Of a DNA stretch of 64,000 nucleotides, positions 1-64,000 are shown one piece after another. Both the position numbers and the translations under genes were made by a program. The notes beneath the pieces were generated by a model, which worked only from the letters and a program-made list of their open reading frames with translations, had not been told where the DNA came from and made no database searches. Origin of the DNA: Alloalcanivorax dieselolei B5 (GTDB lineage: Bacteria; Pseudomonadota; Gammaproteobacteria; Pseudomonadales; Alcanivoracaceae); the NCBI RefSeq assembly GCF_000300005.1, contig NC_018691.1, forward strand, positions 2,480,001 to 2,544,000, in the 5' to 3' direction. How positions within the stretch are numbered: position 1 is the stretch's first letter; each line of letters opens with the position of its first letter.

Positions 1-646
1 TGCCCTCAAGGACGATAGCAGCGCCGCGCCGTTGTCCTCTCCGGCCCGGGCTCCAAACGCCGCCCCCCGGCGCCGCTGGCTTGCCGCCGCAGGAGGTCTC
101 GGCACCCTGGTGGCGGCAGGCGTGATGATGGCGGTGTGGTGGCAAACACCGCCCCCGTCTCCGGTTACCGCGGAGCCCGCCGCCGATCTGACCCAGGCCA
201 TCGTCCACGCCTTCAGCAATCCGGTGGCGTTACCCGATAGCGCGCCGGCCCCGGCATTGCCACTGGACCGTCTGGGCTTGATTGCCTCTGGCCAGCAACC
301 GCTGCTGGTTTCCGGACAGCATATTCAGGAGTACCGTTTCGAAAACACCGAGGGGCAGCGAGTGGCGCTGTACGAAACAGGGCAGAGTAGATCGGGCGAT
401 AACTGGCTGCATGTGCTGACCCAGTCACCGGTAACCCTGGTGCGTTGGAGTCAGAACGGACGCGGCTACGTGCTCGCCGCTGATAGCGCACCGCTGGAGC
501 TTGCTCAGTTGGCATTGGGCATCCACGAGGCTCTGTCCATGGCAGGAGGCGCCACGCCCGGGGCCGCGATGCCATCGGGAGCCCCGGCCGCCGACGCGCC
601 GGCGGCCAATACGGCCACGGCGCGGGACGATATCAGCGAGATGTAG
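1..646 (+). CDS. Putative anti-sigma-factor-like membrane protein, 5' end outside window
   Basis: The reading frame is open from base 2, so the N-terminus lies upstream. What is visible: a short polar stretch, an RRR patch, one transmembrane helix (about residues 25-47 of the visible part), an Ala/Pro-rich linker, then a roughly 100-residue domain with alternating beta-type sequence (Gly-rich QYRFENTEG and VRWSQNGRGY segments) and a low-complexity Ala/Pro tail. One membrane helix followed by such a periplasmic domain is typical of RsiW-type anti-sigma factors, which normally have a cytoplasmic zinc-binding N-terminus and sit beside an ECF sigma gene. Neither is in the window, so the assignment rests on architecture alone. 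The gene is convergent with pntB. Confidence 0.45.
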   Translation, partial: ALKDDSSAAPLSSPARAPNAAPRRRWLAAAGGLGTLVAAGVMMAVWWQTPPPSPVTAEPAADLTQAIVHAFSNPVALPDSAPAPALPLDRLGLIASGQQPLLVSGQHIQEYRFENTEGQRVALYETGQSRSGDNWLHVLTQSPVTLVRWSQNGRGYVLAADSAPLELAQLALGIHEALSMAGGATPGAAMPSGAPAADAPAANTATARDDISEM

Positions 647-668
647 GCGTCGGATGCCGGGAAACACG

Positions 669-694
669 AAAAAGCCTGCCGAAGCGGGCTTTTT
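669..694. terminator. Bidirectional hairpin terminator
   Basis: An 11-bp stem (one T-G pair) with CGAA loop, starting with five A and ending with five T, so it can act in both directions. It separates the left-edge gene from the end of the pnt operon. Confidence 0.8.
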
Positions 695-722
695 CATTGG
701 GGCAGGGCTGAAGGCGAGGCGA

Positions 723-2105
723 TCAGCCTTCCTTCAGAGCGGCGGTGATATCCACCACCGCGCCCTTGCCATCACCAAACAACATCAGCGTGTTGTCCTT
801 GGCGAACAGCGGGTTGGGCAGACCGGCGAAACCGGCGCTCAGGGAGCGTTTCACCACCACCACGGTTTTGGCCTTGTCCACGTTGAGGATCGGCATGCCG
901 TAGATCGGGCTGCCTTTGTCTTCGCGGGCCATCGGGTTGGTCACGTCGTTGGCGCCGAGTACGATCGCCACGTCGGTCTGCTCGAAGGTCGGGTTGATGG
1001 TGTCCATATCCTTGAGTTTGTCGTAGGACACTTCCGCCTCGGCCAGCAGCACGTTCATATGGCCGGGCATACGACCGGCCACAGGGTGAATGGCGTACTC
1101 CACCTCGACACCGTTGGCTTCGAGGGTGTCGGCCAGTTCGCGCACGGCGTGCTGGGCCTGAGCCATGGCGAGACCGAAGCCGGGCACGATGACCACGCGC
1201 TGCGCGGTCTCCAGCAGCATCGCCACTTCCTCGGCGGAAGTGGATTTGATCTTGCCGGCGTAAACCTCATCCTGATCAATGGTTTCACCGCCTTCCGCCA
1301 TCACGCCGAACAGCACGTTGGTGAGCGAACGGTTCATCGCCTTACACATGATCTGGGTCAGAATCAGGCCGGAGGCGCCCACCAGGGAACCGGTAATGAT
1401 CAGCGCGCTGTTGCCCATGACGAAACCGGCGGCGGAAGCGGCCACACCGGAGTAGGAGTTCAGCAGCGCGATCACCACCGGCATGTCGGCACCGCCGATC
1501 GGCATCACCAGCAGGATACCCAGCACAGCGGCGGCGATGGCCAGTCCCCAGAATACCGTTGGTGAACCGGGGTTGGAGACCAGGTAGGCAATGGCCACGA
1601 TGGAGCCGAGCAGCAACACGGCGTTCGCCGCCTTCATGCCCGGGAAACCCATCGGCTTGCCGTCGATCAGTTCCTGCAGTTTGGCGAAGGCCACGAAGGA
1701 ACCGGTGAAAGTCACGGCACCGATCAGCACCGCGGCACCGGTGGCGATGATGCCCACCGTGTCCGGATGGCCACCACGGAAGAACTCAGCCGCCGCCACG
1801 GAGAAGGAAGCGCCACCACCAAAGCCGTTAAGCAGGGCTACCAGCTGCGGCATGGCGGTCATTTGTACTTTCTTCGCCAACAGCACGCCAATGATGCCAC
1901 CGACCAGGATGCCGGCGATGATCACTTCATAGCTGACGATGTCCCGGTGCAGCAAGGTCACCACACAGGCCACCGCCATGCCCGCGCCGGCCAGCATGTT
2001 GCCGCGCACCGCGGTTTTCGGTTTGGTCAGGCCCTTGATGCCGAGCACGAACAGCACGGCGGCGATCAAATAGGCGATATCGATCCAGTTCTGGGAAATC
2101 TGCAT
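723..2105 (-). CDS. pntB: NAD(P) transhydrogenase subunit beta
   Basis: Beta subunit (460 aa, usual length) of the proton-translocating nicotinamide nucleotide transhydrogenase, which uses the proton-motive force to reduce NADP+ with NADH. The N-terminal two thirds is hydrophobic with many membrane helices (domain II). The C-terminal NADP(H)-binding domain III shows PGFGLAMAQAQ, GANDVTNP, GMPILNV, KRSLSAGFAG and LFGDGK. Third gene of the operon, starting 3 bp after the small alpha subunit gene. Confidence 0.97.
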   Translation of the reverse strand: MQISQNWIDIAYLIAAVLFVLGIKGLTKPKTAVRGNMLAGAGMAVACVVTLLHRDIVSYEVIIAGILVGGIIGVLLAKKVQMTAMPQLVALLNGFGGGASFSVAAAEFFRGGHPDTVGIIATGAAVLIGAVTFTGSFVAFAKLQELIDGKPMGFPGMKAANAVLLLGSIVAIAYLVSNPGSPTVFWGLAIAAAVLGILLVMPIGGADMPVVIALLNSYSGVAASAAGFVMGNSALIITGSLVGASGLILTQIMCKAMNRSLTNVLFGVMAEGGETIDQDEVYAGKIKSTSAEEVAMLLETAQRVVIVPGFGLAMAQAQHAVRELADTLEANGVEVEYAIHPVAGRMPGHMNVLLAEAEVSYDKLKDMDTINPTFEQTDVAIVLGANDVTNPMAREDKGSPIYGMPILNVDKAKTVVVVKRSLSAGFAGLPNPLFAKDNTLMLFGDGKGAVVDITAALKEG

Positions 2106-2108
2106 TGC

Positions 2109-2384
2109 TTACTTCCTCTTGAACATCGCCAGCATTCGATTGGTCACCATGAAGCCCCCAATCACGTTGATGGTGGCCAGTACCACGGCGATGAAACCCA
2201 GCACCTTCACCAGCATGCCGGCGTCGGAGCCGGCGGCGATCAGCGCGCCCACCAGCGTAATGCCGGAAATGGCATTGGAGCCCGACATCAGCGGGGTGTG
2301 CAGGGTGGGGGGAACCTTGGTGATCAGTTCCACGCCGAGAAAGATGGCCAGCACGAAAAGCGTTAGTTCGGCTACGAAGTCCAT
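2109..2384 (-). CDS. pntAB: NAD(P) transhydrogenase subunit alpha, membrane part
   Basis: A 91-residue, almost entirely hydrophobic protein with about three membrane helices. It corresponds to the C-terminal membrane part (domain II) of PntA, which in E. coli is fused to the NAD-binding part. Here the alpha subunit is split in two, as in many Alpha- and Gammaproteobacteria. Its start codon overlaps the stop of the preceding gene by one base (TAATG), suggesting translational coupling. Confidence 0.93.
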   Translation of the reverse strand: MDFVAELTLFVLAIFLGVELITKVPPTLHTPLMSGSNAISGITLVGALIAAGSDAGMLVKVLGFIAVVLATINVIGGFMVTNRMLAMFKRK

Positions 2385-3598
2385 TACTTCTCCTCCTTCC
2401 CGTTGTCGGCGTCCGCCGCCTCGGGTTCCGGTTTCTCCAGCGCGGGCAGGCCAAGCAGCTCACGCAAGCGTGTGTGCGGCACGTCGCCGTTGTGGCTGAT
2501 AACGGTGTCCGCCACGATCTGGTCCTCGAAGTCCAGCGCCAGCTCGCCCTGGTCGTCAAGCAGCAGGTTGAGCAGGTTCTCCATGTTCTTGCCGAACATC
2601 TGGCTGGCATGGTGCGGCACGGAGGAGGGAACGTTTTCCGGACCGATGATGGTCACGCCATGCTCGATCACGGTCTTGCCGGACTGGGTCAGCTCACAGT
2701 TGCCCCCCCGTTCGGCGGCCAGATCGACGATCACCGAACCCTGCTTCATCGCCTTGACCATGTCGGCGGTGACCAGAATCGGACTCTTGGCGCCAGGGAC
2801 GGCGGCGGTGGTGATCACCACGTCCATGTCCTTGATCACGTCGGTCATCAACTCGCGCTGACGCTTGAGGAAGTCCTCGCCCTGGGCTTTGGCGTAACCG
2901 CCGCTGCCTTCCGCTTCGCCGGTATCCAGATCCAGCTCCACCGGCTTGGCGCCAACGGACAGGATTTGTTCACGGGCAGCGGGGCGGACGTCATAGGCTT
3001 CCACCACGGCACCGAGGCGCTTGGCGGTGGCACAGGCCTGCAGACCGGCCACGCCGGCGCCCATGACAAACACCCGCGAGGCGTTCAGCGTGCCGGCGGC
3101 GGTCATGTTCATGGGGAACATGCGGTTGGCGGTGGTGGCGGCAAGCAGAACGCACTTGTAGCCCGCGATCATCGCCATGGAGGACAGCACGTCCATGGCC
3201 TGAGCCCGGGTAATCCGCGGCACCAGCTCCAGAGCGATGCCGGTGACATTGCTCTGGGCCAGTTGTTGGGCGAAACCTGGATTGGCCAGCGGATCGGTCA
3301 TGCCGATGAGGAACTGTCCGCTCTTCATCTTGTCCAAATCGTCCTGGCCATTGGTCGTATTGCTGCCTGGCGTCTGCACCTGCAGGATAGCCTGGGCGCT
3401 GGAGAAGATTTGATCCCGGTCAGCAAGCTTGGCACCGGCGGCTTCATACTGGCCGTCGGTAAAACCGGCGGCGACGCCGGCACCCGTTTCAACGAGGATT
3501 TGAATATCGTGCTTCTTTAATAAAGCCGCGATATTGGCGGGCGTCAGGGCGACGCGCTCCTCGCCGGGGCGAATTTCCTTGGGAACACCGATAATCAC
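2384..3598 (-). CDS. pntAA: NAD(P) transhydrogenase subunit alpha, NAD-binding part
   Basis: Soluble NAD(H)-binding domain I (404 aa), homologous to alanine dehydrogenase. It begins MIIGVPKEIRPGEERVALTP, the usual N-terminus, and carries the Rossmann segment VFVMGAGVAGLQACATAKRLGA and the conserved IIGPENVPSSVPHHAS region. It ends with a charged Glu/Asp-rich tail where the fused form would continue into the membrane. First gene of the pntAA-pntAB-pntB operon. Its promoter must lie in the roughly 80 bp between it and the terminator of the kinase gene upstream. Confidence 0.96.
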   Translation of the reverse strand: MIIGVPKEIRPGEERVALTPANIAALLKKHDIQILVETGAGVAAGFTDGQYEAAGAKLADRDQIFSSAQAILQVQTPGSNTTNGQDDLDKMKSGQFLIGMTDPLANPGFAQQLAQSNVTGIALELVPRITRAQAMDVLSSMAMIAGYKCVLLAATTANRMFPMNMTAAGTLNASRVFVMGAGVAGLQACATAKRLGAVVEAYDVRPAAREQILSVGAKPVELDLDTGEAEGSGGYAKAQGEDFLKRQRELMTDVIKDMDVVITTAAVPGAKSPILVTADMVKAMKQGSVIVDLAAERGGNCELTQSGKTVIEHGVTIIGPENVPSSVPHHASQMFGKNMENLLNLLLDDQGELALDFEDQIVADTVISHNGDVPHTRLRELLGLPALEKPEPEAADADNGKEEK

Positions 3599-3677
3599 CT
3601 GCGTTACCCCCGTTTATATGGTTTGTTGGGCAGCCCCCATGCCACGGCATTAACCGGAAATGCACGGAGGCCCTCAC

Positions 3678-3704
3678 AAAAAGGCCGGTTTAAGAAAACC
3701 GGCC
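3678..3704 (-). terminator. Rho-independent terminator of the ABC1 kinase gene
   Basis: Read on the minus strand: a perfect 9-bp stem (GGCCGGTTT / AAACCGGCC) with TCTT loop followed by TTTTT. It lies in the 201-bp gap between the kinase gene and pntAA, so the pnt operon has its own promoter downstream of it. Confidence 0.85.
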
Positions 3705-3799
3705 GTCGAGCAGGCTGCTAACCTTATTGTGGAGTGGCGAGCTTGGCAAACAAGAAATCGCGGTTTGGTGGATAGATGGTTAGATTTTGATCATAAAGA

Positions 3800-5230
3800 T
3801 CATGATTTCTTCGCACTTTCGCTCAATTGTTGATCAACACGGGCCTTATCATCATCTTCATGCATATGGATGAAGGGGCCCAGAATGGTATCGCCACGCA
3901 CCTGCGCCTTGATCACATGCAAAAAAGTGTAAGCCCCCAGTAACTTCCTCAGTAGAAAGATGAATTCCTTCGGCGGCACGTCGAAGTGAACAGACAGGGC
4001 GTTACGGCTGGCGCGATTCAGCACCCGGCTGGGCAGGTTGCTTTCCCCCCACAGATATTCCCCTTTCTCATTGATCACCGAAGCCGGCGGCGGAAAGCGA
4101 TCCGGGTCCTGCAAGGCCTCGATGGCCTCGAAACAGAGGCCGGCGAAATCCTCCTGCACCCGGCGAGGGGGATCGCCGGAAAGAAAATGCAACGCCTTCA
4201 TCGCCCGCACCAGGCGCTCGGTATCGTGATACCAGGCGCCGCGGATCATTTCCCGGCCGGGGCCCAGCACCTCGTCATCGAAATCGCGGATGGCGCCGAA
4301 GTCCAGAAGCACGATGCGGTCGTGGCCGTCCTCATCGATTTGCAGCAGATAATTGCCGAAATTCGGATCGGTCTGCATCTTGTTCCACTCGAACACCTCC
4401 CGGCAGCACAGCTCCATGATCGCGCGGCCAAGAAAGTTGCGACGTTCCTGGCTCAGAGCAACCACCTTCGGGTCACTGATGTGCAGTCCTTCCTCGTAGG
4501 AAAGGCACAAAATATTGTGGGAGGAGTACTCGGAAAACACTTCTGGAACAATGAAGCGGGGGTCTTCACGCAACGCTTCACGGAAATGGCGAGTGGTGTG
4601 GGCTTCGAGGTCGTAGTCCACTTCCCGGCCGAGCATGGCGCGCACCTCGCCCAGCCATTGATTGAACTGGTCGGTGATCGGCACCAGACGGCTCAGCTTG
4701 AGCAGCCGCACCAAGGCGCGCATGTCCGAATCTATGGCGTCGGCCACACCAGGGTACTGCACCTTGAGTACCAGCTCGCGACCGTCCTTTTTGCGCCGGG
4801 CCCGGTGGACCTGCCCCAGGCTGGCGGCGCCGAGCGGCTCCGGATCCACCTCCAGTTCCGCCAGTTTCACGGTGCCCAATTGCTGTTTAAGATGGCGCTC
4901 CATGGCCGGCCACTCGAGCGCGGCGGTGTCGTTTTCCAGCGAGTGCAAGGCGGTGGTGACCTCTTCCGGCAGGAAATGCTCTCCGAACAGGGCCATCATT
5001 TGCCCGATTTTCACCACCGAGCCTTTCAATTCGCCCAACTCGGCCACCAATTCCTCGGCCCGTTGAGAGAGAATGGCTTTCCGTCTTTCCTCACGCTTAT
5101 CCGGGGCGGAGAACAGGGTGCCGGCACTGGCGGTGGCGTAGCGGGCGCCGGCGAGAAAGCCGGCGCGGGCAAGGGAAAAGCGCCGTTCCAGGGAACCGGT
5201 TTTAACCCTTTTGACGGTTTTTCGTGCCAT
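3800..5230 (-). CDS. ABC1/UbiB-family atypical protein kinase
   Basis: A 476-aa AarF/UbiB/COQ8-like protein. It shows the family hallmarks in order: KxGQ motif (K74-Q77), Ala-rich nucleotide loop GAASLGQVHRA (about 134-144), the VLKVQYPG lysine (K156), the QTDPNFGN catalytic loop (D288, N293) and LLDFG (D310). UbiB has C-terminal membrane helices and belongs to a ubiquinone operon. Neither is seen here, so this is better treated as a non-UbiB ABC1 kinase of unknown substrate. The ATG preceded by TTGGAG was taken as start. An in-frame ATG 72 bp upstream is possible but has no clear ribosome site. Single-gene unit with its own terminator. Confidence 0.85.
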   Translation of the reverse strand: MARKTVKRVKTGSLERRFSLARAGFLAGARYATASAGTLFSAPDKREERRKAILSQRAEELVAELGELKGSVVKIGQMMALFGEHFLPEEVTTALHSLENDTAALEWPAMERHLKQQLGTVKLAELEVDPEPLGAASLGQVHRARRKKDGRELVLKVQYPGVADAIDSDMRALVRLLKLSRLVPITDQFNQWLGEVRAMLGREVDYDLEAHTTRHFREALREDPRFIVPEVFSEYSSHNILCLSYEEGLHISDPKVVALSQERRNFLGRAIMELCCREVFEWNKMQTDPNFGNYLLQIDEDGHDRIVLLDFGAIRDFDDEVLGPGREMIRGAWYHDTERLVRAMKALHFLSGDPPRRVQEDFAGLCFEAIEALQDPDRFPPPASVINEKGEYLWGESNLPSRVLNRASRNALSVHFDVPPKEFIFLLRKLLGAYTFLHVIKAQVRGDTILGPFIHMHEDDDKARVDQQLSESAKKS

Positions 5231-5453
5231 ATTTTCGCGCACTCCAAGATCTGCTAAGGCGATGGCATCAGCCACGGGCAACGGATTGGAAAAGTCCGCC
5301 ATGAACCATGACTCACAGAGGGCAGTGTAGCCCGGCTCCGATCCTAGTGGTATGGCAGCGCCAACAGCAAGGCGCCGTCGGTGTCGCCGGAGACGGGAAT
5401 CAAACAAACCCGGCGCCGTCAGCGGCGCCACGGCTCGGGAGAACCGAAACGTT

Positions 5454-6227
5454 ATGACCACAGTCTGGATTCTGCTGCGCGGACTGATTCGCGAGCAGGC
5501 CCACTGGCAGGGCTTTGATCGCCGTTTGGCGGAAGTGTTGGGGGCGGGGCATGAGGTGCGCTGCGTGGATCTTCCCGGCAATGGCCGGCGTCATCATGAG
5601 CGCAGTCCCACCACGGTGGCGGAGATGGTGGACGCCGCCCGTGCCGAATTGGGGGATGACGTGCTGAGCCAGCGGCCCAGACTGGTGGCCCTGTCTCTTG
5701 GCGGTATGGTGGGGATGGACTGGCTACAGCGTTTCCCCGGCGAGCTCGGTGGTGCCGCCCTGATCAACAGCAGCACGGCGCGCTTCAGTCCGTTTCACCA
5801 GCGTTTACAGGTGCGTAACTATCCGCGTTTGCTGCGCGATGTGCTGCTAAGCCGGGATACGGAAGGCAGGGAGCGAGCGATTCTCGAGTTGACCAGCAAC
5901 TTGCTGACGCCGGACCGCCTGGCCGAAGTAGCCCGGCAATGGGCCCTCATCGCCGGGCAAAGGCCGGTTTCCACGGCGAACAGTCTGCGCCAACTGTGGG
6001 CCGCCACCCGCTTTCGAGCGCCCGAGCAATTACCGCGGAGCAGCTCGGTGCTGATTGTGAATGGGGGAGGGGATCGTCTGGTAAGCCCGCGCTGTTCGCA
6101 AGCGTTGTCCCGCGCCTGGAACCGGCCGTTGAGCGTACACCCTCGGGCCGGTCACGATCTGTCCCTGGATGCGCCGGATTGGCTGGCGCGGGAGTTGAAG
6201 AGCTGGGCAGCGGCGTCAGGTTCCTGA
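5454..6227 (+). CDS. Alpha/beta-hydrolase fold protein
   Basis: A 257-aa BioH-sized hydrolase. Nucleophile elbow ALSLGG (S81), acid in NGGGDRLVSP (about D204) and histidine in RAGHDLSLDAPDWLA (about H230) form the triad. The C-terminal 'GHDLSLDAPDWL' pattern is common in the BioH/esterase branch, but no bio genes are nearby and the substrate is unknown. Start chosen at the ATG matching the usual N-terminus; the upstream extension is Arg-rich and unlike protein. A 7-bp GC hairpin with TCAG loop lies about 30 bp before the start. Convergent with prc (12 bp between stops) with no evident terminator. Confidence 0.8.
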   Translation: MTTVWILLRGLIREQAHWQGFDRRLAEVLGAGHEVRCVDLPGNGRRHHERSPTTVAEMVDAARAELGDDVLSQRPRLVALSLGGMVGMDWLQRFPGELGGAALINSSTARFSPFHQRLQVRNYPRLLRDVLLSRDTEGRERAILELTSNLLTPDRLAEVARQWALIAGQRPVSTANSLRQLWAATRFRAPEQLPRSSSVLIVNGGGDRLVSPRCSQALSRAWNRPLSVHPRAGHDLSLDAPDWLARELKSWAAASGS

Positions 6228-6239
6228 AGCGACGCTCTG

Positions 6240-8354
6240 TTAATCCCGTTTGTCCGCCACCCGCTGAGCCTGCGCCAGCTCGATCATATCCGCCAGAATA
6301 TGGCCGGTCTCGCGCAGGTAAGGGTCCTTCTTCATCGGATCCTCCGCCGCTTCCGGGTCCAGTGCCCGCTGCTCTTCCAGCGTCCGCAGCGCCGCCATAT
6401 CCTCCAGCGGCTCTTCATCGCGGGCTTTGCGGCGGGCGTTTTCGATGTTCAGACGGCGCTTGTCGAAACCTTCCTGCCAGGATTCCCGGCTGGCCGCGTT
6501 GAGCGTCACTTCCTTGCGCTCGCGTGCCTCATCCAGCAAGGTGCGCAGCTCTTCCACATAGACGAACTCGGGATCCTTCTGGATGCGCCGTTCGTGACGC
6601 TGCCGCAAGGTCTGCAGGAACGGCATCAGATCCGCCACCTGCTGATAATCCGCGGAGTCGATTTCGTCCCAGGGCAGGGCATTGGGTAGGGCGCCTTCGC
6701 CCACCTCGTTGGTATCGATCAGCGACGGCATCAACAGGTCTGGAACAATGCCCAGATTCTGGTTACTGGAACCGGACACCCGATAGAACTTGGCGTTGGT
6801 CATCTTCAACTTGCCATGATTCAGGTCCAGCAGGGTCTGCACCGTTCCCTTGCCATAGGTCGGCTCGCCAACGATCAGCGCCCGCCCGTAGTCCTGCATG
6901 GCGCCGGCGAAAATTTCCGAGGCGGAGGCGCTGTAACGGTTCACCAGTACCGCCATGGGACCGGTGTAGAGCATGCCCGGGTACTGGTCGTTTTCGACAC
7001 TGACACGGCCGGAGGATTCACGCACCTGCACGGTGGGGCCGCGGTTGATAAACAGGCTCACCAGCTTGTTGACTTCCAGCAGTGATCCGCCGCCATTGTT
7101 GCGCAGATCGATGATCAGGCCGTCCGGATTTTCCTTGCGCAATTCCACCAGCAACTTGGCCACATCCCGGGTGGTGCTGGTGTAGTTCGGGTCGCCACGA
7201 TGAAAGGCGTTGAAGTCGAGGTAGAAGGCCGGAATTTCGATGATGCCGAGCTTGACGTTCTCGCCATCGTGATTCAGTTCGATCACTTCCTTCTTGGCGG
7301 CCTGTTCCTCCAGCACCACCTTGTTGCGCACTATGGTGACCGTGCGGGTGCTGTGATCGCCAGCGCCGCCGGCGGGAATGATCTCCAGCCGCACCTCGGA
7401 TCCCTTGGGCCCGCGAATCATGTCGACGACTTCATCCAGGCGCATGCCAACCACATCGACGATGGCGTCCTTGTCACCCTGGCCGACCCCGATGATGCGA
7501 TCCGCCGGTTTCAGTTGCCCGGCCTTGGCGGCGGGGCCGCCCGGTACCAGCCGTACCACCTTGGTGTAGCCGTCCTCATACTGCAGCACGGCGCCGATGC
7601 CTTCCAGCGAGCGGCTCATGCTGATGTCGAAGTTTTCCGAATTATGCGGAGTGAAATAGTTGGTGTGTGGATCGAAGGTCTGTGCCAGCGCATTCATGTA
7701 GAGTTGGAACACGTCCTCGGAACTGTTTTGCTGCACCCGGCTGAGCTGGCCTTCGTAGCGGCGCACCAGGCGGTCCTGGATTTCGCTCTCGGGGGTGCCG
7801 TTGAGCCGCATGGACAGCACGGAATTACGCAGATAATCATCCCAAATTTGATCCAGGGCCTGCTGATCCGGCGCCCAATCGGCCTTGGTGCGATCCACCA
7901 GCACCTTGCGGTCGCTGTCGAACTTCCATTTATCGAGATCGCCGCGCAGTTGCGTCAGCGCTTTCTGCAAACGGTGTTCCACCCGTTGCTGGAAGCGGTT
8001 GAAGATGGTGTAGCCCGCCTCCAGAGTGCCTCTGCGCAGCTGATCATCGAGCTGGTCGCGATAGCGGTCGAATTCGCCGATGTCCTCGGCGGTGAAGTAC
8101 AGGCGGTTCGGGTCCAGATCCTTGATGTACTGGTCCAGCATCTGCCCGGACAGGGAATCATCGAAGTCCAGCCGCCGGTAATGCAATTTCAGGCGGTCGA
8201 CGATTTCCTTCGCCGCTTCCCGATGCACCTTATCCGGCTTGATGCTGCCCTGGACCTCCGGCGCCGCCGCCTGCAGGCCGTCTCCAATATGCAGGGCGCC
8301 GCCCAGTAGCAACCCGGCAACGATCAAGGCACTCAGCTTGCGAATTACGCTCAT
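6240..8354 (-). CDS. prc: Tail-specific carboxy-terminal processing protease
   Basis: Periplasmic S41 protease (704 aa, close to E. coli Prc) that degrades C-terminally tagged or misfolded envelope proteins. Visible: signal peptide with core ALIVAGLLLGGAL, an N-terminal Prc-specific domain, a PDZ domain (GIGAVLQYEDGYTKVVRLVPGGPA, RIIGVGQ), and the catalytic region with Ser in NRYSASASE and Lys in PTYGKGTVQ, then the C-terminal Prc domain (YVEELRTLLDEARERKEVTLN). The start at MSVIRKL gives a normal signal peptide; a longer frame exists but adds a non-signal N-terminus. Confidence 0.95.
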   Translation of the reverse strand: MSVIRKLSALIVAGLLLGGALHIGDGLQAAAPEVQGSIKPDKVHREAAKEIVDRLKLHYRRLDFDDSLSGQMLDQYIKDLDPNRLYFTAEDIGEFDRYRDQLDDQLRRGTLEAGYTIFNRFQQRVEHRLQKALTQLRGDLDKWKFDSDRKVLVDRTKADWAPDQQALDQIWDDYLRNSVLSMRLNGTPESEIQDRLVRRYEGQLSRVQQNSSEDVFQLYMNALAQTFDPHTNYFTPHNSENFDISMSRSLEGIGAVLQYEDGYTKVVRLVPGGPAAKAGQLKPADRIIGVGQGDKDAIVDVVGMRLDEVVDMIRGPKGSEVRLEIIPAGGAGDHSTRTVTIVRNKVVLEEQAAKKEVIELNHDGENVKLGIIEIPAFYLDFNAFHRGDPNYTSTTRDVAKLLVELRKENPDGLIIDLRNNGGGSLLEVNKLVSLFINRGPTVQVRESSGRVSVENDQYPGMLYTGPMAVLVNRYSASASEIFAGAMQDYGRALIVGEPTYGKGTVQTLLDLNHGKLKMTNAKFYRVSGSSNQNLGIVPDLLMPSLIDTNEVGEGALPNALPWDEIDSADYQQVADLMPFLQTLRQRHERRIQKDPEFVYVEELRTLLDEARERKEVTLNAASRESWQEGFDKRRLNIENARRKARDEEPLEDMAALRTLEEQRALDPEAAEDPMKKDPYLRETGHILADMIELAQAQRVADKRD

Positions 8355-8427
8355 GGACTCACTCAATGATTCATTTACTGGCAGTATACGGGAACCTCTG
8401 ATTAATTCGTATGGGAGGTCCGGATTT

Positions 8428-8503
8428 GTGACCACCATCCATGGTGGTCACCATGCGGGCCGTCGACAGGGCGACGTCAAACATCGTTCCTGACGATGTG
8501 TTT
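8428..8503. promoter_or_regulatory. Divergent control region with a perfect palindrome and a second hairpin
   Basis: Between prc and the SpmAB-like gene. A perfect palindrome (11-bp arms GTGACCACCAT / ATGGTGGTCAC, 2-nt centre, 8428-8451) is followed at 8482-8500 by a second inverted repeat (ACATCGT / ACGATGT, 5-nt loop). A partial direct repeat of the first arm (TTTGTGACC) recurs just after it. The first palindrome looks like a dimeric repressor site; no regulator gene is adjacent. Confidence 0.4.
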
Positions 8504-8556
8504 GTGACCGCCACCCACCGCCACGGCATCCACAACTACGGAGAGCACCGTACACC

Positions 8557-9780
8557 ATGCATCGCCTGTTTACCGGCTTCTTCCTGATCGGCATCGCCGG
8601 CGCCATCCTGCAACTACTGCTCGGCGATACCGGGGCGCCCGCCCGCGTGGTGGGCGCGCTGTGGGAGGCGGCCGATCTGGCGGTTCAGGTCAGCCTCGGG
8701 CTGATTGGCGTGCTGGCCTTGTGGAGCGGTCTGTTCCGCCTGGCCGAGCAAAGCCGTCTCGCCGACCGGCTTGCCGCTCTGGTTCAACCGGTACTCCATC
8801 GTCTGATGCCATCGGTGCCGGAAGGTTCACAGGCCGGCGCCGGCATTTCCATGAACATGGCCGCCAATATGCTCGGCCTGGATAATGCCGCCACGCCGCT
8901 GGGGCTCAAGGCGATGAGCTCGCTGCAGGAAAGCAATCCACGGCCGCGAACGGCCAGCGATGCGCAAATCATGTTCCTGGTACTGAACACCTCCGCGGTG
9001 ACGCTGGTACCGGTGACCGTGCTGCTATACCGCACCCAGCAGGGCGCGGCCGACCCCGCCGACATCTATTTGCCCATGCTGATGGCAACCACCGCTTCCA
9101 CGTTTGTCGGCGTGGCCCTGACCGCCCGTCTGCAGGGCATACGGCTGCGGGATCCGATACTGCTCGCGGTCGCCGGCGGCTGGCTGGCGTTGCTTGGTTT
9201 GCTCGGGCTGGCGGTATGGTGGGTACCGGCGGACGCCAGTGCGCGGCTTTCCAGCCTGCTCGGCAACGGCCTGCTGCTGGCGGTAATCGGCGCCTTTTTC
9301 GTGGCGGCCTGGCGGGCCAGGGTGGACAGCTATGACGCCTTTATCGAAGGTGCCAAGGAAGGCTTTACCCTGGCGGTGAGGCTGATCCCGTATCTGGTCG
9401 CCATGCTGGCCGCCATCGCCATGCTGCGCGCCAGCGGTGTACTCGAAGCGGTGCTTTCGGCGATCCGGCATACCGCCTTGTGGCTTGGCTGGGACACCCG
9501 TTTCGTGGACGCCTTGCCGGTGGCCCTGCTGAAGCCATTAAGCGGATCCGGTGCCCGCGCCGCCATGCTGGATGTCATGCATACACAGGGCGTGGATTCG
9601 CTGGCCGGTCGCATGGCGGCGGTGATGCAGGGTTCCACCGAGACGACTTTTTACGTTCTCGCCGTCTACTTTGGCAGTGTCGGAGTGCGAAACTTCCGTT
9701 ATGCCTTGTGGTGCGGTCTGGCCGCCGACGCCGCTGGACTGGTTACCGCGATTCTGGTCAGCTACCTGTTTTTCGGCTGA
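8557..9780 (+). CDS. SpmA/SpmB-like nucleoside-recognition membrane protein
   Basis: A 407-aa polytopic membrane protein with two tandem nucleoside-recognition (Gate) domains, equal to SpmA and SpmB of Bacillus joined in one chain. The first half contains AGAGISMNMAANMLGLDNAATPLGLKAM and FLVLNTSAVTLVP. The second contains LIPYLVAMLAAIAMLRASG, KPLSGSGARAAMLDVM and STETTFYVLAVYFGS. Such fused proteins occur in non-sporulating Gram-negatives, where the transported compound is unknown. It is monocistronic and convergent with the AlkB-like gene (12 bp between stops). Confidence 0.85.
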   Translation: MHRLFTGFFLIGIAGAILQLLLGDTGAPARVVGALWEAADLAVQVSLGLIGVLALWSGLFRLAEQSRLADRLAALVQPVLHRLMPSVPEGSQAGAGISMNMAANMLGLDNAATPLGLKAMSSLQESNPRPRTASDAQIMFLVLNTSAVTLVPVTVLLYRTQQGAADPADIYLPMLMATTASTFVGVALTARLQGIRLRDPILLAVAGGWLALLGLLGLAVWWVPADASARLSSLLGNGLLLAVIGAFFVAAWRARVDSYDAFIEGAKEGFTLAVRLIPYLVAMLAAIAMLRASGVLEAVLSAIRHTALWLGWDTRFVDALPVALLKPLSGSGARAAMLDVMHTQGVDSLAGRMAAVMQGSTETTFYVLAVYFGSVGVRNFRYALWCGLAADAAGLVTAILVSYLFFG

Positions 9781-9792
9781 CCGCCTGCTTTG

Positions 9793-10434
9793 CTAGCCGG
9801 GAACGTCCGCCGCCGCGGTGACGATATGGCGGAAGGTAAGATTGAGACGGGACTCGCGCACCCGCCGACGGCGGGGCAGGGCGTGTTCATAATAACGCTG
9901 CACCTGGGGAGACATAATCAACAGGCTGTCGTGGGACAGCGGCAACCGGTGGCTTTGCCGGTGCTCACCGTAGCGGCGCAGGCAGAAGTCGCGGGTGGCG
10001 CCGAGATTATAGGACAGGATCCAGGGGGCCGGTCCCAGTTCCGGCTCATTATCCCGGTGCCAGCCCATGGTGTCGTCGCCATCCCGATAGAGATTGGCCA
10101 GAGCACCGTTGGGCGTTAGTCCGGTCAGCGCGGTCACCGCGCGCCGTAATGGCGTCAGCCGGTCGGGCCAACCCCCGGCCCGGTGAATGAGCCCGGAATA
10201 GCGGTAAGTGACACCGGTGTCACCCAGCCAACAGACCAGCCGGGGCACCGGATGAGAACGGCCGAACACCTGTACACGGGGTTGTTCCCAGGGGAGTTCG
10301 TTACAAAGCGTGTGGAACAGGGCCGAAGCAGAAGGGCCGAGAAGCCGCTCAATCAGCCAGATGCGTGCCCCTCTACCCAATTCAAGGGGAGGGGGCAGGG
10401 AGTCGAGCCGGGAAAGTGTGTGGTTGACAGTCAT
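9793..10434 (-). CDS. AlkB-family 2-oxoglutarate/Fe(II) dioxygenase
   Basis: A 213-aa protein of the AlkB superfamily closest in layout to the ALKBH2-like DNA-repair branch. It shows the RVQVFGRSHPVPR and YRYSG segments, the iron ligands in MGWHRDNEPE (HxD) and YYEHALPRR (His), and the 2-oxoglutarate Arg pair in ESRLNLTFR. Likely role: oxidative removal of alkyl groups from nucleic-acid bases. It is not E. coli AlkB itself (different N-terminus) and no ada gene is adjacent. Divergent from corA. Confidence 0.88.
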   Translation of the reverse strand: MTVNHTLSRLDSLPPPLELGRGARIWLIERLLGPSASALFHTLCNELPWEQPRVQVFGRSHPVPRLVCWLGDTGVTYRYSGLIHRAGGWPDRLTPLRRAVTALTGLTPNGALANLYRDGDDTMGWHRDNEPELGPAPWILSYNLGATRDFCLRRYGEHRQSHRLPLSHDSLLIMSPQVQRYYEHALPRRRRVRESRLNLTFRHIVTAAADVPG

Positions 10435-10530
10435 CGCAACCTGCTCTATCTAAGCGCCTTTGACCATCTATGTACGCATGGATGATGCTTATGCGCAGTT
10501 TAGTGGAAGGTCCGTCGCCAGGAGTCTAGC

Positions 10531-11481
10531 ATGCTGTACGTTTACGATATTGAAGACGGAGTGCTCCGCGAGCGGGATGTGGCGGGGCTGACCCCGGACA
10601 CCGCCAAGGAAGCCAGTTGGATCGACCTGGTGGACGCCACCGCTGAAGAACGGCAGGAGGTACAGCACCTGTTCCGCCAGGCGCTGCCGGAATCCGACGA
10701 TGTGGAGGAGATCGAATCCTCCGCCCGTTTCTTCCATGATGAGCATGGTCTTCACGTGCACTCCCTGTTCGTTCATCAGAGCGAGGGGCGCCACCGCACC
10801 TCGACCGTGGCGTTTGTGTTGCAACCGGGCCGGCTGTTGACCTTCAGGGATTCCCGCGCTCCGGATTTCCGGCTCATGCGCATGCGTATCCGGCGCGGCT
10901 GGGTGCGCGCCCTGGAGCCGCTGGACATTCTGCTGAGCATTCTTGAGCAGAAGACCGAGAATCTGGCCGATACGCTGGAGGACATCCATCGGGACCTGGA
11001 GGATGTCAGTTATCTGGTGCTGGAGGATGAGGAAGCGGAACTGGAGGACGGCATCGAGAAACTGGCCCATCTGGAAGACAGCAACGGAAAAATCCGCCTG
11101 TGTCTGATGGATACCCAGCGTTCGATCTCCTTTATCCAGCGCTATGTGCGGGCCGACAAGGAGCGCCGCCGCACCTGCTCGGAAATCCAGCATGACCTGG
11201 ACACCTTGATGTCCCACGCCACTTTTTTGTTCGAGAAGATCAACTTCCTGATGGATTCCACCCAGGGGTTCATCAATATCGAACAGAACCAGATCATCAA
11301 GATCTTTTCCATTGCCGCCGTGGTCTTCCTGCCACCGACCATGATTGCCAGCATATATGGCATGAACTTCCAGGTGATGCCGGAACTGAACTGGGAATTG
11401 GGCTATCCGGCGGTGATCGGGCTGATGTTCCTGTCGGGTTTCGCCCCGTACTGGTACTTCAAACGGAAGGGCTGGCTGTAA
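10531..11481 (+). CDS. corA: CorA-family magnesium/divalent cation transporter
   Basis: A 316-aa protein with a long charged, helical cytoplasmic domain and two C-terminal membrane helices. The signature YGMNF sits between them (about residue 277), followed by the acidic loop VMPEL and a basic C-terminus (YFKRKGW). Length and layout match the pentameric CorA channel. Ribosome site AGGAG lies 8 bp before the ATG. Monocistronic. Confidence 0.93.
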   Translation: MLYVYDIEDGVLRERDVAGLTPDTAKEASWIDLVDATAEERQEVQHLFRQALPESDDVEEIESSARFFHDEHGLHVHSLFVHQSEGRHRTSTVAFVLQPGRLLTFRDSRAPDFRLMRMRIRRGWVRALEPLDILLSILEQKTENLADTLEDIHRDLEDVSYLVLEDEEAELEDGIEKLAHLEDSNGKIRLCLMDTQRSISFIQRYVRADKERRRTCSEIQHDLDTLMSHATFLFEKINFLMDSTQGFINIEQNQIIKIFSIAAVVFLPPTMIASIYGMNFQVMPELNWELGYPAVIGLMFLSGFAPYWYFKRKGWL

Positions 11482-11490
11482 TTGCTGGAT

Positions 11491-11514
11491 TGTAGGAGCC
11501 TGCCCTGCAGGTTC
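11491..11514. repeat. Single REP-like element
   Basis: Begins TGTAGGAGCCTGCC and continues into a TGCAGG inverted half. The same head occurs as an inverted pair at 60245-60314. It lies between the ends of the convergent corA and MBL-fold genes, the usual place for REP sequences. Confidence 0.55.
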
Positions 11515-11515
11515 T

Positions 11516-12352
11516 TTAAGGAAGGCGCCAGAGGTCAGCCTGGCGATGGGCGCGGCCATCTTCATGCAGCTTGATCAGATGCGCCTCGAGTGACAGACAC
11601 GCCACACCGTGCAGGAATTCAGGCACATCGTCGTAAACCCGTTTCACCAGGTCCGGCACGCTGGTGGCCTCGCCGGTGAGGGCGGCGAAGACTTTCTTTT
11701 CCCGCTCCAGCCGGTGGTTGATGGTGTGATCCACCAGCGCCAACGGCTCGTCAATGACGTCGCCATGCCCGGGAGCCATGCGTTTGATATCCCATTGCCG
11801 CAGCTTGTCCAGGGAAGACAGATAGGCGTTCATGGAGCCCGAAGGCGGGGCTATCACCACGGTGGACCCCTGAATCAGATGGTCGCCGGTGAACAGCAGC
11901 GCCTCTTCCTTTAGCAGGTAACACAGGTGGTTACCGACATGACCGGGTGTGGCGATCACCTCCAGGGTCAGGCCGCCGCAGTCCACGGTATCACCGTCCT
12001 TGAGCTCGCGGGCCGGTTCCCAGGTGGTGTCCTGCAAACCATCGTCCGGCACCCAGGGGCCTTCCAGCACGGCACCGGTGGCGGCGGCCAAGTCATGGGC
12101 TCCGGGGGAATGATCGCGATGGGTGTGGGTGACGATAATGCGCTCGATCGGTCGCCCCAGTTCCTCGGCCGCGGCCAGCAGAGCCCGGGTATGCTCCGGG
12201 TCGGTGGGGCCGGGATCAATCACCGTCAGGGCGCGGCCGCCCACCAGATAGCTGTTGGTGCCGGGGCCGGTCATCATGCCGGGGTTACGGCCCAGCACAC
12301 GCCAGGCATTGGTAGCGATGGCCGTGGACTGGCCGGGAATCAGCGCCGCCAT
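11516..12352 (-). CDS. MBL-fold metallo-hydrolase (LACTB2-like)
   Basis: A 278-aa metallo-beta-lactamase-fold protein. The metal-binding motif THTHRDH (HxHxDH), later GHVGNH, the bridging Asp in GDH and the final His in GHGD are all present. After the fold comes a C-terminal winged-helix-like domain (EKKVFAALTGEATSVPDLVKRVYDD... LEAHLIKLHEDGR) as in LACTB2-type ribonuclease/hydrolase proteins. Substrate unknown. The ATG preceded by GGAG at 6 bp was chosen over an in-frame codon 123 bp upstream. Confidence 0.85.
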   Translation of the reverse strand: MAALIPGQSTAIATNAWRVLGRNPGMMTGPGTNSYLVGGRALTVIDPGPTDPEHTRALLAAAEELGRPIERIIVTHTHRDHSPGAHDLAAATGAVLEGPWVPDDGLQDTTWEPARELKDGDTVDCGGLTLEVIATPGHVGNHLCYLLKEEALLFTGDHLIQGSTVVIAPPSGSMNAYLSSLDKLRQWDIKRMAPGHGDVIDEPLALVDHTINHRLEREKKVFAALTGEATSVPDLVKRVYDDVPEFLHGVACLSLEAHLIKLHEDGRAHRQADLWRLP

Positions 12353-12432
12353 GGTAACTCCATTGGTTCGGGAAGCGCATTGTGACCATTTAGTCCTGGC
12401 TTGCAAACCCCCCGGTATGACGGCGACCGTGC

Positions 12433-12909
12433 CTATTCGCCGTACACTTGTACTTCCCGGACCCGCAACTCCCAACGGTCCGGGGTCTGCATGCCGCGGT
12501 CGCGGTCGGCCACCACCGCCACGGGATAGCGGCCACCGGCGGGCACATGAATGGACACTGGAATCCGCTCTTCATGGAGTGTCTCGCAGGCTTTCGCCGG
12601 TGGGCAGGAGAGGGCGACCGTGTCCAGCAGCACATGGGCGATGGCATGCTCCCCCCGGTTGCTGATCTCGCCGCTTACCCGCACCCCGGTCTCCATCTGA
12701 CTGACACCGGTGACAGTAACGGTGATCGATGCGGGATCACCGGATACCAGACGCTCCTGGTCGGTGAACAGAAAGGAAATCAGCATCACGGCGCTGGCCA
12801 CGCCGACCCCGGTGAGCACCAGATAGAAAGGGCGCCGCCCGGCCTGCCAGCTGCCCCAGAGCAACACCACCACCGCGGTCACCACCGCCAGAACCAACAA
12901 ATACCGCAT
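12433..12909 (-). CDS. Small membrane protein of unknown function
   Basis: 158 aa. Two N-terminal membrane helices (about 3-19 and 28-48) are joined by a short basic loop. The remaining 105 residues look like a beta-sandwich (repeated V-x-V strands, SGEISNRGEHAIAHV, VPAGGRYPVAV), resembling FxLYD-type extracytoplasmic domains. One Cys pair (CPPAKAC) could form a disulfide. It is followed 80 bp later by the MBL gene on the same strand and is divergent from yaaA; no function is proposed. Confidence 0.6.
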   Translation of the reverse strand: MRYLLVLAVVTAVVVLLWGSWQAGRRPFYLVLTGVGVASAVMLISFLFTDQERLVSGDPASITVTVTGVSQMETGVRVSGEISNRGEHAIAHVLLDTVALSCPPAKACETLHEERIPVSIHVPAGGRYPVAVVADRDRGMQTPDRWELRVREVQVYGE

Positions 12910-13130
12910 GCTCTTTATCCTTCTGTTTTGTTTCCCCGGCGCCGCCGCGATCCTCGTCCGCCGGCGTCACCCGGATTGGAACCGGCCCTGCCTATGCCGT
13001 TCAGTGGTCCAAACTATGGCCGCTTGCGCTACCATCTATGGCTGCTTAATCATGAGCCGTGCCCCGGCATGGCGGTTGCCAGACCATCATGATGGCGGTA
13101 TTCACGATTTCATGCCACGGAGGAAAACCC

Positions 13131-13910
13131 ATGCTGATAGTGGTCTCGCCGGCCAAGACCCTGGATTACGAGTCATCATTGCCGGCGCTGCGCGCCACTC
13201 AACCGCGCATGCTGGATGACAGTGAAACACTGGTGGAAAGAGCCCGCAAACTGTCGCCGGCGGATCTGTCCAGCCTGATGGGGGTGAGTGACAAGATCGC
13301 CCACCTCAACGTCGAGCGCTTCGCTCTGTGGCAACGCCCCTTCAACAAGGACAATGCCCGTCCGGCACTCTTCGCCTTCAAAGGGGATGTTTACACCGGA
13401 CTGGATGTAAGCCGGTTCAGCAAGGACGACCTGGCCGCCGCACAGCATCGGCTGCGCATGCTGAGCGGTCTTTACGGAGTCCTGCGGCCGCTGGATCTGA
13501 TGCAACCGTATCGTCTGGAAATGGGCACCAAACTGGACACACCGGCCGGCAAGGACCTGTACGCCTTCTGGGATGAACGCATTACCCGGCAACTGATCAA
13601 GGACATGCGCGCCGTGGGCACTGACGTGCTGGTGAACCTTGCTTCCAATGAATACTTCAAATCCGTGCGAACCAAACTGTTGCCGGGGCCGGTCATCGAG
13701 CCGGTCTTTCAGGATGAGAAGAACGGCAAATATAAAGTCATCAGTTTCTACGCCAAAAAAGCCCGCGGCATGATGGCGGCCTGGATATTGCGCAAGGGGT
13801 TTGAAAAGCCCGAGGATCTGAAGCGATTCAGGGAGGCGGGGTATCGCTATGACAAAACGTCTTCCACGGACACCAAACCGGTGTTCCGAAGAGCCGAGCA
13901 GGGCGGTTGA
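13131..13910 (+). CDS. yaaA: YaaA-family peroxide-stress protein
   Basis: 259 aa, family length. It begins with the signature MLIVVSPAKTLDYES and contains KIAHLNVERF, ALFAFKGDVYTGLD, LSGLYGVLRPLD, NLASNEYFKSV and FYAKKARGMMA, all diagnostic. In E. coli YaaA lowers free iron during H2O2 stress and binds DNA. A strong ribosome site (GGAGG) precedes the ATG; the longer upstream frame is unlikely. The 220 bp before it, shared with the divergent membrane protein gene, show no obvious operator. Confidence 0.95.
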   Translation: MLIVVSPAKTLDYESSLPALRATQPRMLDDSETLVERARKLSPADLSSLMGVSDKIAHLNVERFALWQRPFNKDNARPALFAFKGDVYTGLDVSRFSKDDLAAAQHRLRMLSGLYGVLRPLDLMQPYRLEMGTKLDTPAGKDLYAFWDERITRQLIKDMRAVGTDVLVNLASNEYFKSVRTKLLPGPVIEPVFQDEKNGKYKVISFYAKKARGMMAAWILRKGFEKPEDLKRFREAGYRYDKTSSTDTKPVFRRAEQGG

Positions 13911-13944
13911 TCGTGGCCCTTTTCATACAGAAAAGGGCCACGAT
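13910..13944. terminator. Bidirectional terminator between yaaA and usp
   Basis: A perfect 15-bp inverted repeat (ATCGTGGCCCTTTTC and its complement) with a 5-nt loop, starting in the last base of the yaaA stop codon and ending 2 bp before the usp stop. The TTTTC on either strand would act as the U-rich side. Confidence 0.75.
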
Positions 13945-13945
13945 T

Positions 13946-14863
13946 TCACTGCCAGTCGGCCTCAAAGCCCTCGGGCTTGATCACCAGCACATCATTGCGG
14001 GCGTGCACCAGCAGGGATTCGGCGGTGGCGCCCAGCAGCAGCCGTTCCACTTTGTTGCGGCGCACCGTCCCCACCACCAGCACATCGGAGCCGTTATTTT
14101 CACAGTAGTCGGCCAGGGTGCCGGCGATTGGCCCTTCCAGCATTTCCGTGCGCTCCAGCGGCAGACCGTGGCGCTCGGCGAAACGGTCCAGAGCGTCGCG
14201 GTGACTCTTGCGAATGCTCTCGGCACTGGCGGCGTATTCAGGCAACGCTTCTCCCGCCACCAATAACAACGTCTCGTCCGGATGTTCCAGCACGTGCACG
14301 GCGTTGAGTGACGCCTGCAGCGGCGCCGACCATTCCCGGGCAGCGGCCAGTACGGTGGCGTCCAGGCCGTTCTCGTCTTCTTCCTCCGGCTCGATCGCCG
14401 CGGTAAACACCGGCGGCTCGCTCCAGGGACGGTCCTGCACGCAAAGCACCGGACAGGGCGCTCTGCGGATCAGCAGCCAGTCCCGTGGCGTAAACAGATG
14501 ACGCCGCAGAGTGCCTTCCTCGCTGGTATGAACCACCACCAGGCGTGGTTTGGCGGCAATTACCGTCTGCCGCAGATCTTCATCCTGATCCTTGTGCGTG
14601 GTGATATGCACGGAGGCCTCGGTACCCGCCAGCAAGTCCTGGATACGCCTTTCCCAGGCGTTACGGATTTGCTGTTCGGCTGCTTGCCGGCGTTTCTGGT
14701 CCAGTCCCACGGCACGGCGCATGGCCGACGAATCGCTATTGACGGTCACCACTAGAGGGCAGCCCAGTGCCGCGGCCAGCAGCCGGCCTTTCTTCAACGC
14801 CGGCTGCGGAGCCTTCAGGTGGCGGTCCAATACAACGAGAATGCCATCGGTCGGAATAGTCAT
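13946..14863 (-). CDS. Tandem universal stress protein (UspE-like)
   Basis: 305 aa with two Usp domains: the first begins GILVVLDRHLKAPQPALKKG, the second contains NAVHVLEHPD and ends GSDVLVVGTVRRNKVERLLLGATAE..VLVIKPEGF. The second domain keeps the G-x2-G-x9-G(S/T)-like loop. Its ATG overlaps the stop of anr (ATGA), so it is translationally coupled and likely induced with the low-oxygen regulon, as ANR-dependent Usp proteins are in pseudomonads. Confidence 0.88.
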   Translation of the reverse strand: MTIPTDGILVVLDRHLKAPQPALKKGRLLAAALGCPLVVTVNSDSSAMRRAVGLDQKRRQAAEQQIRNAWERRIQDLLAGTEASVHITTHKDQDEDLRQTVIAAKPRLVVVHTSEEGTLRRHLFTPRDWLLIRRAPCPVLCVQDRPWSEPPVFTAAIEPEEEDENGLDATVLAAAREWSAPLQASLNAVHVLEHPDETLLLVAGEALPEYAASAESIRKSHRDALDRFAERHGLPLERTEMLEGPIAGTLADYCENNGSDVLVVGTVRRNKVERLLLGATAESLLVHARNDVLVIKPEGFEADWQ

Positions 14864-15627
14864 GGTGCCTCCACTTGTAGTCTGCCGCTGCCGCAAAGCG
14901 CCTCCCGGTCGATGATTTCCACATCCCTGCCGTCCACCAGCAGCATCTCCTGCTGCTGAAAACGGGTGAAAATGCGGCTCACTGTTTCCACCGCCAGTCC
15001 CAGGTAATTGGCGATGTCGTAGCGGGACATGGGCAGACGGAAGCGGCTGCTGCTCAAGCCCCGGCGCTGCTGACGCGCGGCCAGGGACAACAGTAGAGAA
15101 GCCACTCTGTCATCCGCGCTCTTCTTACTCAACAGCATGTGCAGTTCGCGGTCGGCTCGGATCTCGTTGCTCATCAGCGAGAAGAAGTGATGCTGCAAGG
15201 AGGGGATGCGCTGCGACAGATCCTCCAGGCGATGGAAGGGGATCTCGCACACCGTGGCGGTTTCCAATGCCTTGGCGTTGGAAACGTGGTGCGCGGTGCT
15301 GATGCCGTCCATGCCGACGATCTCACCCGGCAGGTAGAAGCCGGTAACCTGTTCCTCGCCCTCATCGGAGAGGACATAGGTCTTCAGGGCCCCGGAGCGC
15401 ACGGCGTAAACCGCTCCGAACGGGGAGGCGGCGCGAAACAGGTGCTCTCCGCGCTTGAGAGGGCGGCCGCGGCGGATGATGCCATCCAGTTCGTCAAGCT
15501 GGGAAGGCGCCACCGCCAACGGCAGGCAAATGGGGCTGAGACTACAGTCGTTGCATGAAACGTGACGAGGCATGCTGCGTACCTCCATATTGGATACACT
15601 GCGTAGTGCAATTACGGCTTGAGACAT
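14860..15627 (-). CDS. anr: FNR/ANR-type oxygen-responsive transcription regulator
   Basis: 255-aa Crp-Fnr regulator. The N-terminal [4Fe-4S] ligands CNDCSLSPIC plus the central Cys in ATVCEIPF are all present, so it should sense oxygen like E. coli FNR and Pseudomonas ANR. C-terminal HTH: MSRYDIANYLGLAVETVSRIFTRFQ, with recognition residues E..SR as in FNR. It lies 28 bp after hemN and overlaps usp. Candidate target boxes occur upstream of hemN and ccoN. The ATG of MSQAV was chosen; a start at MPRH is possible. Confidence 0.95.
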   Translation of the reverse strand: MSQAVIALRSVSNMEVRSMPRHVSCNDCSLSPICLPLAVAPSQLDELDGIIRRGRPLKRGEHLFRAASPFGAVYAVRSGALKTYVLSDEGEEQVTGFYLPGEIVGMDGISTAHHVSNAKALETATVCEIPFHRLEDLSQRIPSLQHHFFSLMSNEIRADRELHMLLSKKSADDRVASLLLSLAARQQRRGLSSSRFRLPMSRYDIANYLGLAVETVSRIFTRFQQQEMLLVDGRDVEIIDREALCGSGRLQVEAP

Positions 15628-15655
15628 TATGGTCTCCCGGATCGGTGACGGCGAG

Positions 15656-17029
15656 CTAAATAATGCGACTGAATCGCTGTGGGTTCGGGGTGCCGGCATA
15701 GCGGTCAAACAACATCGCCAGAGCGCGCACCACCAGGCGCCCGGTATCGGTGACCTTCAACACGGGGCCGTCCATATCAATCAGCCCCAGTTTCTCGAAT
15801 TCGCCCAGCGCGGCCAGCTGGTCCTTGAAATAATCGGCGAAATCCACTTCCCAACGCTGTCGAAAGGCGACCAGATCCAGCCGCAGGTCGCACAGCAGCC
15901 CCATGATCACGTCACGGCGCAGGCGATCGTCCCAATCGAGCAGGAAACCCCGCTCGATCGGCATACGCCCCTCTTGCACGGCTTCCTGCCAGTCGCTCAG
16001 AACCTTGACGTTCTGCGCGTAGAAATCATCAAAAGCGCTGATCGCGCTGATCCCCATGCCCAAAAGGTCGGCGTCGCCATGCAACGAGTAGCCTTGGAAA
16101 TTGCGGTGCAGGGTGCCGTTGCGCTGCGCCACCGCCATGGGATCGTCCGGCAGGGCAAAATGATCCATGCCGATCAGCACGTAGCCGGCCGCCTCCAGGG
16201 TTTCGCCGGCCAGTTTCAGCATGGCGAGTTTTTCCTCCGGACTGGGCAGCGCGGTTTCCTGGATTTGTCGCTGCACCTTGAAGCGCGCCGGCATATGGGC
16301 GTAGTTGTAAAGTGAAATGCGCTCCGGGCGTAAAGCCAGCAACTGTTCCAGGGAGCGGGCCAGGCTGGAGGCGGACTGCCAGGGCAAACCGTAAATCATG
16401 TCGGCATTGATGGAGTGGAAACCGAAATCCCGGGCGGCCTCGAATACTTCGGTGATCAGCTCGAGGGATTGCTCCCGGTTAACCGCTTTCTGCACCACCG
16501 GATCCAGATCCTGAATGCCGATACTGAGCCGGTTGAAACCCAGCCCCCGCAGCAGCCCGAGACGGGCGCGATCCACCGTGCGCGGATCGACCTCGATGGC
16601 GTACTCGCCGCGATCATCTTCCAGCAGATTGAAATGACGGGCCAGGTCATAGACCAGCTCGGTCATCTGCGCGTCACTGAGGTAGGTGGGGGTGCCGCCG
16701 CCCCAATGCATCTGCACCACGGGCCGTTGCGGGTCCACCAGCGCCGCCTTGGCTTTGATCTCCTGCTTCAGGAAGGTCAGATAATCCTCGGCCTTGGCCC
16801 GGTTGCCGGTGATGATCCGGTTGCAGGCGCAGTAGTAGCACACCGTGGCGCAGAACGGGATATGGCAGTACAGCGACAGTGGACGGCGGGCCTGATTACC
16901 GCGGGCCGCGGCCCGCCGGTAGTCCTCCTCGCCGACTTCCTCATGAAACTGGGTGGCCGGCGGATAGGAGGTGTAGCGGGGCCCGGGGCCTCCGAATCGG
17001 CGGATCAGATCCGGATTCCATTGCGTCAT
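15656..17029 (-). CDS. hemN: Oxygen-independent coproporphyrinogen III oxidase
   Basis: 457-aa radical-SAM enzyme that makes protoporphyrinogen IX without O2. Radical-SAM cysteines in PFCATVCYYCAC (CxxxCxxCxC as in HemN), SAM-binding MHWGGGTPTYL, ISIGIQDLDPVVQKAVNR and INADMIYGLP are all present. An ANR box lies 55 bp before its start, within the end of the safE-like gene, giving it its own low-oxygen promoter in addition to read-through from the cco genes. Confidence 0.97.
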   Translation of the reverse strand: MTQWNPDLIRRFGGPGPRYTSYPPATQFHEEVGEEDYRRAAARGNQARRPLSLYCHIPFCATVCYYCACNRIITGNRAKAEDYLTFLKQEIKAKAALVDPQRPVVQMHWGGGTPTYLSDAQMTELVYDLARHFNLLEDDRGEYAIEVDPRTVDRARLGLLRGLGFNRLSIGIQDLDPVVQKAVNREQSLELITEVFEAARDFGFHSINADMIYGLPWQSASSLARSLEQLLALRPERISLYNYAHMPARFKVQRQIQETALPSPEEKLAMLKLAGETLEAAGYVLIGMDHFALPDDPMAVAQRNGTLHRNFQGYSLHGDADLLGMGISAISAFDDFYAQNVKVLSDWQEAVQEGRMPIERGFLLDWDDRLRRDVIMGLLCDLRLDLVAFRQRWEVDFADYFKDQLAALGEFEKLGLIDMDGPVLKVTDTGRLVVRALAMLFDRYAGTPNPQRFSRII

Positions 17030-17083
17030 GTCAGCGCTCCAAAGGGTAATGGCGGCATCATGCCACTATGACCATCGCCGACC

Positions 17084-17097
17084 TTGATGCAGATCAA
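17084..17097. promoter_or_regulatory. FNR/ANR box upstream of hemN
   Basis: TTGATGCAGATCAA is an exact match to TTGAT-N4-ATCAA. It is centred about 62 bp upstream of the hemN start and overlaps the last codons of the gene before it. Confidence 0.85.
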
Positions 17098-17804
17098 GGA
17101 TGGTGATGGACATGGACGTCTCCGGGCAGCCCGTGCTGAAGAAACACCAGCGCCAGCGCCAATGTCATCGCCGCCGCCACATATCGGGCGGGCCCCCGCC
17201 GCAACCGCGCCAATTGCCCGCCGAACACGCCGGCAGCGCCCACCGGCAGCAGGGTAGTGGCGCCGAACATCCCCATGACCAGGGCACCATCGGCCCATTC
17301 ACCGGTTCCGGCGGCCAGCACCAGGGCGGAATAAAGCAATCCACAGGGCAAGAACCCCCACAGACCACCCAGTGCCAGCGCCTTGAGCGGGTGATCCACC
17401 GGCATCAGACGGCGCGTCAGCGGGGACAGCCGGCGCCACAGCCCGGCCCCGAGACGCTCCAGTGCCCGGATCGGCGCGCTGCGGCCGAGGAAATGAGCGG
17501 TCAGCAAAACCATCAACAGCGCTGACAGCAACGCTGGCCAGTGCCAACCGCCCGCCACCGGGCCACTGGCCAATTGACTGCCCAGGCCTCCGGCGACCGC
17601 GCCCAGACCGGCGTAGGTCAACAGGCGGCCGCTGCCAAACAGCCCCTGCCAGGCGATCAGCCTGCTGCCGCGCCGCCGTTCTTCGGGGATCGAGAAGCTC
17701 AGGGCGGCAGCGATGCCGCCGCACATTCCGGCGCAGTGCAGGGCACCGCCGACGCCGAGGGCGAGCGCACCGGTCAACGCCACGGTAAGCGGGTCAACGA
17801 TCAT
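17094..17804 (-). CDS. SafE/TauE-like membrane protein of the cbb3 assembly cluster
   Basis: 236-aa protein with about six membrane helices, of the 'sulfite exporter TauE/SafE' family regularly found after ccoS (CcoA/heavy-metal-associated context). It begins with Gly-rich helices (GALALGVGGALHCAGMCGGIAAAL), where the HCAGMCGG segment could bind a metal, and repeats a similar FLPCGLLYSALVLAAGTG motif in the second half. It overlaps ccoS by 11 bp. A role in copper handling for the oxidase is inferred from context only. Confidence 0.8.
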   Translation of the reverse strand: MIVDPLTVALTGALALGVGGALHCAGMCGGIAAALSFSIPEERRRGSRLIAWQGLFGSGRLLTYAGLGAVAGGLGSQLASGPVAGGWHWPALLSALLMVLLTAHFLGRSAPIRALERLGAGLWRRLSPLTRRLMPVDHPLKALALGGLWGFLPCGLLYSALVLAAGTGEWADGALVMGMFGATTLLPVGAAGVFGGQLARLRRGPARYVAAAMTLALALVFLQHGLPGDVHVHHHP

Positions 17805-17976
17805 GATCGGCCCCCTTGCCAGCGTTTCGCCGCTGTTCTCGGTCTTCGAAAATCACCGTCCAGGCGGCATGATCCAGATCCTCGAACTGGCCCTGGCGTA
17901 AAGCCTTGAACAGCGCCCACACCGCCACGGCGAGGAACAGCAAGGCCACCGGAATCAACAAGAGCAGGCTTTCCAT
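17794..17976 (-). CDS. ccoS: cbb3-type oxidase assembly protein CcoS
   Basis: A 60-aa protein with one N-terminal membrane helix (LLLLIPVALLFLAVAVWALFKA) followed by GQFEDLDHAAWTVIFED, the CcoS signature. Needed for cofactor insertion into the cbb3 oxidase. It overlaps the end of ccoI by 22 bp and the start of the safE-like gene by 11 bp. Confidence 0.93.
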   Translation of the reverse strand: MESLLLLIPVALLFLAVAVWALFKALRQGQFEDLDHAAWTVIFEDREQRRNAGKGADHDR

Positions 17977-20333
17977 GTGGTTATCCTATTGGCGTTGAGT
18001 GTCACCAGCAGTGACGAGGCGGACATTCCCAGAGCCGCTGCCCAGGGCGGTATCCAGCCGGCCATGGCAAGAGGGATCGCCACCAGGTTGTAGCCGAGAG
18101 CCCAGGTCAGGTTCTGGCGGATCACCGCCTGGCAGCGATCCGCCAGACGGGGCAGATCAGCCAGCCCCTGCAGCCCCTCGTTGAGCAAATAGATCCCGGC
18201 GGCGCGACGCGCCAGACTGGAAGCCGCCGCCGGTGCCACCGATACCGTCGCCCGCAACAGCGCGGGCGCGTCGTTGATGCCATCTCCCACCATCATTTGC
18301 GGTCCTTCCTGCTGCTCCAGTTTCTGCAACCAGGCCGCTTTGTCATGGGGCGCCAATCGCGAGCGGGCTTCGCCGATGCCCAGTTCATCAGCCAGCGTGG
18401 CCACCGGCTCGGCGGCGTCGCCGCTGGCCATGCGCAGCCGCCACCCCCGTTGACGCAGTTGCTCAAGTACCGCCGGGGCTTCCGCACGTGGCTGGTCCCG
18501 CAACCAGAACAGCGCCTGGGTTTGGCCGTCACGTGTGAGGGTCAGACACGTCTCGCCGCCACGACTCAACTCCGGCGCCCCGCCCATGGCCCATTGGTGG
18601 CCCTGAAAACGGCCGCGGGCGCCGCTGGTGCTCAAACGCAAGTCCTCGATCGGCACCGGCGATAAATCATCAAAAGCCCTCGCCAGCGGGTGCGGATGAT
18701 CCCGTTCCAGACCGGCTGCGATTCGGGGCAGGGTGGTGAGTCCTTCCGCCCCGACGTCGGCGGTGGCTTGCCACGCCACCCGCTGAAATCGGCCGGTGGT
18801 CAGAGTGCCGGTCTTATCAAACAGGACACCGCGAATACCCGGCAAGGATAAAAACTGAGAAGGGGAAGCAATCAGCAAGCCCAGCTTCAGCGCCCGGGCC
18901 AGCGTGGCGGACAGTGTCAACGGCACCGCCAACGCCAAGGCGCAAGGGCAGGTCACCACCAGCAAGGCCAGCATGTGCTCGAACGCCTCAGCCGGACCGC
19001 GATGCCAATGCAACAGAAGGGTGGCTATCGCCAGCAGCAGTACCGTGACGGTGAACAGCGGGGCCACTCTCTGCCAATCTCTCACCACCGTCACCCGTTC
19101 TTCCTGCGCGCGCGCCACCTGTTCCCCTATGCGCGCCACCAGGCTGCTGTCGGCGGCACTCGCGGCCTCGATATCCACACTGCCTTCCAGGATCCGGCAG
19201 CCGGCCTGCACCACATCGCCGGTGGTGCGGGTACGCGGCAGGGATTCGCCGGTCAGGGCCGCCTCGTTAAGGCGCGCTTCGCCGGCGCGGATAACCCCAT
19301 CCACCGGCACGGTTTCCCCCTGGCTGACGCGCACGGTATCGCCGGCGCACAACTGGGCGGTAGCCACCCAGTCGCCACCCTCGATGTCACCCAGCCGCCG
19401 CACGACCAACGGCAGAGTGTCCTGCAACTGCTGCCAGGAACGCTGGATGCGCTGACGCTGGTGCAGTTCCAGCCAGCGGCTGAGCAGCAGGAAGAACACG
19501 AACATGGCGGCGGAATCGAAGTAAACGTGCTCACCACCGCTGGCCATCACCACCAGCGAGCCGCCCCAGGCCAACAACAGCGCCAGGGCCACCGGCACGT
19601 CCATGGTCGGGCGGCGTACTTTCAGGCTGCGCCAGGCGCCCTGGAAAAAGGGCCAGCCGGAATAGAACACCACCGGTGTGGCCACCAGCAGACCCGCCAG
19701 CCGGAACAGGTCCTGGTAAATGCGATCCGTGCCCTCGAACACGCCAATGTAGAGCGCGGCGGAATACATCATGGCCTGCATCGCGCCAAGGCCGGCCAAC
19801 GCCAACCGGCCCAACAGGCGGCGCCGTTCTTTCTGCAGATGCCCTTCCCAGGTGGGATCGCCCGGCAGGGCGACCCGGTAGCCCAGTTCCAGAATGCGGC
19901 GCACGGCGTTGCGGGGGAATCGGTGTTCGGCGGCGTCATATTCCAGGGTCAATTGCATGCTGGCCAGATTGACCTGAACCGAGCGGGCGCCGGGGAGCCC
20001 CATCACCACTTTTTCAATCAGCCAGCAGCAGGCCGCGCAGGTAAGCCCGGAGACCTGCAGCCGCAAGCGCCGCCGATCATCCTGCTCCTGGATGTGAGCG
20101 GCCAGCAACTGAGGCATATCGAACAGTGCCAGAGTGCGCTCCGCTTCCTCGCCGGCCACCAGCGGCCCGTTATTGCTGCGGATAGCGTAGTAGTCCTCCA
20201 GACCGAGGCGATGAATCATCTCCACGGCGGCGGCGCAGCCAGGACAGCAGGTGGGCTTTTCCCCTCCCGGAGTGCGGGCGACGAAAGGCGAAACACCGAC
20301 GCCTTCGCCACAGTGCCAGCAGGCCGTGCTCAT
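17955..20333 (-). CDS. ccoI: Copper-exporting P1B-ATPase for cbb3 assembly (CcoI/FixI)
   Basis: 792 aa. Domains: N-terminal Cys-rich segment (CWHCG, CCPGC), a heavy-metal-associated domain with GLTCAACCW, eight membrane helices, actuator loop TGESLP, the transmembrane copper site CPC, DKTGTLT phosphorylation site, and the MVGDGINDAPAL hinge. Moves Cu into the periplasm for insertion in CcoN. The chosen ATG overlaps the ccoH stop by 4 bp (ATGA). Confidence 0.95.
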   Translation of the reverse strand: MSTACWHCGEGVGVSPFVARTPGGEKPTCCPGCAAAVEMIHRLGLEDYYAIRSNNGPLVAGEEAERTLALFDMPQLLAAHIQEQDDRRRLRLQVSGLTCAACCWLIEKVVMGLPGARSVQVNLASMQLTLEYDAAEHRFPRNAVRRILELGYRVALPGDPTWEGHLQKERRRLLGRLALAGLGAMQAMMYSAALYIGVFEGTDRIYQDLFRLAGLLVATPVVFYSGWPFFQGAWRSLKVRRPTMDVPVALALLLAWGGSLVVMASGGEHVYFDSAAMFVFFLLLSRWLELHQRQRIQRSWQQLQDTLPLVVRRLGDIEGGDWVATAQLCAGDTVRVSQGETVPVDGVIRAGEARLNEAALTGESLPRTRTTGDVVQAGCRILEGSVDIEAASAADSSLVARIGEQVARAQEERVTVVRDWQRVAPLFTVTVLLLAIATLLLHWHRGPAEAFEHMLALLVVTCPCALALAVPLTLSATLARALKLGLLIASPSQFLSLPGIRGVLFDKTGTLTTGRFQRVAWQATADVGAEGLTTLPRIAAGLERDHPHPLARAFDDLSPVPIEDLRLSTSGARGRFQGHQWAMGGAPELSRGGETCLTLTRDGQTQALFWLRDQPRAEAPAVLEQLRQRGWRLRMASGDAAEPVATLADELGIGEARSRLAPHDKAAWLQKLEQQEGPQMMVGDGINDAPALLRATVSVAPAAASSLARRAAGIYLLNEGLQGLADLPRLADRCQAVIRQNLTWALGYNLVAIPLAMAGWIPPWAAALGMSASSLLVTLNANRITTWKACSC

Positions 20334-20824
20334 GGCGCGCCCTGCTGCGGCTGCAGGCGCTGACGCAATCGCCAATGTCCCTGTTCCGGCGTCACCGTCA
20401 CCACCCAGTGATCATTCACCGCCAGAGCGCCCCCGTCGGCGCGATAACGACCGCCTCCCTGATGAAGGAATGTCATGGCAATATCGCGCTCGGCGAAGGT
20501 CGGGTGGCGGAACGCCAGTTGCAACCGTTCAGGCCAGGGCATGGGCACTTTGCTGGTCAGTCGCAGACCGGCCGGTTCACCGGCGTACAGCCGCAGTTCG
20601 AGACCGAGCCGGCGGGCCTGATCCAGGTCGGCCATGGAACGGTTGATGGCCTTGCCCTGTTGATACCAGTCGTCCGCCACGGTGGCGTCGGCATGACGTA
20701 TCGCCAGAGTCAGGGTAACCATGCCCCCCACCACCGAGGACAGCGGGATCAGAATAACCAGCCATACCAACGGGTAGCGATACCAGGGCAGGGTGCCATC
20801 ACGGAGCGATGAAGCGTGATTCAT
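20330..20824 (-). CDS. ccoH: cbb3 oxidase accessory protein CcoH (FixH)
   Basis: 164 aa, one membrane helix near the N-terminus preceded by PWYRYPLVWLVI and followed by the FixH pattern VADDWYQQGKAINRSMADLDQA. The rest is a periplasmic beta domain ending in a basic tail. Required for cbb3 stability in rhizobia and Rhodobacter. It overlaps the end of ccoG by 26 bp. Confidence 0.92.
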   Translation of the reverse strand: MNHASSLRDGTLPWYRYPLVWLVILIPLSSVVGGMVTLTLAIRHADATVADDWYQQGKAINRSMADLDQARRLGLELRLYAGEPAGLRLTSKVPMPWPERLQLAFRHPTFAERDIAMTFLHQGGGRYRADGGALAVNDHWVVTVTPEQGHWRLRQRLQPQQGAP

Positions 20825-22205
20825 GGCGCACCTCCAGATCAGGCACATCCAGATCCTGCACCCGGAACCAGATGGTCCGGTTGTCCAGATCGGTGACATA
20901 GGGGTCGTAGCTGACCGTGAGGGGCAGGCTTCGGTGTTGTCCGCCTTCCAGTGTCACGGTCACTTCGCCGTGGACCAGTTCCAGGCCCTCCGGCGCTTCC
21001 AGGGTGACGCGATAGCGGTGGCTGTGCTGGTCCTTGTTCTGCAGTTCCAGGCGGTAGCTGTTTTCCACCTCGCCCAGACTGGTGAGGCGATAGAGTTGGT
21101 TACGGTCACGCAACACATCCACCTGCAGTGGCACCCGGCTGTACAGCGCCCAGACAAACGCCAGCGACAACAGGGAAATCACCACGCCATAACCGATCAG
21201 GCGTGGCCTCAGTACCTGATGGCGGCCGCCGGCGAGGGCGTTTTCGGTGGTGTAGCGAATCAGCCCGTGAGGTTTGTTGATGCGATCCATCACCTGATCG
21301 CAGGCGTCGATACAGGCGGCACAGGTGATGCATTCGTACTGCAGGCCATCGCGAATATCGATGCCGGTGGGGCAAACCTGTACGCACAGGCTGCAGTCCA
21401 CGCAATCACCAGTCTGGGAGACGGCCTGCTTTTTACGGGAGCCACGGCCACGGGGTTCGCCCCGGGCGGTGTCGTAGGACACGATAAGCGTGTCGCGGTC
21501 GAACATGACGCTCTGGAAACGCGCGTAGGGGCACATATACAGGCATACCTGCTCACGCAGGAAGCCGGCATTGCCGTAGGTGGCGACGGTGAAGAAGCCG
21601 ATCCAGAACAGCGCCCAGCCCCCCACCTGGGCGGTGAGAAAGTCCGGCACCAGCTCACGGATCGGGGTGAAGTAGCCGACGAAGGTCAGTCCCGTGACCA
21701 GCCCCAGCAACAGCCAGCACAGGTGCTTGCCAGTGCGACGCCAGAGTTTGTTGAACGACCAGGGCGCCTTGTCGAGCTTCATGCGCTGATGGCGGTCGCC
21801 TTCGAATATCCGTTCGATTCCCATAAAGAAGCGGGTCCAGGTGGTCTGCGGGCAGACATAACCGCAGTAGACCCGCCCGGCCAGAACGGTAAAGAAGAAC
21901 AGGGCGAACGCGGCCAGCATCAATGCCCAGGCCAGGAACAGGAAGTCCTGCGGCCAGAAGGTGATGCCGAAGATGTGGAAACTGCGATGGGGCAGGTCGA
22001 ACAGCACCGCCTGCCGACCCTGCCACTGTACCCAGGGCAACAACAGATACAGACCCATGGTCAGACTCAGTCCCAGATCGCGCAGGCGCTGGTAATGGCC
22101 AGACACCTGCTTGGCCTGAATCCGTTCACGCTTGGCGTACAACGCCACCGAGCGGCCGTCGTCGATGCCTTCGGAATGAACCGGGATGCGCTCCGTTTTC
22201 GACAT
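20799..22205 (-). CDS. ccoG: cbb3 oxidase accessory iron-sulfur protein CcoG (FixG/RdxA)
   Basis: 468-aa membrane protein with about five helices, including CGYVCPQTTW (a conserved Cys pair). It carries a 2x[4Fe-4S] ferredoxin domain (CVDCSLCVQVCPTGIDIR and CITCAACIDACDQVMDRI) and a C-terminal periplasmic Ig-like domain. Thought to reduce Cu for the oxidase. Starts 5 bp after ccoP, so ccoNOQP and ccoGHIS look like one transcript. Confidence 0.95.
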   Translation of the reverse strand: MSKTERIPVHSEGIDDGRSVALYAKRERIQAKQVSGHYQRLRDLGLSLTMGLYLLLPWVQWQGRQAVLFDLPHRSFHIFGITFWPQDFLFLAWALMLAAFALFFFTVLAGRVYCGYVCPQTTWTRFFMGIERIFEGDRHQRMKLDKAPWSFNKLWRRTGKHLCWLLLGLVTGLTFVGYFTPIRELVPDFLTAQVGGWALFWIGFFTVATYGNAGFLREQVCLYMCPYARFQSVMFDRDTLIVSYDTARGEPRGRGSRKKQAVSQTGDCVDCSLCVQVCPTGIDIRDGLQYECITCAACIDACDQVMDRINKPHGLIRYTTENALAGGRHQVLRPRLIGYGVVISLLSLAFVWALYSRVPLQVDVLRDRNQLYRLTSLGEVENSYRLELQNKDQHSHRYRVTLEAPEGLELVHGEVTVTLEGGQHRSLPLTVSYDPYVTDLDNRTIWFRVQDLDVPDLEVRHESRFIAP

Positions 22206-22210
22206 TCTGA

Positions 22211-23122
22211 CTACTCCTCGGTCTCCATGGACAGGCTGTAGACGTAGGCGGCCAGCACGTGGATACGTTCCGGCGTCAAAACCCCTTCATGGGCTGGCAT
22301 ATGCCCCTGACGGCCTTCCCGGATGGTGGTTTCGATGTCCTCCAGACGGGCCCCGTAGAGCCAGATACCATCGGTCAGGTTGGGGGCGCCAATCATCTGG
22401 TTGCCGGTGGCGTCGGCGCCATGGCAGGCGGCGCACACCTGGAACCGAGGCTCGGCCCGTTCGGCCGCGTCACGATACTCTGGCTTGTCCTTGAGGTCGG
22501 GCCGGCTGAGGGTTTGCACGTACATGGCCATGTCCCGCACCGCTTCGTCGCTGTTGCCAATGGCCGCCGCCATCGGCGTCATGGTGCCGCGGCGTCCACT
22601 GGTAATGGTCTGCACGATGGCGTCGGGGGAGCCGCCGTAGAGCCAGTCACCATCGGTAAGGTTGGGATAGCCGCGTGCGCCGCGCGCATCGGAGCCGTGG
22701 CAGATGGCGCAGTTCTGCGCGAACAGCCGGCCACCAACGTCCCGGGTCTCGGGATAATGAGCCAGCTCATCCACCGGCACCTTGGCGAATTCCTGGAACA
22801 ACGGCTCGCTGCTTTTTTCCACCAGCGCCACTTCCTGTTCCCATTGAGTGACGCTGGTCCAGTTCAGCAGGCCGCCGAACCGGCCCAGGCCTGGGTAGAG
22901 CACCAGATAGCCGACGGCGAAAACCAGGGTGCCGATGAACAGAAACAGCCACCAGCGGGGTAGGGGCTGGTTTCGCTCCTCGATGCCGTCGAACTTGTGA
23001 CCGGTGGTGTCCTGTCGCGCCTCCTCGGCGGACAGGCGGGAATTGGCGAACAACAGCACCGCGCAACCCACCAGATTCAACACCACGATAAAAATGATGT
23101 ACCCGCTCCAGAAATCACTCAT
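22211..23122 (-). CDS. ccoP: cbb3 cytochrome oxidase dihaem subunit III
   Basis: 303 aa: two N-terminal membrane helices, then two cytochrome c domains with CAICH and CAACH, axial Met segments (GTMTPMA, GHMPAHEG). Delivers electrons to CcoO/CcoN from the periplasm. Begins MSDFWSGYI, typical of the family; its start overlaps the ccoQ end by 8 bp. Confidence 0.96.
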   Translation of the reverse strand: MSDFWSGYIIFIVVLNLVGCAVLLFANSRLSAEEARQDTTGHKFDGIEERNQPLPRWWLFLFIGTLVFAVGYLVLYPGLGRFGGLLNWTSVTQWEQEVALVEKSSEPLFQEFAKVPVDELAHYPETRDVGGRLFAQNCAICHGSDARGARGYPNLTDGDWLYGGSPDAIVQTITSGRRGTMTPMAAAIGNSDEAVRDMAMYVQTLSRPDLKDKPEYRDAAERAEPRFQVCAACHGADATGNQMIGAPNLTDGIWLYGARLEDIETTIREGRQGHMPAHEGVLTPERIHVLAAYVYSLSMETEE

Positions 23123-23285
23123 GGATTTGCTCCCCGCCGCTCCCGGCCCGGGCCTGTTGATCGTCACGCACCGGCAGCTTGGCCAGTTCCTGATATTGCT
23201 GTTTGCGGCCGGGCCGGTAGACCCAGGCCACCAGGGCGAGAAACGCCAGGAAAAACAGTACGGTCAGAACGCTGTGATAAGTCAT
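23115..23285 (-). CDS. ccoQ: cbb3 oxidase small subunit CcoQ
   Basis: A 56-aa protein: a single membrane helix (about residues 5-22) then YRPGRKQQYQELAKLP, typical of CcoQ, and a polar tail. It overlaps ccoO by 4 bp and ccoP by 8 bp. It stabilises the complex. It is short enough to be missed by automated length cut-offs. Confidence 0.92.
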   Translation of the reverse strand: MTYHSVLTVLFFLAFLALVAWVYRPGRKQQYQELAKLPVRDDQQARAGSGGEQIHE

Positions 23286-23917
23286 TCACGAACCTCCTTA
23301 CGGGCCTGGCCAAGGGAGAGCAGGTAAGCCACCAGCGCGTCTTCCTCACTGGCATCGGCCCATTCGCCGTTCACCTTTTCCATCTGCTCGGCCACATCCT
23401 GCTCGCTGTAGGGCACACCGAATAGGTCCTTGAACACGCTCAGCTTGCGTTCCATGTGCTTCCAATCCACCGGCGTGTTTTGCAGCCAGGGGTAGGCTGG
23501 CATATTGGACTCAGGCACCACCGCGCGCGGATCGCGCAGGTGTTCCCGATGCCATTGTTCGGTGATCGGGCGCAGTCCCACCCGTGCCAGATCCGGACCG
23601 GTACGCTTGGACCCCCACAGGAACGGATGCTCCCAGACGTCTTCTCCGGCCACGCTGTACGGCCCGAACCGTTCGGTTTCCGCGCGCAGCGGCCGCACCA
23701 TCTGGGTGTGGCATACATGGCAGCCTTCACGGATGTAGATATCGCGACCGGCCATTTCCAAGGCATCGTAGGGCCGCAAAGTGGACATCGGCTCGGTGGT
23801 GGATTTCTGCCAGAACAACGGTACGATCTCGGCCAGCCCGCCGAAGCTCACCGCCACCAGAATCAGCACGATCAGCAGGCCCACGTTTTTCTCGATTACG
23901 GCGTGTCGGTTTGCCAT
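23282..23917 (-). CDS. ccoO: cbb3 cytochrome oxidase monohaem subunit II
   Basis: 211 aa, an N-terminal membrane anchor, then one haem c site EGCHVCHTQMVRP and the conserved GPDLARVG and MPAYPWL segments with axial Met. The start at MANRHAVIEKNVG gives the usual N-terminus. 10 bp downstream of ccoN. Confidence 0.96.
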   Translation of the reverse strand: MANRHAVIEKNVGLLIVLILVAVSFGGLAEIVPLFWQKSTTEPMSTLRPYDALEMAGRDIYIREGCHVCHTQMVRPLRAETERFGPYSVAGEDVWEHPFLWGSKRTGPDLARVGLRPITEQWHREHLRDPRAVVPESNMPAYPWLQNTPVDWKHMERKLSVFKDLFGVPYSEQDVAEQMEKVNGEWADASEEDALVAYLLSLGQARKEVRE

Positions 23918-23927
23918 CGTTGATCTC

Positions 23928-25361
23928 CTAGTAGGCAAGGGCCAGACGGTTGTCTTCACCGGCGTCATCACGGGTGCCGCGAATGGTGAGATAGACATTG
24001 AGTGCCATCAGCAACATGCCGACCAGGAACACCACACCGCCGATCAGACGCACAATGTAGAACGGCTGCCGTTCCACCAGCTCCTGAACGAAGTTGTAGG
24101 TGAGGGTGCCGTCGTCATTGACCGCCCGCCACATCAGGCCCTGCATGATCCCGGACACCCACATGGCGGCGATGTAGAGCACCGTGCCAATGGTGGAAAG
24201 CCAGAAATGCACGTTGATCCAGCCCACGGAATACATGCGCTGGCGGCCAAACAGGCGCGGCGTCATGACATAAAGCGCGCCGATGGAGATCATCGCCACC
24301 CAGCCCAGGGCGCCGGCGTGCACGTGGCCGATGGTCCAGTCGGTGTTATGGCTGAGCGCATTGACCGTCTTGATCGACATCAGCGGCCCTTCAAAGGTGC
24401 TCATGCCGTAGAAGGAGAGGGCGACGATCAGGAAGCGGATAATCGGGTCGTCACGCAACTTGTGCCAGGCGCCGGACAGCGTCATGACACCGTTGATCAT
24501 GCCGCCCCAGCTGGGCGCCAGCAGGACGATGGAGAACACCATGCCCACGGACTGGGCCCAATCCGGCAGGGAGGAATAGTGCAGATGATGCGGCCCGGCC
24601 CACATGTACACCGCGATCAGCGCCCAGAAATGCACGATGGACAAACGGTAGGAATAGACCGGACGTTCCGCTTGAATCGGCACGTAGTAGTACATCATGC
24701 CGAGGAAGCCCGCGGTGAGGAAAAAGCCAACGGCGTTGTGGCCGTACCACCACTGCACCATGGCATCGATGGCGCCGGCATAGGCCGAATAGGACTTGGT
24801 CAGGGAAATCGGTATGGCGGCGCTATTGACGATATGCAACAGCGCCACCGCCAGAATAAAGCCGCCATAGAACCAGTTGGCCACATAAATGTGTCCGGTA
24901 CGCCGTTTCGCGATGGTGCCGAAAAAGACCACCGCATAGGCCACCCAGACCAGAGCCAGCAGAATATCGATCGGCCACTCCAGCTCCGCGTATTCCTTGG
25001 CGCTGGTGAACCCCAGCGGCAGACTCACAGCGGCGAGAACGATGACCGCCTGATACCCCCAGAACACGAAAGCCGCCAGCCCCGGCAACACCAGTGGGGC
25101 CTGACAAGTGCGCTGAACCACATATAAGGACGTGCCGATCAAGGCACAGCCGCCAAAGGCGAAGATTACGGCGTTGGTGTGCAGCGGGCGAAGGCGCCCG
25201 AAACTCAGCCAGGGCAAATCAAAGTTCAAGGCGGGCCAAGCCAGTTGCGCGGCGATCCAGACCCCCACGAACATGCCCACGACCCCCCAAACCACGGTCA
25301 TGACTGTAAATTGGCGAACCACATGGTAGTGGTACGCCGGCGGCGCAGCGGCGTCTTGCAT
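23928..25361 (-). CDS. ccoN: cbb3 cytochrome oxidase catalytic subunit I
   Basis: 477 aa, about twelve membrane helices. It contains [15 protein letters not shown], the Cu(B)-region [25 protein letters not shown], the double-His [14 protein letters not shown] and the haem-ligating [10 protein letters not shown] region. High-affinity terminal oxidase for microaerobic respiration. First gene of the cco block; a perfect ANR box is centred about 65 bp upstream of its ATG. Confidence 0.97.
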
Positions 25362-25419
25362 GGTGTTGTCCTTGCAGATTGAGGCGTGTGCAAGGTATCA
25401 GTCGGCGCTAAAGCTGCCC

Positions 25420-25433
25420 TTGATATACATCAA
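25420..25433. promoter_or_regulatory. FNR/ANR box upstream of ccoN
   Basis: TTGATATACATCAA matches TTGAT-N4-ATCAA exactly and is itself nearly symmetrical. Its centre is 65 bp before the ccoN ATG, so activation at about -41.5 implies a leader of roughly 25 bp. Confidence 0.85.
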
Positions 25434-25500
25434 TAGAACCATGGGGGATGCGGAAATCCCGGCCTGAAAAGACCGGGAGGTATGACCAAACAATCTAAAT

Positions 25501-25525
25501 GATTATGAAAAACATTATCATTATT
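25501..25525. promoter_or_regulatory. Fur-box-like site before the siderophore receptor gene
   Basis: Three hexamers GATTAT, CATTAT, CATTAT in an AT-rich island. The 19 bp from 25507 match 14 positions of the classical Fur consensus. It lies about 120-140 bp upstream of the receptor start, in the 280-bp gap shared with ccoN. Confidence 0.65.
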
Positions 25526-25641
25526 GACCGGGGCAGGTTACCCCCGGATAATCCCTACCCCTTTCGACAGAGAATCGTAAAGCGCGCTGATCAGGCTCGT
25601 TGGGCGCGCCAGACCATGTTCTTCACCTTTAGGGGGGTCAA

Positions 25642-27786
25642 ATGATAGATATCAACAATGCAGTCCAATGCCAGGTAAATCGACGGTGCCAGCGCACCAC
25701 GACCGCTCTGCTATGCGGCGCGACTCTGGCTATTGCTCCCATGATTGGCAATGCCCAGGAGGCAGGCGGCGGGAATGAGGATGAAACGGTGTACCGTCTC
25801 GCCCCCATTATCGTCAATACGCAGGCAATAGCTCCTGATGATGATGCCAACTCAACTGTTGCCCGAGAGTTATGGGTGGGTGGCAAGGTCGCAACCAGCA
25901 TCCTCGACACACCGGCCTCCGTGTCGGTTATCACGGAAAAGGAGATCGAGCAGCGAAACGCGAATACCACCGAGGAGGTCCTGCAATATACCCCGGGGGT
26001 CATCACCGATTACTACGGCACCGACGACCGTAACGACTATTTCAAAATTCGAGGCTTCCAGGCCACTACCTACCGTGACGGCATGACACTGGGATCGATG
26101 CGCGGTGTGCGCGAGGAACCCTACGCCTATGAGCGCGTTGAGGTCCTGCGAGGGGCCAACTCTACCTTGTTCGGCCCGGCGGATCCGGGGGGATCGGTAA
26201 ACTTCGTGAGCAAACGGCCGAAGTTTTATCGCTTTGGCGAGGGCTACCTGGGCTATGGCTCCTTTGATCAGAAAGAGGCCGGTATCGATGTGGGGGACGT
26301 ACTGGACGCTGATCAGACACTGGCCTATCGCTTCACCGGAAAATTCAAGGATGGCGAGCGCGAATACGATCACTCGAAAGACGATAATCAGTTTTTCATG
26401 GGGGCACTGACCTGGGAGCCGACAGCGTATACCTCCGCCACCTTGATCCTGGACTATCTTAAGCGTGACAGCACGCCCAACAGCGGCGGTTATCCCCTTG
26501 ACCGGGAATATGACCGCAGCGATTTCTTTGGTGAGCCTGATTTCAACTATCACGACGTTGAACGTACCAGCATGACAGGGCAGCTCACCCATGATTTCAG
26601 CAATGGACTTACCCTGCGCGGGAATTTGCGCTACAGCGATCTGACCGATGATTTTGGTTACGTCTATCTGACGGATTCCGTCGCAAGAACAGGCACGGTG
26701 GTTGATCGGGATTACTTCGGCACCGACAGTAAGGCGCATGAGCTGATCGGCAACGTCATTCTGCAATACAATGCCAGCTTCGACCACATCGACAGCAGCA
26801 CTTTGATGGGGGTCGAATACCGTGACGCCTCAACGGATGACAGCTCCTTCTATGGGGATGCGGAATCAATTGATATCGAAGACCCGGTTTACTCCGGGGC
26901 TCCGAGCAGCCTGAATATCTATAGCACCAACAAACAGGATTACACCACCAAATCAGTTTTCCTGACACAGAACTTATCTTTTTATGATCGATTCGTTATC
27001 ACGGCTGGGGTTCGCAATGACTCAATGGATCTTTCCAGCGAGGGGAGCTCCTATGGTTCGCCATTCGATGACAGTGATGACTTTTCGGAAACTTCAGCCC
27101 GGGGCGCGCTAACCTATAAAGTCAATGACAGGCTTTCGACCTATATCAGTTATGTGGAATCGGTGGCACCGCCGTCCATCGGCGTTAAACCGGAACGCGG
27201 TGAGCAGCACGAGATAGGCGTAAAGTACGCGCCCGCGGGTATGAACGCGCTGTTCTCGGCAGCGGTCTATGAGCTGAACAAAGACGACGTTTCCATTGCC
27301 GTTGTGCAGGATAACGGCACCATCGAGCAGGAAACCATTGGCGAATCCCGCGTGCGAGGGGGTGATCTGGAAGCCAAAGTCGAGCTGACCGATAACCTGA
27401 GTCTTACCGGTGGCTACTCCTATATAGAGCCCAAAGTGATTCGCGGCACACTCCGGGATGGCACGTCACTTGAAGGGAACGAGTTCGCCATAGCACCGAA
27501 ACACACCGCCTCGCTCTGGGGGCATTATACTCTGCCAGATACGGGGATGAGCTTTGGTCTTGGTGCTCGCCATGTCGGCTCTTATTACTTTGATGCCGCC
27601 AATACCTCCAAGAGCGATTCGGAGACGCTCTTTGATGCCTCTCTCGGCTACCAGCTCATAAAGAACATCAATGTTACCGTCAATGTCCACAACCTGTTCG
27701 ATGAGCAGCATGTGGTCGGCTCAGGCACAGCAAACTACTACAATCCGGGGCGCGAAATTACGGCGAAAGTAAGCTATCGCTGGTAG
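25642..27786 (+). CDS. TonB-dependent siderophore receptor (FhuA-like)
   Basis: 714-aa outer-membrane receptor. Signal peptide ending near IGNAQ, plug domain with TPASVSVITEKEIEQRN, TPGVITDYYGTDDRNDYFKIRGF and YERVEVLRGANSTLFGPADPGGSVNFVSKRP, then a 22-strand barrel with the C-terminal motif NVHNLFDEQHVVG... VSYRW (terminal aromatic). The plug sequence is of the ferrichrome/hydroxamate group, but the ligand cannot be assigned. A Fur-like box upstream fits iron control. Codon use is less GC-biased than in neighbouring genes. No exbB/tonB or ABC importer is adjacent. Confidence 0.92.
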   Translation: MIDINNAVQCQVNRRCQRTTTALLCGATLAIAPMIGNAQEAGGGNEDETVYRLAPIIVNTQAIAPDDDANSTVARELWVGGKVATSILDTPASVSVITEKEIEQRNANTTEEVLQYTPGVITDYYGTDDRNDYFKIRGFQATTYRDGMTLGSMRGVREEPYAYERVEVLRGANSTLFGPADPGGSVNFVSKRPKFYRFGEGYLGYGSFDQKEAGIDVGDVLDADQTLAYRFTGKFKDGEREYDHSKDDNQFFMGALTWEPTAYTSATLILDYLKRDSTPNSGGYPLDREYDRSDFFGEPDFNYHDVERTSMTGQLTHDFSNGLTLRGNLRYSDLTDDFGYVYLTDSVARTGTVVDRDYFGTDSKAHELIGNVILQYNASFDHIDSSTLMGVEYRDASTDDSSFYGDAESIDIEDPVYSGAPSSLNIYSTNKQDYTTKSVFLTQNLSFYDRFVITAGVRNDSMDLSSEGSSYGSPFDDSDDFSETSARGALTYKVNDRLSTYISYVESVAPPSIGVKPERGEQHEIGVKYAPAGMNALFSAAVYELNKDDVSIAVVQDNGTIEQETIGESRVRGGDLEAKVELTDNLSLTGGYSYIEPKVIRGTLRDGTSLEGNEFAIAPKHTASLWGHYTLPDTGMSFGLGARHVGSYYFDAANTSKSDSETLFDASLGYQLIKNINVTVNVHNLFDEQHVVGSGTANYYNPGREITAKVSYRW

Positions 27787-27808
27787 TGTCATCGGCCAGT
27801 ACACCACC

Positions 27809-27837
27809 AGGGGCCATCCTCCGCGGGAGGGGCCCCT
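27809..27837. terminator. Hairpin between receptor gene and RND gene
   Basis: Stem AGGGGCC / GGCCCCT continued by CCTCC / GGAGG with a 2-nt bulge and GCG loop. It lies between the convergent stops; no U-run follows, so termination is only likely. Confidence 0.5.
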
Positions 27838-30800
27838 AGCGGGTCTCGTCGCAGCCCTCCCTGAGCGGACGTGCGAAGCGCAGTACGGCAACGGTGAGCG
27901 CGGGCAGAAAGGTGACCGTCACCAAGGCAGTGCCGATCAGACCGAACAGCACGATGGCACCAACGCCGCGATACAGTTCGGTGCCTTCGCCAGGCAACAA
28001 CACCAAAGGTGCCAGTCCGCATACCGTGGTAATGGTGGTCATGGCGATGGGGCGTAGCCTGGAACGTACCGCGTTGCTGACCGCGTCGTCGGCGCTCTGT
28101 CCCTGGCGGCGATTGGTCAGCGCCTCATGCACGATCAGAATCGGGTTGTTCACCACGGTTCCCATCAGAATCAGAAAGCCGAGCATGGAAATCATGTCGA
28201 AGGACTGTTGCACCGGCGGCAGCCCGAACGTCGGCAATAATGCGCCGAAGCCATTTAGCAGCGCCAGGCCGAGAATGCCACTGGCAATGCCCGCGGGTAT
28301 GGTGGTCATGATCAGCAGCGGATAGCCCCAATGGGTGAAGATCGCCACCAGCAGCAGGTAGATCAGCGCCAGCGCCACGATATAATTGCCGGACAGCGCC
28401 TCGCGAGTAGCGTCCAACTGGTCACTGGCGCCGGAGATATCCACCGTGACCCCGGCGGGAATCCGCCCCTGATCACGCAGATGACCGATCACCTGCTCCC
28501 GTACCAGGGCCACACCGGTTTCCAGCGGCACGCCGCGTGGCGGAATGATGTTCAGAGTCACGGTGCGGCGACCGTTGACGCGCCGGACCATACTGGTATC
28601 CACGGCCTCCTCCAATGACGCCAGCGACGACAGCGGCACCGTGGCCCCTTGCGGAGTATGCACCGGCAGCGAGGGCAGGGTATCCAGCGCCGGGTCCGAG
28701 CCCACATCGCTGTAGGCGTAGATATCCACTTTGTCATCACCGAGGAAGAATTCGTCCATGAAGGCGCCATCGGTCAGTGCCGCCACGGTGAAGCCAAGAC
28801 TCTCCGCGCTCATACCCAGCTCCTCCGCCCGCTCCCAATCCGGTCGCACTTCCAGCATCGGCTGGGCCAGGGACAGGCTGGACGGCTGCGACTGAATACG
28901 GGGGTTGTCGAACACTTCCTCCGCCCGCTGATAGGAGAGCAGGGTGAAGTCGTAGATCATCGCCAGATCATTGCCGGAGATATCCAGGTTGACGCTGCGG
29001 GTGCCGCCATCGTTGCTGGAAATGATCGAGCCCCTGGAAACGAAGGCACGCATCCCCGGGTAGCGCTCATACACCTCGGTGATGGCGTCCATCAACGGTT
29101 CCATGTGCGCGGCGTCCACCGGCTCGGCGATGATAAACAGCCCACTGGGTTCAACGTAGAAATTGAGGTAACGGATGGGAGGGGCGGGAAGGTCACCGCT
29201 TTCCCACTTGCCCGGCGCCTCGCCCACCAGAGGCAAAAAATAATCGCGCACTTGCTCGCCGATGGCGGCCATCGCCTCCAGGTTGTAGCCTGGCGGGGCG
29301 TTCATGGAGGCGAACACCTTGGCTTCCTCGCCCTCCGGCAGGTATTCCGCCGGCGGCGTCAACACCACCAGAATCAGCCCGCCGGCCAGAACCGTGCCGC
29401 CGATGGTGACACCGCGCCGACCGGCACTGGCGCTGAGCCAGTCGGACAACCGGTGCAGGCCGCGCAACCAGCGACTGTCTTGGCCACCGTGCTCGAACAC
29501 GGCGCCAAAATCCAACCTTGCCGCCAGGGTGGGAATCACCGTCATCGCCACCAGCATGGACACCAGAATGGACGCGGACACGGCAATGGCGATATCGGAG
29601 TAAAGCTGTCCGGCCTCCTGCTGAATGAACACCACCGGCAGAAACACCAACACGGTGGTCATGGTGGAAGCGAATACCGCCGGCCATACCTTGCGGATAC
29701 CTTCCACCGAGGCTCGGAACCGGTCCAGTCCCCGGCGGCGCTCGATCTCGATGCTTTCCAGCACGACGATGGAGTTGTCCAGGGTCATGCCGATGGCGAA
29801 AGCCACGCCGGCCAGGGAAATCACGTTGATGGTACGTCCGGCCAGCAACAGGCCGAGAAAAGCGGCGATGGTACAGATCGGGATCCCCACGACGCCGACG
29901 GCGGTGATGCGTACCGATCGCAGAAACAAAAACATGACCAGGGTGGCGAACAGGGCACCGATAGCCAGATTACTCCAAACGTTGGCGACGGACGCTTCCA
30001 CGTAACGCGCATCGTCGGAGATCAGCGCGATGCGCAGACCGGCCGGTTCCAGCACCTCCCGGTTGATCAGAGCCACTTCCTCGAACATGGCGTATTTGAT
30101 GTCGATAACATTGGATCCGGTCTCCCGCCGTACCGCCAGGCTGATGACCGGCTCGCCATTGACGGAGCTGATAACGTTGACCGGGAAATGGTCCAGTTCC
30201 ACCGTGGCCACATCGCGCAGCCGGATCACCCCGTCGCCGCGGCGGGCCAGTACCAGGTCAAGCATGTCCGACAGCTGCTCGAACCGGCCCACGGTACGCA
30301 GCAGATAACGGCGCTTGCCGCTATCCACTTCGCCGCCGGAAACATCGCGGTTACGCGCGCGCATGGCGTCACGGACCTGGGTCACGGTGAGATTGCGCTC
30401 GGCTAGCCGTTGCGGGTTCAGCAGCACCCGGATTTGCCGTTCCGCGCCGCCCCGCAGTTCCACCTGGGACACGCCCGGCACGCTCTCCATGCGGGGACGG
30501 ACGTTGTCGTCGATGAAATCCCGCATCAGGTCCAGGTCCAGATCCCTGGGATTGCCCGGCAACGGTGACACCCGGTAATACATGAAGGCGTTGGAGGAAA
30601 AGGACGTGGACAGGATCATCGGTTGATCCACGTTGTCCGGATAGGATGGCACCTGGCTGAGCGCGTTGTTGACTCGGATCAGCGTCTCGGTAATGTCCAC
30701 GCCAAAAGGAAATTCCAGTTCAATCTCGGCACTACCGCTGCTGGCCACGGCGGTGAGCCGGCGCAGGTTGGGCACGTTACGCAGGTATTCCTCTTGTTCA

Positions 30801-30988
30801 ATGAGGATTTCCTTTTCCACGTCCTGAGGGGTGGCGCCGGGCCATTGCGTCAGCACCGAGATGGTGCGCACCTCCAGATCAGGAATCATCTGCACTGGAA
30901 TGCGCAGTGCGGCCAGCACACCCAGAATGGTGATGATCAACACCACCACCGTCATCAGGGTGCCGTTGCGGACGATTTTCTCAAACAC
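27836..30988 (-). CDS. RND-family efflux permease
   Basis: 1050-aa inner-membrane proton antiporter (AcrB/MdtB superfamily) with twelve helices and two large periplasmic loops. It begins MFEKIVRNGTLMTVVVLIITILGVLAALRIPVQMIPDLE and contains the helix-4 relay GVAFAIGMTLDNSIVVLESIEIERR. It keeps only one Asp there where AcrB has two, as in non-AcrB branches. Follows its adaptor gene by 9 bp. No outer-membrane TolC-type gene is in the window, so it presumably uses one encoded elsewhere. Substrates unknown. Confidence 0.92.
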   Translation of the reverse strand: MFEKIVRNGTLMTVVVLIITILGVLAALRIPVQMIPDLEVRTISVLTQWPGATPQDVEKEILIEQEEYLRNVPNLRRLTAVASSGSAEIELEFPFGVDITETLIRVNNALSQVPSYPDNVDQPMILSTSFSSNAFMYYRVSPLPGNPRDLDLDLMRDFIDDNVRPRMESVPGVSQVELRGGAERQIRVLLNPQRLAERNLTVTQVRDAMRARNRDVSGGEVDSGKRRYLLRTVGRFEQLSDMLDLVLARRGDGVIRLRDVATVELDHFPVNVISSVNGEPVISLAVRRETGSNVIDIKYAMFEEVALINREVLEPAGLRIALISDDARYVEASVANVWSNLAIGALFATLVMFLFLRSVRITAVGVVGIPICTIAAFLGLLLAGRTINVISLAGVAFAIGMTLDNSIVVLESIEIERRRGLDRFRASVEGIRKVWPAVFASTMTTVLVFLPVVFIQQEAGQLYSDIAIAVSASILVSMLVAMTVIPTLAARLDFGAVFEHGGQDSRWLRGLHRLSDWLSASAGRRGVTIGGTVLAGGLILVVLTPPAEYLPEGEEAKVFASMNAPPGYNLEAMAAIGEQVRDYFLPLVGEAPGKWESGDLPAPPIRYLNFYVEPSGLFIIAEPVDAAHMEPLMDAITEVYERYPGMRAFVSRGSIISSNDGGTRSVNLDISGNDLAMIYDFTLLSYQRAEEVFDNPRIQSQPSSLSLAQPMLEVRPDWERAEELGMSAESLGFTVAALTDGAFMDEFFLGDDKVDIYAYSDVGSDPALDTLPSLPVHTPQGATVPLSSLASLEEAVDTSMVRRVNGRRTVTLNIIPPRGVPLETGVALVREQVIGHLRDQGRIPAGVTVDISGASDQLDATREALSGNYIVALALIYLLLVAIFTHWGYPLLIMTTIPAGIASGILGLALLNGFGALLPTFGLPPVQQSFDMISMLGFLILMGTVVNNPILIVHEALTNRRQGQSADDAVSNAVRSRLRPIAMTTITTVCGLAPLVLLPGEGTELYRGVGAIVLFGLIGTALVTVTFLPALTVAVLRFARPLREGCDETR

Positions 30989-30997
30989 AGCGGCCCC

Positions 30998-32074
30998 TCA
31001 CTGGCGAACCTCCAGTTCATGGCCGTCCCGCAGGCCCTCGTTACCGCGCACCACCACCCGATCCCCCTCGCTCAGGCCTTCGCGTACCGGCACCAGGTCG
31101 CCCAGGCCTTCGTCTACCCGTAACCGCTGTTCCCGTGCCACTAACGTGCCGTCGGCGTTGCTCTCCGCCAGCCAGACGGAAACCCGGCCATCGGGATAGC
31201 GCAACAGGGCGTCCCGGGGCACCGCCAGCTGCGGTTCCTCACTACTGAGCAACAAAGTGGCGCGCACCGACATGCCCGGTGTCACTCCGGGCGGATCCGT
31301 CAACCTGGCGCGAATCAGGAAGGTACGGGCGTCAGGGTCGTTCACCGGCACGATGGCGGCGATCCGTGCCGCATAGGACGCGCCTCCGCCCCCCGGACGA
31401 ATCTCCAGCCGGCTGTCCTTGGAAAGACGCGGGTAGTATTCCTGCGGTACCGCCAGATCCACATGGACTTGTTGCGGACTGACCAGGTCCAACACCGCGC
31501 TGCCCGGCGTCACCCATTCACCCACTTCCGTGCGCTTGGCACTAATCGCGCCGGCAAACGGCGCTTTGAGCGTATGGCGGGCGAGGAGGGCGCCTTGCCG
31601 GCGCTGTTCCGCCCGCGCGCTGCCCAGCGCCGCCTCCGCCATGGCCACTTCGGCCTCCAGTGCACGCACCTCACTGGCGGCAATGCTGCGTTTCGCTACC
31701 AGTGTGCTTGCTTCCTGAAAACGCCGCCGGGCGTCCGCCAATCGAGCGGCGGCTTCCTTGCCAGCGGCACGGGCGCCGTCCAGCGCCAGACGGTTCAGTT
31801 CACCATCCAGCTCCAGCAGCACCTGACCTTGCTCGACGCGATCCCCCACATCCACGTTCAAGGCCGTTACCAGGCCCGCCACGGAAGTGGACAGCTGGGC
31901 GGCCCTGTCCGCGGTGAGGGTGCCCGTCAGCGGCAACCGTTCCTCCAGATGACGCAACGTCACCGTGGTCAACGCCACTGGCTCCTTGGCCCCAGCCAGG
32001 CCGGTCCAGAAAAGAACAAGTACGCCAAGAATCCCATACCAAATCGCCGGGCTTGCGCCGCGTGTCGACAACAT
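30998..32074 (-). CDS. RND efflux periplasmic adaptor (membrane fusion protein)
   Basis: 358 aa. N-terminal signal/anchor helix (IWYGILGVLVLFWTGLAGA), lipoyl half-motifs (ADRAAQLSTSVAGLVTALNVDVGDRVEQGQVLLELDG and HTLKAPFAGAISAKRTEVGEWV) around an alpha-hairpin, then a beta-barrel domain ending VREGLSEGDRVVVRGNEGLRDG. Pairs with the downstream permease. The ATG giving a normal signal peptide was chosen. About 130 bp of the gap upstream also hold the marR promoter on the other strand. Confidence 0.9.
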   Translation of the reverse strand: MLSTRGASPAIWYGILGVLVLFWTGLAGAKEPVALTTVTLRHLEERLPLTGTLTADRAAQLSTSVAGLVTALNVDVGDRVEQGQVLLELDGELNRLALDGARAAGKEAAARLADARRRFQEASTLVAKRSIAASEVRALEAEVAMAEAALGSARAEQRRQGALLARHTLKAPFAGAISAKRTEVGEWVTPGSAVLDLVSPQQVHVDLAVPQEYYPRLSKDSRLEIRPGGGGASYAARIAAIVPVNDPDARTFLIRARLTDPPGVTPGMSVRATLLLSSEEPQLAVPRDALLRYPDGRVSVWLAESNADGTLVAREQRLRVDEGLGDLVPVREGLSEGDRVVVRGNEGLRDGHELEVRQ

Positions 32075-32204
32075 ACCGCACCCTGATAATGATTCGCTTT
32101 TACGATCGATGGCATTAGGCCCGTGGGCCGGCGCACAGGTCAAGGCCGTCGTCACGTAAACGGGATCTTGCCGAGCAGCACCATCGGCACCGGGAATACG
32201 GAAT

Positions 32205-32264
32205 TTGGCAGGAGACAGGGGTTATTATAATGTGCACACCCTGATTGGAAGGAGCGTACACACC
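32205..32264 (+). promoter_or_regulatory. Promoter and double operator of the MarR regulator gene
   Basis: TTGGCA (32205) and TATAAT (32226) are separated by 15 bp. Directly after the -10 come TGTGCACACC (32231) and, 16 bp on, CGTACACACC (32255), both matching the core of the nic-island operator. The second abuts the start codon. The arrangement suggests autorepression by blocking transcription start. Confidence 0.6.
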
Positions 32265-32266
32265 CT

Positions 32267-32740
32267 ATGGCTAAACGCAAGAAACCCCATACCCCGGCGG
32301 AGTATGGCTACGACTTTTCCGAGCAAGTTGGGCATCTGCTGCGCCGAGCCTACCAGCGGCATACCGCCATCTTCCAGCGTCATAGCTGTGACAAGCAACT
32401 CACCGCGATTCAGTTCGTGGCGCTATGTACTCTGGTGGAGAAGGGGCCCTGTTCGCTGACCGACATCGTTCAGGCCACGGCCATCGATCCAGCCACGGTG
32501 CGTGGGGTGATCAAGCGGTTGAAGGCACGGGACTGGATTGAGCTGTCCACCTGCCCTCAAGACCAGCGCAAGGTGATGGTAACGATCACGCCGTTGGGGG
32601 AAGCGCTGGTAGAGGAAATGATACCGACGGCTCAGCATATCACCGACCTGACCATGGAAAATCTCAACCCCGCCGAGCGAGTGGCGTTGTTGCATCTGCT
32701 GGCCAAGATGGGGTTGCCCGGCGAAGACGGTGGCGACTAA
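32267..32740 (+). CDS. MarR-family regulator, candidate NicR-type regulator of nicotinate catabolism
   Basis: 157 aa with the MarR fold: N-terminal dimer helices, wHTH (LTDIVQATAIDPATVRGVIKRLKARDWIEL, wing STCPQDQRKVMVTITPLGEAL), C-terminal helix. Its place beside the nic operon and the operator-like repeats make it the likely regulator (NicR in Pseudomonas putida is also MarR-type, and responds to 6-hydroxynicotinate). No second regulator resembling NicS (TetR) is in the island. Its stop codon directly abuts the tctA stop on the other strand (no gap). Confidence 0.82.
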   Translation: MAKRKKPHTPAEYGYDFSEQVGHLLRRAYQRHTAIFQRHSCDKQLTAIQFVALCTLVEKGPCSLTDIVQATAIDPATVRGVIKRLKARDWIELSTCPQDQRKVMVTITPLGEALVEEMIPTAQHITDLTMENLNPAERVALLHLLAKMGLPGEDGGD

Positions 32741-34258
32741 TCACTGCAGCTGCCGGGTACGACGCAGATCGTCCCGATAGCGCACAAACCAGGGCGCCAC
32801 CACCGGCAACGCGATGGCCGCCGCCGCCACAATCAGCAGAGTCAAGGCGATCGGGCTGTGAACGAATATATCCCAGGAGCCGCGACCGAGGATCAGGCTG
32901 CGGCGCAGATTTTCTTCCAGCAAGGGTCCCAGAATCAGCCCGAACGCCAATGGCGCCGCCGGTAGTCGCAGTAGATGCAGCAAATAGCCGATCACACCGA
33001 AGGCCAGCATGATGTAAACGTCAGCCATGGTGTTACGAATGGCGAACGAACCCACCACACACAGCACCGTGATTACCACCAGCAGGATATGAGAGGGAAC
33101 GCGGGTCACCCAGGCCACCCAGCGCATTAACAACAGGCCAATAACCAGAGTCAGAATCAGCGCGAGAAAAAACGACGCATAAACACCGGATACGAAGTCC
33201 GGGTTGTTGGCGAACAATCCCGGTCCTGGTCGTAAACCGTGAATCAACAACGACCCCATCAGCACCGCGGTAATGGCATCACCAGGGATGCCGAGGGTCA
33301 TCATGGGGATCAACGTGCCTCCCACGCTGGAGCTGTTGGCGGCTTCCGGCGCCACAACACCTTCCACCGCCCCCTTGCCAAATTGATCCGGACGCTTGGA
33401 AAAGCGCATTTCCTGAGCATAGGCGATAGCCACCGCGATAGCCGAGCCGGCAGCGGGAATCGCGCCCACGGCGGCGCCGATGAAGGAGCCGCGCAGCAAG
33501 GTTTTCCATTGCCCGAGCAATTCCCTCATGGGCGGCCACAGGCGGCCGATGGCAGGCATCACGCTTTTCGCGGAAGGCCTGCCGGCGGCGCCGATGTTCT
33601 TCATCACCTCGGCGAAGCCGAACAGACCCACGCACAGCGGCACCAGTTCGATGCCTCCTTCCAGCACCGGGCTATCAAAGGTCAACCGGGGGATGTCGGT
33701 GAGGCTGTCGAATCCCACCATGCCACAGAGCAGGCCCACGCCGCCGACCAGCATGCCGCGCAGGGTAGACCCCGGCGACGCATAGGCGAGCAACACCAGA
33801 CCGAATACCGCCACCGCGGTGAACTCCGGGCTGCGAAATTTCATCGCCGCGGACGCCAGCAACGGTGCCACCAGCACCAGCGCCAACAAACCGATCAGCC
33901 CTCCCACGGTGGAGGACACCAACGCATAGGTGAGTGCCTGGCCGGCGCGTCCGGAACGCGCCATGGGATAACCATCCAGTTGCGTGACGATGGCCCCCGG
34001 CGTGCCGGGTATATTGATCAGAATCGCCGAAATCGACCCGCCGTAGACACTGGCCACGAACACCGCGAGCAGGAACAGAATCGCCATATGCGGGTCCATG
34101 CTGAAGCTTATCGGCAACAGGATCGCCAAGGCCATGGTGGAACTGACCCCGGGCATGGCGCCGAGCACCACGCCCAGCACGGTACCGGCCGTCGCCAGCA
34201 GCAGCCCCCAGGGCGATAGCACTGTAGCACTCAGCACGGACAGGAAATCATTCAGCAT
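32741..34258 (-). CDS. tctA: Tripartite tricarboxylate transporter, large membrane subunit
   Basis: 505 aa with about eleven membrane helices. Family hallmarks: LGVVLGAMPGVSSTMALAILLP, ILINIPGTPGAIVTQLDGYPMARSGRAGQAL (repeat-type motif), and ANSSSVGGTLIPMMTLGIPGDAITAVLMGSLLIHGLRPGPGLF. Last gene of the nicCDEF-tctCBA operon, so the transported acid is probably nicotinate or a pathway intermediate such as 6-hydroxynicotinate or maleate. This is inference: the family is best known for citrate and other carboxylates. Start at MLNDFL, 12 bp after tctB. Confidence 0.9.
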   Translation of the reverse strand: MLNDFLSVLSATVLSPWGLLLATAGTVLGVVLGAMPGVSSTMALAILLPISFSMDPHMAILFLLAVFVASVYGGSISAILINIPGTPGAIVTQLDGYPMARSGRAGQALTYALVSSTVGGLIGLLALVLVAPLLASAAMKFRSPEFTAVAVFGLVLLAYASPGSTLRGMLVGGVGLLCGMVGFDSLTDIPRLTFDSPVLEGGIELVPLCVGLFGFAEVMKNIGAAGRPSAKSVMPAIGRLWPPMRELLGQWKTLLRGSFIGAAVGAIPAAGSAIAVAIAYAQEMRFSKRPDQFGKGAVEGVVAPEAANSSSVGGTLIPMMTLGIPGDAITAVLMGSLLIHGLRPGPGLFANNPDFVSGVYASFFLALILTLVIGLLLMRWVAWVTRVPSHILLVVITVLCVVGSFAIRNTMADVYIMLAFGVIGYLLHLLRLPAAPLAFGLILGPLLEENLRRSLILGRGSWDIFVHSPIALTLLIVAAAAIALPVVAPWFVRYRDDLRRTRQLQ

Positions 34259-34270
34259 GGCGGGCCTCAA

Positions 34271-34795
34271 TCAACCGATCGGCACTTTTAGTACCGATAC
34301 AAAAACCACATAAAGGAAGGTACACAGCAGCCCTCCCAGAATCAGACCAGAAAACAGTGCGCGCGCTCTCCGCCCGTTGCGCCGCCCGCTCAGCCAGGCG
34401 GTCCAGGCGGCACTGAACAGAAAAGCCGCGGGCAGCAGACCAATCCTGGTGGCGGCCAGACACAGCACGACCATACCGAGAAACAAGGCCACGGCAGGCA
34501 AATGGTCGCCTTGGCGCAGCGACGGTCCGCCCTGCGCTCCGGAAAAAAAACGGACCAATCCTTTGACCAGGATCAACGCCGTCCCCAATGAGAGCAGGCC
34601 TAATACCAGCACCGGCAGGAAGGCGGCTCCCGGGTCCAGCCCGCTCTCCAAACTGGCCATGAGGCGCTTGCCGCTGAGTACCGAAAACCAGCCGGCGGCG
34701 CAGATGATGGCGAAAAAGGCGGCGACCGCCAGATCCAGAATCGGACTTGTGGTGGCCTCGGAAGTGTCGACGTTATCGGCAGGGTGTTGGGCCAT
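34271..34795 (-). CDS. tctB: Tripartite tricarboxylate transporter, small membrane subunit
   Basis: 174 aa, four membrane helices (for example LDLAVAAFFAIICAAGWFSV, FLPVLVLGLLSLGTALILV). The GAAFLPVLVLGLLSLG segment is typical of TctB. Poorly conserved family, assigned with support from its place between tctC and tctA; 3 bp after tctC. Confidence 0.85.
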   Translation of the reverse strand: MAQHPADNVDTSEATTSPILDLAVAAFFAIICAAGWFSVLSGKRLMASLESGLDPGAAFLPVLVLGLLSLGTALILVKGLVRFFSGAQGGPSLRQGDHLPAVALFLGMVVLCLAATRIGLLPAAFLFSAAWTAWLSGRRNGRRARALFSGLILGGLLCTFLYVVFVSVLKVPIG

Positions 34796-34798
34796 GGC

Positions 34799-35764
34799 TC
34801 AGTCTTCGAGCAGATTGGCGTTTTCGAGGATCGTCTTCACTTCCAGGGCGCGCCGGTCCAGGTAGTCGCGGCTTGCCTCTGCGTCGAGAGGCATGATCAC
34901 CAGGCCCAGTTCAGCGGCCTTGCTCTGAAACCCATCATCATTGAGCAGGTCATGGAAGCCTTTCTCCAACCGCTGACGGCGATTCCCGGGCACGCCTTTG
35001 GGCAAATAGAGCATGTAAAAATCCTCGGCGATGAAATCGTAGCCCTGCTCCTTGAAGGTCGGCACATCCGGGGCGAAGGGATGACGCTTCTCAGCGGCCA
35101 CGCCGATGATTTTCACTTTGCCGGCCTTGTGTTGTTCGGCGAGGAGTGGAATCGGCAACGTGGAGGACATGACTTCCCCGGAAACCAGAGCCGAGGCAGT
35201 GGGCGCATAGCCCTGATAGGGGATCTTGCTGAGCGTCACGCCGAAACGCTTCTCGAGCATGGTGGCCGCGATGTAGGAAAATCCACCGGGGGAATCGTTG
35301 CCGTTGAGGATGGAACCGGGCTGCTCTTTGAGCGCCGCCAGATACTGTTTGACGGTACTGATGCCGGTGTCATTGGAAACCGCCAGGGACGCGGGCTCGG
35401 GACCGATCAGCATCAGTGGTTCCAGATCCGCCAGCGGCGTGGCGTTGGCGTTCATGTAGCTTTGCGCGATGGCGTGAGTGCCCATCATGCCGATGGTATA
35501 ACCGTCCGCTTCGGACTGGGCCACGTGCCGAACGCCATTGGATCCGGCGGCGCCGGTTACATTGTTCACCACCATGGCAACCGGCAGGTTTTGCGGTGGG
35601 TTCTCCGCCATCAACCGCGCCGCCAGATCGTAGGCCCCCCCCGCCGGCCAGGGCACGACTATGGTGATGGGCTTTTCCGGAAAATCAGCCATGGCCCGGC
35701 CGGTCAGGGTTCCGAGCATGACCACCGCAAGAATGATGGTGACGAGAGATTTGGCACTCTTCAT
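34799..35764 (-). CDS. tctC: Tripartite tricarboxylate transporter, periplasmic binding protein
   Basis: 321 aa with signal peptide (VTIILAVVMLGTLTGRAMA) and the Bug/TctC fold: FPEKPITIVVPWPAGGAYDLAARLMAE, NVTGAAGSNGVRHVAQSEADGYTIGMMGT, GGFSYIAATMLEKRFGV, VPTFKEQGYDF. It should choose the substrate for TctAB. Directly downstream of nicF (15 bp), which ties it to nicotinate catabolism. Confidence 0.92.
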   Translation of the reverse strand: MKSAKSLVTIILAVVMLGTLTGRAMADFPEKPITIVVPWPAGGAYDLAARLMAENPPQNLPVAMVVNNVTGAAGSNGVRHVAQSEADGYTIGMMGTHAIAQSYMNANATPLADLEPLMLIGPEPASLAVSNDTGISTVKQYLAALKEQPGSILNGNDSPGGFSYIAATMLEKRFGVTLSKIPYQGYAPTASALVSGEVMSSTLPIPLLAEQHKAGKVKIIGVAAEKRHPFAPDVPTFKEQGYDFIAEDFYMLYLPKGVPGNRRQRLEKGFHDLLNDDGFQSKAAELGLVIMPLDAEASRDYLDRRALEVKTILENANLLED

Positions 35765-35779
35765 TGAGCTTCCCCTTTT

Positions 35780-36427
35780 TCACAAGGATGACGATTTCAG
35801 TTGGGCAATGGCCTCGTCGATACCGATGACATCGCCGTACTTACTGTCAATATCGAACAAGTTGGCTTCGTGGGGCTCCGAGTGGCGATCGCCCACCGCT
35901 TCGCGGACCACCATCACGCGGAAGCCGTGTTGCAAACCGTCCACCGCGGTGGCGCGAATGCAACCACTGGTGGAGCAGCCCATGAGGATGAGGGTATCCA
36001 CGCCCAACGCCGTCAGAGTGGAGGCAAGAGACGTGCCGAAAAACGCGCTGGCGTATTGTTTGGTTATCACCAGCTCATCCGCCGCCGGTGCCACTTGCGG
36101 ACAGAACTCGGCGTCCGGGTTGCCCTCCACCATGGCGCGCATGACCGGCGCCTTCTTCACCCAGATACCGCCGTCCAGCTGGTTTTGGCCACGGTAGCGA
36201 ATATTGGTATGGATCACCGGAATGCCGCTGTGGCGAGCGGCTTCCAGCAAGCGCGGCGCATGGTTCATTGCTTCCACCACGCCCGGTGCGTAAAGCGCCG
36301 CTCCCGGGCGGGTGTAGGCCTGCAGAAAATCCACCGCCAGCAAAGCAGGGTGGCGCCCGAAACCGACCCGGCCGCCCCAAACCCCCTGGTAGTTGCTGGC
36401 CAGGTCATCCCGATTGCCGTTACTCAT
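35780..36427 (-). CDS. nicF: Maleamate amidohydrolase
   Basis: 215-aa isochorismatase-like amidase that turns maleamate into maleate and ammonia. Catalytic triad visible: D33 (LLAVDFLQAYT), K123 (ITKQYASAF) and C156 (GCSTSGCIRA). The cis-peptide region and the GG(I/V)W segment fit the N-carbamoylsarcosine amidase/NicF branch. Lies between nicE and tctC; the ATG after the nicE stop was chosen over a longer frame that runs into nicE. Confidence 0.92.
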   Translation of the reverse strand: MSNGNRDDLASNYQGVWGGRVGFGRHPALLAVDFLQAYTRPGAALYAPGVVEAMNHAPRLLEAARHSGIPVIHTNIRYRGQNQLDGGIWVKKAPVMRAMVEGNPDAEFCPQVAPAADELVITKQYASAFFGTSLASTLTALGVDTLILMGCSTSGCIRATAVDGLQHGFRVMVVREAVGDRHSEPHEANLFDIDSKYGDVIGIDEAIAQLKSSSL

Positions 36428-36437
36428 GATCTCCCCC

Positions 36438-37190
36438 TCAATAAGCGCCGGACAGCAGCGCGCCGGCTCCCGGTACCACCGGTTCCAGGTCCAATGCCTT
36501 GAGCATGGCATAGGTGGTGGCGATAGCGGCGGTCACCACCGGCTTGCCGGTGAGCGCCTCGACCTTGGGTACCGCCGCCAGGGACGGCATCTGCACACAG
36601 GCGGACAGCACGATGGCGTCGGCGTCGGAAAAATCCATGCCGGCGACGATATCCGGTAACCGGGCCGGGTCATGGCGCGCCACGTCCAGATTGTTGGGGA
36701 TCTCCAGCGCGCGATATTCGAGCACCTCGGTGCCCTCGCCACGGATGTACTCCACCACCATTTCGGTGAGCGGCTTCATATACGGGGCCACCACCACTAC
36801 CTTGTTGGCGCCGAGCACCTTGAGTGCATCCACCAGCGCCCCGGCACTGGTCACCACTTCGCATTCCTGATCGTTTTCCCGGGTACGCTGGCGCAATCGC
36901 TGCTGCGACTCGCGGTGGTAGCCCGGCCCCATCGACATAATGGCGACGAGACAGGCGTAACCCATGACGTCCACGGCGGCATCACTGAGCTCCAGCGCGC
37001 AACGATCGGACTCGCCGTCCATGGCGGCCAGTTCTTCCTTGCTGACGGTTTTCATGCGCATGCGGCTGGAATGGAAGGTGAATCGATCCGGACGAATTTG
37101 CTGCCGGGCGGTCAACATGGCCGGAATTTCGGTTTCCATGGTGATGTTGGAACTGGGGACGATCTGGCCGATTCGATAAGGTCTGGTCAT
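36438..37190 (-). CDS. nicE: Maleate cis-trans isomerase
   Basis: 250 aa, the same length as Pseudomonas putida NicE and recognisably similar along its length (start MTRPYRIGQIVPSSN, end VPGAGALLSGAY). Asp/Glu-racemase superfamily; the two catalytic cysteines are C80 (GYACLV) and C198 (LSACVQM). Converts maleate to fumarate, the last step, feeding the TCA cycle. Confidence 0.95.
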   Translation of the reverse strand: MTRPYRIGQIVPSSNITMETEIPAMLTARQQIRPDRFTFHSSRMRMKTVSKEELAAMDGESDRCALELSDAAVDVMGYACLVAIMSMGPGYHRESQQRLRQRTRENDQECEVVTSAGALVDALKVLGANKVVVVAPYMKPLTEMVVEYIRGEGTEVLEYRALEIPNNLDVARHDPARLPDIVAGMDFSDADAIVLSACVQMPSLAAVPKVEALTGKPVVTAAIATTYAMLKALDLEPVVPGAGALLSGAY

Positions 37191-37213
37191 GATGTTCTCC
37201 CGACGAGGGCGGC

Positions 37214-39394
<2,181 letters not shown>

Positions 39395-39491
39395 GAATCA
39401 AATGATCAGAAATCGTGCATGCCCGACAACGCATGCCATGAACATCAGCCCGCACCCGATCGGTGCGTGACAATCAGAGCAGGAGGCACCA

Positions 39492-40547
39492 ATGCCCGTC
39501 AGTCAGAGCGAACTTACTCAACACTTCGAGCACGTACTGCGTCTTTCCAGGGTGGACGAGAGCCAAAGCGTGGCGATTCTCAAGAGCCACTACTCCAACA
39601 CTTTTATCGTCAATGCGGCGATGGAAGCCGCGCTGCGCCTCAAGGCACGCGCTTACATCGTTGAGTTGCCCGCCTTCAACCACGAGACCGCCATGGGTAA
39701 CGACCTTACCGCCTATGTGGGCCATACCGCGCTCACCGACCACCCCGCCGCCCAGCAGGCGCTGATGGCCGCCGATCTGGTGGTGGATACAATGATGCTG
39801 CTGCACTCCCCGGAGCAGGAAGCCATCCTCAAGTCCGGCACCCGCATTCTGCTGGCGGTGGAGCCACCGGAGATGCTGGCGCGCATGCTGCCCAGCGAGT
39901 CGGATAAACGCCGCGTGGTCGCGGCACAGAAGGTGTTCGAGCAAGCCGCCACCATCAAGGTCACGTCCGCCGCCGGCAGTGACTTCCAGGCCGCGCTGGG
40001 CCAGTACCCGGTGGTTACCGAGTATGGCTTCGCCGATGAACCGGGCCGTTGGGATCACTGGCCCAGCGGATTCCTGTTTTCCTGGCCCAACGAGGGCACC
40101 GCCGAGGGGACTCTGGTACTGGACGTCGGCGACATCCTGTTACCGTTCAAGAACTACGTGCGGGAAAAACCGGTGACGCTGGAAATCGAGAAAGGCTTCA
40201 TCAAACGCATCCACGGCGGCTTCGACGCCGAGTACCTGCGCGAATACATGGAACACTTCAAGGACCCCGAAGTGTACGCGCTGTCGCACATCGGCTGGGG
40301 GCTGCAGCCGCGCGCCCAATGGACGGCCCTGGGCTTGCACGACAAGAACGACGCCATTGGCATGGACGCCCGTGCTTTCGAGGGCAACTTCCTGTTCTCC
40401 ACCGGCCCCAATACCGAAGTGGGCGGTCCCCGCAACACGCCTTGCCACATGGACATCCCGATGCGTCACTGTACTGTGATGCTCGATGATCTGACCGTCG
40501 TCGAGGAAGGAAAAGTGGTGGCACCGGAAGAGTCCTTATCCCGCTAA
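39492..40547 (+). CDS. nicX: 2,5-dihydroxypyridine 5,6-dioxygenase
   Basis: 351-aa extradiol-type ring-cleaving dioxygenase of the NicX/M29-like fold, giving N-formylmaleamate from 2,5-dihydroxypyridine. It resembles P. putida NicX throughout. The iron ligands correspond to H266 (SHIGWGLQP), H319 and D321 (PCHMDIP), each one residue from the described positions. Strong ribosome site AGGAGG. Divergent from nicC, convergent with the molybdenum hydroxylase gene. Confidence 0.95.
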   Translation: MPVSQSELTQHFEHVLRLSRVDESQSVAILKSHYSNTFIVNAAMEAALRLKARAYIVELPAFNHETAMGNDLTAYVGHTALTDHPAAQQALMAADLVVDTMMLLHSPEQEAILKSGTRILLAVEPPEMLARMLPSESDKRRVVAAQKVFEQAATIKVTSAAGSDFQAALGQYPVVTEYGFADEPGRWDHWPSGFLFSWPNEGTAEGTLVLDVGDILLPFKNYVREKPVTLEIEKGFIKRIHGGFDAEYLREYMEHFKDPEVYALSHIGWGLQPRAQWTALGLHDKNDAIGMDARAFEGNFLFSTGPNTEVGGPRNTPCHMDIPMRHCTVMLDDLTVVEEGKVVAPEESLSR

Positions 40548-40575
40548 GCCGCAAGCGCCAGAGTGCCTCAAACAG

Positions 40576-40612
40576 GTTCGCCAGCCCGGGACCGTTGCCG
40601 GGCTCGCCGAAC
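40576..40612. terminator. Intergenic hairpin between nicX and the Mo hydroxylase gene
   Basis: Nested inverted repeats GTTCG / CGAAC and AGCCCGG / CCGGGCT with an 8-nt loop between two convergent stops. No U-tract, so it may be a bidirectional terminator or RNA-stabilising hairpin. Confidence 0.45.
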
Positions 40613-40635
40613 CACCTGCCGGCCCGGCATCCGCG

Positions 40636-42957
40636 TCAGTCCGCCCGTCGCCCGCCGGCGAGGGCGGCGCGCACCCGCTCCGGAGTGAACGGCGGATGTC
40701 GAAAACGCACGCCGGTGGCATCGAACAAGGCATTGGCGATGGCGGGCGCGGCGGGCAGGGAAGTGGACTCTCCAACACCCAGAGGTGGCGTCTCCGGCGG
40801 CTCCAGCAGCACCAGATCAATCTCCGGCAGCTCGGAAAACCGCAGCAGCGGGTAACCGCCCCATTCCCGTGCGGCGGGCAGGCCATTCTCAAAAGGCACG
40901 CTTTCCTTCAGGGTGCGGCTGAGCATCTGGATGATATTGCCGTGCACCTGATGGCGAACCCCCGCGGGATTGATCATCAACCCAGCATCCTGGGACACCA
41001 CCAGGCGCCGCACCCGGATCACGCCACTGACCGGATGGACCCGCAGGAACACCACCCAGGCGGCCAGGGCGGCGCCAAAGCCGGGAAACCTGCTGTGCAC
41101 ATAGCGCGCATAGGCCAGACCGCGACCGTGTAACCAGCCATCACCGTCCGCCACTTTCGCCCCCCGCTTTTCGGCCGACCAGTCGGCACGTTCGGCCGCC
41201 GCCAGCAATACGGCGCGGGCACGCTCGTCCTGGAGATGGCGCAGCCGGTACGCCAACGGGTCAGCACCCGCCAACTCCGCCAGTTCGTCGATATAGCTTT
41301 CGTGAGCAAAGGTATTGGGCAATGCCGACACGCCGCGCAGCCAGGCAGCGCGGATCAGGACGGGCACATCGTCACTGGCGATGCGGCGGCGAGGATAGGC
41401 ATAGGGCGGCACGGCGGTGCGATCGCCCATCTGAAAAGGGTGCTCGGAGGCCGCCACCGCGCCGGTCAGCCGCAACGCCAGGGTAGGGGCGTTGTCCGAC
41501 GGGTAGCGGGTGACGAAACGGTAACTGATCGGGTCGCCGTGCTCATCCTGCTCACCGTCCACATCCATGATCTGGGCCGCCCCTTTGGGCTCCCATAAGT
41601 GCTCCTGTTCTCTGGATAGCTGTACCCGGACCGGGCGACCCACCGCACGGCTGAGCAACGCGGCGTCGGCCCCCACATCGTCGGCACAGTTGCGGCCGTA
41701 ACAGCCGGACGCTTCCAGCCGGCGAATGTCGATATTGGCTTCACTCAGATCCATCAGCTTGGCCAGATCGGCACGCAGGCTGTGAGGATTCTGGGTGCCG
41801 GACCAGACCGTCAGCGCCGAGTCCCGATAGTCCGCCACCGAGCAGGAAGGACCGATGGAGGCGTGTAACTGGTAGGGCCAGACGTAGGTACGATGCAGGG
41901 TCGAGCCCGCTGGCGGTGGGTCGGCACCCTCGTCTTCCAGCAGTTGCCGGCGCCGGGCGGGGAGCCCGCGCAGGGCACTCTCCAGGTCATCCGCTGCGTT
42001 TAGGGGCGGTAATTGCCGGGGCTGGCGCCAACGCACCTTGAGGCGTTGCGCCGCGCGCATCGCCACCTCCTCCCGTTCCGCCACTACGCCAACAAAATCG
42101 CCCATCACCACCACGTCCACCAGGCCCGCGAGTCCGGCCAGCGACTCCCGCTCCACCGCGATCAGGCTGGTGCCGACAAATTCGCCCCGGTCCAGCCCGT
42201 GATAGGGCGGCCGAACCACGCGGCCGTGCAGCATGCCGGGCAGGCGCACGTCATGCACGTAGCTGAGTTCACCACGCGCCTTGGCGGGAATATCCACTCG
42301 CGCCGCGCGCTGACCCACTATTTTGTAGTCCGCGCGCGACTTAAGCGTCACCTGGTCGGCCAGCTTCAATACCTCCCGGCGGCCCTTCAACAGCTCAGCA
42401 TAACCAATACGCCGATGCGGAAGCCGACGATCACGAATGACGCCATCGACCACCTGCAAAGAGTCCCTGGGTATTCGCAAATGGACCGCGCCCAACTCAC
42501 GTAGCCGCTCTCGAGCCTGGGCCGCGGCCCGGCGCAACGGCTCGGCAGTGACCTGAATGCTGGCGCTGGCAATGGTGGGTCCCTGATTGGGGACCTCCGA
42601 AGAATGACCAAGCACCATGGTTACCGCCTCGAACGGAACGTCCACCTCCTCGGCGACGATCTGGCCCAGCGCGGTGCGAATTCCCGTGCCCAGGTCAACA
42701 TGTCCGTTGAAGCCCAGCACCCGCCCATCCGCCAGCACGGCAATGAAAAGTTCCGGCTCGGTAGGCACGAAGTCCGAATCCGTGCCGGGCTGGCCCGGGG
42801 CGGGCTTGGGTGTTGGCTGTGGATCGCGATACACCACCAACACATCCGGTTGCTGCAGCAGGGTGTCACGGCGAGGCAGGGGAGTGGTTCGCATAGTATT
42901 CAGATCATCACGTCGACGCTGTGCATGAGCAAGCAGGATTGTCCGACGGGGGTTCAT
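40636..42957 (-). CDS. nicB1: Nicotinate hydroxylase large subunit, molybdopterin part without cytochrome tail
   Basis: 773-aa xanthine-oxidase-family protein (isoquinoline-oxidoreductase-beta/NicB type). It shows the Mo-pterin segment FNGHVDLGTGIRTAL (about 83-97), QGPTIASASIQVTAEPL, the hinge YVHDVRLPGMLHGRVVRPP, QLHASIGPSCSVADY, SGTQNPHSLR, EASGCYGRNCADDVGADAALLSRAVGRPVRVQL, and the active-site Glu in PPLGVGES (E730). It matches the MoCo part of P. putida NicB but stops after it, with no CxxCH. The N-terminus (MNPRRTILLAHAQRRRDD) keeps RR but no hydrophobic anchor. 'nicB1' is a working label. Start ATG has a weak ribosome site; a TTG 36 bp upstream is possible. Operator 34 bp upstream. Confidence 0.85.
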   Translation of the reverse strand: MNPRRTILLAHAQRRRDDLNTMRTTPLPRRDTLLQQPDVLVVYRDPQPTPKPAPGQPGTDSDFVPTEPELFIAVLADGRVLGFNGHVDLGTGIRTALGQIVAEEVDVPFEAVTMVLGHSSEVPNQGPTIASASIQVTAEPLRRAAAQARERLRELGAVHLRIPRDSLQVVDGVIRDRRLPHRRIGYAELLKGRREVLKLADQVTLKSRADYKIVGQRAARVDIPAKARGELSYVHDVRLPGMLHGRVVRPPYHGLDRGEFVGTSLIAVERESLAGLAGLVDVVVMGDFVGVVAEREEVAMRAAQRLKVRWRQPRQLPPLNAADDLESALRGLPARRRQLLEDEGADPPPAGSTLHRTYVWPYQLHASIGPSCSVADYRDSALTVWSGTQNPHSLRADLAKLMDLSEANIDIRRLEASGCYGRNCADDVGADAALLSRAVGRPVRVQLSREQEHLWEPKGAAQIMDVDGEQDEHGDPISYRFVTRYPSDNAPTLALRLTGAVAASEHPFQMGDRTAVPPYAYPRRRIASDDVPVLIRAAWLRGVSALPNTFAHESYIDELAELAGADPLAYRLRHLQDERARAVLLAAAERADWSAEKRGAKVADGDGWLHGRGLAYARYVHSRFPGFGAALAAWVVFLRVHPVSGVIRVRRLVVSQDAGLMINPAGVRHQVHGNIIQMLSRTLKESVPFENGLPAAREWGGYPLLRFSELPEIDLVLLEPPETPPLGVGESTSLPAAPAIANALFDATGVRFRHPPFTPERVRAALAGGRRAD

Positions 42958-42990
42958 TTTACCCGTTTTGCCTGTTCTGCCCGTTTTATC

Positions 42991-43027
42991 CAATAAAAAA
43001 CGTATACACCATTTATTGTCGGGTCAA
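42991..43027 (-). promoter_or_regulatory. nicB1 promoter with 28-bp operator
   Basis: Minus strand: -35 TTGACC, 17-bp spacer, -10 TACGTT. The 28-bp palindrome at 42991-43018 (arms CAATAAA / TTTATTG, centre GTATAC) overlaps the -10 and ends 34 bp from the chosen start, exactly as at nicC. Confidence 0.65.
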
Positions 43028-43165
43028 GAAAGTGTGATCAAAGTTTTTTTCCAGCATTCGATGCTGCCTTGTTGACATCAACTTTCATTCTATTTATAGC
43101 TATTTAAAGCTGAAAATCAGTAGAAAACCTATTCCAAAACAACGTTGCGATTATCGCACAAAGAA

Positions 43166-43209
43166 AGTGCATACACTCCAGAATGAAACTCATAAACAGT
43201 GTATGCACT
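43166..43209 (+). promoter_or_regulatory. Paired inverted operator upstream of nicA
   Basis: Two perfect 12-bp arms, AGTGCATACACT and AGTGTATGCACT, separated by 20 bp (centres 32 bp apart, about three helical turns). Each contains the CATACAC core of the nic operators. A TTGCGA lies 17 bp before TGCATA in the first arm, which could be the nicA promoter. The 314-bp gap from nicB1 to nicA holds only these control elements. Confidence 0.6.
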
Positions 43210-43271
43210 ACAAATTGGCCGTCTGGCATCGTCGCGCCCCCGAATGGTGCGGCAACGGAGAGAGCATACGC

Positions 43272-43775
43272 ATGCCCACCACGCACAGTGATCATTCCGA
43301 TGATCATACAGTTCGCCTTACCGTCAACGGCGAGGAACGGCGCCTCAGCGTGGCGCCATCCACGCCGCTGTTGTATGTGTTGCGCAATGATCTGTCGCTG
43401 AATGGCCCCAAGTTCGGTTGCGGCCTGGGCGAATGCGGCGCCTGTATGGTGCTGGTGGATGGCCGTGCGGCACGCGCCTGTGTGCTCCCGACCAAAGCCG
43501 TGGCGGGGCTCACCGTGACCACGCTGGAGGGGCTGGCTGATGGCAATCATCTGGACCCCGTGCAACAGGCCTTCATCGACGAGCAGGCGGCCCAATGTGG
43601 CTATTGTCTGAACGGCATGATCATGACGGTGCGCTCGCTGCTCAACGAAAACCCGACGCCAACGCACGAACAATTGGTCGCCGCTCTGGATCACAACCTG
43701 TGCCGCTGCGGCACACATGTGGAAATCCTGGCTGCCGCTTGCCGGGCGGCGGGGCTAAAAGGGGAGTCGTCATGA
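43272..43775 (+). CDS. nicA: Nicotinate hydroxylase small [2Fe-2S] subunit
   Basis: 167 aa with a plant-ferredoxin-type cluster (FGCGLGECGACMVLVDG plus the preceding loop Cys) and a helical second cluster domain (QCGYCLNGMIMTVRSLL, LCRCGTH). Passes electrons from the Mo centre. Start ATG preceded by GGAGAGAG; slightly longer than P. putida NicA (157) at the N-terminus. Its stop overlaps the next start (ATGA). Confidence 0.94.
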   Translation: MPTTHSDHSDDHTVRLTVNGEERRLSVAPSTPLLYVLRNDLSLNGPKFGCGLGECGACMVLVDGRAARACVLPTKAVAGLTVTTLEGLADGNHLDPVQQAFIDEQAAQCGYCLNGMIMTVRSLLNENPTPTHEQLVAALDHNLCRCGTHVEILAAACRAAGLKGESS

Positions 43776-46513
43776 TCGACACGCCCGCGCCCTACGCTCC
43801 CGGACTGCGCTATGGCGTGGTAGTGCGCCCACCGGAATACCGCCTCAGCGAGGGAGCTTTCCGGTGTTCCCCCTTGCTGGAGGCGGACATCACCGACACA
43901 GGGCAGGGCGACGACGTCACCGTGGTGGTGCAAGGCAATTTCGTCGGCGTGGTGGCGGACAGCCTGGAACTGGCCCGAGCCTCGGCCTCCCGCTTGTCGT
44001 TACGCTGGGGCGTGCCGGAGCAGGACGACCGTACCAGCATCGCCCCCCGGTTGATGGATACACGGCTGCATGCCACCTATCACTGGCCCGGGCGGCTCAG
44101 TTGGGGCCCACGCGCCGGCTGGGTGATGGCGGATTTCAGCGGCGACACCGCGCGCGTGCGGGTTGCCACCACCGACAGCCAGCAACTGCGTCGGGAGCTC
44201 GCTCTGCTCATGGACTGCGAGCCCCAGCGGATTGCCATGGCAACCGATGGAGAGAGCCCCCTGGGGCGCCACTGCGGAGACGATGCCGTCGCCGATGCGG
44301 CCCTGCTTTCCCGGGCCGTCGGCCAGCCGGTGGCGGTCTGGCTGGATTCGCAAACCTACGGCGGCGATGTGGAGGCATTGCGACATGCCCGGCGAATCCG
44401 CTTCAGCGGCGACCTTGGCGGTGACAGTTTCCGTCTTGAGGCCGACCAGGGCAGGGTAACGGTACCCGTGCTGGCCCTGTGGCTGACCGGCCGCTTGCAC
44501 GAGCAGCTGCCGCAGGAACCGGATGCAGCGGCGTTGCAATACCATTTCGCCCAGGAATCCTTTCTCGATGAAATCGCCGCCGCCAAAGGCGAGGATCCGA
44601 TAACGTTGCGCTTGCGCCATATCCAGGATCGACGCGGCAGACAATTGCTAACGGCGGTGGCCGAGCAGGCCCAATGGTCGAAGACCGGCGCCGGGGCGCA
44701 ATTGCACCAGGACCGGTTGCGCGGACGCGGCGTGGCCTACAGCCATCACCCGGCGACATCCGGCGGCGCCGGTCCCCGCAGTGCCTGGATCGCCGATGTG
44801 GAGGTCAACACCGTCACCGGAACGGTAAAGCTGGCACGTCTGATCGCGGGCCAGGATGCCGGTGACGATGGCCCTATTGCCCCTTTGTTGGACCCGGCAC
44901 CGTTGCGCCAGGCGCTGGAGCAGAAACTGCTGGGCCTCCCTGAAGCGCCACCGGCCGTGGACGACTGGGCCGCGGAAGACACGGCCACTCTTCTTACCAC
45001 CCCTCTTACCCCCCCTCTTGCCACACGAACCATCACACCGCCGGCCCGGCGACATCAGGCCAACACGCCCGCCACCGCCGAACAGATCGACCTGACACCG
45101 GCCGTGGCGGTGGTCGCCAACGCCCTTTATGATGCCACCGGCGTGCGCTTTCGCTCGCCACCGTTTTCTCCGGCACGGGTGCGCGCCGCGCTACACGGAA
45201 GAAACACTCCCCGGCGGCGGCGCTGGTGGTGGGCTGGCGGCCTGGCGGCAAGCGGCCTGCTGGCGGCGCTGTGGCCCTGGCCCGCGCCGTTGGCGCCAGT
45301 CGCCCGCCCCGCCGCCAATCTCTATTCCGAGGAAACCATCGAACGGGGTCGCCTGGTCGCCGAGGCTGGCGATTGCGCGGTCTGCCACACCGCCGAAGAG
45401 GGGACCACCAACACCGGAGGGCGGCCCTTCGAGACGCCATTCGGCGTCCTCCATAGCACCAACCTGACGCCGGATCCGGACACCGGCATCGGCCGCTGGT
45501 CCTACACTGCCTTCGAGCGCGCCATGCGCGAAGGCATTGCCCGCGACGGCCGTCATCTCTATCCAGCGTTCCCGTACACCGCCTTTGCCAGGATGAGCGA
45601 CGCGGACATGCAGGCGCTGTATGCCTATCTGATGGCACAACCGGCGGTGAGCGCCGTGCCGCCCAACAACCGGCTGCGCTTTCCTTTCAACGTCCGTTCA
45701 CTGATGGCCGGCTGGAACGTCTTCTTTCATCGCGACCAACGCTATCAGCCCGACACCGCACGCTCGGCGCAATGGAACCGGGGCGCCTATCTTTTCGAAG
45801 GGGCAGGGCATTGCAGCGCCTGCCATAGCCCCCGCAACCTGTTCGGTGCCGAGAAAAGTGGTGACGCCTATCTGTCCGGCGCCCTGGTGGATGGCTGGGA
45901 AGCGCCGCCGCTGACCGCCGACAATCGGGCGCCGGTGCCCTGGACCGAGGACGAGCTGTTTCATTATCTACGTAGCGGACGCTCCGAATTCCACGGCGTG
46001 GCCGGCGGCCCCATGGCTCCGGTAGTCGCCGGCCTGGCACGATTGCCAGAAGCCGACGTGCGTGCCATTGCCCATTATCTGGCCAGCCAGATGCAAGCCC
46101 CAACCCGCCTAACCGAAGCACAGCGCCAGCAAGCTCAGGACAAACTGGCCGCCAGCGCCATCGAACCGGCGGGTCTGGACGCTGGCCAACGCGTCTTCGA
46201 CGGTGCCTGCGCTTCCTGCCACGCCAGCGACGCACCGGCCACCTTCACCAGTGCACGACAAGCGCTTGCGCTCAATACCAATCTGCACAGCGAGCGGGCG
46301 GACAACGTTATTCAATCCATCCTCGGCGGCGTTCATGTCCAGGGTGGAACGGGAGCAGGGGAGATGCCCGCTTTCTCACACAGTTTAAGCGACCGCCAGA
46401 TCACTGATCTGGTGGCGTACTTGCGGGCGCGCTTCGCACCGGGAGAAACGCCCTGGAAAGACATCGGAAAGACCGTCGAGACGTTACGCAGGGAGCACGA
46501 CCAACAATCATAA
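43772..46513 (+). CDS. nicB2: NicB-like protein: degenerate molybdopterin domain fused to tri-haem cytochrome c
   Basis: 913 aa. Residues 1-475 align by eye with nicB1 from its residue 243 on (LRYGVVVRPPEYRL versus LHGRVVRPPYHGL; HCGDDAVADAALLSRAVGQPVAVWL; VANALYDATGVRFRSPPFSPARVRAAL) but are shortened. The first 240 residues with the Mo-pterin motif are absent, and the catalytic GVGE is replaced (AEQIDLTPAV). Then a basic patch RRRRWWW and one membrane helix (485-507), followed by three CxxCH haem sites: C535-H539, C681-H685, C813-H817. By the positive-inside rule the haems are periplasmic. Probably the electron-transfer and anchor subunit; 'nicB2' is a working label. Confidence 0.85.
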   Translation: MIDTPAPYAPGLRYGVVVRPPEYRLSEGAFRCSPLLEADITDTGQGDDVTVVVQGNFVGVVADSLELARASASRLSLRWGVPEQDDRTSIAPRLMDTRLHATYHWPGRLSWGPRAGWVMADFSGDTARVRVATTDSQQLRRELALLMDCEPQRIAMATDGESPLGRHCGDDAVADAALLSRAVGQPVAVWLDSQTYGGDVEALRHARRIRFSGDLGGDSFRLEADQGRVTVPVLALWLTGRLHEQLPQEPDAAALQYHFAQESFLDEIAAAKGEDPITLRLRHIQDRRGRQLLTAVAEQAQWSKTGAGAQLHQDRLRGRGVAYSHHPATSGGAGPRSAWIADVEVNTVTGTVKLARLIAGQDAGDDGPIAPLLDPAPLRQALEQKLLGLPEAPPAVDDWAAEDTATLLTTPLTPPLATRTITPPARRHQANTPATAEQIDLTPAVAVVANALYDATGVRFRSPPFSPARVRAALHGRNTPRRRRWWWAGGLAASGLLAALWPWPAPLAPVARPAANLYSEETIERGRLVAEAGDCAVCHTAEEGTTNTGGRPFETPFGVLHSTNLTPDPDTGIGRWSYTAFERAMREGIARDGRHLYPAFPYTAFARMSDADMQALYAYLMAQPAVSAVPPNNRLRFPFNVRSLMAGWNVFFHRDQRYQPDTARSAQWNRGAYLFEGAGHCSACHSPRNLFGAEKSGDAYLSGALVDGWEAPPLTADNRAPVPWTEDELFHYLRSGRSEFHGVAGGPMAPVVAGLARLPEADVRAIAHYLASQMQAPTRLTEAQRQQAQDKLAASAIEPAGLDAGQRVFDGACASCHASDAPATFTSARQALALNTNLHSERADNVIQSILGGVHVQGGTGAGEMPAFSHSLSDRQITDLVAYLRARFAPGETPWKDIGKTVETLRREHDQQS

Positions 46514-46553
46514 AAGCGTACTTCGCTAATCAATCGAGCCAACGAGGTGGGAT

Positions 46554-46733
46554 ATGCAACGAAGTAAATGGATCTGGCTGGTGTGGGTCGTGGTGGCGCT
46601 TTGCTACCTGGTTCCTTACACCATTCTCAGGGATGTACATGCCTGGTACGGAAGCTTTCTGTTCTGGAGTCTGGCCGGCGTCCTGGTGATCGCCATCAAC
46701 CTTTACATCACCAAAGATTTCGAGGGGCGCTGA
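46554..46733 (+). CDS. DUF3311-type small membrane protein
   Basis: A 59-aa protein with two membrane helices (WLVWVVVALCYLVPYTI and SFLFWSLAGVLVIAINLYI) and a charged C-terminus. This size and layout is that of the small partner regularly encoded just before SSS symporters. Ribosome site GAGGTGG; its stop is 2 bp before the next ATG. Confidence 0.85.
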   Translation: MQRSKWIWLVWVVVALCYLVPYTILRDVHAWYGSFLFWSLAGVLVIAINLYITKDFEGR

Positions 46734-46735
46734 AG

Positions 46736-48190
46736 ATGACCGAATCAATGATCTGGTGGTCGGTGGCGATCTACCTGGTGGTCGCCATAGGGATCGCGAT
46801 ACTGGCCCGACAAGGCAAAATGGCCGACATGTCCGGGTATTTTCTGGGCGATCGGAAAATGGGCGGCTTCGTATCCGCCATGAGTTATAGCGCCACCACC
46901 TACAGCGCCTTCATGATGGTCGGACTGGCGGGCTTGACCTATAAGGGCGGCGTCGGCGCCCTGGGGTTTGAAATCGTGTATTTCGCCGGCGTCTCCCTGG
47001 TGGCGATCTTCGGCCCCAGGTTCTGGGCGGTCGGTAAAAAGTTCGGCTACGTAACCCCCAGTGAGATGCTTGGCCATCGTTACGCCGACAAGAAAGTCTC
47101 CATGGCCGTGGCGATCTCCAGCTGTGTTTTTCTGATTCCCTATGCCGCGGTGCAACTGGCCGGTGTCGGCTACTTGCTGCAAGGGGCCACGGACGGCGCC
47201 ATCCCGTTTACCACCGGCGTGGTCCTTGCCACCGCCGTAGCCATTTTCTTCTCCTATGTGGCCGGCATCCGCTCGGTGATGTGGACTGACTCCCTGCAGG
47301 CAATCATGATGATCATCGCCTCCACGCTGGTGGCCTGGCTGGTAATCCAGGGCCTGGGCGGCTTCCACGGCCTGTTCGACACCCTCGCCGAAAAGAAGCC
47401 GGAATCCCTGGTGGTTCCCGGTCCGGGTCTGTTCAGCTTCATCACCTTCCTGGGGCTGACCATCCCCTGGTTTTTCTTCAGCCTGTCCAATCCCCAGGTC
47501 AGTCAGCGGTTGTTCATGCCATCCTCGCTGCACGCCATGCGCCGCATGCTGCTGGGTTTTCTGGTATTCGGCCTGATTTACACCCTGGTCTCCGTGCTGT
47601 GGGGGTTTTCCGCGCTCGCCGCCTTCCCGGATCTCGCCAAAGCCGACCTGGCCACCGCCACCTTGCTGGGTTCCGATTTGGTGCCCCCGCTACTAGGCGT
47701 CATCGTGCTGGTCGGCATCATGGCGGCGGCCATCTCCACCATTGATTCCATCATGCTGACGCTGTCCTCCATGTTTGCCCGGGACGTCTACGCCAACATG
47801 AAGGATGGCTGCGACGACACCAAACAGCTCTGGGTGGGCAAAATCGTGATCCCGATCATTGCCATTCTGGCGTTCGGCTTCGCCGAATTGCAGCTCGACC
47901 TGATCGCGGTGCTGTCGGTAGCGGCGTCCTCCGGTCTGGTGGCGGTGGTGCCGGCCACCATCGGCGCCTTCTACTGGAAGCGCGGTACCGCCGCCGGAGC
48001 CCTGGCGAGTGTGGTCGGCACCACCCTGATCGTGCTGATCATGTATGCCTCCGGTAACAGCTTCCTGGGCCTGCCGGCGGGCATCTGGGGCATTGTCGTC
48101 GCCACCGTGCTGTACGTGGGCGTGAGTCTGGCCTCCAGCGCCCCACTGGAGCGCGCCGCCGAGTTCGTGGACGCCAGCAAGAAATACTGA
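46736..48190 (+). CDS. Sodium:solute symporter family transporter
   Basis: 484 aa, about 13 membrane helices, SSS (PutP/SglT) family: FLGDRKMGGFVSAMSYSATTYSAFMMVGLAG, YVTPSEMLGHRY, GIRSVMWTDSLQAIMMI and the sodium-site region VLVGIMAAAISTIDSIMLTLSSM. Co-transcribed with nicA and nicB2, so it is a candidate importer of nicotinate or a related pyridine acid. In P. putida this job is attributed to NicT (MFS) and the porin NicP, neither of which is present here. The start overlapping the small gene's end is preferred to a longer out-of-family frame. Confidence 0.9.
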   Translation: MTESMIWWSVAIYLVVAIGIAILARQGKMADMSGYFLGDRKMGGFVSAMSYSATTYSAFMMVGLAGLTYKGGVGALGFEIVYFAGVSLVAIFGPRFWAVGKKFGYVTPSEMLGHRYADKKVSMAVAISSCVFLIPYAAVQLAGVGYLLQGATDGAIPFTTGVVLATAVAIFFSYVAGIRSVMWTDSLQAIMMIIASTLVAWLVIQGLGGFHGLFDTLAEKKPESLVVPGPGLFSFITFLGLTIPWFFFSLSNPQVSQRLFMPSSLHAMRRMLLGFLVFGLIYTLVSVLWGFSALAAFPDLAKADLATATLLGSDLVPPLLGVIVLVGIMAAAISTIDSIMLTLSSMFARDVYANMKDGCDDTKQLWVGKIVIPIIAILAFGFAELQLDLIAVLSVAASSGLVAVVPATIGAFYWKRGTAAGALASVVGTTLIVLIMYASGNSFLGLPAGIWGIVVATVLYVGVSLASSAPLERAAEFVDASKKY

Positions 48191-48215
48191 CACACCACAC
48201 CGAGCAACCCCTTGT

Positions 48216-48241
48216 GGCGCGCCACCTGGCGCGCCTTTTTT
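48216..48241 (+). terminator. Rho-independent terminator of the nicA operon
   Basis: GGCGCGCC, loop ACCT, GGCGCGCC, then six T. Placed 25 bp after the symporter stop. Confidence 0.88.
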
Positions 48242-48335
48242 ATTCCATTTCTGCCCATTAACAATGCCTACACCAAAATTGGCATTCTCGACATCTTATA
48301 AAATAAGTCTCCTGGCACTCCTTTTGCTTCACAAA

Positions 48336-48355
48336 TGGGTGTACACAAAATAAAT
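48336..48355 (+). promoter_or_regulatory. Operator-like site before the tannase-family gene
   Basis: GGGTGTACACAAAATAAAT shares the GGTGT-ACAC core and AT-rich flank of the nic operators. It lies about 20 bp before the gene start. A weaker relative (CCTACACCAAAATTGG) lies some 70 bp upstream. Confidence 0.45.
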
Positions 48356-48372
48356 GTCAAGAGGTGCGCAGC

Positions 48373-49981
48373 ATGAACAAAAACGGAGCGATATCTGTTC
48401 TCGCCATTGCCGGCATGCTACTGAGCGGGTGCGGTGGGAGCTCGTCTTCGGACTTTGCCTTTATGGACCAGTGTGAGGCACTGGTGGGGCTCCCGGTGGA
48501 GGGGGGCAGCGTAACCAGCGCCACCTACACCCGCGCGAACGATGGTGACCCGTCCAGCTCCCTGTGGCCGGACCATTGCCTGGTCCGCGGGGCCATGAAC
48601 GAACGAACCGGGATCGACGGCAAACCCTACGCGTTGCGGTTCGAGGTACGCCTGCCGGAGGAGTGGAATGACCGCCTGTATTATCAAGGCGGCAGCGGGG
48701 TGGACGGCACCCTGTTCACCGCGGTAGGGCGGTACGCCGGCGGCGGCAATACCCGCAACGCCCTGATCGATGGTTTCTCCGTGGTAACCACGGACTCTGG
48801 CCATCAGGCGGAAACGGGCGCGCCGAACGGTTCCTTCCTGTTCGGCGCCGACCCCCAGGCACGCGATGAATACGGCGACATGCAGATTCCCAAGGTCACT
48901 GCCGCCGCGCGCACGGTGATCATGAGTCTGTACGGCAGCCCGGATCAGTATTCCTACTTCGTGGGCTGCTCCAACGGCGGGCGCCAGGCAATGATCGCCG
49001 CACAGCGGTATCCCGACCTGTTCGACGGGATCATCGCCTCCGCGCCGGGCTTCCGCCTGTCTCAGGCTTCGATCCAGGCGCTCTATCAAGCCCAGCTCAC
49101 CGCCGAAGTGGCGCCAATGGGGCCGGAAGGGCACCCGGATCTTTCCCAGGGCCTGACCGCCGCGGAGCGCACCCTGGTGCGCGACCGTATCCTTGACAGC
49201 TGTGACGGCCTCGACGGCCTGGAGGATGGTATCGTCCATCGGCTTTCCGCCTGTGAGCTGAAACCCTCCGACTGGGTATGCGGGGTGGGGGAAAGCGATA
49301 ACTGCCTGTCCGCGGAAAAAGCCGGGTATGTGGACGCCATGTTCGCCGGTGCTTACACCGCCGATGGAGACCTTATCTACTCAGCCTGGCCCTTCGATCC
49401 AGGCATGGTGGCACAGTTCGCCAATCCCTTTCTCGGCATCTTCGCCGGCGAGGCGTCGCACATCTACACCACGCCGCCGACCATCACCGAGGACCTCACC
49501 GGTTACGCACTGAACGCGGACATCGACGAGGAATACCGGAAATTGTTTGCCACCAACGCCACCTTCCAGCGTGCCGGCGTGGATTTTACCAATGGCGAAT
49601 CCCCCAACCTGGACGCTTTCCGTGCCAACGGCGGCAAACTGATTATGCTCAATGGCAGCGCTGACCTGGCCGCTGGACATGGCCGCCTACTATGAGGACG
49701 TGGAGCAGCGTTACGGCGCCGCCACCGAAGACTTCGTCCGCGCCTACGTGGTGCCGGGTATGGCGCATTGCGCCGGAGGCCTGGCCACCGATCGGTTTGA
49801 TTCGTTCGGCGAACTTCAACGGTGGACGGAGCAGGGGATTCAGGCCGACGAAATCGTCGGTACCGCCGGCGACGACACCCCTTGGCCTGGACGGACCCGA
49901 CCGCTTTGTCCTTATCCCACTGAAGCCGTCTACGACGGCGTCGGTGATCCGGAGGTGGCAAGTAGTTTCACTTGCCAATAG
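48373..49981 (+). pseudogene. Tannase/feruloyl-esterase-family lipoprotein gene with a frameshift
   Basis: Frame one (48373-49695) gives a lipoprotein (signal with LLSG-C20) of the tannase family: MLNERTGxxGK-type lid start, GGSGVDG, nucleophile GCSNGGRQ, and the acid region NGSAD. It stops at TGA 49693 just after. The missing C-terminus continues in the +1 frame (LDMAAYYEDVEQRYG ... GMAHCAGG with the catalytic His, to TAG 49979). Compared with the family pattern between the Asp and the YY, three residues are missing, which fits an 8-bp deletion between GCCG repeats near 49673. As read, the triad is split, so the product is probably inactive unless this is a sequencing error. Preceded by a nic-like operator; substrate unknown. 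Confidence 0.8.
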
Positions 49982-50167
49982 AACGCTGGCGGCCCATCCG
50001 GGAGGTTTGGCCGCCACCGGTGGGCAGACTGATGTAATTTCCATCGATCACCAGAAGAGCCGGTGTTACCGAGCCCGGCTCTTGGGATACTGAATTAGGT
50101 GTAATGTATATTATGTTAAATAGAGTATTTACTGAGGAAACAATCCTCCTGCCTTAACAGGCCCCAA
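49982..50167. other. Gene-free gap with one hairpin
   Basis: Between two convergent genes. Contains a 9-bp hairpin (AAGAGCCGG / CCGGCTCTT, 50055-50083) without a U-run, then an AT-rich stretch with a small GAGGA / TCCTC hairpin. No gene seen. Confidence 0.5.
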
Positions 50168-50851
50168 TCACAACAGGGACGCCACCCGCTTGGCCGTTGC
50201 CTTGACGGACTGAGGGTTCTGACCGCTAACCAGGTGGCCATCGGTCACCACATTCGAGGTGAATGGCAGCAGCGCCTTTTCATACAAGGCTCCCCTGTCC
50301 TTCATCTCCTGCTCGGCGTTGTAGGGCATCTTCTTGGCTACCCCCGCCAGGACTTCTTCTGTCCAGGAGAAGCCGGTGATCTTACGGCCGGCAACCAGCA
50401 AGGAGCCGTCCGAAAGCCGGGTATTCAACAGGCCGCAGTAGCCGTGACACACTGCCCCCACAACCCCTCCCCGCTCGAAAATCTCCCGGGTGATCCGCTG
50501 CAAGCCGGATGCGCCAGGATAATCCCACATTACGGCATGGCCGCCAGTGAAGTAGATAGCGTCATAGTCCGCGGAATCGATCTGGTCCGGACTGGCGGTG
50601 TTCGCCAATAACGCCATTCGGCTCTCATCCGCCAGCCAGGCTTTCGCCGTGGCATCGATGTTGGGCCATTTCAGGGAACGGGGCTCCAGGGGCGACTGAC
50701 CGCCTTCCGGGCTGACGATGCGCTGCTGGTGACCGGCCTTCTCGAACTCGAGGTAAGCATGAGTCAGTTCCGAAAGCCACAGCCCGGTCGGATCCGCCGG
50801 ATCGGCATAATGGGCAACGTTGCTGACGACATGCAGTATCCGCTTGCTCAT
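50168..50851 (-). CDS. DJ-1/PfpI-family protein (Hsp31-like)
   Basis: 227 aa, glutamine-amidotransferase-like fold: SPEGGQSPLEP, DYDAIYFTGGHAVMWDY, and nucleophile Cys in GAVCHGYCGLL with the His after it. Length and the GGHAVMWD segment fit the Hsp31/glyoxalase-III-like branch; catalytic role (chaperone, glyoxalase or deglycase) not decidable. Ribosome site GAGGAGG. Last of four minus-strand genes after the LysR. Confidence 0.85.
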   Translation of the reverse strand: MSKRILHVVSNVAHYADPADPTGLWLSELTHAYLEFEKAGHQQRIVSPEGGQSPLEPRSLKWPNIDATAKAWLADESRMALLANTASPDQIDSADYDAIYFTGGHAVMWDYPGASGLQRITREIFERGGVVGAVCHGYCGLLNTRLSDGSLLVAGRKITGFSWTEEVLAGVAKKMPYNAEQEMKDRGALYEKALLPFTSNVVTDGHLVSGQNPQSVKATAKRVASLL

Positions 50852-50925
50852 GATGAAGCCTCCTCATGGAAAGGGACTCTGCTCTTTGCAAGGCATACAC
50901 CGCAGCGAGCGAAGGAGCAAGCGCA

Positions 50926-51567
50926 TCAATCACCGCGGCGATTTTCGCTCTGGCATTCATCGGTAGCAGCGTACGACAGCGCGTCCTCCAAACGATCATT
51001 ACCCCAGAACATGGCGTCACCAATCAGGAAAGTCGGGGCGCCAAACAGACCCCGATCCAGGGCTTCCCGGGTCTGCTCTTTCAGGCGCTGTTTGTTGTGG
51101 TCGGACTGGGCGGCCGTTAACAGCGACTCCGCCGGCAAGCCCATGTCCGCGAGGATGCCCCCCACCTCCTCCTCGCTGTTGATGTCCCGGTCGCGCTGAA
51201 AGTTATGCCGCATCACCTGGCGGTTGAACTCCGCGATCCATGGCATATCCGCCCCCAGCAGCGCCACCCGGGACGACAGCAAGCCGTTACGGGGAAATGT
51301 CGACGGCCGGGTCCACGGCAGCCGGTATTTTTCACATTGGCGAATCATGTCCTGCCACACGTAACGCAGCTTTTCCTGTTGCGCCAGGAACGGCGATCCC
51401 TGCCAGCCCAGTGCCTTGAAAACGGGGCCGAGCAGGAACGGCTTCCAGACAATGGCGACGCCGTGGCGATCCGCCTCCTCTTCCACCCGCATGACGCTCA
51501 GGTAGCTGTAGTTGCTGCCAAAGTCGTACCAGAACTCCATGGCTGGAGCGGCATGTTTCGAGACCAT
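50926..51567 (-). CDS. 2-hydroxychromene-2-carboxylate isomerase/DsbA-family oxidoreductase
   Basis: 213-aa thioredoxin-fold protein of the kappa-GST/HCCA isomerase family. It contains EFWYDFGSNYSYLSVMRVEEEADRHG (the catalytic Ser/Tyr region), WKPFLLGPVFKALGW, FPRNGLLSSRVAL and GLFGAPTFLIGDAMFWGNDRLED. In naphthalene degraders such enzymes use glutathione to isomerise hydroxychromene carboxylate; no other naphthalene genes are here, so the substrate may differ. Ribosome site GGAGG before the ATG. Confidence 0.85.
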   Translation of the reverse strand: MVSKHAAPAMEFWYDFGSNYSYLSVMRVEEEADRHGVAIVWKPFLLGPVFKALGWQGSPFLAQQEKLRYVWQDMIRQCEKYRLPWTRPSTFPRNGLLSSRVALLGADMPWIAEFNRQVMRHNFQRDRDINSEEEVGGILADMGLPAESLLTAAQSDHNKQRLKEQTREALDRGLFGAPTFLIGDAMFWGNDRLEDALSYAATDECQSENRRGD

Positions 51568-51590
51568 GGGATTTCCTCCTTCGGGAGCCG

Positions 51591-52457
51591 TCAGTGATGA
51601 ATCAGCAGTACGCGAAGTTCGATACTATGACGTGGAGCCACATCGGCGGGCAGCGCCAGCGGATCAAAGGCGCCATGCGGCGTAAACCGCGCGGTACCGC
51701 TCAATTGGGTGTCGTACTGCTTGAAAATCAGCACCTCGTCCGGCGTCATCGCCGGGTAGTAATACCAGCGCTGGCGGGCGGTGTAGCGAGCCAGATAGAT
51801 CTCGCCAGTGCGCTCTCGGTAGCGCACCTCCGCCGGGTTCAGATCCAATACCGAAAGGGTCGAGGCATCGCACAGTGCCAGCGGCGCATCCAGCACCGGG
51901 CCGCGTAACGGCCGCCACAGATTGACAATGGCATAACGGCTGTGCGGTGACATACGCTCCCCCTGGCGAGCCAGCACCGCGGCCACCCTGGCCCGTCCGG
52001 AGGCCTCGCTGTAATCGTTGTGCAGCCGCCCCACCGCCCCCGGGCGACGGCCATCACCCTGCCGCCCAAACCCGGCGGTGATCTGGCCGGGCTCACGGCG
52101 GCGGGCCTGATGATCGAACACCAGCGCGCGGTCGGCGCCGGTGGCGCGCCGGGCCATCTCCGCCATCGGCGGATAGTAGGTTGCGGCAATCCAGTCGCCG
52201 TCGTCCACCTGGTTCGGCACCGCTGTGTCCGTTCGCAATAACCGGAATCCCTGTCTGTCCAGCTCCGGTTCGAAGTCCGCGCGACGCGCATCCAGAATGG
52301 TCATGGCCCGGATTTCATATTGGCCTGAATCCTGGGGGGAGCCGTCCTCGGGCTGATACATGTAGTGGCGGGGGCGTTCGGCGCCGGGCACATGAAAACT
52401 GAGATGGGCCCGCATGGCCGCCTCATGACGAGCAAAAGACGATGAGAGATGATTCAT
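51591..52457 (-). CDS. CmcJ/NvfI-family oxidoreductase
   Basis: 288 aa. Pattern of the CmcJ/NvfI/AsaB family (Fe/2-oxoglutarate-related enzymes of secondary metabolism): VGRLHNDYSEASG (HxD), YAIVNLWRPLRGPVLDAPLALCDAST, RQRWYYYPAMTPDEVLIFKQYDTQ, FTPHGAFDP (distal His) and RHSIELRVLLIHH (Arg). Likely an oxygenase acting on an aromatic or activated acid, but unassigned. The ATG with GGAGG at 8 bp is preferred to one 15 bp earlier. 23 bp before the isomerase gene. Confidence 0.78.
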   Translation of the reverse strand: MNHLSSSFARHEAAMRAHLSFHVPGAERPRHYMYQPEDGSPQDSGQYEIRAMTILDARRADFEPELDRQGFRLLRTDTAVPNQVDDGDWIAATYYPPMAEMARRATGADRALVFDHQARRREPGQITAGFGRQGDGRRPGAVGRLHNDYSEASGRARVAAVLARQGERMSPHSRYAIVNLWRPLRGPVLDAPLALCDASTLSVLDLNPAEVRYRERTGEIYLARYTARQRWYYYPAMTPDEVLIFKQYDTQLSGTARFTPHGAFDPLALPADVAPRHSIELRVLLIHH

Positions 52458-52544
52458 ACGCTGCGCCTCCATCTGGGTGAGAATCCATTGAAGGCTTCGG
52501 AGAAGCGCCGCTCAAACGATCATTTTGCAGCAATGATATGCTTT

Positions 52545-53468
52545 TTACTCATGGCTGGATGCCGCCTGGGACACCAGCCATTCCGCCAGCGTCCGCACCG
52601 AGGCGGATGGCGACGGCGACGCCAGGATCAGCCAGTGGGCGTACTTTTTGGATGAAGGGGCGGGCCGCGCTCCCTCCCCCAGATCAAAGACCTGCAAGCG
52701 CCCTTCCCTGATCAAATCCGCCACCAGCGCCCGTCGCCCCAGCGCCAGCCCCTGACCGTTCACCGTCGCCTGAATCAATTGGTCGTACTGGTTGAAACGT
52801 ACCAACCGCGCCGGGCGCAAATGGTTCAGTCCGGCGCTGCCGAGATGGGATGACCATTGCAACCAGGGGTGGTCAGGATCGTCGAATTCCAATAGCACCT
52901 GACGAGCGAACACTTCCGGCCGATTCAGCGCGACATCCCGCCAGTCCGGATGCCCGACCACGATGATTTCATCGCCGAACAGCTTGATCGCGCCCTCCGG
53001 AGCCGCGGAGCGTGCACAGTAACGAATCGCCAGATCAACGCCCTCGGTGTCCAGATCCACGACTCTGTTGTTGGCGGCCACACGCACATCCACCTCCGGA
53101 TGGCGCGTGATGAAATCGCCGAGCCGCGGCAGCAACCACAGTCCCACCACCCCCATGCTGGCGGTAATAGTGACCGGCTTGCGTTGTTCGCCACCACCAA
53201 GCGTTTCCACCAGTTCCTGCAGTTCCCGCATCATCGGGTCCACCGATTGGAACAGCCGCCGGCCTTCCTCGGTCAGTCTGACGCCACGGTATTCCCGGAC
53301 CAGCAATTTGCAACCCAGGCGGGCTTCCAGCGTCTGGATCTGGCGACTGACCGCGGATTGGGTAAGGTGCAGATCCTCCGCGGCCACGGTGATACTCATC
53401 CTACGGGCCACGGCGACGAAGCCGCGCAGCGCATCCATCGGCGGCAGGCGATAAAGGGGGGCAGTCAT
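52545..53468 (-). CDS. LysR-family regulator (GcvA-like)
   Basis: 307 aa: N-terminal wHTH (FVAVARRMSITVAAEDLHLTQSAVSRQIQTLEARLG) and an effector domain with GVVGLWLLPRLGDFITRHPEVDVRV and NGQGLALGRRALV. Codirectional with the CmcJ-like gene 87 bp downstream, which it may control; not divergent, so the target is unclear. Confidence 0.88.
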   Translation of the reverse strand: MTAPLYRLPPMDALRGFVAVARRMSITVAAEDLHLTQSAVSRQIQTLEARLGCKLLVREYRGVRLTEEGRRLFQSVDPMMRELQELVETLGGGEQRKPVTITASMGVVGLWLLPRLGDFITRHPEVDVRVAANNRVVDLDTEGVDLAIRYCARSAAPEGAIKLFGDEIIVVGHPDWRDVALNRPEVFARQVLLEFDDPDHPWLQWSSHLGSAGLNHLRPARLVRFNQYDQLIQATVNGQGLALGRRALVADLIREGRLQVFDLGEGARPAPSSKKYAHWLILASPSPSASVRTLAEWLVSQAASSHE

Positions 53469-53543
53469 TCCTGGCTCTCATGGAAAAACATCCGCCAAGA
53501 CTGCGCCTGTTGTTCCGCTTTTGTCGAGTCTATGTCAGGAATG

Positions 53544-54440
53544 CTAAGTCGGGAGTGGCGGCAGGCGACAGTGGCTCACCGCGAAATCGATGAAATGACG
53601 CAGCGCCGGCAGGGCCCGGCCGCTGGCCCGATAGAACAAGGCCACATCAATCGGTGGTTGTTCCCACTCGGACCGCAGCCGGCACAAGTGTCCGGCCTCG
53701 ATTGCTTCCAGCACCATATAGTGATGCAACCAGGCCAGGCCAAGCCCCTGTTTCACGGCTTCGATCATTGCCTCGGTGTCGTTGAGCCGCAGCGCCGGCC
53801 GCATAACCACTTGGCGACTACCCCACAGCCAGACACGATCCGGCGGATGCCGCATGGCATGGGTAATGAGCCGGTGTTCCGCCAATTGCTCCGGTGTTTC
53901 AGGCATGCCGTGACGCTCTATGTAGTCCGGCGAGGCGCAAAGCCAATAGGCGGTCTTGCCAAGACTTCGCCGTACCATGCCGTTGCTGCCCGCCATCGAC
54001 ATGGCGAAGATCAGATCGACGTTTTCCTGCTCCAGATCCGGGAAGCGCTCGGCCAGCTCCAATTCCAGATCAATTGCCGGGTAGCGGCGCACGAATTCGT
54101 CCAGGTGTGGTACCAAAAACGTCTTCGTCAGCCAACGGGCGGCCACCACTCTCAAGGTTCCGGACGGTTCGCCTTTGATTTGCGAGAGGCAATTTCTTTC
54201 CCCATCGTCGAGCAGCCGTAACGTGGCCACGGCGTGCTCCTGAAAGATTCTGCCGGCCGGAGTCAGGACCATGCGGCGGGTGGTTCTCTCAAGCAGGACG
54301 ACCTCAAGGGACTGCTCCAAAGCGGACAACTGTTTGCTGACCGCCGGCGCGGACAATCCGAGCGCACGGGCGGCCGCGGCAATACTGCCGTTGTCGCACA
54401 CGCTCAGGAAGGTGCTCATGTGGTCCAGTCTGGCCTTCAT
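53544..54440 (-). CDS. LysR-family regulator
   Basis: 298 aa, wHTH MSTFLSVCDNGSIAAAARALGLSAPAVSKQLSALEQSL, effector domain of the CrgA/DmlR-like type (HLDEFVRRYPAIDLELELAERFPDLEQENVDLIF). Divergent from the exporter gene over a 98-bp gap, the classical LysR arrangement, so it probably regulates that gene. Confidence 0.9.
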   Translation of the reverse strand: MKARLDHMSTFLSVCDNGSIAAAARALGLSAPAVSKQLSALEQSLEVVLLERTTRRMVLTPAGRIFQEHAVATLRLLDDGERNCLSQIKGEPSGTLRVVAARWLTKTFLVPHLDEFVRRYPAIDLELELAERFPDLEQENVDLIFAMSMAGSNGMVRRSLGKTAYWLCASPDYIERHGMPETPEQLAEHRLITHAMRHPPDRVWLWGSRQVVMRPALRLNDTEAMIEAVKQGLGLAWLHHYMVLEAIEAGHLCRLRSEWEQPPIDVALFYRASGRALPALRHFIDFAVSHCRLPPLPT

Positions 54441-54538
54441 TAATTCGTAACTTCTGATTAAGAAAGAATTCCATTAAAGCACATTCCATCAACACCGCGT
54501 GCCTCCTAATCTTGCCCGCCAAGCTGAACGGAGGCCCC

Positions 54539-55726
54539 ATGTCCCCTGCCCGATTTCCCCCACCCTCGGTGATTCTGCTCGCCGCTCTTGTGACACTGCC
54601 GCAGATCGGCGAAACCATCTACACCCCCGCGCTGGCGGATCTGGCTGCTGGACTTGCCATCAGCGAAAGTCAGGCGCAGACCTCCCTAAGCGTCTTCTTT
54701 CTCGGTTTCGCACTTGGTGTTCTGGTGTGGGGTCGGTTCAGTGACCGCTGGGGACGCCGCCCCGCCCTGCTTGCTGCTCTTGCGGTCTACGCGGCGGGCA
54801 GCCTGCTGTGTGTTAGTGCCGACGGACTGACTGTGCTGCGCATGGGACGAGCAGTGCAAGCGTTCGGGGCAGCCGCCTGTTCGGTGGTGGTCCAGGCGGT
54901 ATGCAGAGAGGCGTTCGAGGGCGATAAGCGGGTGCGGGTATTCGCCACGATCGGCATGCTGATTCCGCTGTCCACCGCAATAGGCCCTTTGCTGGGCGGC
55001 ATGGTGACCACTTTGTGGGGCTGGCGGGCCACACTGACACTGCTGCTACTGATGGGGTTGGTCCTGTGGCTGGCGGTCTGGCGTGCCTTGCCGGAGACCG
55101 GCGGCGGACCGACGCCGGCGCTGCTGCCTGTTGTCCGGCGCATGCTGGGTGATCGCTTTATTGCCGGCATGGTGGCGGTTATCGGAATCGCCAACGGCGT
55201 GCTGTTCAGTTACCACGGGGAAGCCCCGTTTTTGTTGATTCAAAGCGGGGGGCTGACGCCCGCGGAGTACGGTCTGACCGGACTCTGGGTAGTGAATGGC
55301 AGCGTGGTCGGCGCCATGGTCCTACGATATTTGGGTCGGAAAGGCTGGGGAAGCGACGCGCTCATCCGGCTGGGGCTGATCGCGATGTTGCTCGCTGCCG
55401 GCGGCCTGGCCGGTGTCGCCGGTCTGTCAACGCGGGACTTTGCCCTGGTCCCGTTCATCGCCTTCGCCGCCCTGCTGTTCACCGGTTTCACCCTGACCAC
55501 CACCGTCTGTCTGCACCGGGCACTGGAGCGGTACCATGATGCGCTCGGAACCGCCGGAGCCGTAATGGGGCTCGCCTATTACGCCGTGGTAGCCGCCGTT
55601 ACTCAAGGCATGGCGGCTTTGCACGATGGCCAGAGCATCACCTTTCCGTTGTACAGCATGGCACTGGTGTTGTTGGCCTTGCTGGCATACGTGGCGCTGT
55701 TGCGTCCGGGCTTGAAGGGCTCCTGA
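54539..55726 (+). CDS. Bcr/CflA-type major facilitator exporter
   Basis: 395 aa, twelve membrane helices. MFS motif A LVWGRFSDRWGRRPALL in the loop after helix 2, TIYTPALADLAAGLAISESQAQTSLSVFFLGFALG typical of Bcr/CflA proteins, and LRMGRAVQAFGAAACSVVVQAVCRE (motif C region). Drug or metabolite efflux, substrate unknown. GGAGG before the chosen ATG. Confidence 0.88.
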   Translation: MSPARFPPPSVILLAALVTLPQIGETIYTPALADLAAGLAISESQAQTSLSVFFLGFALGVLVWGRFSDRWGRRPALLAALAVYAAGSLLCVSADGLTVLRMGRAVQAFGAAACSVVVQAVCREAFEGDKRVRVFATIGMLIPLSTAIGPLLGGMVTTLWGWRATLTLLLLMGLVLWLAVWRALPETGGGPTPALLPVVRRMLGDRFIAGMVAVIGIANGVLFSYHGEAPFLLIQSGGLTPAEYGLTGLWVVNGSVVGAMVLRYLGRKGWGSDALIRLGLIAMLLAAGGLAGVAGLSTRDFALVPFIAFAALLFTGFTLTTTVCLHRALERYHDALGTAGAVMGLAYYAVVAAVTQGMAALHDGQSITFPLYSMALVLLALLAYVALLRPGLKGS

Positions 55727-55733
55727 GTGGCGC

Positions 55734-55984
55734 TCACGTCGGTGCCGACGAAACAATGTCCAGCACCCGCCAGCACCCCGGCGGCGGCACCACTTCCCGC
55801 TCCCGCAGCAGGCGGTGCATGGCAGGCAGGCTGTTGCGCAACCACGCCCGCAGGTGCCAGACAAAGCCGCGCTTCGGCAGCCACTCAGTGTGTATCGCCG
55901 TAATAAAGCATCGGTGTCGACGGCTGACCTCGCCGTATGGAACGGCTATGCTTAAGAACCCCCAATACCATCCTGCCGGAGCAA
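55734..55984 (-). other. Possible remnant of a minus-strand gene
   Basis: One minus frame in this 267-bp gap stays open and reads protein-like (Trp/Arg-rich: EWLPKRGFVWHLRAWLRN, LLREREVVPPPGCWRVLDIV, stop at 55734). It has no start codon before an upstream stop. It may be the C-terminal remnant of a lost gene; no family recognised. Confidence 0.25.
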
Positions 55985-55993
55985 GGAAGTATC

Positions 55994-56767
55994 GTGATCA
56001 TCCATCCTCTCAGCGATCTGCATAACGAGCTGTACCGTCGCGCCGAGCCACCGGTGGCAATTCCGGACATTCCCGAGACCGACGCCGATCTGATTGTTCT
56101 CGCTGGCGACATCGATACCGGTGACCGCGGCGTGCAATGGGCCGTGGAGCAATCCGAAAAGCATGACAAGCCGGTGCTGTATGTCCCGGGCAACCACGAA
56201 TATTACCGCCACGACATCCAGGATAATCTGGCCGCCATGCGCCAGCGCGCGGAAGGGACCCGGGTCCACGTGCTGGACCGGGATCAGGCGGTGATCGGCG
56301 GCATCCGTTTCCTCGGCTGCACCCTGTGGACCGATTACCTGGCCTACGACGGCGAAAACCGGGACGAACCGATGGCAATGGCCGCGGAACGCATGCCGGA
56401 CCACCAATTGATCACCATTGAAGGCGTGCCGTTTCTTCCGGAACACGCGCTCGCTCTACACCAGGCCGCCATTGAATGGCTGGACCGGCGCATCGCTGAA
56501 CCTTTTGACGGCCCCACCGTGGTGATCAGCCATCACGGCCCCGCCGGCGCCTGCTGCCATCCGGTCTTCTCCCCCGGACCGCTGGATGGCGCGTTCTTCT
56601 CCCGGCTGGAAGACCGTATCGGTCTGGTGGATCTGTGGATTCACGGCCATACCCATCTGTCCCTGGATCTGCCGGTAGGCGAAGGGCGTTTGATCTCCAA
56701 TCAGTCCGGCTATCGCGGTGAAACCTCCGGGTTTGACTGGAACAAGACGGTCAGTGTGCCAGCCTAG
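55994..56767 (+). CDS. Calcineurin-like metallophosphoesterase
   Basis: 257 aa. Metal ligands: LSDLHNEL (DxH), VLAGDIDTGDRG (GDxxDxG), VPGNHEYY (GNHE), VVISHHGPAG (H) and HGHTHLSLD (GHxH). Substrate unknown. GTG start with GGAAG upstream restores the usual N-terminus; an ATG 57 bp earlier would add an atypical extension. Confidence 0.85.
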   Translation: MIIHPLSDLHNELYRRAEPPVAIPDIPETDADLIVLAGDIDTGDRGVQWAVEQSEKHDKPVLYVPGNHEYYRHDIQDNLAAMRQRAEGTRVHVLDRDQAVIGGIRFLGCTLWTDYLAYDGENRDEPMAMAAERMPDHQLITIEGVPFLPEHALALHQAAIEWLDRRIAEPFDGPTVVISHHGPAGACCHPVFSPGPLDGAFFSRLEDRIGLVDLWIHGHTHLSLDLPVGEGRLISNQSGYRGETSGFDWNKTVSVPA

Positions 56768-56935
56768 AAGCGGAGTACTTACTTTAATTTTCCCCTTCAA
56801 CTCATTGATTTAAAAAGAAAGAAAAGATCAAAACCGCCCGACGTGTAAAGCGCTGGTACTCGGCAACGGTTTGCGTTTACATGGGAACAGGGCCGCGCCG
56901 GTCCGGCGGGCCTCGACCTCAATGGGAGGTGAACC

Positions 56936-58321
56936 ATGGCACACAAGCCGTTGTTCCTGATCCTGCTTCTGGCGCTGGCCGCGGCCGTGCTGATCGCCCT
57001 CCCCGTTTCCGCTCAATCTCCCTCCGCGCAACACTCCGCCCTTTCCGCGTCACCACCTGAAGTCCGCGTAATGGTCCTGGATGACGCTATCGGCCCGGCG
57101 GTCAGCGACTGGTTCGTGCGCGCGCTGGAGGACGCCAACGACGAGGCAGCGGCGTTGTTCGTGCTACAGCTGAACACACCTGGCGGGCTGGACCACTCCA
57201 TGCGCGCCATGATTCGCGCCATTCTCGACTCGCGAGTGCCGGTGGCCATCCACGTTGCCCCTTCCGGCAGCCGCGCCGCCAGTGCTGGCACCTACCTGCT
57301 CTACGCCGCCCATATCGCGGCCATGGCACCAGCCACCAACCTTGGCGCGGCGACCCCCGTGGAGTTGGGCGGCGGTGCTCCGGCCCGCAATCCCGCCGGC
57401 AGCGGTGACGAAGATCAGAACGCCGCGCCGGACAGCGCCACCGCCCTGCGCAACAAACAGGTCAACGACGCCGTGGCTTATATCCGTGGACTGGCGGAAC
57501 TGCGCGGGCGCAACGCCGACTGGGCCGAGCAGGCGGTACGCCAGGGCGCCAGCCTGCCCGCCGAGGAGGCGCTGGAACAGAACGTCATCGACCTGATCGC
57601 CGATGACCTGCCCGCTTTGTTATCGCAATTGGAAGGCCGTGAAATCGAGCTTCGCGGGCAGCAACACACGCTGACACTGAGCGGCCATCAGGTACGGAAC
57701 ATCGAGCAGGACTGGCGCACCGGCTTTCTGGCGATCATCACCAACCCCAGTGTTGCCTACCTGCTGTTACTGGTGGGCATCTACGGCCTAATCCTGGAGT
57801 TCTCCAGCCCTGGCGTCGGCGTGGCCGGCGTGCTCGGGGGCATCTGTCTGCTGGTGGCCGCCTACGCCTTGCATCTGTTGCCGGTGAGTTACGTCGGCCT
57901 GGCGTTGATTGTGCTGGGTATAGGGCTGATCGCCGCGGAAGCCCTGTCGCCCTCGTTCGGGGTACTGGGTATCGGTGGCGTAGCCGCTTTCGTGATCGGC
58001 TCGGTGATGCTGATGGATACCGAACTGCCCGCGTTTCAGATCGCGCTACCAGTGATTGCCGCCGTCGGCACCGGCTCCCTGCTCCTGGTCGGCGTCATTA
58101 TTCGTTTGATCTCCCGTTCCCGGCGGCAGGCTCTTGTCAGCGGCGCCGATACCCTGATCGGCCAACCGGCGGTGGCGATCCAGGATTTCGAACTTCTCGG
58201 CATGGTACGCATCAACGGGGAGTTGTGGCGTGCCCGCACCGTCGCCCCGGTGCACAAAGGCCAACGATTACAGGTCATCGGCCGGAATGGCCTGACCCTG
58301 AATGTGGAGGACGCATCATGA
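56936..58321 (+). CDS. NfeD-family membrane serine protease
   Basis: 461 aa. Signal peptide, ClpP-like protease domain with catalytic Ser in [14 protein letters not shown] and Lys in [18 protein letters not shown], then four membrane helices and a C-terminal OB-fold NfeD domain ([51 protein letters not shown]). Known to cleave stomatin C-termini; its stop overlaps the slipin start (ATGA), fitting a functional pair. Confidence 0.93.
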
Positions 58322-59079
58322 CGACCTACTATTTCTGGATTTCACTGGCGGTCCTTTTGATCGCCTTTCTGTTCAGCGCTTTTCGGATTCTGCGCGAGTA
58401 CGAGCGCGGCGTGGTGTTCATGCTCGGCCGCTTCTACCGGGTCAAGGGACCCGGGTTGATCGTGATCATTCCGGTCGTGCAGCAAATGGTGAAAGTGGAC
58501 TTGCGTATCCGCGTGCTCGACATTCCAACCCAGGATGTGATTTCCCGGGACAACGTGTCGGTGAAGGTCAACGCCGTGTTGTATTTCCGCGTGATCGATG
58601 CACAGAAGGCCGTGGTTAACGTGGAGGATTTCTTCGCCGCCACCAGCCAGCTGTCACAAACTACTCTGCGTTCGGTACTCGGCAAACATGAACTGGATGA
58701 AATGCTGGCCTCCCGGGACGAGCTGAATCGCGACATCCAGGAAATCCTGGATGACCAGACCGATTCCTGGGGCATTAAGGTCTCCAATGTGGAGATCAAA
58801 CATGTGGACCTGGATGAAACCATGGTTAGGGTGATCGCACGGCAGGCGGAAGCCGAACGGATTCGCCGCGCCAAGGTGATCCACGCCAACGGTGAAAAAG
58901 AAGCGGCTCAGGTGTTGCTGGAGGCGGCGCGCACGCTGTCGGAGCAGCCCCAGGCGCTGCAGCTGCGCTATCTGCAAACCCTGACGGAAGTGGCCAACGA
59001 TCGCTCCAGCACCATTGTCTTCCCGCTGCCCATGGATCTGTTGAAAGGATTCTTGAAACCTGGAGAAACGGGCAGGTAA
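58318..59079 (+). CDS. Slipin/stomatin-like SPFH protein
   Basis: 253 aa: N-terminal hydrophobic hairpin, then the SPFH domain ([62 protein letters not shown]) and a coiled coil ([26 protein letters not shown]). Scaffolds membrane microdomains with NfeD. Confidence 0.94.
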
Positions 59080-59102
59080 TACTTTTTATTATCGGTACCA
59101 AA

Positions 59103-59131
59103 GGCATCCATTCTATTTGGGAATGGATGCC
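59103..59131 (+). terminator. Hairpin after the nfeD-slipin operon
   Basis: Perfect 11-bp stem GGCATCCATTC / GAATGGATGCC with 7-nt loop, 24 bp after the slipin stop; a short CTTTTC follows. Confidence 0.65.
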
Positions 59132-59210
59132 AATCCTGCTTTTCATTGGATATCCCAGCGGCGTGACGGGAACATGCAGTCTTTAAGAGCCTGTTTAAGA
59201 TGGGGTTCCC

Positions 59211-60119
59211 ATGATACGTCGCGGTTTTTGGCAAGCCGGCCTGACCCTGGTGGCCGCCGCCACTTTCGCCATGGCCTTCAAGGGCATTTTTGCCCGGCTG
59301 ATCTACCAGTACGGCGTCTCCGTGAACGCGCTGCTGATCTGGCGCTTTGCCCTGGCCGTACCGCTGTTCTGGCTTGGCGGGATGTGGCTGCTGCGTCGCA
59401 ATCCCGCTCCGGCTGGCGGTTTGGGACACAAACAATGGGCTCTGTGCGCTGGCACCGGATTGCTGTTCTTTGTCAGCGCCTGGTGTGACTTCCATGCCAT
59501 CGAAAGCCTTGGCGCCAGCCTGTCACGCATGGTGCTGTATCTGTTTCCGGCCATGGTCATGATGTTGCAGGCGGTGGAGCGTCGGCGCTGGCCCGAGGGC
59601 CGTTCTCTGCTGATCTTCACCGGCGCCTGGCTCGGTATCGCGCTGGTGCTGATGCCGGGCTGGCACGGCGGCACCGTGGATCCGGCCGGTCTCGCCTACG
59701 GCTTCGGCGCGGCCCTGTGCTACGCCCTGTTCTGGCGGGCCAGTCAGTCGCTGATGAAACCGCTGGGGTCGGTGCGTTTCAACCAGCTTTCCAACAGCTT
59801 CACGCTGGTGGCGATGTTGGCGTTCCTGTTGCCGGGCGTGCCGCTTGAGAGCTTGTGGTTGCCGGCGCCGGCGCTCGGCTGGATGATGGTCATGGTGGTG
59901 TTCTCCACCGTGATCCCGTTCTTTCTCATGTTCGAGGGCATTCGCCGCACCGATACCGGCCGGGCCGGCGTGGTGTCCATGTTCGGGCCGGTGGTGACGG
60001 TACTGGCGGCAATGACAGTGTTTCCGGATGAGCACCTGGGGCCGGTGCAGTGGCTGGGCATGGCACTGGTTCTGGCCAGTATCGCCATGCTGAAAACAGG
60101 AGGTAATCGCGGCTCGTGA
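59211..60119 (+). CDS. EamA-family (drug/metabolite) transporter
   Basis: 302 aa, ten membrane helices formed by two EamA repeats (AFKGIFARLIYQYGVSVNALLIWRFALAVPLFWL, and LCYALFWRASQSLMKPLGSVRFNQL to PVVTVLAAMTVFPDEHLGPVQWLGMALVLASI). Substrate unknown. Monocistronic. Confidence 0.88.
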   Translation: MIRRGFWQAGLTLVAAATFAMAFKGIFARLIYQYGVSVNALLIWRFALAVPLFWLGGMWLLRRNPAPAGGLGHKQWALCAGTGLLFFVSAWCDFHAIESLGASLSRMVLYLFPAMVMMLQAVERRRWPEGRSLLIFTGAWLGIALVLMPGWHGGTVDPAGLAYGFGAALCYALFWRASQSLMKPLGSVRFNQLSNSFTLVAMLAFLLPGVPLESLWLPAPALGWMMVMVVFSTVIPFFLMFEGIRRTDTGRAGVVSMFGPVVTVLAAMTVFPDEHLGPVQWLGMALVLASIAMLKTGGNRGS

Positions 60120-60244
60120 GCCTCTGCGGTCCCATAGTTGTGGAACAGCCCGCTTACACGCAACACGCCAGCACGCTAACACGCCATTCGCTGCCAACAG
60201 CCCGCCGCCCAGACAGGCCCTCACAGAACGGGCTACGAAGCCAC

Positions 60245-60314
60245 TGTAGGAGCCTGCCTGCAGGCGAATGTTTTTTCTGATCGGTGGAGATTCGCTTGCA
60301 GGCAAGCTCCTACA
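60245..60314. repeat. Inverted REP pair (BIME-like)
   Basis: TGTAGGAGCCTGCC ... GGCAAGCTCCTACA: two inverted copies of a REP-type sequence with GCAGGC palindromes, spaced by an AT-rich centre. It shares its first 14 bases with the single copy at 11491. It sits in the 304-bp gap between convergent genes; nothing else is seen there. Confidence 0.7.
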
Positions 60315-60423
60315 ACTGCCTTGTGGAGCCCCCTGACTTCGGGTTTAGCGTGCCAGCGTGTTGCATGTAAGCGTGCCTGCGAATTGCTGCGGGACACCAC
60401 TGGCTCACGAGCCGCGATGAGGT

Positions 60424-61602
60424 CTACTTGCTGAGATGCCTCATGGCCCGCTCCAGCCCTTCCAGGGTCAGCGGGTACATGTGGTCCTCGGCGAGTTGCT
60501 TGATCCACTGGGTGGACGTGGTCATCTCCCAGGCCCGTTGCGGCTCGGGATTCAGCCACACCACCTTCTCATAGGTGTCCTTGATGCGCTGGAACCAGAC
60601 CGATCCGGGCTCTTCGTTCCAGTGCTCCACGGAACCGCCGGCGGAGTTGATTTCGTACGGGCTCATGGCGGCGTCACCGATAAAGATCACTTTGTAATCA
60701 TTGCCGTACTTGTGCAGGACATCCCAAGTGGCGGTCTTCTCGTCCCAGCGGCGGCGGTTGTCCTTCCAGACGTACTCATACACGAAGTTATGGAAATAGA
60801 AATATTCCATGTGCTTGAACTCCAGCCGGGCGGCGGAGAACAGCTCCTCGCAGAGCTTGATGTAGGGGTCCATGGAACCGCCCACGTCGAAAAACAACAG
60901 CACCTTGGCGCGGTTTTCCCGTTCCGGGCGCATCTTGATGTCGAGCAAGCCGGCGTTGCGGGCGGTGGAGGAAATGGTGTCGTCCAGGTCCAGTTCTTCT
61001 TCCCGACCAGTGCGGGCGAACTTGCGCAGCCGGCGCAGCGCCAGCTTGATGTTGCGGATACCCAGCTCCACCGAGTCGTCCAGGTTGCGGTACTCGCGCT
61101 TTTCCCAGACTTTCACCGCGCGCTTGTTGCGGGATGGGCCGGTCATGCGGATCCCTTCCGGGTTCTCGCCGTAACCACCGAACGGGCTGGTGCCGCCGGT
61201 GCCAACCCACTTGTTGCCGCCCTGGTGTCGCTTCTCCTGCTCTTCCAGACGCTTGCGCAGTTCGTCGAGAATCTTTTCCAGACTGCCCAGCCCCTTGAGC
61301 TTTTCGCGCTCTTCCGGAGACAGGGTCTTTTCCAGTTGTTTGCGCAGCCATTCGTCCGGGATCACCCGATTGAGCCATTCCGGCTCGATATTCTCGATCC
61401 CTTCGAAATAGCTGGCGAAGGCGCGGTCAAAACGATCGTAGTACTTCTCGTCCTTGACCATCACCGCCCGCGAGAGCATGTAGAAGTCCTCCACGGAGCC
61501 AAAGGCCACGTGGTGCTTGAGTGCATCGCACAGATCCAGCAGCTCCCGCAGGCTCACCGGCACCCGGTGAGTGCGCAGGTTTTCAAAGAAGCCAATCAGC
61601 AT
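60424..61602 (-). CDS. VWA-domain protein (CoxE-like)
   Basis: 392 aa. N-terminal CoxE-type helical region (FFENLRTHRVPVSLRELLDLCDAL), a charged central segment, and a C-terminal von Willebrand A domain with a MIDAS-like LLFFDVGGSMDPY and IGDAAMSPYEI. Follows the MoxR ATPase gene; such pairs act as metal-insertion or assembly chaperones, target unknown. Confidence 0.88.
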   Translation of the reverse strand: MLIGFFENLRTHRVPVSLRELLDLCDALKHHVAFGSVEDFYMLSRAVMVKDEKYYDRFDRAFASYFEGIENIEPEWLNRVIPDEWLRKQLEKTLSPEEREKLKGLGSLEKILDELRKRLEEQEKRHQGGNKWVGTGGTSPFGGYGENPEGIRMTGPSRNKRAVKVWEKREYRNLDDSVELGIRNIKLALRRLRKFARTGREEELDLDDTISSTARNAGLLDIKMRPERENRAKVLLFFDVGGSMDPYIKLCEELFSAARLEFKHMEYFYFHNFVYEYVWKDNRRRWDEKTATWDVLHKYGNDYKVIFIGDAAMSPYEINSAGGSVEHWNEEPGSVWFQRIKDTYEKVVWLNPEPQRAWEMTTSTQWIKQLAEDHMYPLTLEGLERAMRHLSK

Positions 61603-61647
61603 AGCAACCTCTGTGAACGGAATGAGCGTCTCGGCACGGGCCGCCGA

Positions 61648-62490
61648 TCAGCGCTCGCGCCGGTTCATGAACGCCAGGCGCTCCAGCAGTTGAACGTCCG
61701 CTTCGTTTTTCACCAGGGCGCCGTACAGCGGCGGAATCGCCTTCTTGGTGTCGCGATTGCGCAGCACGTCGTCGGGGATATCGTCGGCCAACAGCAGCTT
61801 CAGCCAGTCGATCAGCTCGCTGGTGGAGGGCTTTTTCTTCAGGCCCGGCACCTTGCGCAGGTCGAAGAAGATTTCCAGCGCCTCGGAGACCAGCTCCTGT
61901 TTGATGTCCGGAAAATGCACGTCCACGATTTTCATCATGGTCTGGGCATCGGGGAAATTGATGTAGTGGAAAAAACAGCGGCGCAGGAAGGCGTCCGGCA
62001 GTTCCTTCTCGTTGTTGGAAGTGATGATCACGATCGGCCGTTTGGCGGCGCGCACGGTTTCGCCGGTCTCGTAGACGAAAAACTCCATGCGATCCAGTTC
62101 CTGCAACAGATCGTTGGGGAACTCAATGTCGGCCTTGTCGATCTCGTCGATCAGCAACACCACCTGCTCATCGGCGGCGAAGGCCTCCCACAACTTGCCC
62201 TTCTTGATGTAGTTGGACACATCTTCCACACCGTCGGCGCCAAGCTGGGAATCCCGCAGCCGGGATACCGCGTCGTACTCGTACAGGCCTTGCTGGGCCT
62301 TGGTGGTGGACTTGATGTGCCAGGCCAGCAGCGGCTTGCCCAGAGCCTCGGCCACCTGTTCGGCCAGCAAGGTCTTGCCGGTGCCGGGCTCCCCTTTGAT
62401 CAACAGGGGGCGCTGCAGCGCGATCGCGGCGTTCACCGCCATTTTCAGGTCGTCGGTGGCGACGTACTGGTCGGTACCCTGGAACTGCAT
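61648..62490 (-). CDS. MoxR-family AAA+ ATPase
   Basis: 280 aa. Walker A GEPGTGKT, Walker B VVLLIDEIDKAD, sensor 1 VIITSNNEKEL, arginine region FLRRCFFHYI. The ATG before QFQGTDQYVATDDL, preceded by GGAG, gives family length; the longer frame is unlike protein. 45 bp before the VWA partner. Confidence 0.92.
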   Translation of the reverse strand: MQFQGTDQYVATDDLKMAVNAAIALQRPLLIKGEPGTGKTLLAEQVAEALGKPLLAWHIKSTTKAQQGLYEYDAVSRLRDSQLGADGVEDVSNYIKKGKLWEAFAADEQVVLLIDEIDKADIEFPNDLLQELDRMEFFVYETGETVRAAKRPIVIITSNNEKELPDAFLRRCFFHYINFPDAQTMMKIVDVHFPDIKQELVSEALEIFFDLRKVPGLKKKPSTSELIDWLKLLLADDIPDDVLRNRDTKKAIPPLYGALVKNEADVQLLERLAFMNRRER

Positions 62491-62605
62491 GCAGGAATCT
62501 CCACATCGTTTCGGAAACATGGCCGGACACTCTAGCAATCCGCGGACAGAGCGCATAGGGCCAGAACCGCCATGAAGCGGGAGGATTGTGTCATAATCCG
62601 CGACC

Positions 62606-63322
62606 ATGAATCTGCTCCTCCTGCACCCGGAACAACATCTGCAAGGCCCGTTGTGGCGGCTCGACGCCCGCCAGGGCGAACACGTGCGCCAGGTGCTGCA
62701 GTTGGCCGAAGGGGATCAGTGCCGTGCGGGTGTGCTCGATGGCGGCATAGGCTTTGCTCGCCTTGAATCCATAAAAAACAATGAGATAACGGTTTTTTTT
62801 AAAGCTATTTCTTCCCCGCCTCCCCCCCTTGATCTGAATCTGCTGCTGGCTCTGCCCCGCCCCAAGATGCTCAAGCGGCTGCTGGTGGACGCCGCCAGCC
62901 TGGGCATCAAACGCATCGTATTGATCAACAGCTGGAAGGTGGACAAGAGCTACTGGCGTACCCCCAATCTGAAGGCCGGTCTGTTGCGGGAAAAGCTACT
63001 GCTGGGCCTGGAGCAGGCGATGGACACCCGATTGCCGGAGTTACGCCTGGCGCCGCGCTTCCGTCCTTTCGTGGAAGATGAACTGGATGCCTGGGCCGGC
63101 CCCGGAGAGCGGCTGCTGGCCCACCCCGGCGACCATGCGGACCTGCCCCATCAACAGGACGGACCGCTGACCCTGGCCATCGGCCCCGAGGGAGGCTGGA
63201 CCCCGTTCGAGGTGGAGCTGCTGGAAACACACGGGTTCCGCTGCCACCGTTTCGGCAGCCGTATTCTGCGCGTGGAGACCGCCCTGCCCGCCCTGGTGGG
63301 CAGCTTGATGCGCCTGCCCTGA
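62606..63322 (+). CDS. rsmE: 16S rRNA m3U1498 methyltransferase
   Basis: 238-aa SPOUT methyltransferase. N-terminal PUA-like domain (LDARQGEHVRQVLQLAEGD), SPOUT knot motifs AIGPEGGWTPFEVELLE and SRILRVETALPALVG. Somewhat divergent middle (KMLKRLLVDAASLGIKRIVLINSWKVDKSYW) as in several marine Gammaproteobacteria. An AT-rich patch with a run of eight T lies near codon 62. Confidence 0.9.
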   Translation: MNLLLLHPEQHLQGPLWRLDARQGEHVRQVLQLAEGDQCRAGVLDGGIGFARLESIKNNEITVFFKAISSPPPPLDLNLLLALPRPKMLKRLLVDAASLGIKRIVLINSWKVDKSYWRTPNLKAGLLREKLLLGLEQAMDTRLPELRLAPRFRPFVEDELDAWAGPGERLLAHPGDHADLPHQQDGPLTLAIGPEGGWTPFEVELLETHGFRCHRFGSRILRVETALPALVGSLMRLP

Positions 63323-63345
63323 TAGTTGTCAGGTTCAGAAACGAA

Positions 63346-63375
63346 ACGACCCCGCCGAAGCGGGGTCGTGTTTTT
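63346..63375. terminator. Bidirectional terminator between rsmE and rluB
   Basis: ACGACCCCGC, loop CGAA, GCGGGGTCGT, then GTTTTT on the plus strand; 10 bp stem. Confidence 0.9.
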
Positions 63376-63386
63376 CAGGGCAGCCG

Positions 63387-64000
63387 TCAGCGGCGGTAAG
63401 GATTGCGCCGCGGCTTACGCGGTGGCTTGTTGCCGCCACGCTGATGACGCAACCGGGCCCGACCATACAGACCGGTGTACTTCTTGCCTTTCAGATCCAC
63501 CCTGTCCAATAGCGGGCGAATCTCTTCCTCGGTAAGTTCCTGCCAGCGTCCCATGCGCAAGCTGGAGGGCAGCGTCAGGTCGCCGAAGCGAATCCGCATC
63601 AACCGGGAGACATCCAGCCCCTGGGACTGGAACAGGCGGCGCACTTCGCGGTATTTCCCGCCGGTAAGCGAGACCTTGTACCAACGGTTGGCGGCGTCCT
63701 CGTTGTGGCCGGCTTCCTCGATGCTGTCGAACTTGGAAACCCCGTCCTCCAGCATCACGCCCTCCAACAGGGCACTGCGCTGCTGGTCAGCGAGTTCGCC
63801 ACGGATACGCACCGCGTACTCGCGGACAAAGCCGTTGGACGGGTGCATCAGGCGGTGTGCCAGCTCTCCGTCCGTGGTGAACAGCATCAGGCCGGTGGTA
63901 TTGATATCCAGCCGTCCCACCTGCACCCAGCGCATACCCTGCAGACGCGGCAGGTTATCAAACACCGTGGGCCGGCCTTCGGGATCATTTCGCGAGCACA
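63387..64000 (-). CDS. rluB: 23S rRNA pseudouridine synthase B, N-terminus outside window
   Basis: The frame is open to the right edge. Visible: CSRNDPEGRPTVFDNLP, catalytic-Asp motif GRLDINTTGLMLFTTDGELAHRLMHPSN, VREYAVRIRG, KVSLTGGKYREVRRLFQSQGLDVSRLMRIRFG, and a basic tail rich in R/K/P. Makes pseudouridine 2605 of 23S rRNA; the S4 domain must lie beyond the edge. Confidence 0.93.
   Translation of the reverse strand, partial: CSRNDPEGRPTVFDNLPRLQGMRWVQVGRLDINTTGLMLFTTDGELAHRLMHPSNGFVREYAVRIRGELADQQRSALLEGVMLEDGVSKFDSIEEAGHNEDAANRWYKVSLTGGKYREVRRLFQSQGLDVSRLMRIRFGDLTLPSSLRMGRWQELTEEEIRPLLDRVDLKGKKYTGLYGRARLRHQRGGNKPPRKPRRNPYRR

Follow-up and report, generated by a model that had tools for sequence, protein, structure and literature searches.

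Alloalcanivorax dieselolei B5 probably hydroxylates nicotinate with an enzyme encoded by three genes, in which reciprocal loss appears to have left the molybdenum site and the haems of an ancestral one-chain NicB on two complementary proteins, and in which the haem-bearing protein retains part of the molybdopterin (MoCo) domain as a putative docking part. The genes are found in the window, a stretch of 64,000 bases (G000:C1:2480001-2544000) from a genome of 4,928,223 bases. By sequence, NicB1 has a complete MoCo domain, NicA provides the [2Fe-2S] part, and NicB2 combines three haem c motifs, an anchor and a dead MoCo domain.

Organisation of the nic locus

The nicB1-like gene (40636..42894, reverse strand; protein P0001) encodes a complete MoCo subunit with the catalytic Glu in GVGES and without a haem motif. 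The nicB2-like gene (43772..46513, forward strand; P0002) encodes a MoCo remnant followed by a hydrophobic anchor and a three-haem cytochrome c. The earlier note had described two genes on opposite strands here, and this was confirmed, with nicA (43272..43775, forward strand; P0003) sitting between them. The latter encodes the [2Fe-2S] subunit and overlaps the nicB2 start by ATGA.

The surrounding genes make up a nic cluster. Gene order and families identify nicC-like (38017-39378), nicD-like (37214-38020), nicE-like (36438-37217) and nicF-like (35780-36511) genes on the reverse strand, where a TctC-like gene (34799-35764) also belongs to the cluster. The nicX-like gene (39492-40547, forward strand) has no Pfam match at E<=0.001. 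As in NicAB-type enzymes, there is a MoCo subunit of the NicB clade with a catalytic Glu (P0001) and a NicA-type [2Fe-2S] subunit (P0003), but the MoCo domain and the three-haem tail are on two genes rather than on one chain. The locus agrees with the NicA/NicB1/NicB2 type, having separate Mo and haem genes, nicA and a nic cluster.

A sodium:solute symporter gene (46568..48190, forward strand) adjoins nicB2 and is a probable uptake gene; it has the same neighbour in loci L049-L052, L054-L058, L069 and L070. Two possible uptake systems flank the nic genes, this symporter and a Tct-like system (32741-35764). Beside the Tct transporter genes there is a MarR-family regulator (32267-32740), a candidate nic regulator. 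Downstream of the symporter lies a gene of the tannase/feruloyl esterase-like kind (48364-49695), and the window also has a FixP-like cbb3 oxidase subunit gene (22211-23167). An Rfam scan of the window gave nothing at the gathering score.

Two complementary NicB proteins

P0001 has 752 aa (read with two extra residues) and consists of a MoCoBD_1 and two MoCoBD_2 stretches in Pfam. It ends GVGES...NALFDATGVRFRHPPF and has zero CxxCH, so the MoCo motifs, the GVGES and the lack of haem sites described in the earlier note all hold. The residue number does not: the start at 42894 is preferred over 42957 because congeners align from there, which makes the catalytic Glu about E709, not E730. NicB1 orthologues in five congeners are 78-83% identical.

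P0002 (913 aa) starts within the MoCo domain and continues through NALYDATGVRFRSPPF, an Arg cluster and a hydrophobic stretch to the three CxxCH. The vestigial MoCo domain (aa ~11-475, 43802..45196) is colinear with P0001 aa ~221-748 and has lost cofactor-side residues. Behind the Arg cluster lies the hydrophobic anchor (45224..45292), predicted to be N-in by the positive-inside rule, and the haem c motifs follow at 45374, 45812 and 46208 (45374..46222), in a part where Pfam finds cytochrome c domains. The GxGE motif is absent from P0002 at the aligned place, and an unrelated GAGE sits in its haem part. The picture of a shortened MoCo region, deprived of its N-terminus and GVGE and followed by an anchor and three haem sites, was therefore correct, as was the near-identity of the MoCo ends (NALFDATGVRFRHPPF in P0001, NALYDATGVRFRSPPF in P0002).

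The two proteins match far beyond chance, with 33% identity over 545 aa (E=6e-56), beginning at P0001 residue ~221, and an hhalign probability of 100 between their profiles. A search with P0002 on its own gives two weak matches to MoCo enzymes in NCBIfam and, at E<=0.001, none to the Pfam MoCo families. A profile built from nine remnants detects the MoCo large subunit 8gy3_C (E=3e-17), and it is on such profile matches that the predicted MoCo fold of the remnant rests.

Three one-chain NicB relatives (L059, L060, L061; frames of 1191-1235 aa) stand in for the NicB of Pseudomonas putida. They are 54-55% identical to P0001 over 740-750 aa, and P0001 is therefore a one-chain NicB without its tail, or the unfused counterpart of one. 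Their identity to P0002 is 36-38% over 990-1016 aa, colinear from their residue ~217-244 on, which makes P0002 an N-truncated one-chain NicB. A frameshifted or assembly-broken nicB was rejected, since each of the two reading frames is open and is conserved in five congeners. Chance CxxCH were rejected as well, because of the Pfam cytochrome c domains and because there are exactly three CxxCH in each of the 36 NicB2 described below.

Distribution of the split enzyme

Eight of the 46 genomes in the window's family match P0002 at E<=1e-60. Six of these eight have the long form and belong to the window's genus, of which 13 genomes were examined, its own included; the remaining two matches cover the haem part only. 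A second family, that of genome G117, has matches in 33 of 201 genomes at E<=1e-130; it is taken to be Halomonadaceae because its rows join those of Vreelandella venusta (L070) and Halomonas JB37 (L069) with short branches. Two class-level families have 47/200 and 21/150 matching genomes, counts that mix remnant-type, one-chain and other forms.

A set of 36 remnant-type NicB2 loci, chosen from the matches and not drawn at random, was compared (the window, L049-L058, L069, L070, L179-L182, L255-L272 and L274). It spans the window's genus, Halomonadaceae, one more family of the order (L053) and the two class-level families. The contig scan for relatives (80 of 388, among the matches listed) gives names, not frequencies. 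In all 36 loci nicA is directly upstream of NicB2, and NicB1 is within the same nic cluster. NicB1 could be read to its end in 35 (26 whole and nine extended; the end of L069 NicB1 is not included), and each of these has zero CxxCH and a GxGES, which is GSGES in four. Conversely, the catalytic GxGE is present at its alignment columns in none of the 36 NicB2, nor is the N-terminal GHVDLGTG-type motif; a few have a chance G[VA]GE elsewhere.

The pair might still be two unrelated enzymes, NicB1 working with another acceptor and NicB2 serving a different dehydrogenase. The genes face opposite strands, and although the divergent neighbour layout is common to 5/5 congeners with the long form, NicB1 lies kilobases from NicB2, across the nic cluster, in the loci seen outside the window's genus. 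However, the two co-occur in nic clusters in 36/36 loci with nicA next to nicB2. In addition, the window's genome has no match to P0002 at E<=1e-60 other than P0002 itself, so no other close three-haem partner was seen there. We consider this explanation very improbable.

A vestigial domain under relaxed constraint

The losses in the remnant are not spread evenly. The reference set consisted of 37 of 39 rows, from one-chain, NicB1 and clean-split proteins, without the incomplete NicB1 sequences L069 and L180. Over the span of the remnant, 137 columns have an unchanged residue in at least 95% of this set. Of these columns, 27 are kept in 0/17 NicB2 tested, and 48 are kept by 80% or more of them. 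Lost in NicB2 are Q370 of the GTQ loop, R394, G399-C400-Y401, R425, Q427, R430, K439 and others, which we take to lie on the cofactor side. Retained are RPP, Y-x-W-P, D547-P548, R552, W574, G592, G594, W615 and NA...ATG-x-R. NicB2 thus appears to have kept scaffold residues and lost cofactor-side residues.

Remnant lengths, whose values vary with the start chosen (the first in-frame Met or a point just ahead of the RPP motif), run from 541 aa (L052, L069) down to 323 aa (L261); the 22 NicB2 from the class-level families have 323-530 aa. Two stretches of P0002 form a shared core: aa 256-360 (44537..44851), with columns at least 93% filled in each of the 36 NicB2, and aa 441-471 (45092..45184), which contains NALYDATGVRFRSPPF and has columns 100% filled in each. 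By comparison, 13/36 have fewer than half of the columns of aa 121-200 filled, while aa 201-220 and 381-400 are filled too, but poorly conserved.

Could the remnant be functionless, merely preserving an anchor in the N-in orientation and the overlap of nicA with nicB2 on its way out? Its Nei-Gojobori w of 0.12-0.43 exceeds that of the haem arm (0.04-0.23) in 9/9 pairs and that of NicB1 (0.08-0.30) in 9/9 pairs, in two of them barely, so part of the remnant may simply be decaying; its reduction to 323 aa in the shortest case points the same way. On the other hand, w stays below 1 in 9/9 pairs (which share rows), the core columns are filled in 36/36, and ES..DE, G-R-G, SAW and ATG-x-R are conserved in at least 90% of NicB2. 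Furthermore, clean-split relatives demonstrate that a haem arm is possible without a remnant. A functionless remnant is unlikely in our estimation, and by the codon comparisons the remnant is under purifying selection, a constraint that is relaxed yet real.

Origin of the two genes

When NicB2 is left out, the tree joins one-chain NicB and NicB1 in a clade (100/98), with the clean-split forms outside. The sister of NicB1 as a whole is the one-chain protein L185 (100/99), and NicB1 makes up one side of a branch (91/54). A quick tree without bootstrap that adds 13 NicB1 of 19 new loci agrees (97, 99, 81; 3 of 11 outgroups used, and L051, L058 and L198 left out).

For the remnant columns, a tree with 4 of the 11 outgroup rows unites NicB2 in a single clade (100/100), which has long branches and lies inside the NicB group (85/84). 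The AU test on these columns does not reject a NicB2 outside the one-chain, NicB1 and clean-split forms (p 0.226); a clade of one-chain NicB and NicB1 without NicB2 has an AU p of 0.078. As to the haem arm, NicB2 branches among one-chain NicBs in two trees, one of them (97) a quick tree without bootstrap, made with 3 of 10 outgroup cytochromes and 16 of 19 new NicB2 and leaving out L051, L058 and L198. The best trees of this arm do not unite NicB2 in a single clade, though such a clade is not rejected (p 0.274); for one-chain NicBs as one clade the test gives p 0.096.

The earlier note had regarded a wide separation of the two MoCo regions in a tree as evidence against its proposal of duplication and reciprocal loss. 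In the best trees both genes group with NicBs and not with distant subfamilies. Because NicB1 and the NicB2 haem arm branch inside the one-chain clade, reciprocal loss from one-chain nicB ancestors appears to be the best reading of the history. The duplication half of the proposal is less secure: one gene may have duplicated in place, NicB1 and NicB2 as sisters being not rejected (AU p 0.288). On the preferred reading, an ancestral one-chain NicB with a MoCo domain and a haem tail would at some point have been present in two copies. The first would have lost its haem tail and become NicB1; the second would have lost its first ~220-240 residues together with cofactor-side residues and become NicB2, whose remnant would have shrunk further in some lines.

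The two copies may instead have come from two different one-chain nicB genes, united by transfer and only then stripped of complementary halves. A concatenated quick tree without bootstrap, from which L179_B2 was dropped as well, places NicB1 with L185_F (99) and NicB2 within other one-chain NicBs (84, 82). Moreover, one-chain (L185), two-gene (L263, L272) and clean-split (L273) forms occur in different species of a single genus, g452, suggesting transfer or interconversion. However, long NicB2 branches blur its placement, and the sister arrangement survives the AU test cited above. An origin from two sources is a serious possibility, though one that we doubt.

It is also conceivable that NicB1 never had a haem tail and is an old separate Mo subunit, fusion having happened only behind NicB2 and one-chain NicB. 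The clean-split rows branch outside one-chain NicB plus NicB1, so separate genes may be ancestral, and two fusions cost no more steps than one fusion and one loss. Against this, a one-chain protein, L185, is the sister of all NicB1, and NicB1 resembles the one-chain forms in being without the RR-type signal of clean-split Mo subunits. A primitively unfused NicB1 is rather unlikely, and reciprocal loss from a fused nicB is preferred here.

Topology and electron transfer

An RR-type signal is found in 6/6 clean-split Mo subunits and, by the same pattern, in 0/30 NicB1 frames. The one-chain rows examined are also without it, L191 having a weak RK look-alike. NicB1 is therefore expected in the cytoplasm. 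In NicB2, residues rich in Arg and Lys precede the anchor on its N side, and the protein starts in the MoCo remnant; for this reason the remnant is predicted to be cytoplasmic, on the same side as NicB1 and NicA, with the haems in the periplasm.

On the proposed mechanism, NicB1 would convert nicotinate to 6-hydroxynicotinate, as the cluster suggests, and electrons would pass from Mo to the [2Fe-2S] of NicA, on to the NicB2 haems and from there to quinone or the respiratory chain. The remnant would keep the protein-protein surface of the old domain and hold the haem arm against NicB1/NicA. Such docking of the haem arm is proposed from sequence comparison.

It is tempting to go further and regard the dead MoCo domain as a pseudo-protomer that replaces the second NicB of an old homodimer. 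If so, each active NicB1 would be paired with one inactive NicB2, the enzyme would be asymmetric, with a single membrane haem arm for every active site, and the shared core (aa 256-360 and 441-471) would be the interface. This extension is speculative, and we think it improbable as it stands.

Haem c is attached in the periplasm. Throughout the NicB group (window 45224-46513; L059-L061 and others), MoCo or Fe-S parts without an RR-type signal precede an anchor that looks N-in. This poses a topological puzzle, as electrons would have to cross from a [2Fe-2S] on the cytoplasmic side to a periplasmic haem.

Comparison with known enzymes

NicAB of Pseudomonas putida KT2440, a system associated with Jimenez et al. 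2008, reportedly has a one-chain NicB. The present system is like it in its nic pathway genes, [2Fe-2S] NicA, MoCo domain and three-haem tail. It differs in that MoCo and haems are on two genes and the haem gene carries a dead MoCo domain, the one-chain relatives serving as stand-ins in this comparison.

The best PDB matches of both proteins are chains of the membrane aldehyde dehydrogenase 8gy3 (P0001, 1e-51; P0002, 5e-108), which is made of Mo, Fe-S and cytochrome c subunits. As here, Mo and cytochrome belong to separate subunits, chains C and A respectively. A MoCo remnant is missing from the 444-aa cytochrome subunit of 8gy3, whose match to P0002 starts only at aa 489; the haem subunit of the 8gy3 type is free of MoCo sequence and P0002 is not. 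Enzymes of this type act on aldehydes in the periplasm, and P0001, set against them, has no RR signal.

Further relatives are the clean-split NicA-Mo-cytochrome operons of L064, L074 and L075 (Pigmentiphaga), L080 (Verticiella), L193 and L273. They too have separate Mo and haem genes, and in trees they are next to the clade of one-chain NicB and NicB1. They differ in lacking a remnant, in having an RR-motif signal on the Mo subunit and in the adjacency of their Mo and haem genes. Possibly these operons are a periplasmic version of the enzyme.

The division into NicB1 and NicB2 is already known. Nicotinate hydroxylase is described as tripartite (NicA, NicB1, NicB2) in Burkholderia gladioli and Bordetella in the available part of PMC10269826, and for Delftia Cs1-4 the order nicB2, nicA, nicC, nicE, nicD, nicX, nicF, nicB1 is printed in the accessible part of PMC4572682. 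This printed order is that of L181/L182. By description and gene order, the NicB1 and NicB2 of B. gladioli, Bordetella and Delftia would belong to the same three-part hydroxylase. Both papers, in the parts available, name the split and give no vestigial MoCo domain; in the haem subunit of relatives from the class-level families, the remnant is present. The accessible part of PMC10293998 lists one nicB, and those of PMC6837509 and PMC9171043 hold nothing bearing on the NicB2 remnant. Literature searches, which reached few subscription papers, found no description of a vestigial MoCo domain in NicB2, and this domain is apparently undescribed.

Implications for evolution and annotation

One-chain NicB, remnants whose lengths run from 541 to 323 aa, and clean-split relatives form a graded natural series, in which a catalytic domain is seen to give up catalysis and become a part of the protein that is its electron-transfer partner. 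For annotation, the consequence is that the label 'nicotinate dehydrogenase subunit B', when assigned by similarity, can mark the inactive haem half; the gene with the active site may then lie at another point of the cluster and bear a different name. In the part of PMC4572682 that is available, Delftia nicB1 is entered as an aldehyde dehydrogenase; from the gene order printed there, we infer that Delftia nicB2 is of the remnant type.
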